Shown piece by piece: positions 1 through 29,682 of a stretch of 29,682 bases of DNA. Location of the stretch: the IMG/VR virus record IMGVR_UViG_3300042470_000231, positions 1 to 29,682 of that record. One strand, written 5' to 3'. Numbering within the stretch: the first letter of the stretch is position 1; the number at the start of each line of letters is the position of its first letter. Under the pieces are notes generated by a model. That model was not told the DNA's origin, searched no databases, and saw only the letters and a list, made by a program, of their open reading frames with translations. The stretch is from a virus. The position numbers and the translations under genes were made by a program.

Positions 1-1
1 G

Positions 2-124
2 CACAGCAGCGAGGAAATGGCCGAGACGCACTACTACGACGACCGGATCGTGGGGATAGAGTCCGCCCTGGACTACCTCCCGCCTCTCGACCTCGGCGGG
101 CCACCGACAAATCCTCGGCAGTAG
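2..124 (+). CDS. C-terminus of a probable tyrosine recombinase (integrase), partial
   Basis: An open frame entering from the left edge encodes 40 residues and ends in TAG at 122-124. It begins HSSEEMAETHYYDDR, which resembles the end of tyrosine recombinases (GHS...T..YY), where the conserved His is followed about 9-11 residues later by the nucleophilic Tyr. This is the only accepted gene on the plus strand and it converges on the leftward operon, as expected for an integrase at a phage end. Only the tail of the protein is visible, so the Arg-Lys-His-Arg residues of the catalytic box cannot be checked. Another protein family remains possible. Confidence 0.55.
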   Translation, partial: HSSEEMAETHYYDDRIVGIESALDYLPPLDLGGPPTNPRQ

Positions 125-297
125 CCCACAAGTACCGAGGGAACGTCAGGCGATAGGCCGGCGGCGTAATTGCGTAGTGTCGCCGGAACTAGGTAGGGAA
201 TTAGGCAGGACCGACCGGCGGCGTGAACCGGGCACGGCGGGGAAGTGCAGCTGGGCGAAAGGAGAACCCAGCCGCACCATCAACCCGCCGGCCCGGC
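125..297. other. Non-coding gap between convergent integrase and late operon
   Basis: No convincing gene is seen on either strand. The stretch lies between the stop of the integrase-like frame and the stop of the last leftward gene. An attachment site next to an integrase would be expected about here, but I cannot identify a core without the other phage end. It contains the hairpin annotated separately. Confidence 0.4.
245..277. terminator. Hairpin at the convergent ends (possible terminator)
   Basis: GTGC-A-GCTGGG, an 11-base loop, then CCCAGC-C-GCAC forms a stem of 10 pairs with one A/C mismatch. It lies 21 bases beyond the stop of the last minus-strand gene and after the integrase-like stop, so it could serve both. 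There is no clear U-tract on either side, so a classical intrinsic terminator is not proven. Confidence 0.35.
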
Positions 298-513
298 TCA
301 GTAAGAAATCGGCGGCTCGTTTTCTTTCAACGCTGCCGCCACCTTCAGCCGTCGCACCTCGGCTATGAGGTGCAGCACCATGGCAGCCATAGACCCGCTC
401 GTGCCGGTATAAGCGCCGCTAAATCTACGCGCCGCCTGCTCGCACTCCACGAGGTAGGCGTCTGGCAGCGGCTCGCGCTGCGTCAGGATGTAGGCGTCGC
501 CCGAGCGGCTCAC
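298..513 (-). CDS. Small hypothetical protein (71 aa)
   Basis: The start is taken as GTG at 513-511, which overlaps the TGA of the DUF6378-like gene (GTGA), the coupling used throughout this operon. The longer open frame upstream of this GTG only shadows that gene. The product begins MSRSGDAYILTQ, is mixed alpha-like, has a C-terminal helix (HLIAEVRRLKVAAAL) and ends PPISY. I see no family motif, signal peptide or membrane span. It is the last gene of the leftward operon. Function unknown. Confidence 0.6.
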   Translation of the reverse strand: MSRSGDAYILTQREPLPDAYLVECEQAARRFSGAYTGTSGSMAAMVLHLIAEVRRLKVAAALKENEPPISY

Positions 514-1001
514 TTCGCAGCCTCCACCTCCGCGAGGCACGCCGCGTAGCCGGCCAGGTCTACGGGGCCGTCTGTCGTTTTGTTGGGTCCGCAGTACCGC
601 GCCACCTTGTCCAGCGTCATGAAGATCGCCCAGTCGGCCTCGGTCAGCGGTCGCTTGAGCACGTCGGCAAACGCCGCATTGATCATGCCCACGGTGCGGC
701 GGAAGTGCTGGAGCGGGCCACCGTACTTCGGTCGCCTGTCCTTGATCACAGCCAAGGCATCGAGCAGCAGTCGCTCGGCAGGGAGCTCGCCTTGGAACGC
801 CGGCTCCCACTCCGAGTAGTTGTCTTTGGTTTGCGATTCCTCGGTACTTCCGTAGAACCTCCGAGGTTCCGGCTTCGCCGTCTCGGTGGGCGAGTGGGAA
901 TATCCCACCATTTTCGGGTCGTCGGCCGGCGTCGCGTCGAGCCGGGTCTGCACCGCGGATCGCAGCACGTCGTTCGCCTGTTGCAGAGTCGTGGTGGTCA
1001 T
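510..1001 (-). CDS. DUF6378-like (MazG-type) protein, possible nucleotide pyrophosphohydrolase
   Basis: A 163-residue protein starting at ATG 1001, overlapping the stop of the phosphoesterase gene by four bases (ATGA). Residues about 78-160 match the layout I associate with DUF6378: a helix with RRPKYGGPLQHF (89-100), a middle helix, then MTLDKVARY (128-136), and a final D-x-x-GYAACLAE helix (148-159). This family is related to the all-alpha MazG/dUTPase-like NTP pyrophosphatases, which remove non-canonical or excess (d)NTPs. The first 70 residues are low-complexity and polar. Catalysis is inferred only, since the acidic metal ligands are not obvious by eye. It sits with a metallophosphoesterase in the distal accessory cluster. 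Confidence 0.65.
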   Translation of the reverse strand: MTTTTLQQANDVLRSAVQTRLDATPADDPKMVGYSHSPTETAKPEPRRFYGSTEESQTKDNYSEWEPAFQGELPAERLLLDALAVIKDRRPKYGGPLQHFRRTVGMINAAFADVLKRPLTEADWAIFMTLDKVARYCGPNKTTDGPVDLAGYAACLAEVEAAK

Positions 1002-2074
1002 CCCCTCGCCTTTCGTAGATCTCGGTCGCAGAACAGTGGATACGCTCGCGTCACTTCGTTGCGGCCGTGGTCGATAATCGCCATCCCCTGGCACGGCCGC
1101 TCTGGTGACGCGACTCGCTCAGCGTATGGCGAGTGTCCAATCACGCTGCCGTTGGCGATGTACCGTGCCCCACGCAGCCAGCCCCACGAGTGGTAGTGGC
1201 CGAAGATCGTCAAGTCCGCTTTGCGGCCTGCGTCCCATCGGGCAATCGCTTTGCTCGCCGGCAGGGCCAGGCCGTAGACGCCCCCAGCGAACCGAATTGA
1301 GTGACCATGGGTCGTGCGAACGAGGAACCCGTCGAGATCGACGTAGCCCAGGTGCCCTTCGGCAATCTGCCACCTGACGTTTTTGTTTCGCTCCTCGCGG
1401 GCGAGCGTGAAAAACATCAGCTGCTCCCAGCTGTGCTCGAGCTCGGTGGCGATCCGGGGCTTGCCCTCGTTGCTGCGGCCGTGATTGCCGGCGTTCGTGC
1501 AGACGATCACCTCGTCGGCGTGCTGGGCCACGTTGTCGATGAGCCCGCGAAGCCGCTCGGCGATCCACCGCGTAGCGTTCATCGGCGACAACTGAGCCAC
1601 CTCGACGCAGTCGGGATGAATGTGCCCGGTAATGAAGTCGCCGCCCAGCCAGACGAGCACGCGGCGAATGTCGGCTTGATTGCGTTCGTGGGCGAGGCAG
1701 TCAAGGAACCGCTCCTCAAGCTCTGCGATCCGCAATTGACATACGTCAAGTGAGTAGTCGTTCTCGCCGTTCACCGTCTCGGGCAGCACCCGCTCCTCGC
1801 AATGCACGTCGGAGAGCATGAGGATCGCCGTGGCGTCGTGCCGCACCCGCTTGCGAGGCTTGCTGCCCCTGTGCGGGGATCTGCCTTTCACGCCCTGCAG
1901 CGAAGCCATTGCATCGGCGCGGCCTCGCTCACGGTCGATCTGTGCGAGTGCCGCCTTGTACCTATTTCGGTACGACGCCACCTCGCTCCGCAGCCGCGCC
2001 AGTTCGGCGTCGGCCGCCAACTGTGCGGCGTCGGCCACGGCAGCATCGATCTCAGTCAGTTGCTGGCGAGCCAT
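998..2074 (-). CDS. Calcineurin-like metallophosphoesterase with coiled-coil N-terminus
   Basis: A 358-residue protein with the full set of calcineurin-like phosphoesterase metal motifs: SDVH (D89, H91), GGD (D146), GNH (N197, H198), THGH (H256, H258) and GHYH (H293, H295). The family hydrolyses phosphomono- or diesters with a two-metal centre; phage members are often called DNA-repair or nuclease-like, but the substrate cannot be read from sequence. Residues 1-60 are a charged, probably coiled-coil helix, followed by a basic linker (about 61-80). The ATG at 2074 has a strong AGGAGG eight bases upstream, and the gene overlaps its upstream neighbour by 19 bases. Confidence 0.85.
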   Translation of the reverse strand: MARQQLTEIDAAVADAAQLAADAELARLRSEVASYRNRYKAALAQIDRERGRADAMASLQGVKGRSPHRGSKPRKRVRHDATAILMLSDVHCEERVLPETVNGENDYSLDVCQLRIAELEERFLDCLAHERNQADIRRVLVWLGGDFITGHIHPDCVEVAQLSPMNATRWIAERLRGLIDNVAQHADEVIVCTNAGNHGRSNEGKPRIATELEHSWEQLMFFTLAREERNKNVRWQIAEGHLGYVDLDGFLVRTTHGHSIRFAGGVYGLALPASKAIARWDAGRKADLTIFGHYHSWGWLRGARYIANGSVIGHSPYAERVASPERPCQGMAIIDHGRNEVTRAYPLFCDRDLRKARG

Positions 2075-2310
2075 TCAGACATCCTCCTGGCGTCACAGAT
2101 TTTCCATCCGTGCTTCGTCGCGTGTGCGACGAGCACCTTAGCGAGCGACAGGCGGGCGATCGCATACTCGCCGTTGCGGAACTTGTCGCGGGCTGCGTCC
2201 AGCACCGCCTGGGCATCGGGCGGCAGCGCGTCGAACCACGTCGTGCGTCTCGCCTGGGCGCGAACCGCGACGGCCGAATCGATCTCGTCGAGCAGGCTAG
2301 GTTTCGCCAT
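2056..2310 (-). CDS. Small helical protein, possible DNA-binding (84 aa)
   Basis: The start at ATG 2310 is preferred because GAGGTG lies four bases upstream; a start at 2352 would lengthen the overlap with the zincin gene. The product is 84 residues, helical and basic. Its layout, a helix with LPPDAQAVLDAARD, then ARLSLAKVLVAHATKHGWK and a final WLASN, resembles small phage helix-turn-helix proteins. That likeness is by shape only; I found no diagnostic residues. It sits directly upstream of the phosphoesterase and overlaps both neighbours. Confidence 0.6.
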   Translation of the reverse strand: MAKPSLLDEIDSAVAVRAQARRTTWFDALPPDAQAVLDAARDKFRNGEYAIARLSLAKVLVAHATKHGWKICDARRMSEWLASN

Positions 2311-2593
2311 CCGGCACCTCCCGGTAGTTGTGGCTCCACAGAACTTTGCCAATGTCCTTGCCCGCCTGCTCGATCACTTCCTCAGATGCCTGAGGGAAGA
2401 TGGCGTGCAGCAGCTCGTGGACGAGTACGGTGAGCCGGTGTTTTCCACGCATCCCGTCATGCAAAACGATCCGCGGATGCTTGGCCTTTTGCGTGTACGT
2501 GATCCCGTACGCCTGGCCCTTGAGCTCAGTCCAGCGGATGAGCCACCGCTCGTCGCCGTTCAGCGTGTAGACGTGGTCGCGCGGCACGGGCAT
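2297..2593 (-). CDS. Small zincin-type metalloprotease homologue (HELLH)
   Basis: A 98-residue protein starting at ATG 2593. It carries LVHELLHAIFP (residues 57-67), a perfect HExxH zinc-protease motif with H59, E60 and H63. The acidic helix that follows (SEEVIEQAGKD, 70-80) offers Glu residues that could be the third zinc ligand, as in gluzincins. The first half is beta-rich (HPRIVLHDG). It is much shorter than secreted metalloproteases and lacks a signal peptide, so it likely acts in the cytoplasm or as a minimal domain like those in ImmA/IrrE or SprT-type proteins. The target is unknown. Confidence 0.65.
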   Translation of the reverse strand: MPVPRDHVYTLNGDERWLIRWTELKGQAYGITYTQKAKHPRIVLHDGMRGKHRLTVLVHELLHAIFPQASEEVIEQAGKDIGKVLWSHNYREVPDGET

Positions 2594-2622
2594 CCCTTTC
2601 GCCCGTTATCGTTGCCGGCGTG

Positions 2623-2814
2623 TCAAGTCCGTCGCGACCGCCGGCAGGCCAGCCGCACGAGTTGCCTGGCCCCGAAGTCAGTCCACGGCAGTTTCGTCCT
2701 GCCGTCGGCCCACCGCTTCGCGTGCTCGTCACGCATGACGCCGAGAATCTCGGCCGTGCCAGCGTCGCTCTCGCACCAGTCGGGGCCGAGGCAGCCGGCT
2801 AGACCGGCCCCCAT
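2623..2814 (-). CDS. Small hypothetical protein (63 aa)
   Basis: It starts at ATG 2814 inside the end of the zinc-ribbon gene (16-base overlap) and ends 29 bases before the zincin gene, so it fits the operon. The product begins MGAGLAGCLGPDWCESD, has a central AEILGVMRDEHAKRWADG helix and a basic end. No family is recognised. A competing frame at 2526-2732 seems less likely because it would overlap the zincin gene. Confidence 0.5.
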   Translation of the reverse strand: MGAGLAGCLGPDWCESDAGTAEILGVMRDEHAKRWADGRTKLPWTDFGARQLVRLACRRSRRT

Positions 2815-3203
2815 TTACCGACGGGGCACTTTTCACCCGCCCACGCCAACTTCGACACGGTCTTCATCTGTCGTATGAGCGGGCACCCGCACTTTGAGCA
2901 GGCTCCCGCCTGGAAGAACTCGCAATTCTCGCAGATCGCGTAGCGCGCGTCGATCTGCTCTTGTGTTGCAGTCTTCATTCCGGCCGCGACGTGCCGGGCT
3001 GCGGACGTGGCGAAGTTCTTAGCCTTTGCCAGCAGCGACGGCATCGCGTGGCCGGGCCTAGGCTCGCGCGGGTATGCCGCGTGATCCGTGTCTACGGTGA
3101 TCGCGTCGCCATCCTGCGAAACGATGCACGGCCGTACCTCGTCGAGCGTGTAGCCGCGCTCGCGGCAGCGGGCCTCTAGGTTGTGCAGCTTGCAGGCGAT
3201 CAT
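2799..3203 (-). CDS. Zinc-ribbon phage protein (134 aa)
   Basis: The start ATG at 3203 overlaps the stop of the 658-residue tail protein (ATGA). The C-terminal third holds a cysteine cluster: C91-x-x-C94, C102-x-x-C105-x-C107 and C126 in KCPVGKW. This pattern (RY.IC..CEFF..G.C..CGC...CP.GKW) is a recurrent zinc-ribbon module in phage structural regions. The N-terminal half (LEARCRERGYTLDEV...SQDGD) seems a separate domain with two more cysteines (C13, C26). No catalytic motif is seen. Its place just after the tail genes suggests a tail-related or host-takeover role; which one is not shown. Confidence 0.7.
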   Translation of the reverse strand: MIACKLHNLEARCRERGYTLDEVRPCIVSQDGDAITVDTDHAAYPREPRPGHAMPSLLAKAKNFATSAARHVAAGMKTATQEQIDARYAICENCEFFQAGACSKCGCPLIRQMKTVSKLAWAGEKCPVGKWGPV

Positions 3204-5176
3204 GGCAGCGGGTTACAGATCGAGTTTCCTTCCTCGTCAACACAAAGCGTGTCAGCGCCCTGCCATTCGCGCGCGCTGCCCAATGATTGGCAATACTCAT
3301 CCGAAAGATTGTCCGTGCAAGCAGGCCCATCACAGCACGCCCCGCACACGCACGGGTCCACTTCCATTTCCACCCAAATCGCCTTGCTGGCAACGGCCTC
3401 TAAAAACTCTTCAAAGCATGGGCTTTGACTAAAAAGCGCGCCATCCTCAGACAAAAAACCTTCTTGGTAATCGCCTATAAAACCTGCCTGAGTCAAAGCC
3501 CCCACAGTGCCGAGCGTCTCGCTAGCCTTCGTTTGGCTGCACTCTGTGAACTCAAACGCCGGCGCTATTCGGGTTGTGGGAGAGCCATCTGCCAAATCGT
3601 TCCACAAGCCATCGTCAGTCGTAAAAAACAACGGAAACCCAAGAGGGAAGTAATGAACTACAGTGATTGTTTTTTCACACCCACACCTGTCGGCGTCAGT
3701 GTATTTAGTACTCAGGGGATACTCGGCAAACCGCAAGGTGAAATAGTCCACCTTGAAGCTGCCGGGGTATATCCAGTCGAAGCCCTTGTAGCCTGCGCCG
3801 CCATCCGTCAGCGATAGCGATGTGACCTTGCCGAACGTCGGCGACGACGTATCGTCATCCACCACAGCGGTGATCTCTGCGCCCGCGCCGGCACCGCTCG
3901 GCGACTGCTGCACCGTGACCGTCGGCGTCCTGACGTAAGGCTCCAGTTCCGGGTTTTCCCGGTAATACACGCCGCCGTACGACACGGAGATAGACTCAAT
4001 TTCTCCGTTGTCTAGGTAGTCGTAGTATTCGCCGCCGTCGTCTACTCTGATGCTCTTTAGTTCGTCGGTGTCGACGTAGTAGCCTCCAGGGTTAAATACG
4101 ATTGCCTGCGTGATCTCGCCATCGTCGCCAACACCAGTAACGTAGCCGAGAAAAGCCGCCTCCTCGACGCCGTTCGTAGAGGCCACTAAAATCTCTTCGT
4201 TGACTGCGTAGCCAGTCCCGGCGTCGTCAATCGATAGATCGCTGACGCTCCATATCTCCGGGTCTTCTAGGTTGCTGGCTAGAACTGCGGACACCTGCGC
4301 GCCAGAGCCGCCCTCTGTCGAAACCACCTCCAGGGTTAGGTTAGGCTCAATGCGCTGCGTGACGACAACCACCGCGCCGGCTCTTTCCACCACAGCCGCT
4401 CCGGAGGAAAGGTTGACTGACTCCCCGTCAACGTAGTCCTGAGATGCGCCGCTCACAGAGATCGATGAGATAGTCCACGTCGCTGGATCGGCTTCGGTTT
4501 TGGAAAGACTGACTGTCAGCGTGGCCCCGGTGCCAGACGTGGTCGATGCTGTGATCGTTGGCTCTAGGTGCTGTTTCTTGGTGGTAATTGTTCCATTTGC
4601 GGCAGCGACGACCGTGTCGCCTTTGGAAGCCGTAACGACAATGGCCTGGCCGGCTGTGTACCCATCGCCGCCGTCCGTTAAAGAGATTGATTCAATCGAC
4701 CACAGCGGCAGTTGGCAGCCGTCGTCAGACTCCGTGAGCGTGAACGACACCGTGGCCGGCGTGGTGTTCTTGTTGTCCAGCGTAAATGTTGGAGCCTCCC
4801 TGCCGAGCTTGGCATAGCCGCTGCCTTTGCTGGTTAGGGTCACGCCACTGATTGGCCCGGTGTCATCGCCACCAGTCGCTGTGGCAGTCGCGGCAGCTCC
4901 AGACCCGAAGCATGTAGGTCCAAAAACAACCGAAAGCAGGCTCGGTCCCTCTGTTTTTGTGCCCTTGCACTCAAAGCCAAAGTCAATTTTTAATTGGCTT
5001 TTGAACCCGTCGCCGATTTCGCTGTCTCCGGCGTTCATGCGCAGCACGATGCCAGGAAATGGGTCAACTCTGTCGCCAACAATGCTCGTGTTTAGGGTTC
5101 CGTACGCGCGCGCCCGTGTGCATGGGCATGGTCCGATGCAGCAGCAATTCGAGCACTTCGCGCCCAGCATCGCCAT
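3200..5176 (-). CDS. Large repetitive tail protein with GGxGY repeats and Cys-rich ends
   Basis: A 658-residue protein; ATG 5176 is chosen because it follows the stop of the upstream gene by one base. The N-terminus is cysteine-rich (C8, C11-C13, C17, C19). The middle is beta-rich and built from about eight degenerate units of the type 'I-x-SISLTDGGDGY-x-x-G', such as SISLTDGGDGY, DLSIDDAGTGY, SIRVDDGGEYY, SISVSYGGVYY and SLSLTDGGAGY. Units of this sort occur in phage virion proteins. The C-terminus carries CGACCDGPAC...WQG...C, like a motif common in planctomycete proteins. The last third is visibly poorer in GC. Probable tail-tip or fibre-like adhesin; role inferred from position and architecture. 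Confidence 0.7.
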   Translation of the reverse strand: MAMLGAKCSNCCCIGPCPCTRARAYGTLNTSIVGDRVDPFPGIVLRMNAGDSEIGDGFKSQLKIDFGFECKGTKTEGPSLLSVVFGPTCFGSGAAATATATGGDDTGPISGVTLTSKGSGYAKLGREAPTFTLDNKNTTPATVSFTLTESDDGCQLPLWSIESISLTDGGDGYTAGQAIVVTASKGDTVVAAANGTITTKKQHLEPTITASTTSGTGATLTVSLSKTEADPATWTISSISVSGASQDYVDGESVNLSSGAAVVERAGAVVVVTQRIEPNLTLEVVSTEGGSGAQVSAVLASNLEDPEIWSVSDLSIDDAGTGYAVNEEILVASTNGVEEAAFLGYVTGVGDDGEITQAIVFNPGGYYVDTDELKSIRVDDGGEYYDYLDNGEIESISVSYGGVYYRENPELEPYVRTPTVTVQQSPSGAGAGAEITAVVDDDTSSPTFGKVTSLSLTDGGAGYKGFDWIYPGSFKVDYFTLRFAEYPLSTKYTDADRCGCEKTITVVHYFPLGFPLFFTTDDGLWNDLADGSPTTRIAPAFEFTECSQTKASETLGTVGALTQAGFIGDYQEGFLSEDGALFSQSPCFEEFLEAVASKAIWVEMEVDPCVCGACCDGPACTDNLSDEYCQSLGSAREWQGADTLCVDEEGNSICNPLP

Positions 5177-5177
5177 G

Positions 5178-5510
5178 TCAGCACTCCGCGGCGATGAGGA
5201 ACCATGCTGTGCCATCGCGGGCAATGGCACAGTTGCGAAATGATGCCACGGACGTGCCGATCACGGCGAACAAGTTAGTGGCCGACACCGTGTTCGGCGT
5301 AGCCGTCTGATACTTGAACGTGACGGTCTTTGAGGCGTTTTTCGCCCATCCGCCCGTAAACGTGCAGACGCGAAAGGCTCGCCGCCGCCCCGCCTCAATA
5401 ACAGGCGAGAAACCCAGCGACTTCGTGCGGCGAGGCTCCTGCTCCACGGCCCGCACGACGCGAGCGACGCGAGCGGCCGAACCAAGGTCAAACTGTGCGA
5501 GGTCAGCCAT
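5178..5510 (-). CDS. Hypothetical tail-region protein (110 aa)
   Basis: This gene lies between two tail-region genes, starting three bases after the stop of the gene upstream and ending one base before the next start. The product begins MADLAQFDLGSAARVARVVR (a helix), followed by a basic stretch and a beta-rich part with TFTGGWAKNA and VTFKYQTATPN. It lacks membrane spans and known motifs. A minor tail or baseplate-like role is inferred only from its place between the tape measure and the large repetitive tail protein. Confidence 0.6.
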   Translation of the reverse strand: MADLAQFDLGSAARVARVVRAVEQEPRRTKSLGFSPVIEAGRRRAFRVCTFTGGWAKNASKTVTFKYQTATPNTVSATNLFAVIGTSVASFRNCAIARDGTAWFLIAAEC

Positions 5511-5513
5511 GGC

Positions 5514-6410
5514 TCAGATCGGCAGCGGAGTGGTCGGAGCATTGCCGAACAGCGACGCGAAGTTCGCCACCGGATTCACGCGGCGATTCAGGATTGCTGG
5601 CGCGCCAAGTGTCATAGCCCCACTTCCGTTTAGCCCGACAGGGTTCGGGCTTGCTACCCATTCGGCGTTGTCGAAATCAAAAACCATAGCGCGTCGCTTT
5701 TGGTTGCCGCTGATGAAATTGAACCCCACGTCCGGCAGCTGGAGGTTGTGGCCGCTCTGGCGGTAGTGCAGCTCGGCGGTTGACTTCCAGTAGGCGACTA
5801 CGCTGCCGCCGAACTCTTCCTGCTCCTGCTTGACGGTGATTTTGTCAAGCTTGATCGAATGTGCCGGGCAGCCGAGGTACGTCGAATCATTCACGCACTG
5901 GCTGGCCGCAAACCACGCGCTCGGGAAATTCGCAAAGTTGGCGGTGACCTTCGCCACCGTCAAAGCCTCCTGCGTGACGAGCCCAGGGAAATAGTCATAG
6001 GCGCTGTTCGTGAGCGGATACTTCGTTTCGTTACCAGCACCGTCGTAGTAGAAGAGCGCCGGCACCTCGCCAGGCGCGCCATCAAACTCCCACACATATG
6101 GCCTGTTTGTCGGCGTCGTCCGCTCCCACCCCATGACAATCCCGTACTCCGTCAACACATGGACGTGATACGGCGATCCCTCGAAGCCCTCCGTAATGGT
6201 CAGCTTTCGCACGCGATAAGACGTGTACTGCGGATGCGTGGACTCGAGGTCGATGCCGATGGCCGTAGCGATTTGCGGCTCGGTGATCGGCGTTCCCGTC
6301 AGCGCGTCGTCGCTCAAGACGCACACGAACTCCCGAGTGAGCTGTCGCGTCCTGCCAATCTCGAACACGCCCCTGCGCGGCAATTCCTTGAAAGATACAA
6401 CAGTCGCCAT
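5514..6410 (-). CDS. Probable tail-tip structural protein (298 aa)
   Basis: The ATG at 6410 lies three bases after the tape measure stop. The 298-residue product is beta-rich, with aromatic residues spread throughout (YDYFPGL, VAYWKSTAEL, HYRQSGHNL) and no signal or membrane span. Position directly after the tape measure is where long-tailed phages keep the distal tail protein (Dit) and hub proteins, and the length fits a Dit-size protein, but I recognise no Dit motif. Residues near the C-terminus (RRVNPVANFASLFG) may be exposed. Function is inferred from position. Confidence 0.6.
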   Translation of the reverse strand: MATVVSFKELPRRGVFEIGRTRQLTREFVCVLSDDALTGTPITEPQIATAIGIDLESTHPQYTSYRVRKLTITEGFEGSPYHVHVLTEYGIVMGWERTTPTNRPYVWEFDGAPGEVPALFYYDGAGNETKYPLTNSAYDYFPGLVTQEALTVAKVTANFANFPSAWFAASQCVNDSTYLGCPAHSIKLDKITVKQEQEEFGGSVVAYWKSTAELHYRQSGHNLQLPDVGFNFISGNQKRRAMVFDFDNAEWVASPNPVGLNGSGAMTLGAPAILNRRVNPVANFASLFGNAPTTPLPI

Positions 6411-6413
6411 ACG

Positions 6414-9400
6414 TCACCCGAGGATCACGGACGGCACGCCGATCCGGTTGAGGTTATTGAGCAGGGCATTGGCTTGCTGCCGTAGGAGCTTGTTCGTTAG
6501 CCGCGCCTCGATGAGCCGCGGATCTTGAGCGTTGGCCGCGAGGCCCAGCACCAGGGCGGCACCCTCCTGCGTCCGCACGTCGGCAGTGTTCACAGTCTGC
6601 GAGCCGACGGTGTTGAGTTCGCCGAGACGCTTTTGCTGACGGTCGAACTCGGCGGCTTGGGCCTTGGCTTGTTCGGCGGCGAAGTCTTGCTGTGCCTTTT
6701 GGGCTTCCTCGTATTGTTTCTGCTGGGCCTGGGCAAATTGCGTTTGCTCACGCTCTTGAGCCGTGGCGGCATCTGCGGCTTGCTTTGCCAGGGCGGCTCT
6801 CTGAGCCTCAGCGTTCTTCACTTCGTCGGCCGCATCCTGCGCTTTTTTCTTCTTGATGTCTTCGAGGTTCTGGATCTCTTGAGCGAACAACTCCTGCTGC
6901 CGCGCCACCTCGGCGTCGAACGCTTCTTTGTTCAGGATGCCGTCGCGGGCTTGCTCCTGGGCGGCGGCAATTCCTTCCTGCAACCGCTGGGCAGCCTCAG
7001 CCCCGGCGTTGCCGAACTCGGCGGCCTTGTTGATCGTTTGCCCGATGGCTTGATCCACCTGCTTGAACGCACGGGCGAAGCCCTCGCCAAAGCCTTGCTC
7101 TGACGCCTGTTGCTGGTCTTCCAGCCGGGCCTGCAGTTGGTCCAGTTGGGCCAGCCGTGCCGCGGCGGCATCGGCCTCGGCTTGATTGCTGGCCTCGCGG
7201 GCCGTGAGCAAGTCTGCGGTCGCCTGGGCCTGCTGCTCCTGCACGTCGATAATTTGCCGCTCGATCTCTGACTGCTCCTGGCCGGCGGCGAGGAGCTCAT
7301 CGACGCGAGCCCGCTGGTCGTCCAGGCGTTGCCGCTCGGCCTCGGCGGCGGCTGCGGAGCCGTCTGCGATAGACTCTTGCTCGGACTTGATGACGCCAAG
7401 TTGGCGAATCCGCTCTTCGCCATTGGCGACCGCCTCGGCGTCTCCGTTGTCGATAGCCGCCGCCACCTCCTCGCGGATACGGGCGATCTCCCGCTCGACG
7501 GCCAGCACTTGCTCGGCTGCCTGCGCCCGGTTGGTGTCGCCGCCGAACTCGCGGTTGATTCGGGCCTGCTCCAGAAGTTGATCCGCCACCTGTTTGTCGG
7601 CATCGACGCGACGCTGGGCCTCGTCGGCGGCCTTGCGAGTCTCTTCCTGCACCGTGCGAAGCGACTCGATCTGCCGGTCGTACTCGGCCGTGGCGTTTGC
7701 CACGCCTCGAGCGTACTGCTCGGCGTTGAGTTCTCCGCTGTTCGCCTGCTCCTGCAAGTCCTCCAGAGCAGTCTGGAACTCCAGGGCCGCGTCGAAGCCT
7801 GCCTGCCCGAACTCGCCCGCCTTTTCGATGGCACCGTCGAGAGCCTTGCCGGAATCAGCGATAGCCTTCTGCACTTCGGTCATCGCCTTTTGCTGCTCGG
7901 CCGTGAGCGTCGTCACGCTTGCTGCCGTCGCGTCAACGCCTTTGGCAGCATCGCTCGCGGCACGGTCGATGCCGAGGAAGTTTTCCGCCATGGTTAGGAG
8001 CCGGCCAACTGTGCCGCCGATAGCACCGGCAATGGTCGAGAACACCGACGCGACCGATCCAAACACGCTGTTGATGACGCCGCCGATTGCCGACAACGCA
8101 CCGCTCAGCCCAGTGAACTCCGTGAATGACGCCACGGTGGAGCCAACGTATTCCGCCACGCTGCCGAGCGTGTTGCCGATCACCTCGCCAATCCTGCCGA
8201 ACGCAGTCGTGATGATCGTCACGACGCGGCTGATGGTGTCGCCCAGGACTCCGACGTTGGCGGCGATCGCCCCGATTGGCGTGAATGAAACAACCCACTC
8301 CGTGACGGCTACGGCAGCGTTGCTAATCGACTCGAGGAAACCGAACACGCTTTCGGCAAGTGGCTCAAAAGCCTGCGACACAGCCTGCACGACCGTGGCG
8401 AACGGCTCAAACACCGCACCGATGACTCGGCCGAGATTGCCGATTCCTGTGCCGATGAGTTCGATCACGCGGCCGATGTTGGTCAGGATGGGCTCCAGCA
8501 CTTGACCGATGGGGTCGATGATCGCCGTGAGCCCGGCAGTGATCTCGGCGAACGCGGTGGCGACGCCTTCGCCAAGGCCGACAAATGGCAGCAAGAGCGA
8601 CTGCCCGAGTCCTTGTGTTGCCACGCCAAGCGCGTCGAGGCCCGCACCGAACTCGTCAATGCGGCGGCGGTCGATAACGGTGAGGGCGCGACCGAATCGC
8701 TCCATGTCCACCGCGGCACCAGGGAGGTTGCGGAAGAACGGCAGCAAGTCCGCGCCCGATTTGCCGAACAACGCAATCGAGGTCGCCGTGCGGCGGGCCG
8801 GGTCTTCGATTGCCGCGAGGCTTTGCCCGATTCGCAGGTACTGCTCTTCGGGCGACAGTGCCGCCAACTCTTCCGAAGTGACGCCGATCTCGGCGAGAGC
8901 CTTCTGCGCCGACTTGCTCTCTTCGTCCACGCCGAGCACCGACTTCTGCAACCGGCCGAACGCCGCACTCACCGCGTCGATGCTCGTGCCGCTGCGGGTC
9001 GCCGCCGCCTCCAGCGTCTGGATGAACTCGAACGACACGCCGAGCTTGTCGGCGGTGTTGCCCAAGTTCTCCACGCGATCCTCCAGGGAGGTGAGCCCCT
9101 GAACGACAGCCGTCGCCGCCGCACCGAACGCTGCCACGCCAGCTACCGCCGCCGTGAACGGATTCACAAGCCCCGCCACCGAAGCCCCGATGCTCGTGAG
9201 CCCCTGCGACAGCCCGGCACCGAACACGCGAGACAGCCCTTCGCCGGCAGACGAGAGCCCCGACAGCCTGCCAGCGACGTTGCCAATCGGCCCCGGCAGG
9301 GCCGACAGCACGCCGCTCAGTTCGTTGAATTTGAGGGCACCGCCGTCGCCGGCCGCGTTCGACGCCGTCGCGTACTTGTTCGCCTCGACAGTCGCCTTGG

Positions 9401-9857
9401 CAAACGATTCAGCCGACCGCTGCACGGCGAGGCCGTATTGCTCCTCGTCCAAGAGCCCGGCATCGCGGAGCCGATTCAGTTCGGCAATCGACTGCTCGTA
9501 TGCCTTGGTAGCCCGCTGCTCTTTAGTCAGGTTGGCTTCGACAATCTGAGCCGCACGACCGAGATCATCGGCAGCATCGTTCGCCGCCGCCTGCAACTGC
9601 TCGAGCGACCGGGCGTAGTCTTGCGGGCTGGTCAGCCCGGCCTTGAGGCTCTCGGTCAACGCCCGCAGGCGAACCTCGAACTTTTCCTGTTGCTGCGCCG
9701 CCGCAGCCGACTCGCTGCCGAACTTCCGAAACACCGCCGTGACGCTGGCGGCCTCCTTGTCCAACTGCTGCAGCGCCCGCTCGACGGGCGAAAGGCTCTG
9801 CCGAACGCCCGTGGCGTCCGCAGAAATCTTCATCGCCAGTGAGAGCACGTTCGCCAT
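6414..9857 (-). CDS. Tape measure protein
   Basis: The longest gene in the window (1147 residues). The start is ATG 9857, which overlaps the stop of the frameshifted chaperone frame (ATGA). The N-terminal 200 residues and the last 400 are Ala/Glu/Gln-rich coiled coil. The middle (roughly 230-600) is hydrophobic and Gly-rich, with membrane-like stretches such as ITTAFGRIGEVIGNTLGSV, as expected of a protein that sets tail length and helps DNA cross the membrane. The gene following the G/GT chaperone pair is the tape measure in long-tailed phages, which settles the call. Two related segments in the C-terminal part suggest internal duplication. Confidence 0.93.
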   Translation of the reverse strand: MANVLSLAMKISADATGVRQSLSPVERALQQLDKEAASVTAVFRKFGSESAAAAQQQEKFEVRLRALTESLKAGLTSPQDYARSLEQLQAAANDAADDLGRAAQIVEANLTKEQRATKAYEQSIAELNRLRDAGLLDEEQYGLAVQRSAESFAKATVEANKYATASNAAGDGGALKFNELSGVLSALPGPIGNVAGRLSGLSSAGEGLSRVFGAGLSQGLTSIGASVAGLVNPFTAAVAGVAAFGAAATAVVQGLTSLEDRVENLGNTADKLGVSFEFIQTLEAAATRSGTSIDAVSAAFGRLQKSVLGVDEESKSAQKALAEIGVTSEELAALSPEEQYLRIGQSLAAIEDPARRTATSIALFGKSGADLLPFFRNLPGAAVDMERFGRALTVIDRRRIDEFGAGLDALGVATQGLGQSLLLPFVGLGEGVATAFAEITAGLTAIIDPIGQVLEPILTNIGRVIELIGTGIGNLGRVIGAVFEPFATVVQAVSQAFEPLAESVFGFLESISNAAVAVTEWVVSFTPIGAIAANVGVLGDTISRVVTIITTAFGRIGEVIGNTLGSVAEYVGSTVASFTEFTGLSGALSAIGGVINSVFGSVASVFSTIAGAIGGTVGRLLTMAENFLGIDRAASDAAKGVDATAASVTTLTAEQQKAMTEVQKAIADSGKALDGAIEKAGEFGQAGFDAALEFQTALEDLQEQANSGELNAEQYARGVANATAEYDRQIESLRTVQEETRKAADEAQRRVDADKQVADQLLEQARINREFGGDTNRAQAAEQVLAVEREIARIREEVAAAIDNGDAEAVANGEERIRQLGVIKSEQESIADGSAAAAEAERQRLDDQRARVDELLAAGQEQSEIERQIIDVQEQQAQATADLLTAREASNQAEADAAAARLAQLDQLQARLEDQQQASEQGFGEGFARAFKQVDQAIGQTINKAAEFGNAGAEAAQRLQEGIAAAQEQARDGILNKEAFDAEVARQQELFAQEIQNLEDIKKKKAQDAADEVKNAEAQRAALAKQAADAATAQEREQTQFAQAQQKQYEEAQKAQQDFAAEQAKAQAAEFDRQQKRLGELNTVGSQTVNTADVRTQEGAALVLGLAANAQDPRLIEARLTNKLLRQQANALLNNLNRIGVPSVILG

Positions 9858-10527
9858 CAGTCGAACCCAAGTTGCTTTTTCAGATCCATAATCACGTCGC
9901 GGGCCTGCACCTCGTGCTGCGGCGGCTCTTCGATCGGATTGAAGTCGCTCGCCCGCGGTGCCTTGCCCTTCTCGCTGTACGGGGCCAGGATCGCCGAGAC
10001 GGTCAGGCCCGTCTCGGCCCAACTGTCAGGGATCGCCTGGTAGTACCGCGTGAAGGCCATCCACTCGCCGAGCTCACGCGACGACATGCGCCGCTCGATC
10101 TCGCCGACCGTCATTTTCAAGTGCCCCGCCAAACGAAACAGGAAGCGTCTCGTCGGGCGGATGTTCAGTTTTTTGCCAGTTCCTCCACGTCGCTTTCGCT
10201 CATCGCGTTGTGCTTCATCGCCTTGTCGAAGAGCTTCGACACGACCTTCGCCGACTTGCCGGCCAGTTCCTCGACCTTCTCGTCGCTGAACAGCCGCTCG
10301 CCGGTCTCGGGGTGGCAGAGGCAGCGGGCGAGGAACTTGGTACGGAAGTTGTCGATGCCCGTCTCACGCTTGCCGATCCACTCCCGCTCGTAGGCGTCAC
10401 GCTCGCCGACCGTCATCACGCGGATGCCGAGCGTCATGTTGCCCCACTCCTTGACCGTGACCTTGAGGATGCCGAGGTCTTCGGATGCGAGAATCTGTGC
10501 CGCGAGTTCTTCAACTGTCAGTGCCAT
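9857..10527 (-). CDS. Tail assembly chaperone, -1 frameshift fusion product (gpGT type)
   Basis: Predicted fusion of the 120-residue chaperone with the overlapping -1 frame: bases 10527-10168, then 10168-9857, 223 residues in all. The extension stays open from the slippery site through RLAGHLKMTVGEIERRM to the TGA at 9857. It carries SSRELGEWMAFTRYY, which resembles the DUF4035/minor tail T family normally made as the frameshift product. In lambda, G and GT bind the tape measure and recruit tube subunits; the same role is inferred here. The -1 frame also has a TTG at 10132, but its reading frame continues upstream without a stop to the slippery site, which favours the fusion. Confidence 0.85.
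10126..10174 (-). promoter_or_regulatory. Programmed -1 frameshift site: A_AAA_AAC plus stem-loop
   Basis: On the minus strand the heptamer A AAA AAC (10174-10168) lies in the correct phase (GCA AAA AAC TGA), immediately before the zero-frame stop. After a seven-base spacer comes a stem: CCGCC (10160-10156) pairs with GGCGG (10130-10126), enclosing a second stem ACGAGAC/GTTTCGT (seven pairs, one G-U) with a seven-base loop. Slippery heptamer, spacer and downstream structure match the known layout of tail-chaperone frameshift signals. Confidence 0.88.
10165..10527 (-). CDS. Tail assembly chaperone, unshifted product (gpG type)
   Basis: A 120-residue, mainly helical, charged protein starting at ATG 10527 with AGGAG eight bases upstream; that ribosome site overlaps the stop of the gene before. 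The layout (MALTVEELAAQILASEDLGI..., a central VGERDAYEREW and the end ESDVEELAKN) fits phage tail assembly chaperones, which precede the tape measure. The diagnostic evidence is the slippery site at its 3' end and the open -1 frame beyond it. It would be made in excess over the fusion and is not expected in the virion. Confidence 0.85.
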   Translation of the reverse strand: MALTVEELAAQILASEDLGILKVTVKEWGNMTLGIRVMTVGERDAYEREWIGKRETGIDNFRTKFLARCLCHPETGERLFSDEKVEELAGKSAKVVSKLFDKAMKHNAMSESDVEELAKN

Positions 10528-10532
10528 GCGCT

Positions 10533-10853
10533 TTACTCCTGGACGATGCGAAACACGCCTTTGAGGCGATACACGTCGTTCACCTTCGCACTGATGTCAA
10601 GCGTCTGGCATACGGCCTTCGTGGAGACGGCCAGGCCGTCGCCAGAGAACGACAGGACGCCCTTGAGCCCGTACTCGCTCAGCCTCATGGCGGCGGTAGA
10701 AAGGCTCGACACCTCGACGGTGCCGGCGTCAATGGCGAAGACGCCCTGCCGGGCCAGCGGCAGCGAGCCGCCAGCGTTGACGCGGTACTCCGTCACCTCG
10801 CCGATGGCGGTGCCGCGCCAGTTGACGGTGACCCCGGTGCAGTAGCCAGCCAT
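10533..10853 (-). CDS. Probable tail tube-like protein (106 aa)
   Basis: A 106-residue, beta-rich protein (MAGYCTGVTVNWRGTAIGE...; GTVEVSSLSTAAM; RLSEYGLKGVL) with no membrane span. It ends five bases before the chaperone start, and upstream of its ATG is GGAGG. In this phage type the tube protein lies just before the chaperones. Two neighbouring beta-rich genes (this one and the next upstream) both qualify, so one may be the tube and the other a related tube or tip component. Which is which cannot be settled by reading. Confidence 0.55.
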   Translation of the reverse strand: MAGYCTGVTVNWRGTAIGEVTEYRVNAGGSLPLARQGVFAIDAGTVEVSSLSTAAMRLSEYGLKGVLSFSGDGLAVSTKAVCQTLDISAKVNDVYRLKGVFRIVQE

Positions 10854-10873
10854 GACGGGCCTCCGTCAGGCGA

Positions 10874-11263
10874 CTACACGCGGGCGATGCGGATCGTCGC
10901 CTGCCCCCGGATCGCGTCGTTAGTCGCCAGCGTCAGCGTGCTGGAGTTCACCGTGTAGGCCACGCCCGAAAGCAACGTGCTGCCACCCGTGACGATGGTG
11001 CAGGTGCCGGTCGAAGCGTCGGCGATGATGTCTTTGCCGAGGTAGTTAAACTGCACCGACCGGCCCGTGTCGGTCGTGCTGCCCTTGAGCGGGCGGTCAA
11101 CGGTTGCCAGCTGCGCACCCGTGGTCAGGCCCAGGTGCGAAACGTCAATCTTCTCTTCGTCAGCCGTGGGGTCGGTGAACGTGACGACGATGTTCGACAC
11201 CGTGTAGAACGTCGCCCCGAGGCGAAGCGTCGTTCCGGCACCATCATGGGGAGTGGCTGACAT
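10874..11263 (-). CDS. Probable major tail tube protein (129 aa)
   Basis: A 129-residue beta-rich protein that lies between the tail-terminator-like gene and the chaperone block, the normal place of the tube subunit. It has VTFTDPTADEEKIDVSHLG (about 27-45), a layout I associate with tube proteins, and a C-terminal half of short beta strands (STLTLATND...RGQATIRIARV). The start ATG 11263 has a strong ribosome site whose TAGGAG overlaps the stop of the gene before, consistent with a highly made protein. Small for a tube protein, so the call is moderate. Confidence 0.55.
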   Translation of the reverse strand: MSATPHDGAGTTLRLGATFYTVSNIVVTFTDPTADEEKIDVSHLGLTTGAQLATVDRPLKGSTTDTGRSVQFNYLGKDIIADASTGTCTIVTGGSTLLSGVAYTVNSSTLTLATNDAIRGQATIRIARV

Positions 11264-11276
11264 TTGGGAGTCTCTC

Positions 11277-11696
11277 CTAGTTCTCGACCCACATCACGGA
11301 ATACGTTTGCGTCACGCTGTAGACCGGCGGCATCTCGCCGCCCGCCAACTGCACGAACCCGTCGGCCTCGTTCTCGAGGCTGACGTTCTTCACTACGGTC
11401 GATTCTGCCTCGCCGGTGCCGAAGCCATCCAGCACCCGGCGGCACTTATCAGCCAAGTCTCTTACTGACTCGTAGGTCGTCGCGTAGCAGTCCACCGTGA
11501 GCAGCACCGTCGGCGTGCCCATCGGCCCGGCGAGGGTGTGTTCCCGCTGGACGCCAGACCGCCGCCAGGTAATGAACGGCAGATCGGCCGTCGCCGGGGC
11601 GATGACCGGATACACCCTGGTGCCCACCAGGGCCGCCACGGCGGCGTCTGCGACCAGGGCAGACCGGCAGACCTGTTCGGGGCTCTTGAGCGGCAT
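11277..11696 (-). CDS. Tail terminator / completion protein (DUF3168-like)
   Basis: A 139-residue protein beginning MPLKSPEQVCRSALVADAAVAALVG, then RVYPVIAPATADLPFITWRR, VDCYATTYESVRDLADKCRRVL and a C-terminal strand pair ending SVMWVEN. This order (N-terminal helix, 'vyP...lPfity' strand, 'v.c.a.ty..a..la..v...l' helix) is that of DUF3168 / gp17-like tail completion proteins, which cap the tail tube and dock it on the head. It follows the HK97 gp10-like gene, the standard order. The gap upstream is 37 bases. Confidence 0.75.
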   Translation of the reverse strand: MPLKSPEQVCRSALVADAAVAALVGTRVYPVIAPATADLPFITWRRSGVQREHTLAGPMGTPTVLLTVDCYATTYESVRDLADKCRRVLDGFGTGEAESTVVKNVSLENEADGFVQLAGGEMPPVYSVTQTYSVMWVEN

Positions 11697-11733
11697 GAGG
11701 CACTATGCCACGCCCGGCGGGGTGGCTTGCAGG

Positions 11734-12561
11734 CTAGCCGGGGCCGAGGGTGTCGGTGCCGGTGATCGAGCCCGAGTCGCGGACCCGCAGAGCCGCCCAC
11801 GCCTCGCCCAGCGACAGGGAGAGTTCCCGCTGGAGGTACTCGGCAACGCGAGCCTGCGTGTCGTTGAAGGCGGTCAGGACGGGCGGGCGACCGGCCGAAC
11901 CGCCGACCGGCATGGCCGGGATGACGATGGGCGTTTTCGACTTCTTGAAAAACGCTCGCGGATACGCCGGCTCGGTCTGGACGCGATGCCCAGGCCCACC
12001 GCGCGGCGGCCTCGGAGTCGGCACCATGTCGAAGTCGCCCAGCCGGTTGAAGCTCGACGCGATGTAAGCGTTCTGTCCGCTCACCCAATGCACGACGCCC
12101 TTGCCGCGGACCGTCTCCTGCCGGCCGTTTCGCACGCGAGTGAACGGCTTCGTGGGTGACGTTCGCTGGTACGGCGTGTTCGAGAACTTGCCGACCCGGC
12201 GCACCTGGGTGCCGAACTCCAGCCACCACTGGTGGAAGCCTCGATCCGGCCCGGCCCGCACCGAGCCGCCGGCCGCGCTCGCGCTGGCTCCTGCCCCGGC
12301 TCGCTGGTAGCCGACGATGCCGACCGCCACGCCGGTGTTGCGGTACTTCACGACCTTCTGCGCCACGGCCCGCTTGAGGTTCCCCGTCGGGCCGACCGGC
12401 GTCACCTCGCGGAGCCGCTGGTACATCGGATAGATCGCCTTCTCAATGGCGTCGCCCAGCACGTCCGCGGCGTCGGCCTTCGGAAAAAAAGCCTTGATGT
12501 TGTCGCGGAGCGACCGCAGTTCGTCGGTGTTGATGCTCAACTGGATGCCGGCGACAGCCAT
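11734..12561 (-). CDS. HK97 gp10-like head-tail joining protein
   Basis: A 275-residue protein starting at ATG 12561, just after the stop of the adaptor gene; the open frame reaching back to 12774 is a shadow. It shows the gp10 layout: an N-terminal helix with LRSLRDNIKAFFPKAD, then REVTPVGPTGNLKRAVA ('aP..tG.Lk.s'), a YWLEFGT-like segment (HQWWLEFGTQ, about 114-123) and a region ending RAFFKKSKTPIVIPAMP. About 100 residues longer than typical gp10 proteins, with an insertion between the WLEFGT segment and the C-terminal helix (FNDTQARVAEYLQREL). Its function is in head-tail joining. Confidence 0.8.
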   Translation of the reverse strand: MAVAGIQLSINTDELRSLRDNIKAFFPKADAADVLGDAIEKAIYPMYQRLREVTPVGPTGNLKRAVAQKVVKYRNTGVAVGIVGYQRAGAGASASAAGGSVRAGPDRGFHQWWLEFGTQVRRVGKFSNTPYQRTSPTKPFTRVRNGRQETVRGKGVVHWVSGQNAYIASSFNRLGDFDMVPTPRPPRGGPGHRVQTEPAYPRAFFKKSKTPIVIPAMPVGGSAGRPPVLTAFNDTQARVAEYLQRELSLSLGEAWAALRVRDSGSITGTDTLGPG

Positions 12562-12563
12562 GG

Positions 12564-12884
12564 CTAGATCGTCTCCTGGCAGAGCAGCTCGTGCTCGCTG
12601 CGGTTGGCGTGCTCGAGGAGCGACACGATCTCCAGCGTGCGGCCACGCCACACGATCCGCATCCGCTGCGTCAGGCCGGTCAAGAATCGCATCCGCACGC
12701 GGTGCGAGATCTCGGTCTGCTGCTGCCCGGCCAGCAGGAACTCGCGGGCCGTCACGCCCTGCACGCTGGCCCACACTTCCGCAAACGTCTCGTCGTAGAC
12801 CGGCACCATCTCGCCCATCGCGTTTTTCGTTTCGCGGTAGGCCAGCACGGTGATCCGCTCGCGGAGGTCGCCGGCCTTCATCAA
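12564..12884 (-). CDS. Phage head-tail adaptor (SPP1 gp16-like)
   Basis: A 106-residue protein with the compact beta-barrel pattern of the Phage_H_T_join family: MKAGDLRERITVLAYRE, then MGEMVPVYDETFAEVWASVQ, REFLLAGQQQTEISHRVRMRF and MRIVWRGRTLEIVSLLEHANR. Those segments (rLrerit, wa.v....g.e.......t..i.iRy...i....ri...gr.yeI) are the family hallmark. The ATG at 12884 overlaps the stop of the upstream gene by four bases. It forms part of the connector that closes the filled head. Confidence 0.88.
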   Translation of the reverse strand: MMKAGDLRERITVLAYRETKNAMGEMVPVYDETFAEVWASVQGVTAREFLLAGQQQTEISHRVRMRFLTGLTQRMRIVWRGRTLEIVSLLEHANRSEHELLCQETI

Positions 12885-13327
12885 GTGATGCTCCCCTCGC
12901 CGACGATGACGATTTTGTAGGGAGCCCCAGCGGTCGAGGCGATGAACAGACTAGAAGCCGTCGTTCCCGCCGCGGTCGGGTTCGTGGCGAGCAGGATGCC
13001 GCCCGGAGGGACGCTGCCCGAATACGCTCCCGTCACAGTCAGCGTGTGCGTCGTGCCTGTGTTCTCAATGTAGAGCACCTTCGCGGCCGTGAACGAAATC
13101 GTCACGCTCGCGCCGTCGCGGGTGTCGGCGAGTGCCGACAGCTGCAGCGTGTCGGTGCCGCCCGACGTGCGCGAGTCGCTGTAGATCAGTTCGGCCTGGT
13201 TGGCCCCGGTGCCGTCGCCCAAGGCCAGGAAATGCTCGGCCTTCGTCACGCGGGTGTTGCGGGCGATGTCGGCGGTGTCGGTTTCGATGCCGACGATGCG
13301 GCAGAGGATCTCGGCCGAGAGGCTCAT
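12881..13327 (-). CDS. Hypothetical head/connector-region protein (148 aa)
   Basis: The start at ATG 13327 overlaps the stop of the connector gene (ATGA); upstream open sequence is a shadow. The product begins MSLSAEILCRIVGIETDTADIARNT, then is beta-rich and Thr/Ser/Gly-rich (GTTHTLTVTGAYSGSVPPGG), ending with VIVGEGSIT. This resembles small beta-sandwich virion decoration proteins. Its location between two connector genes indicates a structural role, but no family is recognised with confidence. Confidence 0.6.
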   Translation of the reverse strand: MSLSAEILCRIVGIETDTADIARNTRVTKAEHFLALGDGTGANQAELIYSDSRTSGGTDTLQLSALADTRDGASVTISFTAAKVLYIENTGTTHTLTVTGAYSGSVPPGGILLATNPTAAGTTASSLFIASTAGAPYKIVIVGEGSIT

Positions 13328-13905
13328 GTGTAGCTCCCCCACGACACGGTATCGAGCAGCCGCTTCGCAGCGTCGGGCATCGCGCCGTCGCCACGCTTCT
13401 CGTAGAGTTCGTGGACGCACATGAGGATCGCCGACTTCACCCGCTGCGGCACGGTCGTCGGATCGCCGTAGCCGGCCCACCACGAGACGGTGACTGAGTT
13501 CTGGTCGATCAAGTGGCTCGGCCAAGAGCCAGCGTAGAGCGTGCGGATCGCCCCCGGCGTCGAGTCGCGGTCAATCCGGTACTCAGAAGTGGCGAGCGTC
13601 GCCGTGCCGCCAGCCTCGCCCGTGACGTAGGTGATCGTGACCGCCGTGGCCGTGCCCGAAGCGACCATCGGCGGGCGGGGCAGTTCGATCTCGGCCGGGA
13701 AGGCGTCGAGCTTCATCACGAGTTGCTGCGTGACGAGAGCCCGGTCGATGTAGTCCTCGACCCACTCTCTCGCCGTCGTGATGTAGCCCTGGATCAGAGC
13801 GTCCTCAGTGGACGCATCGACGCGGCAGTGGGCCTTGGCGTCCGCGAGCGACACGGGCTCCACGACCGGGCCGGTCGTTCGCTTGAGGCTGCGGTAGCGT
13901 CTCAT
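13324..13905 (-). CDS. Head-tail connector (HK97 gp6-like)
   Basis: A 193-residue protein with the gp6-like order: PVSLADAKAHCRVDASTEDALI (helix 1), GYITTAREWVEDYIDRAL (helix 2), LPRPPMVA and a central beta insertion (ITYVTGEAGG, YRIDRDSTPGAI), then VPQRVKSAILMCVHELYEKRG and a C-terminal RLLDTVSWGSY. This is the characteristic 'sl.eaK.hlrid...eD..i...i.aA...ie' family pattern. It makes the ring below the portal. It overlaps the 67-residue gene upstream by four bases. Confidence 0.88.
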   Translation of the reverse strand: MRRYRSLKRTTGPVVEPVSLADAKAHCRVDASTEDALIQGYITTAREWVEDYIDRALVTQQLVMKLDAFPAEIELPRPPMVASGTATAVTITYVTGEAGGTATLATSEYRIDRDSTPGAIRTLYAGSWPSHLIDQNSVTVSWWAGYGDPTTVPQRVKSAILMCVHELYEKRGDGAMPDAAKRLLDTVSWGSYT

Positions 13906-14105
13906 TGCCTGCGTCGCTTTCTCGGTGTCACGTCGGCCGACTCGGCCACCGGCTCCACGCTCGCCGTCTCGATCAGAGACTTCTGGTCGTCACGAACCTC
14001 GGTGGCGTATTCCCACGCGATCAGACTCTGCGCCAAGATGGCGTCTACCTCGATGACCTCGCCGGGCCGGTAGGCTCCGTGCGGCTTCGCCATTCGTATT
14101 TTCAT
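13902..14105 (-). CDS. Small hypothetical protein (67 aa)
   Basis: ATG 14105 overlaps the stop of the glycosyltransferase gene (ATGA); the longer frame upstream shadows that gene. The product starts MKIRMAKPHGAYRPGEVIEV, then has DAILAQSLIAWEYATEV and ends in a basic tail (PRKRRRQ). The 'YrpGevieV....A..Li..g.A' pattern is common in short proteins between capsid and connector genes of phages, where it may act as a head accessory subunit. Role not shown. Confidence 0.65.
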   Translation of the reverse strand: MKIRMAKPHGAYRPGEVIEVDAILAQSLIAWEYATEVRDDQKSLIETASVEPVAESADVTPRKRRRQ

Positions 14106-14839
14106 TCTTCCCCCACACTCCATGCAGCCTTCGGCGGCCTCCGCGTCTCCTGCCATTCGTTGCAGTATTGGAAAACCGGCTGGCCGAGTTCCTGGCTGGG
14201 CCAGGTGATGACGTACTCGCCGTGCCCGATACAGACGCGGGGCGTGATGTAGAGCCGATTGCCGCACGCCTTGAACTGCTTCCAGAACGAGATGTCGGAG
14301 TCGACCCGCCCCTCGCCCCAGCCGCCTTGCGGATCGGGCTTCTCGTGGAACCACGGCTTTGCCATCCGCCGCAGGGCAGCGGTCGAGATGATGGTGCAGC
14401 CGAAATGCGCGGTGTCCACCTGTTGAACCGGGGCACCGAACCACTCGCGGGGCACCTGGGTCACGCCACCTTCGGGCGGATTGTCGAGCGTGTCGAGCAG
14501 CGTGAGCATCGGTCTGCCGTCCTCCCTCTTCGTCTGGAGCGGAGCCAAGGCGTCACATTGAAACGTCATCGCCAAGGCGAACAGATGTTCGATGTTCTCC
14601 TTCGACACGAAGCTGTCCATGTCGAGCGTGATGATGTATTCCGTGGTCGGCTCGAACTTCTCCAGCATCCGGGTCAGCACCTGGCTCCAGAACGCACCCT
14701 GGCCGAGCGTCGGGCGAATGTGCAGCGGCATCATCGCCTCGATGAAGCCGAACACGTTGATGAGCGGCCCGAAGCGTGGCCCGCTCAGGATCGCCTCGCA
14801 CCGCACCTCGACCGACGATCCGCCGACTTGCACGAGCAT
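14102..14839 (-). CDS. Glycosyltransferase, GT-A fold
   Basis: A 245-residue protein from ATG 14839. It has a DxD motif in a hydrophobic strand (YIITLDMDSF, with D73 and D75), as GT-A enzymes use to bind nucleotide-sugar and metal. Further on are AHFGCTIISTAAL (about 144-156) and GWGEGRVDSDISFW (about 173-186), matching the acceptor/catalytic region of many phage-encoded family-2-like enzymes. No membrane span is present. It lies among head genes, 27 bases beyond the hairpin-terminator. The nearby GDP-fucose genes suggest it may use GDP-fucose, but the specificity is an inference. Confidence 0.75.
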   Translation of the reverse strand: MLVQVGGSSVEVRCEAILSGPRFGPLINVFGFIEAMMPLHIRPTLGQGAFWSQVLTRMLEKFEPTTEYIITLDMDSFVSKENIEHLFALAMTFQCDALAPLQTKREDGRPMLTLLDTLDNPPEGGVTQVPREWFGAPVQQVDTAHFGCTIISTAALRRMAKPWFHEKPDPQGGWGEGRVDSDISFWKQFKACGNRLYITPRVCIGHGEYVITWPSQELGQPVFQYCNEWQETRRPPKAAWSVGEE

Positions 14840-14850
14840 GGATTTGCACC

Positions 14851-14898
14851 TGTGGGAAAACAGAAACGGCGGGGAGGCACGATTGCCTTCCCCGCCGT
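14851..14898 (-). terminator. Intrinsic terminator after the capsid/decoration genes
   Basis: On the minus strand a 14-pair stem (ACGGCGGGGA-a-GGCA with TGCCTCCCCGCCGT, one bulged base; positions 14898-14866) has the four-base loop ATCG. It is followed by TTCTGTTTT (14865-14857). This is a full rho-independent terminator lying between the decoration-like gene and the glycosyltransferase gene. Transcription of the following genes would need read-through or another promoter. Confidence 0.85.
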
Positions 14899-14924
14899 CT
14901 ACTGTGCTCGTCGCGTCAAGCGGA

Positions 14925-15374
14925 TCAGCCGACCGCCTGGGAGCTCACGCCCTTGTCGGACGCTGACACCGGGCCAGCCTCGCCCTTGCTCAGACGGCAG
15001 GTCGTGACGACGCCGCACGTCGAAGCCGGGGTGGCGTAGACGGTGAGATACCGCTTCTTGCCCTTGAGGTCGATGTCGAACCGATGGGCGTAGCCGACAC
15101 CAGCGGTAGCCGTCACGCCGGCAGCGACCGTGAAGTCCGTGCCAGAGACGAACCCGCTGATGTTGGCCTGGCCCGACCCGCTCACGTCGCTCTGGGCAAC
15201 CCGCAGCACCGTGGCAGCGGTCGTGGGGCCGCTGGCCGAGGTGAAGGGGGAGAACAGAACGTCGATCGACGCGTGGTTGAAGTTCAGCGTGTCGATCTCG
15301 AGCGAATGGGTCGCGTTCAGGGCCACCGAGGTCTCGGCCTTGCTGACGGACTTGCTAGCAGCAACGTGGTTCAT
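14925..15374 (-). CDS. Probable capsid decoration / structural protein (149 aa)
   Basis: A 149-residue beta-rich protein (MNHVAASKSVSKAETSVAL..., SLEIDTLNFNHASIDVLF, FDIDLKGKKRYLTVYATP) that follows the major capsid gene by 32 bases and has a strong CTAGGAG ribosome site. A terminator stands 27 bases after its stop. Sharing a transcript end with the capsid protein suggests abundant expression, as for head decoration proteins. There is no distinctive motif; a minor structural protein is the alternative. Confidence 0.6.
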   Translation of the reverse strand: MNHVAASKSVSKAETSVALNATHSLEIDTLNFNHASIDVLFSPFTSASGPTTAATVLRVAQSDVSGSGQANISGFVSGTDFTVAAGVTATAGVGYAHRFDIDLKGKKRYLTVYATPASTCGVVTTCRLSKGEAGPVSASDKGVSSQAVG

Positions 15375-15406
15375 GGATCAAGAAACTCCTAGGAAGGTGT
15401 CAGGTA

Positions 15407-16771
15407 TCAGCCGAACTTGAGGGCCACGACCGGGCCGGCCTTGGTGGTCGAACCGAGGTCATGCACGACCATCGCGTTGCGGGTCGTCGCGAAGGTGAGC
15501 GTCTGGTCGAGCTCGATGTACCGCTCGCTCGCGGTGCGGATCGAGATGGCCCGACGCTCGCCGAACGTGGCCGCCTGCGACAGGTCGCCGAAGAGGCAAG
15601 CCACGCCGGCGGTGGTGCCCGTCAAGCGGGACTCCATCGAGTGAACCAGCCGCACCGGGTAGCCGAGGAACCGCTCGCCGAACCCGGTCGCCACGTCGCT
15701 CGTGCTGTTCCCGCCAGGGCCGCTCGACCCGCCGGGCAGCATCGCGAGACGCAGCATCGCCGAGCCCCAGCCGGCCGGGCTGATGTAGAAGGCAGCGTTC
15801 CGGCGGGCGTAGAGCGGGAGCCGAGCGACCATGTCGGTGAAGTTCCCCATGGTCAGGGCACCGAAGGTCTGGTTGCTCGTCGCCGTCACGACCGACGCGG
15901 AGAAGGGCGACTTCACGATCTTCGTCGCGATGCCCTCGACACCGTGGTAGGCCGAGGTGCCGTCGCCGATGAAGCCCGCGTTGTCGAAGGCTTCGGCGTA
16001 AGCCTGGGCCACCTCGACCGCCATGGCGTCGGCCAGGTCGATGATCGAGTCTTCGAGCAGCGAGTTCGGAACGCGGTTCGCCACGCCCCAAATCTTCGCC
16101 GACAGTTCGATGTTGTCGAACGTCACGTCGCTGGCCGTCACCTCGACGTTCTCGCCGACCGGGCGAGCGGCAAGGCCACCCGTCCGACGGGCGATCACGA
16201 GCGTGTCGCTGTTCATGTTCACCCGGCGGGCGTACTGCGGGAACGCGCCGTACTCCTCGACCAGGCGGATGATCTCGTTGCTCATCTCGGGGGAGACGAG
16301 CACGCCGCCGAGCGAGTTGACACCGCCGGCCTGGACGCGGCTCTCGACGCCGTGATCCTTGCACCACCGCCGGGCTTCGGCATCGCCGAACACATGGCCC
16401 TTGATGTGCATTCCAGCACGGTACGCCGTCTCGGCATCCTTGAACGCACGCAGATTGTTGTGCGACTTCGGCACGGCGTACTCTCGCTTCTCCACGGCAG
16501 TCTCCTTGACCTCGGGGGTGTCGATGGCCTTGGCGGGAGCGGAACGCTCCAGCACGGCCCGCAGTTCGGTGTTCTTCGCGGCGACCCGCTGCAGGAACTC
16601 GATCCGCTCGCGGAGCTTGTCGGCACGCTGCTCGAGCGAGCGGAGCGACGCCTCCTGCTCCTCGGTCATGGGCTCGGCGGCGGCATCGCCCTCGGGGGCG
16701 TCCTCGCTCATCGTCTCCATCTCGGCGACGACAGCGGCGAGCTCGTCCAGCAGAGCCTTGATCTTGTCCAC
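15407..16771 (-). CDS. Major capsid protein (HK97 gp5-like)
   Basis: The start is taken as GTG 16771, preceded by TAGGAG at a spacing of eight bases; the open frame reaches back further without a ribosome site. The 454-residue product has an N-terminal coiled-coil delta domain (about 1-95, e.g. LRSLEQRADKLRERIEFLQ) that acts as scaffold. Then follows a gp5 fold: GGVLVSPEMSNEIIRLVEEYG, RRVNMNSDTLVIARRTGG, ELSAKIWGVANRVPNSLLEDS, FIGDGTSAYHGVEGI, and AFYISPAGW. The upstream prohead protease would cut off the delta domain. Confidence 0.95.
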   Translation of the reverse strand: MDKIKALLDELAAVVAEMETMSEDAPEGDAAAEPMTEEQEASLRSLEQRADKLRERIEFLQRVAAKNTELRAVLERSAPAKAIDTPEVKETAVEKREYAVPKSHNNLRAFKDAETAYRAGMHIKGHVFGDAEARRWCKDHGVESRVQAGGVNSLGGVLVSPEMSNEIIRLVEEYGAFPQYARRVNMNSDTLVIARRTGGLAARPVGENVEVTASDVTFDNIELSAKIWGVANRVPNSLLEDSIIDLADAMAVEVAQAYAEAFDNAGFIGDGTSAYHGVEGIATKIVKSPFSASVVTATSNQTFGALTMGNFTDMVARLPLYARRNAAFYISPAGWGSAMLRLAMLPGGSSGPGGNSTSDVATGFGERFLGYPVRLVHSMESRLTGTTAGVACLFGDLSQAATFGERRAISIRTASERYIELDQTLTFATTRNAMVVHDLGSTTKAGPVVALKFG

Positions 16772-16881
16772 GGCGGAATCTCCTAGTGCGATTCGTGGCG
16801 ACGCGGACGCATCGCCTACGGTCGAAACTAGGGTTCGCGGGGGGCACCCATGCAGATGCACGAGCGCGGGCAGTAAAGAAC

Positions 16882-17052
16882 TCAGCCCGCCTTGACGCGG
16901 CGAATCTCAGCCGCTGGCAAGATGTGTTTGTCGGTGTTGCCGCACCGGCAGCGGAGGTAGCGGGTCTGGTAGTCGCCCGACCGCTGGCTCGATGCGACAA
17001 CGAACTTTCCGCTCTTGCACAGCGGGCAGGAATCGCCGGATTTAGCGGCCAT
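16882..17052 (-). CDS. Small zinc-binding protein (56 aa)
   Basis: A 56-residue gene (ATG 17052, TGA 16884-16882) which overlaps the end of the protease gene by 11 bases. The product is MAAKSGDSCPLCKSGKF... then RYLRCRCGN and the end RRVKAG. Cysteines C9-x-x-C12 and C35-x-C37 form a probable zinc ribbon. Small CPxC-CxC proteins near head genes are seen in phages, role unknown. It fills most of the 270-base space between protease and capsid genes. Confidence 0.7.
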   Translation of the reverse strand: MAAKSGDSCPLCKSGKFVVASSQRSGDYQTRYLRCRCGNTDKHILPAAEIRRVKAG

Positions 17053-18058
17053 GCTTCCTCAGAACGTCACGGTAGAAAGCCGCACGGTTCGCGGCATATT
17101 CGCGGGCTTCGTCGTGCCGACGCTGCTCCTTGCGGAAGTGGTCGAATGACCGCTGGGCCACCGTCACGTCGGCATCGGGATACGCGGGAAACGTCACCGG
17201 ACCCACGTCCAGCAGCGAGTCGATGCGGGTGATCGTCCGCACACTGCGGCCGTCCTCAATCGCCCACGCATCGCCGCCGCTCGGGACGGTGAAGCTGAAC
17301 GACGAGCCTTTGACGATGCCCGCCCGAATGTTGCTGGCGATGTCCCGCCCGTAGGTAGTGTCGGGCACGGGGAACTCATATCGCAGCCCGACCTCGTCCA
17401 CGCTCATCGACAGAGTGCCGGGATAGCGGGCGAGCGGGTAGTTCGCGTCGTGGTTCCAGAGGGCGCGAGTCTCTAGCGACTTCTTGCGGCCGCGCCGCTC
17501 GGAGACAATGCCGAAGGCAGCGGGGTCGATCCGCTCGATGAAGTCGCCCAGGTCGAGCGAGTTCACGCCGAACTTCGCCGCGTAGCCGACGATGTATTCC
17601 CGCTCGCTGCCGTCCTCGGCGCTGCGGCTCTCGACCGCCAGAAGCGGCACCGCCGACTCCACCTCGTCAATCGCCAGACTGCGTCGCTCGATGTTCATAG
17701 TCGTGCTCCTTGCGTTCTCGTCCGCTGCGTTCATCTGCCGAACCAGTTTGCTTGACCACGCCTGCCCGGCGTCGCCGCCCCACAAACTCCAGGCGATCCT
17801 CCCGGCGGATGGCCAGCCGTCCTCACCGGGGCTCCACCCTTCGCCCTGCTTGTCGATCTCGTGCCGGTCGAAATACGCCTTCATCCTGCGTGCCGTCTCT
17901 GGGCTGATCGTCGTGCCGTTGCTCAGGTCGCGTCCGCGGGCAACGCCGACTGCCGTGCCGCCGCGTCCGTACTCGCTTCGCCAATCGAGCCCCTTCTGTG
18001 CCTCACTCCGCACGCCAGCCGGGGGCGTGAAGTCGATGTGGTCGTACCTAGCTGCCAC
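17042..18058 (-). CDS. Prohead protease (S78 family) with N-terminal extension
   Basis: The start GTG 18058 gives an 11-base overlap with the portal gene; the open frame further upstream shadows the portal. The 338-residue product has two parts. Residues 1-118 (YDHIDFTPPAGV, YGRGGTAVGVARGRDLSNG, GWPSAGRIAWSLWGGD) form a module often found next to phage head genes, without known function. Residues 121-338 are an S78 protease: YIVGYAAKFG, RALWNHDANYPLAR (H203) and KGSSFSFTVP (S252 or S253), then VTFPAYPDADVTV. It would mature the capsid. Confidence 0.9.
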   Translation of the reverse strand: MAARYDHIDFTPPAGVRSEAQKGLDWRSEYGRGGTAVGVARGRDLSNGTTISPETARRMKAYFDRHEIDKQGEGWSPGEDGWPSAGRIAWSLWGGDAGQAWSSKLVRQMNAADENARSTTMNIERRSLAIDEVESAVPLLAVESRSAEDGSEREYIVGYAAKFGVNSLDLGDFIERIDPAAFGIVSERRGRKKSLETRALWNHDANYPLARYPGTLSMSVDEVGLRYEFPVPDTTYGRDIASNIRAGIVKGSSFSFTVPSGGDAWAIEDGRSVRTITRIDSLLDVGPVTFPAYPDADVTVAQRSFDHFRKEQRRHDEAREYAANRAAFYRDVLRKHGR

Positions 18059-19913
18059 GCTTTCGCCCCTTCCGCTTCGGCTTGCCGTAGGCGTTCTCCT
18101 CGACCGGTGGCGGCTCGGGCAGCGGGTCGATCTTCGTGAGCGTTGCCACCTTGTGACCGACTTGCGTCTCGGTCGCACGCCACTCGCCGGCCACCTCTTC
18201 GTAGACCGTGATGAGGGCGGCAGGGTCGTCCTCGCTCGCCTCGATCTTGAAGTCGGTGCCTGGGATGTCGAGCGTGCCGTAGTCCATGACGTGGTCGATC
18301 CGCCCGCGAGCGCGACCGCCCGACGAATCCCACGAGACGAAGTCGCCTTCCGACACGGTGCCAGGTTTGGCCCGATCCTCGGAGCGACCCGCCGGGGCGG
18401 CAGGCACCGGCTCGGTTTGCAGCGGCTGTGCATCGACCGCTGCGGGTGCTGGCTGACGCTCCACCACCCCGGCAAGGATCGCCGCAATCTGTGCGGCATT
18501 CATGCTCGGGAACGCCGCAGCGACCATCGCAGCCGCACCGTCCTTCGACACCAACCCATCGACCACCGACTGAATGATCGCAATGAGCCCCGTGATCTGA
18601 GCACCGTTCAGCGACACGTCGGCGACTTGCGGAGCCTCGGTCTCGACAGGCTCGCCCGGCGTCGCCGGCACCACCGGCTCGCCAGCCGCAGCGGCAAGCC
18701 CGCCCTCGACCGCCTGGCCGTCGATCTCGCTTCCCGGCTGCTGCTGGGCCAGCACGTCGCCCTCGCTCGGCTGCTCGCCCAGCGTGCCCATGTTCAGCGG
18801 GCGGTAGCGAACGTCGCCGCCCTCGACCGGGTCGAGGTTCTCGGTGGCGCGGATGTCGTTCGTCGAAACGACGCCGATGTCCCACATTGCCCGGTAGTAC
18901 GCAGACCGGCTGGCGGCATCGCCACGCAGCAGTCCACGCACGTCGAACTCGATCAGATAGCGGTCGTCTTCCGCGATGAGGTCGCGCATGAACGCCGACT
19001 CAAAACGCCGCAGCCACGGCATGATGCAATGCGTGACGAACGCGATATCGCCATCCGGTGTCGCGGGGCCGATGCCAAGCAAATGCCCAGGCACGCGGAA
19101 CAGACGGGCGATCTCCTCGAGCTGGTAGCGGCGCAGCTCGATGAACTGGCTGTCGGTATTGCTCGCCTGCGGAATGTCGTAGGGCTTCAATCCGCCGGTC
19201 AGCACCGCCGTGTTGTGAGCGTTGCCGACGCCGCCGTGCCGCCGGTCCCACTGCGACCGCAACGCCTCGCGGGCCTCCGCATTGAGTTGCCCATCGGTCG
19301 AGAGAACGAACCCAGGGCGGGCACCGGCAGCGAAGAACCGCGCCCCGTGCAACTCGCACGCCCGAGCTAGTGCGATGGCGTCTTTGCACTCGGCGACCAC
19401 GCTCATTCCGTTCACGCCGTCGTCGGACGGGCCGCGAATCTGAAGGATCGCATCGTCGGCGTAGACGGTCTCGGTGCCCTTGTCCTCGCGGTACTTGTAT
19501 CGCAGCTTGCCGTTCTCGATCCGCTCCACCTTCATCCGGCTCGGATGCAGCGGCACGATCTGCCCGGCCTTGAGTTCGTCAAATGCGTCGCCCCATAGCC
19601 CGACGTGGAACACCGACTGCTCACGCCACTCGAAGCTCGTCTGCCATCCGTTCGGCTGCGAGTGCAGTTGCCGATACAGCGGCAGTTCGCGGGCGATCCG
19701 CTTCCCGCCCCCAGCCGTCCGCTCCAGCACATGCAGGGGCAATCCCGCCACCGTCTCCGCAATCACCCGCAGGCAGGCGAACACCGCCGCGACCTGGTGA
19801 GCGTTGCTCTCGTCAATTCGCACGCCAGCGTTCGACCGGCTCGATGGCTCGTCGTCCCACATGCGGGACTCGCCAGGGAGCCAGAGGATGCGGTTGTCGG
19901 CGGGGGCGATCAT
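18048..19913 (-). CDS. Portal protein (HK97 family) with C-terminal Tudor-like domain
   Basis: A 621-residue protein whose ATG (19913) overlaps the terminase stop. Residues 1-400 follow HK97 portals: VAAVFACLRVIAETVAGLPLH, YRQLHSQPNGWQTSFEWR, VHPSR-like PLHPSRMKVERI, RRYQLEEIARLFRVPGHLLG, and ATENLDPVEGGD. After a Pro/Glu/Gln-rich linker comes a second domain (about 515-595): GDFVSWDSSGGRARGRI, PGTDFKIEASEDDPAALI and VGHKVATLTKI, resembling the Tudor-like DUF2945 type. Portals average 400-450 residues, so it is enlarged by about 180. It makes the DNA entry ring of the head. Confidence 0.93.
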   Translation of the reverse strand: MIAPADNRILWLPGESRMWDDEPSSRSNAGVRIDESNAHQVAAVFACLRVIAETVAGLPLHVLERTAGGGKRIARELPLYRQLHSQPNGWQTSFEWREQSVFHVGLWGDAFDELKAGQIVPLHPSRMKVERIENGKLRYKYREDKGTETVYADDAILQIRGPSDDGVNGMSVVAECKDAIALARACELHGARFFAAGARPGFVLSTDGQLNAEAREALRSQWDRRHGGVGNAHNTAVLTGGLKPYDIPQASNTDSQFIELRRYQLEEIARLFRVPGHLLGIGPATPDGDIAFVTHCIMPWLRRFESAFMRDLIAEDDRYLIEFDVRGLLRGDAASRSAYYRAMWDIGVVSTNDIRATENLDPVEGGDVRYRPLNMGTLGEQPSEGDVLAQQQPGSEIDGQAVEGGLAAAAGEPVVPATPGEPVETEAPQVADVSLNGAQITGLIAIIQSVVDGLVSKDGAAAMVAAAFPSMNAAQIAAILAGVVERQPAPAAVDAQPLQTEPVPAAPAGRSEDRAKPGTVSEGDFVSWDSSGGRARGRIDHVMDYGTLDIPGTDFKIEASEDDPAALITVYEEVAGEWRATETQVGHKVATLTKIDPLPEPPPVEENAYGKPKRKGRKRGS

Positions 19914-21541
19914 ATGAAGAAGATTTCAGGCGTACCGCTCGGCTGCTGCTCGGCACCCATCCACGCCGCGATTCCTTCGCAGCAGGCCACGATGCCGTCT
20001 ATTCGCTCCGTGCTCTTCGCCTTGCTGGGGTAGATGTTGCCGTGCCGGTCCTCGGCCACCGCACAATTCGACGCATTCCACGAAAACACCGGCTGCCCGG
20101 CGTGCCGCACCTTGCCGGCCAGCACGAGGTTTTCCAGCGTCTTCAAGGGGGCCGACATGGCGCGCCCGCCTTGTGGATATCCAACCACGTCTACCCCATC
20201 CCCTTGCAGCATGTTCGCCAGCATCTGCCCGTTGAACTTCAGATCCACGGCCAGGCGACGCACGTTGTACTGGCTGCAAATCGCCGCAATGTCACGGTGC
20301 AGAATCGTGTAGTCGGTGACGTTCCCGTCCGTGACTCGGATGTGCCCGTCACGAATCCACCCGAGGTAGTCCACCTTGTCGCGGTGCGACCGCTCGGCTG
20401 CGTTGCTCTCGGGAATCCAGAAGAACGGCAGGATGTCGAGCGAGTTGTCTTCCGGGTCGGGGCAGACGAGCACCAGGGCGGTGAGGTCATACGTGCTCGC
20501 AAGATCGAGCCCCGCGTACACCGGGCGGTCGCCGAACTCGCGCAGCGGGCCGCCGCACGAAGCCCACGCATCCGGCTTGAAGAACCGCGTGTCTTGCGTC
20601 GTCCAGACGTTGAGCCTGTACCGCAGAAACGAGTTGAGCTTCGTCGGGCTCTGCTCCGCCTCACGGGCATCCGCCGCGAACGACTCCTCGGTGATCGTCT
20701 CCCCTAGCGACGGGTTGGCGATCCGCCAGACCTTCGGAGTCTTCCACGTTCCATCGGCCGCACACTCGGGCGGGGCCGCGTAGATGCACCCGTAGAACGA
20801 TGGGTCGAACCCCGGATCTGCGATGCACTTCTCCGCGTAGGCGTGCTGCTCCCAGCAGATGCTCTTGCGGTCGAATCCCGCCGTCGTGATCGAGAGAATG
20901 AGCGGCTGCCGGCGAGCCGCGCCGCCGTATCGCAGGGCATCCCACAGCCGGCGGTCACGCTGGGCATGAAGCTCATCGAATAGCAGCATGTGGATGTTCA
21001 AGCCTTCCGCCCGAAACGCATCCGCCGACAGCACCCGATAGAACGAGTTTGTCGCCTTGTGAATGATCGTCTTGCGCGAGTCGATCACCTCCAGCACCCG
21101 AGACAACGCGGGCGACGAGCGGACCATCGCCGCAGCCTCGCGGTAGATGATGCCCGCCTGCTCACGGTCTGCGGCGGCACCGTAAATCTCGGCACCTTGC
21201 TCGCCATCCGCGACAAGCCCATACAGGGCGATGCCCGCGAGGGTTGTGCTTTTGCCCTGCTTTTTGGGCAATTCGATGTACCCCACCCGCGCCTGCCGAG
21301 TCTTGTCGGGCTTCACCCGGCCGAAGATGTTGCCGAGCACGTTTTTCTGCCACGGCATCAGCGTGAATGGTTTGCCAGCCGTCTGCCCCTTGCTGTGCCG
21401 CAAGAGGCTCTCGAAGAAGTCAAAGACTTGAGCGGCTCGCCCCTCGTCAATCTCGGGGATGACGCCAGCCTTCTCAGCCGCCTTGATGGCGGGCGAAGAA
21501 ATCTGCCAAGTCGTCGGCGGGCTTTTCTTGCTTCGTGCCAA
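19910..21541 (-). CDS. terL: Terminase large subunit
   Basis: The 543-residue protein has the Terminase_1 layout: LMPWQ (61-65, Q motif), LPKKQGKST (Walker A, about 91-99), LLFDE (Walker B, D189-E190) followed by LSITTAG, and the nuclease half with D346 in YAGLDLAST, D433 in LAVDLK and D515 in RIDGI. It cuts and pumps DNA into the prohead. The start is TTG 21541 with AGGG six bases upstream and a 68-base overlap with the small subunit; no ATG or GTG in frame would shorten that. The assigned start is therefore the least certain part. Confidence 0.95.
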   Translation of the reverse strand: MARSKKSPPTTWQISSPAIKAAEKAGVIPEIDEGRAAQVFDFFESLLRHSKGQTAGKPFTLMPWQKNVLGNIFGRVKPDKTRQARVGYIELPKKQGKSTTLAGIALYGLVADGEQGAEIYGAAADREQAGIIYREAAAMVRSSPALSRVLEVIDSRKTIIHKATNSFYRVLSADAFRAEGLNIHMLLFDELHAQRDRRLWDALRYGGAARRQPLILSITTAGFDRKSICWEQHAYAEKCIADPGFDPSFYGCIYAAPPECAADGTWKTPKVWRIANPSLGETITEESFAADAREAEQSPTKLNSFLRYRLNVWTTQDTRFFKPDAWASCGGPLREFGDRPVYAGLDLASTYDLTALVLVCPDPEDNSLDILPFFWIPESNAAERSHRDKVDYLGWIRDGHIRVTDGNVTDYTILHRDIAAICSQYNVRRLAVDLKFNGQMLANMLQGDGVDVVGYPQGGRAMSAPLKTLENLVLAGKVRHAGQPVFSWNASNCAVAEDRHGNIYPSKAKSTERIDGIVACCEGIAAWMGAEQQPSGTPEIFFI

Positions 21542-21947
21542 GTCGCACCCTGGAGGAAGGCGTCAGCCCGAACTCGGTCATCAGCGACGCTTGCATGCTG
21601 ACCAGCGCTTTGTACATCGGGCCGGCAGGGTTCTGTTTCACGCCGCCAAGGTTGGTCCGCATCACTGGGCCGCTGGCCCGAAGTTCGAGCAGGCAAGCTT
21701 GTGCCGCAGCGTACACCTCGCATAAAGTCGCAAGAGCCTCGCCGTCGCCGGTCGTGAGCACGTTCATGCCGAGCAAGACCGGAACCAGTTCCTCCCACTT
21801 CGCCACGGCGAGCGGTTCAACTCGGAGACGTTCCGGCATCGGCGGCGATCCGGCGGGAGCCGAAGGCTCCCGCTTGACAGGCCCGCGTTGCGTGCCTTGG
21901 AGGATCTTGATTGCGGTCGGCTTGGGCCTGCGGCCTCGCGTCGCCAT
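21474..21947 (-). CDS. terS: Terminase small subunit (P27 family)
   Basis: A 157-residue protein starting at ATG 21947: MATRGRRPKPTAIKILQG... is the classic P27-family opening (rgRpp.P.alk.l.Gt), followed by EELVPVLLGMNVLTTGDGEAL, EVYAAAQACLLEL and a C-terminal MTEFGLTPSSRVRLG. This family recognises phage DNA and loads the large subunit. It precedes the large subunit and follows the HNH gene, the usual HK97-type order. Confidence 0.93.
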   Translation of the reverse strand: MATRGRRPKPTAIKILQGTQRGPVKREPSAPAGSPPMPERLRVEPLAVAKWEELVPVLLGMNVLTTGDGEALATLCEVYAAAQACLLELRASGPVMRTNLGGVKQNPAGPMYKALVSMQASLMTEFGLTPSSRVRLGTKQEKPADDLADFFARHQGG

Positions 21948-22085
21948 GCGGGTTTTCTAGGGGAAAGTTTTCAATGGCTATTTGGTCACACACGCCGGGG
22001 CTAGTACGTCTGGTTTTGCTCGTTGGCACTTTGGGCTGCCTACCCCCTACCCGGTCCTGCCGCTTTTCCGCGCACGCAACCGCGA
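21948..22085. other. Non-coding gap upstream of terS (candidate packaging site)
   Basis: 138 bases between the HNH stop and the terS start contain no convincing gene. In HK97-like phages the cohesive-end or packaging site lies near terS and the HNH gene. A run of C and T blocks (GGGGGTAGG on the minus strand) stands out, but no cos consensus can be read. Confidence 0.3.
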
Positions 22086-22394
22086 TCACCGGCTCTCCCG
22101 CGTGGTCTTCCGCGTGTGGCAACCCGCACACAGACACTGCCCGTTGTCCACCTCGTAGCGCAGGTCGGGCCGCACCTTCACCGGCACGATGTGGTCAGCG
22201 TGGGCCTCACGCTTCTGCCCGCACACCCGCCCGCAGTCGCGGCAGGCGTAGCCATCGCGGAGCAGCACAGCCTCACGCCACGCCTTGTGACGCTGTGAGC
22301 AGTAGCCCCGAGCCGCAGCGTTGGGCCGAGCCTCTAGGCGTCGCACCTTCGCGGTGCCGCGTGCCGGCTTCCACATCTCGATCCGCTGCGGCAT
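22086..22394 (-). CDS. HNH endonuclease
   Basis: A 102-residue protein, chosen start ATG 22394 (10 bases after the GMD stop). It has a zinc-stabilised HNH core: C51-x-x-C54, ADHIVPV (D67-H68), N84 in VDNGQ, then C89-x-x-C92-H93 and KT. This is the HNH (ββα-Me) fold. Genes like it next to terminase in HK97-type phages help the large subunit cut cos DNA, and that is the likely role. Confidence 0.9.
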   Translation of the reverse strand: MPQRIEMWKPARGTAKVRRLEARPNAAARGYCSQRHKAWREAVLLRDGYACRDCGRVCGQKREAHADHIVPVKVRPDLRYEVDNGQCLCAGCHTRKTTRESR

Positions 22395-22404
22395 CGCTCG
22401 CTCC

Positions 22405-23391
22405 TCACACCAGGATAGATCCAGCCAGGGCTTCTCTTGCAGCAAGCCTCGAGTCCGCGTCCACCATCATCCGCACCAAGGCATGGAAGCCTGTGCGAGG
22501 TCGCCAGCCAAGCAGCTCGGCGGCAACGCTGGCATCCGCCTGGAGCACGTCAACCTCGGCCGGGCGGTAGTACCTCGGGTCGATCTCGACGTGGTCACGG
22601 TAGTCGAGCCCAGCATGGGCGAACGCCGCTTCGCAGAACTCCCGCACGGTATGCGTCTCGCCCGTGCCGATGACGTACTCGCGTGGCTCACCTTGCTGGA
22701 GCATGAGCCACATGGCCTCGACATAGTCGCCAGCGAAGCCCCAGTCTCGCCGAGCATCGAGGTTGCCGAGGTAGAGTTTTTCCTGAAGCCCGTGCTTGAT
22801 TCGCCCGACCGCCCGCGTGATCTTGCGGGTCACGAACGTCTCGCCACGTCGCGGGCTCTCGTGGTTGAACAGGATGCCGCACGAGGCGTGAAGTCCATAA
22901 GACTCGCGGTAGTTGATCGCGGTCGCGTGGGCGAACAGTTTCGCGCAAGCGTAGGGCGATCGTGGGTGGAACGGCGTGGCCTCGCTCTGCGGGGCAGGGG
23001 CGTTGCCAAACAGTTCGCTGCTCGACGCCTGATAGAACCTCGCCTGCGGCGCGTGGTCGCGGATCGCCTCAAGCATCCGCAGGCAGCCGAGCCCAGTGGC
23101 GTCGGCCGTGTAGGTCGGCTGGTCGAACGACACGCGGACGTGGCTCTGGGCGGCGAGGTTGTAGACCTCGTCTGGCTGGACCTCGCGGACAATGCGGGCC
23201 ATCGCGCCGCCGTCGCACACGTCGCCGTGGTGGAGGTGGAGTCGCTCGAACTCGTGATCGATGCGGCCCGTGTTGAACGTGCTGGCTCGCCGCACGACGC
23301 CATGCACCTCGTAGCCCTTCGCGAGCAGGAACTCGGCGAGGTAGGAGCCGTCCTGGCCCGTGATGCCGGTGATCAGAGCGCGACGCTGCAT
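22405..23391 (-). CDS. gmd: GDP-mannose 4,6-dehydratase
   Basis: A 328-residue short-chain dehydratase, start at ATG 23391. It shows the NADP-binding [15 protein letters not shown] (9-23), [10 protein letters not shown] (77-86), [11 protein letters not shown] (119-129; active-site S124, E126) and SPYACAK (Y147, K151), then [16 protein letters not shown], all GMD signatures. The usual T of the T-S-E triad is a Ser here. It turns GDP-mannose into GDP-4-keto-6-deoxymannose, the substrate of the adjacent Fcl; the two genes overlap by 19 bases. Length is slightly below the usual 345-370, as the C-terminal end is short. An alternative start lies at 23406. Confidence 0.96.
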
Positions 23392-24284
23392 CGTTCTTTC
23401 CACCATGCGACTGTCTCGCGGATGCCGTCCTCCAGGCTTACTCGGGGCGTCCAGCCGAGCAGGCTCGCGGCCCGCGACGCATCGACGGCTCGGCGTGGCT
23501 GGCCATTCGGCATCGAATCGTTCCAGTAGACTGCGCCGGCAAATCCGCATGCGTCGGCGACCATGTCGGCAAGCCGCCGCATGGTCACTTCTCCGCCGCC
23601 GCCCAGGTTGATCGGCTCGGCGTCGCTGATCGTTTCTCCAGCCGCGACGATGCCGGCCGCCGCGTCGTCAACGTGAAGGAACTCGCGTGACGCGGAGCCG
23701 TCGCCCCACAAGACCACATCGCGTCCATCGCAGAACTTGCGAATCATCGCCGGGATGACGTGGCTCGACGCCGGGTCGAAGTTGTCGCCCGGGCCGTAGA
23801 GGTTCGTCGGGATCACGACCGCGCCGGCCATGCCGTACTGCCTGTTGTACTGCTTGAGCAATTCGTAGACGGCTCGCTTCGCTACGCCATAGCCGGCGTT
23901 CGTCTCTTCCGGGTAGCCGCTCCAGAGGTCGCCCTCGGCGAACGGCGGCCTGCAGAACTTCGGGTAGGAGCAGACCGTGCCGACGACGACGACCTTCTCG
24001 ACGCCGTGGATGCGGGCCTGCTCAATGACGTTGAGCCCCATCGCGAGGTTGGCGTAGGTGAATCGCCCTGGCTGGGCCATGTTCGCGCCGATGCCGCCGA
24101 CCTCGGCCGCGAGGTGGTAGACCACGCAAGGTTTCGCTGCCGCGAAATACTCTGCCGTCGCGGCGGCGTCAGTCAGGTCGCAGCCCCATCGTCGTGGTCG
24201 CAGCACGTCGTGGCCCGCCGCCTCAAGGAGCCGGCAGACGCGACGGCCGAGGAATCCGTTGCCGCCGGTGACGAGTGTCGTCAA
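23373..24284 (-). CDS. fcl: GDP-L-fucose synthase (GDP-4-keto-6-deoxymannose epimerase/reductase)
   Basis: A 303-residue enzyme starting at TTG 24284 (TTGA overlap with the stop of the gene upstream): [15 protein letters not shown] holds the Rossmann GxxGxxG. Signature segments are [16 protein letters not shown] (about 100-115), [14 protein letters not shown] (Y132, K136) and NLYGPGDNF, followed by [12 protein letters not shown]. Together these are diagnostic of the Fcl family. It makes GDP-L-fucose from the GMD product in the cytoplasm. The substrate for the window's glycosyltransferase may come from here. Confidence 0.95.
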
Positions 24285-24598
24285 GGCTCGACCTCGTCTC
24301 TCGGCAGCATCGCCACTGCATCGCCCCACGGAATGACCTCGACGCTGGCGAGCAACACGGCCTTGTCTGCCGATTGCCACATGGCGTGCAGCATCCCGCC
24401 GGGCATCACCTCGGTGAGCAGGTCAGCCGAGAGCATCAACCGCCCGTCTGTCATCACTCGCGGCACCGGAACGCATGCCGGATGGCCGTGGACCGCGTGC
24501 AGTTCGGCCAGCCTCGCGGCGAGGGCCGGCGTGAATACGAGCGCGTACTGTTTCGCGTCGTCGTAGGAGATCGGAAGCGACAGTTCGCCGAGTGTCAT
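24281..24598 (-). CDS. Hypothetical protein (105 aa)
   Basis: The start at ATG 24598 overlaps the previous stop (ATGA). The product begins MTLGELSLPISYDDAKQYAL, then ALAARLAELHAVHGHPACVP, MTDGRLMLSADLLTEV, and ends with DEVEP. A mixed alpha-beta protein without signal, spans or known motifs. It is the link between the tail-fibre genes and fcl/gmd. No function can be assigned. Confidence 0.6.
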   Translation of the reverse strand: MTLGELSLPISYDDAKQYALVFTPALAARLAELHAVHGHPACVPVPRVMTDGRLMLSADLLTEVMPGGMLHAMWQSADKAVLLASVEVIPWGDAVAMLPRDEVEP

Positions 24599-25455
24599 AG
24601 CGCTGCCCTGATGGCGGACATGAACGTGTCGAGCCTCGCCTGGAGTGCCGGCAGATCGACGGCCCGGCCGATGGAGTACCACGACAGACGCGCGTTGCTG
24701 AAAAGGTTCGCCACGCCAGTGCTCAAATTAAGCGACGAAAACACGCGAGTGCTTTCCGTGCGCGACGCCTGGGATGCACGGGCGAACTGCCGGGAACTGG
24801 CCCCGGCGGTCGCGGCGAACCAGTGGCCCTGCGTGCGGGAGAAACCGATCAGCCCCGTCGCCGTCGCCCGGCCGGCAAACGTGTCAGTCGTGGCGCTGCG
24901 CATCCGCGCGAGCACGTCTGCCGCGTTGTTGGAGACCAGAATGTGGCAGTCTCCCGCGCTACCAGACCCGACGCCAAGGTAGATAGGAAAATTACTCGCG
25001 TTCGTCGCCGCGGTCGTCGCATATACCGCCATGTGCAAGTCGTCCTGCGGGTCGGCGTTCTGCGCCCGGTTGCTGTTTAAGCTCTTGTTGCTGCCGTTGC
25101 CGGCCAGCCCAGTACGCCGCGAGTAGTCGGCCTGGACGAAATTCGCCGGGCTTGGAGCCGGGCCGACGAGTGGCGTCAGAATTCCCGAAAGGGTGCGAGC
25201 GCCGGCCAGGATGCAGGCAGCGCCGAGTCTCGGCCACACGCCATCGGCCTTCAGCCCCACGACCAGCGCGTTGATCGCTACTCGCACCGGCCGCTCCAGT
25301 GGTGCCGCGTCCGCGGCCTCGACCCGAAGGATGTAGTCCGTCGCGTCGGCGTCATACGCCGCAGCATCGATCAGTGGAACCGGCAGCGGCCTGCCAAGCA
25401 GCGTCGCAGGCATCGCTGGCGGCGCGTAGCCGCTCGTCAGGATGCCGTCGTTCAC
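24595..25455 (-). CDS. Putative receptor-binding or tail-associated protein (286 aa)
   Basis: A 286-residue protein with overlapping ATGA start. It shows VVGLKADGVWPRLGAACILAG (about 67-87), then NFVQADYSRRTGLAGNGSNK (about 105-124), and a Ser/Thr-rich C-terminal half with a VLVSNNAADV-like strand pattern. The 'LK.dGvW..L.a.....a........Lk' layout occurs in phage proteins coupled to fibres, and the C-terminal half looks like a jelly-roll lectin domain. Call based on layout and place among fibre genes only. Confidence 0.55.
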   Translation of the reverse strand: MNDGILTSGYAPPAMPATLLGRPLPVPLIDAAAYDADATDYILRVEAADAAPLERPVRVAINALVVGLKADGVWPRLGAACILAGARTLSGILTPLVGPAPSPANFVQADYSRRTGLAGNGSNKSLNSNRAQNADPQDDLHMAVYATTAATNASNFPIYLGVGSGSAGDCHILVSNNAADVLARMRSATTDTFAGRATATGLIGFSRTQGHWFAATAGASSRQFARASQASRTESTRVFSSLNLSTGVANLFSNARLSWYSIGRAVDLPALQARLDTFMSAIRAAL

Positions 25456-25835
25456 AGGTCAGCCCCGAGCGCCGTCACGTCGATGCTTTCGGCATTGTGC
25501 GTCGAGACTCGCACCGACCACGACGCGCTTGGCAGCACGAGATTGGTGTAGAGCGTGCTTACCCTCGTGCCCTTCACGCTGGCGGACACGGTGGCGGCAG
25601 CAACGGACACTTCGTCGAAGAAGAAGAACGTCGTGCCGTCATGTAGGAAAATTCGCACCATGCCTGCCGTGGTTGTGACGCGGGCCTGGACGACGATCTC
25701 GGCGATTCGCGTTCCGGTGCTGGCCCCGGTGATGAGCGTCGCCACCGTGCCAGTGCCGTCGCGGTTTGTGTTCGCGGTTGCGATGTTGACGCTGGCGACG
25801 CGGGGCGTGACGGCGAACACGGGATCGGCGGCCAT
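25452..25835 (-). CDS. Hypothetical structural protein (127 aa)
   Basis: A 127-residue beta-rich protein (PVFAVTPRVASVNIATANTN..., EIVVQARVTTTAGMVRIFLH, WSVRVSTHNAESIDVTAL) with a strong AGGAG ribosome site that overlaps the fibre gene stop. Sequences of this sort ('..G..ri..i.v.a..t.t.g.v..f') occur in phage tail accessory proteins. It lies between the fibre and the putative receptor-binding protein. No known motif. Confidence 0.6.
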   Translation of the reverse strand: MAADPVFAVTPRVASVNIATANTNRDGTGTVATLITGASTGTRIAEIVVQARVTTTAGMVRIFLHDGTTFFFFDEVSVAAATVSASVKGTRVSTLYTNLVLPSASWSVRVSTHNAESIDVTALGADL

Positions 25836-25844
25836 TGGAGACTC

Positions 25845-27152
25845 CTAGCGGAACGAAGACCAGAGGTAGGTATTGATCGCCGCGCGGGCGCGAGACGACA
25901 GGCGGGCGTTGGAGAGCGTGCCAGAGGTCAAATCGCTGGCGTTGGTGCTACCGCTCGTGACGGTCTTCCAAGTCTGATCGCCGGCGAGGAACGTCGTGGA
26001 CGTGGCCGACCCGCTGCCCAGCCTCGCCGTTGCAATCGTCCCAGACGCGATGTCGCTTGCCGCGTGGGTGTGACTCGTCGCAGCGTAGGCCGTGCTGACC
26101 GAGATCACGCCGTCCGTGATCGTCACGCCAGCGCCAATCTTGACACCGCCGAGGACGCTGTTCGTAGCGGTCGGCAGCGTGTATTCCGTGGGGATCGTGG
26201 GCTTGTCGTCGAGGTCGTCATACGAACCGCTGGTCGCCACCGTAGCCAGCCCGGTCACGTTCGCGGCATCAACGGTGCCGGTCCATGCGGTGTTCTGCGT
26301 CGTGAAACTGTTTCCTTGGGGGTCGTCATAGAAATCGAGGCTGTAGAGTTTGAATCCGCCAAGCGATCCGGCAATTGTTTCAACGCGAATCGGGTTGGAT
26401 AAGTCGAGAGATCGCAAGCACAGGAAGTCGTCTTCGTCGATCGCGAAATATCCGCCAGACAGGGCGGCTGGTACGCCGCTGGTGATGTCGCCCCAGTCGT
26501 GAGCGTGCGACGTGGCCGCGTAGGCGGTCGAGACTGAGATCACGCCGTCCGTGATGGAGACGCCTGTGCCAACCTTGACGCCGCCCAGCACCGAGCCAGT
26601 CGCAGTCGGCAACGTGTAGCCAGACGACGCAGAGATCACGCCGTCGCCGTCGATGCTGATGCCGCTCCCAATCCGCACCGCGCCTCGCGTGTTCGCCGCC
26701 GCCAGTGGCAGGCGATCCGCCGAGAGCGTGCCGCTCGTCAGCAGGCTCGCGTTCGTTGTCGGCGGAGCGGCGGCGATGACAGCGGTCGTGAAGTCAGTGA
26801 TCTGCGACGCTGTGTGCGTATGGGAGAGCGGCGTCCTGGCGTCGCTCAACCGGGCGTCATTGCCTTGGCAGGCCGTGCCGGCCGTTGTGCCGTAACTGAC
26901 GACGAGCGCGCCGCCAACGGTAGAGAGTCCCGCGCCAACAGCCAGGCCGATGTTCGCGGCCGACGACGTGCCGGAGTTCGTGATCGGCGCAGAGACGGTG
27001 ACTACCCCGGAAGACCCCGTCGGCCCGAAACCACCGCTGACCGCAACGTCCACCGTCGCGGCCGTGCTGCCGGCGGCCACGTCGATCTGCGTCTCGCCGG
27101 CGCTCGCCGTGATCGGGCTCGCGCCGCTGACGCTCGCGTTGATCTGCGACAT
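25845..27152 (-). CDS. Tail fibre protein with internal repeats
   Basis: ATG 27152 overlaps the previous stop (TGATG), and the open frame upstream is a shadow. The 435-residue product holds classic fibre motifs: ARLSDARTPLSHTHTASQIT (about 100-119) and YDDLDDKPTIPTEYTLPTAT. A 44-residue unit (YTLPTAT.SVLGGVK...) occurs at 179-222 and 324-368, and a shorter version at about 151-176. A 17-residue unit occurs at 134-150 and 404-420. The C-terminal SRARAAINTYLW may be a trimerisation or attachment tip. It probably binds the host surface. Confidence 0.85.
   Translation of the reverse strand: MSQINASVSGASPITASAGETQIDVAAGSTAATVDVAVSGGFGPTGSSGVVTVSAPITNSGTSSAANIGLAVGAGLSTVGGALVVSYGTTAGTACQGNDARLSDARTPLSHTHTASQITDFTTAVIAAAPPTTNASLLTSGTLSADRLPLAAANTRGAVRIGSGISIDGDGVISASSGYTLPTATGSVLGGVKVGTGVSITDGVISVSTAYAATSHAHDWGDITSGVPAALSGGYFAIDEDDFLCLRSLDLSNPIRVETIAGSLGGFKLYSLDFYDDPQGNSFTTQNTAWTGTVDAANVTGLATVATSGSYDDLDDKPTIPTEYTLPTATNSVLGGVKIGAGVTITDGVISVSTAYAATSHTHAASDIASGTIATARLGSGSATSTTFLAGDQTWKTVTSGSTNASDLTSGTLSNARLSSRARAAINTYLWSSFR
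26049..26183 (-). repeat. Fibre repeat, copy B
   Basis: Encodes residues 324-368 of the fibre: YTLPTATNSVLGGVKIG, then TDGVISVSTAYAATSHTH. Nearly identical in protein to copy A. Confidence 0.8.
26487..26618 (-). repeat. Fibre repeat, copy A
   Basis: Encodes residues 179-222 of the fibre: YTLPTATGSVLGGVKVG, then TDGVISVSTAYAATSHAH. The intervening stretch (223-323) is unique, so the units are not tandem. Confidence 0.8.
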
Positions 27153-27469
27153 CACAGCACCTCGACGAACCCGGTGAGAGCCGTCCGCGTGGCGTTGTTC
27201 TCGACCCAAGTCATCCGCCAGCCGTAGGTGCCTCGTGGAATCACGGCCGTCTGGGCATCGGTGAGGGCGATGTTGTATTGCCCGTTTGATGCGTTGGCGG
27301 CCGTGACGGTAAACGCCTGGACGGTGTCGCCGCTAATGAGCGAATAGATGGCCGCCGTGACCGAGTAGCCGGTCATCGTGATCGAGAAGTCGATCAGCGT
27401 CGAGAAGTCGTCGCCGCGGTTGAACGCAAGTCCGAGAGTTCCCGGCGTCTGTTCGTAAGAGGCTGCCAT
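27152..27469 (-). CDS. Hypothetical tail-associated protein (105 aa)
   Basis: A 105-residue beta-rich protein with GLAFNRGDDFSTLIDFSIT (about 13-31), TGYSVTAAIYSLISGD and a C-terminal MTWVENNATRTALTGFVEV. The 'rGdtf....' start and 'g.twrl...' end look like small phage beta-sandwich proteins next to fibres, such as the N-terminal domains of upper baseplate proteins. It precedes the tail fibre gene with a one-base overlap. No catalytic or membrane features. Confidence 0.6.
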   Translation of the reverse strand: MAASYEQTPGTLGLAFNRGDDFSTLIDFSITMTGYSVTAAIYSLISGDTVQAFTVTAANASNGQYNIALTDAQTAVIPRGTYGWRMTWVENNATRTALTGFVEVL

Positions 27470-27472
27470 TCG

Positions 27473-27718
27473 TCACGGCTCCACTGTGCTGGTCGTCGCT
27501 CGCGGTTGTAACGCATAGAGCAAGCGAGTCTGCTCCGTCAGCGCGTGGGCGAGCTCGCGCTGCGTCTCCCGCACTTCCTTGAGCGTCAGCCGGTGTTCCT
27601 CGAGCAACGGCAGCAGCAAATCCTGCCGGATGAAAAAAGCGAGTGCGAGCGCCACTAGGGTCGGAAAACCCCAGCGCTCTATGATGCCGAACAGCGTCTC
27701 CTTGGTTTCCGCAGTCAC
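27473..27718 (-). CDS. Putative holin-like membrane protein (81 aa)
   Basis: The start is GTG 27718, overlapping the stop of the gene before (GTGA). The 81-residue product has a short charged N-terminus, one membrane span (GFPTLVALALAFFI, about 17-30), then a long charged amphipathic helix (EEHRLTLKEVRETQRELAHAL). A single-span protein with a coiled-coil tail fits BhlA/XhlA-like small holins or related membrane proteins. It lies next to another small membrane protein and near the papain homologue. Holin role is an inference from architecture and place. Confidence 0.55.
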   Translation of the reverse strand: MTAETKETLFGIIERWGFPTLVALALAFFIRQDLLLPLLEEHRLTLKEVRETQRELAHALTEQTRLLYALQPRATTSTVEP

Positions 27719-28074
27719 CGCGTCGCCTCCTGCTTCCACACCGCGAGCAAGACGCGATTGGCTCGCCGCTCCAGCCACCACTTCAGAATCAACTGTACGA
27801 CTGCCGACGCCACTGCTTGCAGCACCAAGGCCCAGACCATGCCGTACTCTGCCGCCTCGCGTCCGCTCATCACTTGGTGCGCCCGCTTGATGTCAGCCAC
27901 GATGACGCCGGCCACGATATTGCGCTCCCGCTGCTCTTGCGCGTACTTCAAAAACTCGCCAGCCCAGTTCTCGACCGCGAGTTGCACGAAGTCGTCGCAC
28001 GTCGCCCGGCCCACGAGGAACTTGCGGACGCCGAGCCGCCGCCACACATAGGTTTGAAGGTCAGCAATGGTCAC
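27715..28074 (-). CDS. Small membrane protein of unknown function (119 aa)
   Basis: The start is GTG 28074, overlapping the lipoprotein gene stop (GTGA); the longer open frame is a shadow. The N-terminal 70 residues are soluble and helical (MTIADLQTYVWRRLGVRKFL...). Then follow a predicted membrane span (GMVWALVLQAVASAVVQLIL, about 79-98) and a positively charged tail (ERRANRVLLAVWKQEATR). With its holin-like neighbour it makes a two-gene membrane pair, as in holin/antiholin sets, but there is no direct family match. Confidence 0.6.
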   Translation of the reverse strand: MTIADLQTYVWRRLGVRKFLVGRATCDDFVQLAVENWAGEFLKYAQEQRERNIVAGVIVADIKRAHQVMSGREAAEYGMVWALVLQAVASAVVQLILKWWLERRANRVLLAVWKQEATR

Positions 28075-28334
28075 GGCCGCACCTTCCCGGTGCCACCGCA
28101 CGCGCCACATGAAACGACGACGCGGCCATCCGTGGGCAGCTTGCCCGTGCCGCTGCACGGTTCGCACTTGTCGCCCGGCCTCGGCCCAGGTGCAGGCGGC
28201 GGGTCCACTTCCGCACGCAACGCCATCACGGCCCGTGCCGTCTCGACTGCGAGGTCGGCCGACACGGTCGGATCGTCGGGCAGCGTCGCCACGCAGCCAG
28301 CCATCACGACGACGAACACGAGCAGGAACCTCAC
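28071..28334 (-). CDS. Lipoprotein with two DnaJ-type CxxCxGxG motifs
   Basis: An 87-residue protein; ATG 28334 overlaps the upstream stop (ATGA). It opens with a lipoprotein signal MRFLLVFVVVMAGC (Cys at 14; M at -3 is less usual), then a helix, a proline linker PPPAPGPRPG, and two zinc motifs: C57-x-x-C60-S-G-T-G and C76-x-x-C79-G-G-T-G. These match the DnaJ zinc-finger repeat, which usually comes in fours. A small lipoprotein in a lysis-like block could be a spanin-like partner (Rz1 size), but the zinc finger is atypical for that. Confidence 0.7.
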   Translation of the reverse strand: MRFLLVFVVVMAGCVATLPDDPTVSADLAVETARAVMALRAEVDPPPAPGPRPGDKCEPCSGTGKLPTDGRVVVSCGACGGTGKVRP

Positions 28335-29254
28335 AGCACGTCTCCCGTCCAGTCGGGCAGTTGCGTGGGCTTGAATCCCGAGTAGCCCGCGTAGACGTAG
28401 GAGTCACGGCCCGAGAGCATCCGCGTACACACGTCGGCGTCGATCCAGAATGAGCAGTTCCGCACGACGACGGGCATCGTCTCGGGGTAGTGGCGGCCGA
28501 CGGTGTTGGAGTCGCCCCACGAGTTCAAACAGAGCAGGCCGGGCCGTCGGCCCCACCTCACGCCGGCCAGGCACATGCAGTGCCACCACACGCCGCCTGG
28601 CTTGCAGAAGCCGTCCTCGTCGCGGGACATGGAAAAGCCCTGACCGCTACACGCCACGCACGCAAAGCCGTTCTGGATCGCCGCCGCCGCTTCCTCGAAC
28701 GTCGTGGCGAGCGTCGTCTCGCTGCACCGCCGCAGCTGGGCGTAGGGCTCGAGCTCGTCGGGCACGCCCATTCGGCCCCAGGTGCGATCCCGCTGGGCCT
28801 TGTCGGCCTCCGCGATCACCACGCCGCCGTAGTCGATGCCATAGTGCAGAGCCCCGAAGTCGCGGATGGCTTTCGCCGCATGGAAGCCCGTGCTGCCGTC
28901 ACCGCCGTTGTTTGCCTTTTGCCCGCGAGCCTCGACACGGGAAAACCCGTAGAGCGACGCCTCAACGGTGCGAGCTCGCACGACCTCGGGCTCGTGGCGA
29001 TGCACAACGTCGCAGGCGGCCACGAAGTCCACGGCCAGGCTCGCACCCCAGCCGACGCAAGATCCCACGTCGCCCTGCGAACCGCGCCGCCAGTTGGGCA
29101 GGCACTTGAGCAGTGCCGGGTACAGCATCACCTCGCGGCGGTCGTCAGCCCGGAAGCCGGGGGCCGCACTCGCCAGCGTCGGGTGCGGCAACGTGGCGAC
29201 GAACGCCGCAGAGCCCTCGGGATCGGGCACGTAGCCGAACGCATGACTCGCCAC
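28331..29254 (-). CDS. Papain-like (C1-type) cysteine protease homologue
   Basis: A 307-residue protein from GTG 29254, with GGGAGG upstream. It shows all papain landmarks in order: Q60-GDVGS-C66-VGWG (oxyanion Gln six residues before the Cys, as in papain's QGSCGSC), H225 in WWHCMC and N244 in LNSWGDS. Families of this type hydrolyse peptide bonds; the substrate here is unknown. There is no signal peptide. It is followed by a lipoprotein and two small membrane proteins in a lysis-like block, with no lysozyme or amidase in the window, so a role in breaking the host envelope or virion maturation is possible. Confidence 0.85.
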   Translation of the reverse strand: MASHAFGYVPDPEGSAAFVATLPHPTLASAAPGFRADDRREVMLYPALLKCLPNWRRGSQGDVGSCVGWGASLAVDFVAACDVVHRHEPEVVRARTVEASLYGFSRVEARGQKANNGGDGSTGFHAAKAIRDFGALHYGIDYGGVVIAEADKAQRDRTWGRMGVPDELEPYAQLRRCSETTLATTFEEAAAAIQNGFACVACSGQGFSMSRDEDGFCKPGGVWWHCMCLAGVRWGRRPGLLCLNSWGDSNTVGRHYPETMPVVVRNCSFWIDADVCTRMLSGRDSYVYAGYSGFKPTQLPDWTGDVL

Positions 29255-29257
29255 GGC

Positions 29258-29674
29258 TCAGCCTCCCGTGGCCGCCCACGCGATCGCCCGTGCCACTTCG
29301 GCGTAGCGGGCCCGTACGTCGGGCGTGACGGGCACACTGTCGAGGCCGAGTGCAGACCTCATGGCGGCCTCGACGGCCTCCCTGAGCCCTTCCACGCTGC
29401 CAGGAGCGACGTTGCCGATCCGACGCCATGCGATGTCGAGGGCCGTCACCGTCAGCACCCGGAGACTCGCCGTGTCGGTCAGCACGGCCACGCTCGTCGC
29501 GCCCTCGGCCTCGACCACGAGCGCGGCCTTCGCCCAGGTCGCTGCCCATAGAGCCCGCTTGTCGGCCGGCAGGCCGGCGAGGGCGGCCCGCACGGGCTCG
29601 ACAAGCCGCTGGGCCTCGGGGCTGGGCGTCGGCACCGTGACGCTCGGAGCAACCGGGGCGGTGAACTTGGGCAT
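29258..29674 (-). CDS. Hypothetical protein (138 aa)
   Basis: The ATG at 29674 is 8 bases from the window edge, and a TGA at 29682-29680 may end a gene beyond it. The product starts MPKFTAPVAPSVTVPTPSPE (Pro/Thr-rich), then is helical and Ala/Leu-rich (LWAATWAKAALVVEA, VTALDIAWRRIGN, VRARYAEVARAIAWAATGG). It has no charged catalytic motif or clear membrane span. It is upstream of the papain homologue, three bases apart. Function unknown. Confidence 0.6.
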   Translation of the reverse strand: MPKFTAPVAPSVTVPTPSPEAQRLVEPVRAALAGLPADKRALWAATWAKAALVVEAEGATSVAVLTDTASLRVLTVTALDIAWRRIGNVAPGSVEGLREAVEAAMRSALGLDSVPVTPDVRARYAEVARAIAWAATGG

Positions 29675-29682
29675 GGGGATCA

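Follow-up and report, generated by a model that had tools for sequence, protein, structure and literature searches.

A Cys-rich protein encoded in the tail region of a 29,682-base IMG/VR virus record (the window, meaning this whole stretch, whose minus strand carries the terminase, portal, capsid and tape-measure genes) ends in what its sequence identifies as a true copy of a short module, named here the GACC module. Across a large virus clade the module turns up repeatedly in one gene slot, so it is not a one-off capture; in cellular genomes it is planctomycete-rich, patchy and not exclusive. The virus probably infects Planctomycetota, and the chances are about even that the protein is a tail-tip or fibre protein whose disulfide-stapled, host-type module contacts the envelope of a planctomycete host. 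An uncatalogued export-type Cys module, common to planctomycetes and their probable viruses, is thereby brought to notice, and one tail gene slot is marked as a likely host-contact point.

The protein and its neighbourhood comprise the following features:

3200..5230, minus strand: Cys-rich tail-region protein (GTG start at 5230, 676 aa)
5176, minus strand: ATG, likely true start of the Cys-rich protein (658 aa)
5120..5155, minus strand: N-terminal Cys cluster CSNCCCIGPCPC, directly after MLGAK
3776..4855, minus strand: middle region with SISLTDGGDGY-like repeated stretches (bounds by eye)
3215..3343, minus strand: C-terminal GACC module, residues 630-672 (about 43 residues), before NPLP
3203..3214, minus strand: C-terminal NPLP, followed by the stop at 3202-3200
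2799..3203, minus strand: next gene, a small Cys protein, zinc-ribbon-like by eye (phrog_13558, E 2.7e-9)
5178..5510, minus strand: small gene preceding the Cys-rich gene, found in L010, L012, L021 and L088 at 38-62% identity
5514..6410, minus strand: conserved tail-region protein, family marker A3 (best 80 retained of 264 viral-contig relatives)
6414..9857, minus strand: tape measure protein (PHROG-type annotation search of the window)
19910..21541, minus strand: large terminase, used for host inference

The shorter product of 658 aa is the likelier protein, because the ATG at 5176 stands one base past the stop of the preceding gene (5178-5510), has GGAG upstream and gives a translation (MAMLGAKCSNCC...) resembling the start of the L012 protein (MGMLGGKCSKCC); the GTG start (5230) is overlapped by the small gene 5510-5178, which has no PHROG match. 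The layout runs from the N-terminal Cys cluster, with counterparts in L012 (MLGGKCSKCC) and L141 (MLGSQCSPCC), through a repeat-rich middle and about 140 further residues to the Cys tail and NPLP, and the C-terminal end of the 676-aa frame (5230..3200) reads ...VDPCVCGACCDGPACTDNLSDEYCQSLGSAREWQGADTLCVDEEGNSICNPLP before the stop codon. The SISLTDGGDGY-like repeats look like fibre or structural repeats, and this middle is absent from shorter relatives such as L021 and L128. The stop of the Cys-rich gene is overlapped by the start of gene 2799..3203 (ATGA).

Neither the protein nor its Cys tail matched Pfam above the cut-off or NCBIfam at all; weak tblastn matches of the protein were to cyanophage structural proteins (E 0.6-0.9), and a weak PHROG match to a baseplate wedge protein (E 4.8e-5) covered residues 371-482 only. 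A structure model of the full-length protein was unusable (pLDDT 30). The label of phage tail protein is given because of the gene order, after the tape measure, together with the weak baseplate wedge match. A preliminary description had reported a Cys motif at 3200-3350 at the end of a phage tail protein. The motif is real, the module at 3343-3215 being followed by NPLP and the stop that close the 676-aa frame, and its C-terminal position is confirmed, but the tail identity is drawn from gene order and the weak PHROG match.

Other genes of the window are recorded here in their own right. A GDP-mannose 4,6-dehydratase (Pfam E 2.4e-136) lies beside an NAD-dependent epimerase at 22405-24380, which is probably a virus-carried pathway of the GDP-fucose type. 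The frame 14102-14839, amid the head genes, is glycosyltransferase-like by eye, has no Pfam match and is 72% identical in L021. Papain-like signatures (QGDVGSCVGWG, WHCMCLAG, LLCLNSWGD) were seen by eye in 28331-29254, again with no Pfam match, and a 98-aa frame at 2297-2593 carries a HELLH zinc-peptidase-like motif (Pfam DUF6782, putative metallopeptidase, E 0.0049, below the cut-off).

The GACC module comprises about 40 residues with six Cys, arranged as GACC-xxDGxC-...-C-...-GxxTxC-...-C. Its spacing was expressed as the pattern CC-x(1-6)-C-x(6-10)-C-x(4-20)-GxxTxC-x(2-9)-C, composed after the variants were known. No Pfam, NCBIfam or PHROG model of it was found; when 18 module sequences were compared with Pfam and NCBIfam, any one family was matched by at most one of them, and weakly. 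A search of open-licence PMC full text likewise found no description of the module or of a phage protein bearing it.

The window copy has the six-Cys spacing (Cys632, 633, 638, 647, 663 and 672, with conserved columns taken from 90 aligned rows), as well as the conserved G before A-C-C and the G-x-x-T before the fifth Cys (G630, A631, G658, T661). Its stretch after CC is two residues shorter than xxDGxC (GACC--DGPAC), a short form that also occurs in viral relatives (GACCQGTSC, GACCEGGEC) and in planctomycete frames (GACCDGVTC, GACCNGNSC). A profile of 45 viral instances, with L021 left out, placed the window tail second of 20,001 sequences (itself and 20,000 composition-keeping shuffles), and a planctomycete-only profile of 153 instances from 88 loci placed it fourth of 20,001 (itself and 20,000 shuffles). 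The spacing pattern fitted just nine of 1,000,000 shuffles of the tail. By both profiles the frame of the Cys-rich protein was the best in the window, but with marginal E-values (0.024 viral, 0.048 planctomycete). The profile ranks and the rarity of the spacing among shuffles place the Cys tail beyond chance.

Searching viral contigs with the DNA pattern for GACCxxDGxC gave at least 120 stretches with 135 matches; some are chance matches in short frames, and many lie in long frames, often in multiple copies. Among the listed stretches, 10 of 120 match some window gene, and six of these (L007, L010, L012, L021, L088, L124) carry the module gene in the same slot, that is, at least three window genes are matched and the GACC frame follows the 5178-5510 gene and/or precedes the 2799-3203 gene. 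L041, L044, L045 and L054 match window genes and were left out of the slot count. The relative L021 shares 12 or more genes with the window, 72% identity being reached in one of them, and its Cys protein aligns with that of the window only over residues 559-663 (27% identity). None of six relatives examined had a PHROG match at E 0.05.

A search with the marker protein (5514-6410) extended this picture: the best 80 of its 264 relatives, with the window and L021, make 82 loci, of which 50 hold a complete Cys-rich protein under the filters used, or 35 distinct proteins at 90% identity. GACC-like stretches occur in 11 of the 35, by a pattern composed after inspecting them; in this count L173 is doubtful, L128 is divergent, L147, L157, L159 and L183 are alike and not independent, and L021 had entered the set owing to its motif. 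The remaining 24 lack GACC by the pattern, one of them (L194) matching the profile. Relatives often have similar protein ends around an interior that varies. Of the 35 proteins, 15 (the window included) terminate in N-x-[L/F/C]-P, as do those of L007, L010 and L124. As to NPLP being a DNA signal, its codons vary synonymously among relatives, but in the window it overlaps the start of the next gene.

The module is additionally found in another viral protein with tail-fibre matches, a 1,022-aa frame of another viral group (L067) whose best tail-fibre PHROG match has E 1.1e-6. This frame also matches collagen-like tail PHROGs, and it is one of several frames of roughly 1,000 aa from environmental viruses (L016, L050, L057, L065, L067, L098, L105) in which GACC modules come after GxTG-rich stretches. 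Searches of named phages by tblastn with the window tail, with the L067 frame and with one planctomycete module found nothing, nor did a plasmid search with that module; short Cys queries are weak in such searches.

The preliminary description had also likened the motif to a short Cys repeat common in planctomycetes, and this proved well founded. A gapped pattern run over GTDB genome contigs gave at least 119 loci, and 114 of the 119 among the matches listed were confirmed as real modules (profile score 13 bits, frame of at least 85 residues). Among these listed confirmed loci, 96 of 114 are titled planctomycetes (several share an assembly, so that a hand count of accession prefixes gives about 62 assemblies), eight are titled only 'bacterium' and ten are others; the few non-planctomycete titles among the matches listed include Zixibacteria, Eisenbacteria, Dehalococcoidia, Bacteroidetes, Chitinophagaceae, Alphaproteobacteria and Kiloniellaceae. 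The opposite outcome, in which matches would fall only in phages of other phyla or nowhere, is contradicted by these planctomycete loci.

Profile searches of genome samples (E 1e-5, taxonomic groups taken from titles) found the module in 24 of 120 Phycisphaerae genomes (one a seed), with up to 64 matches per genome, in six of 149 genomes of the Planctomycetota phylum sample (one a seed) and in 10 of 169 Myxococcota genomes (two seeds). None was found in 150 Pseudomonadota, 148 Bacteroidota or 149 Actinomycetota genomes; these three groups hold no known positive, and the same profile finds modules in the other groups. The planctomycete module proteins look exported: by a home-made rule, 47 of 73 module frames have a signal-like N-terminus, compared with 41 among 152 long control frames (putative genes), and several of 20 module frames inspected end in dockerin-like repeats by eye. 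In a Phycisphaerales genome, a frame at about 39-590 of L314 is SecG-like by eye and has a GACC module past its second membrane segment; this module has WQGADT, as the window copy does.

The window terminase was matched in 21 of 343 Planctomycetota genomes (best matches at 53%, 50% and 50% identity; L323-L325 are 49-52% identical to it), in 20 of 248 genomes of the Phycisphaerae sample (the best being the same row as in the Planctomycetota sample), in 34 of 349 Pseudomonadota genomes (best 35-38%) and in nine of 149 Actinomycetota genomes (best 41%). It also matches 1,702 named phages, 15 of which, among the matches listed, have 44-46% identity and mostly Bacillota hosts. In a terminase tree of 31 rows, which are best matches from a sample without Bacillota genomes, the window falls in a clade of five (support 100/99) with L323, L324, L325 and L330, the last on a long, unsure branch; all four derive from planctomycete samples. 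A clade of its own is made up of six Bacillota phages. The 12 further planctomycete rows are scattered over several places in the tree, two of them among Pseudomonadota rows. Since this grouping with Planctomycetota rows was obtained independently of the module, a planctomycete host is probable.

In genome G263, a phage-like contig (L343) matches the window genes for TerS, TerL, portal, capsid, connector and several tail proteins in the same order, and the genome holds the terminase contig plus three module matches. The contig L350 carries a syntenic block, a protein starting MGRPCACCGCRC and then a frame that is integrase-like by eye. Marker A3 gave 79 pattern stretches and no relatives in GTDB r220 contigs. 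Phages of Planctomycetota seem little described; one is reported for the cultured strain ZRK32, which releases it and in which it is extrachromosomal (PMC10945688), and a literature search on planctomycete phages or viruses returned a single paper, concerned with fish brain transcriptomes.

Reading the host from the module alone was tried and rejected, the module being as frequent in Myxococcota (10/169) as in the Planctomycetota phylum sample (6/149). The module is not diagnostic of the host, because it occurs also in Myxococcota and a few other groups and is uncommon across the Planctomycetota sample. The module as a clue to the host, as first put forward, therefore holds in part: a planctomycete virus is probable from the terminase clade, but the motif by itself does not name the host. 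Mimicry or capture of a host domain, also put forward there, are candidate readings.

The C-terminal 54 residues of the window protein, modelled with AlphaFold2 alongside 89 other rows (taken from 381 module instances, with a longer L021 row), gave a mean pLDDT of 85 and a beta-beta-alpha-beta arrangement. In fold searches with this model no PDB or BFVD entry scored under E 0.001, and there was no VIA match. Three module profiles searched against PDB sequences each returned iRhom1/2, and one of them a defensin (E 0.38), with no other match. The best iRhom E-values were 0.0011 (whole sequence; best single stretch 0.055), 0.017 and 0.026, for a stretch reading CC-x-GxCxxTxxxxCxxxxGxxxxxxTxCxxxxC. 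By our own reading this stretch lies within the IRHD, which its authors describe as extracellular, with eight disulfides and a fold they term unprecedented (PMC11248996). The IRHD belongs to an animal membrane protein, and no fold match to iRhom emerged when the 54-residue model was searched with Foldseek. The possible relation is a lead only and no claim is made of it.

The explanation that we favour, at about even odds as a whole, would run as follows. The GACC module is used by Phycisphaerae and some other bacteria, often in tandem, in exported-looking proteins. In the virus clade, the slot after the tape-measure region would encode a tail-tip or fibre protein that is rich in Cys, has similar ends in different relatives and swaps its interior between them; the parts used include GACC modules, presumably gained from hosts. 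In the window protein the module would form a C-terminal domain beyond a long repeat-rich shaft, fold as a small beta-beta-alpha-beta unit and be stapled by three disulfides once the virion reaches oxic water. Exposed on the tail, it may contact the envelope of the planctomycete host, in which host proteins bearing such modules would also sit. Several observations count against this explanation: the profile match of the window copy is marginal, the module occurs in Myxococcota too, most of the Planctomycetota sample is without it (only 6/149 positive), planctomycete terminases are scattered in the tree with L330 on an unsure branch, the fold searches matched no known structure, marker A3 has no relative in the GTDB r220 contigs, and the Cys proteins of L021, L141 and L148 have a hydrophobic N-terminal segment (e.g. 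MLDDPLGLIVQGIAILAAGMYPIGLMLGSQCSPCC), which is odd for a virion protein assembled in the cytoplasm.

A further extension, decidedly unlikely, would make the tail slot a cassette for host-type Cys modules used in homotypic attachment to host envelope proteins, and would make the module an extracellular unit of ancient origin from which the IRHD of animal iRhoms was also partly built.

The most serious alternative, possible but clearly less probable than host contact, is that the module plays no part in recognition and only stabilises the end of the protein, as a cap or spacer stapled by disulfides; its host likeness would then come from genes being readily exchanged locally. The same slot also uses other Cys motifs, such as the CSGPCDGENPCPEGCVCVDGEC-like one (CSGPCxxxxPCPxGCxCVDGxC), present in L130, L151, L160-L165, L168, L169, L173-L175 and L178, and more than two-thirds of the distinct members (24/35) are without GACC, as though any Cys-rich part sufficed. 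Stability alone, however, leaves unexplained the repeated use of a module that is abundant in the probable host group.

The hydrophobic starts of L021, L141 and L148, like the signal-like starts of many host module frames, would also suit a protein that acts outside the virion, exported during infection or lysogeny and placed in the host envelope as the host module proteins may be. This is unlikely, given that the window protein has no hydrophobic N-terminal segment, that no signal sequence was seen by eye in it or in L012, L128 and L160, and that the gene lies in the tail block and encodes a repeat-rich middle with weak matches to structural proteins. The window protein has a Cys cluster at each end, and in the tail tip these Cys could instead bind a metal or an iron-sulfur cluster, like those of lambda gpL; this is very improbable, since disulfides are suggested by the six strictly spaced Cys with their CC pair and by the many host copies that have a signal-like N-terminus. 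That a Cys-rich tail merely resembles the repeat by chance or convergence, as the marginal profile E-value in the window might allow, is hardly credible and already disfavoured by the shuffle tests, by the same slot in six relatives found by pattern and by the confident 54-residue model, for which an alignment of modules was supplied as input.

The favoured reading, a tail protein whose host-type module touches the host envelope, has several partial counterparts. Tail fibres of phages carry exchangeable adhesive domains, such as Ig-like ones, short host-like domains that move between tail proteins. The GACC module would be comparably short, host-like and mobile, but it is an uncatalogued Cys module. 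On the host side, Cys-rich YTV-domain cell-wall proteins occur in the planctomycete envelope and are reported from Planctomycetales alone (PMC8567305). Both these and the GACC proteins are Cys-rich and planctomycete; YTV is by its description another domain, and the GACC module is commonest in the Phycisphaerae sample. On the phage side, gpL of phage lambda is described as bearing a C-terminal domain with Cys outside the siphophage tail tip, where it holds a [4Fe-4S] cluster (PMC10721106), so that a Cys domain can sit in such a position, there with an Fe-S cluster. Likened by description, gpL has four Cys and a metal, whereas the GACC module has six Cys in a disulfide-like spacing.
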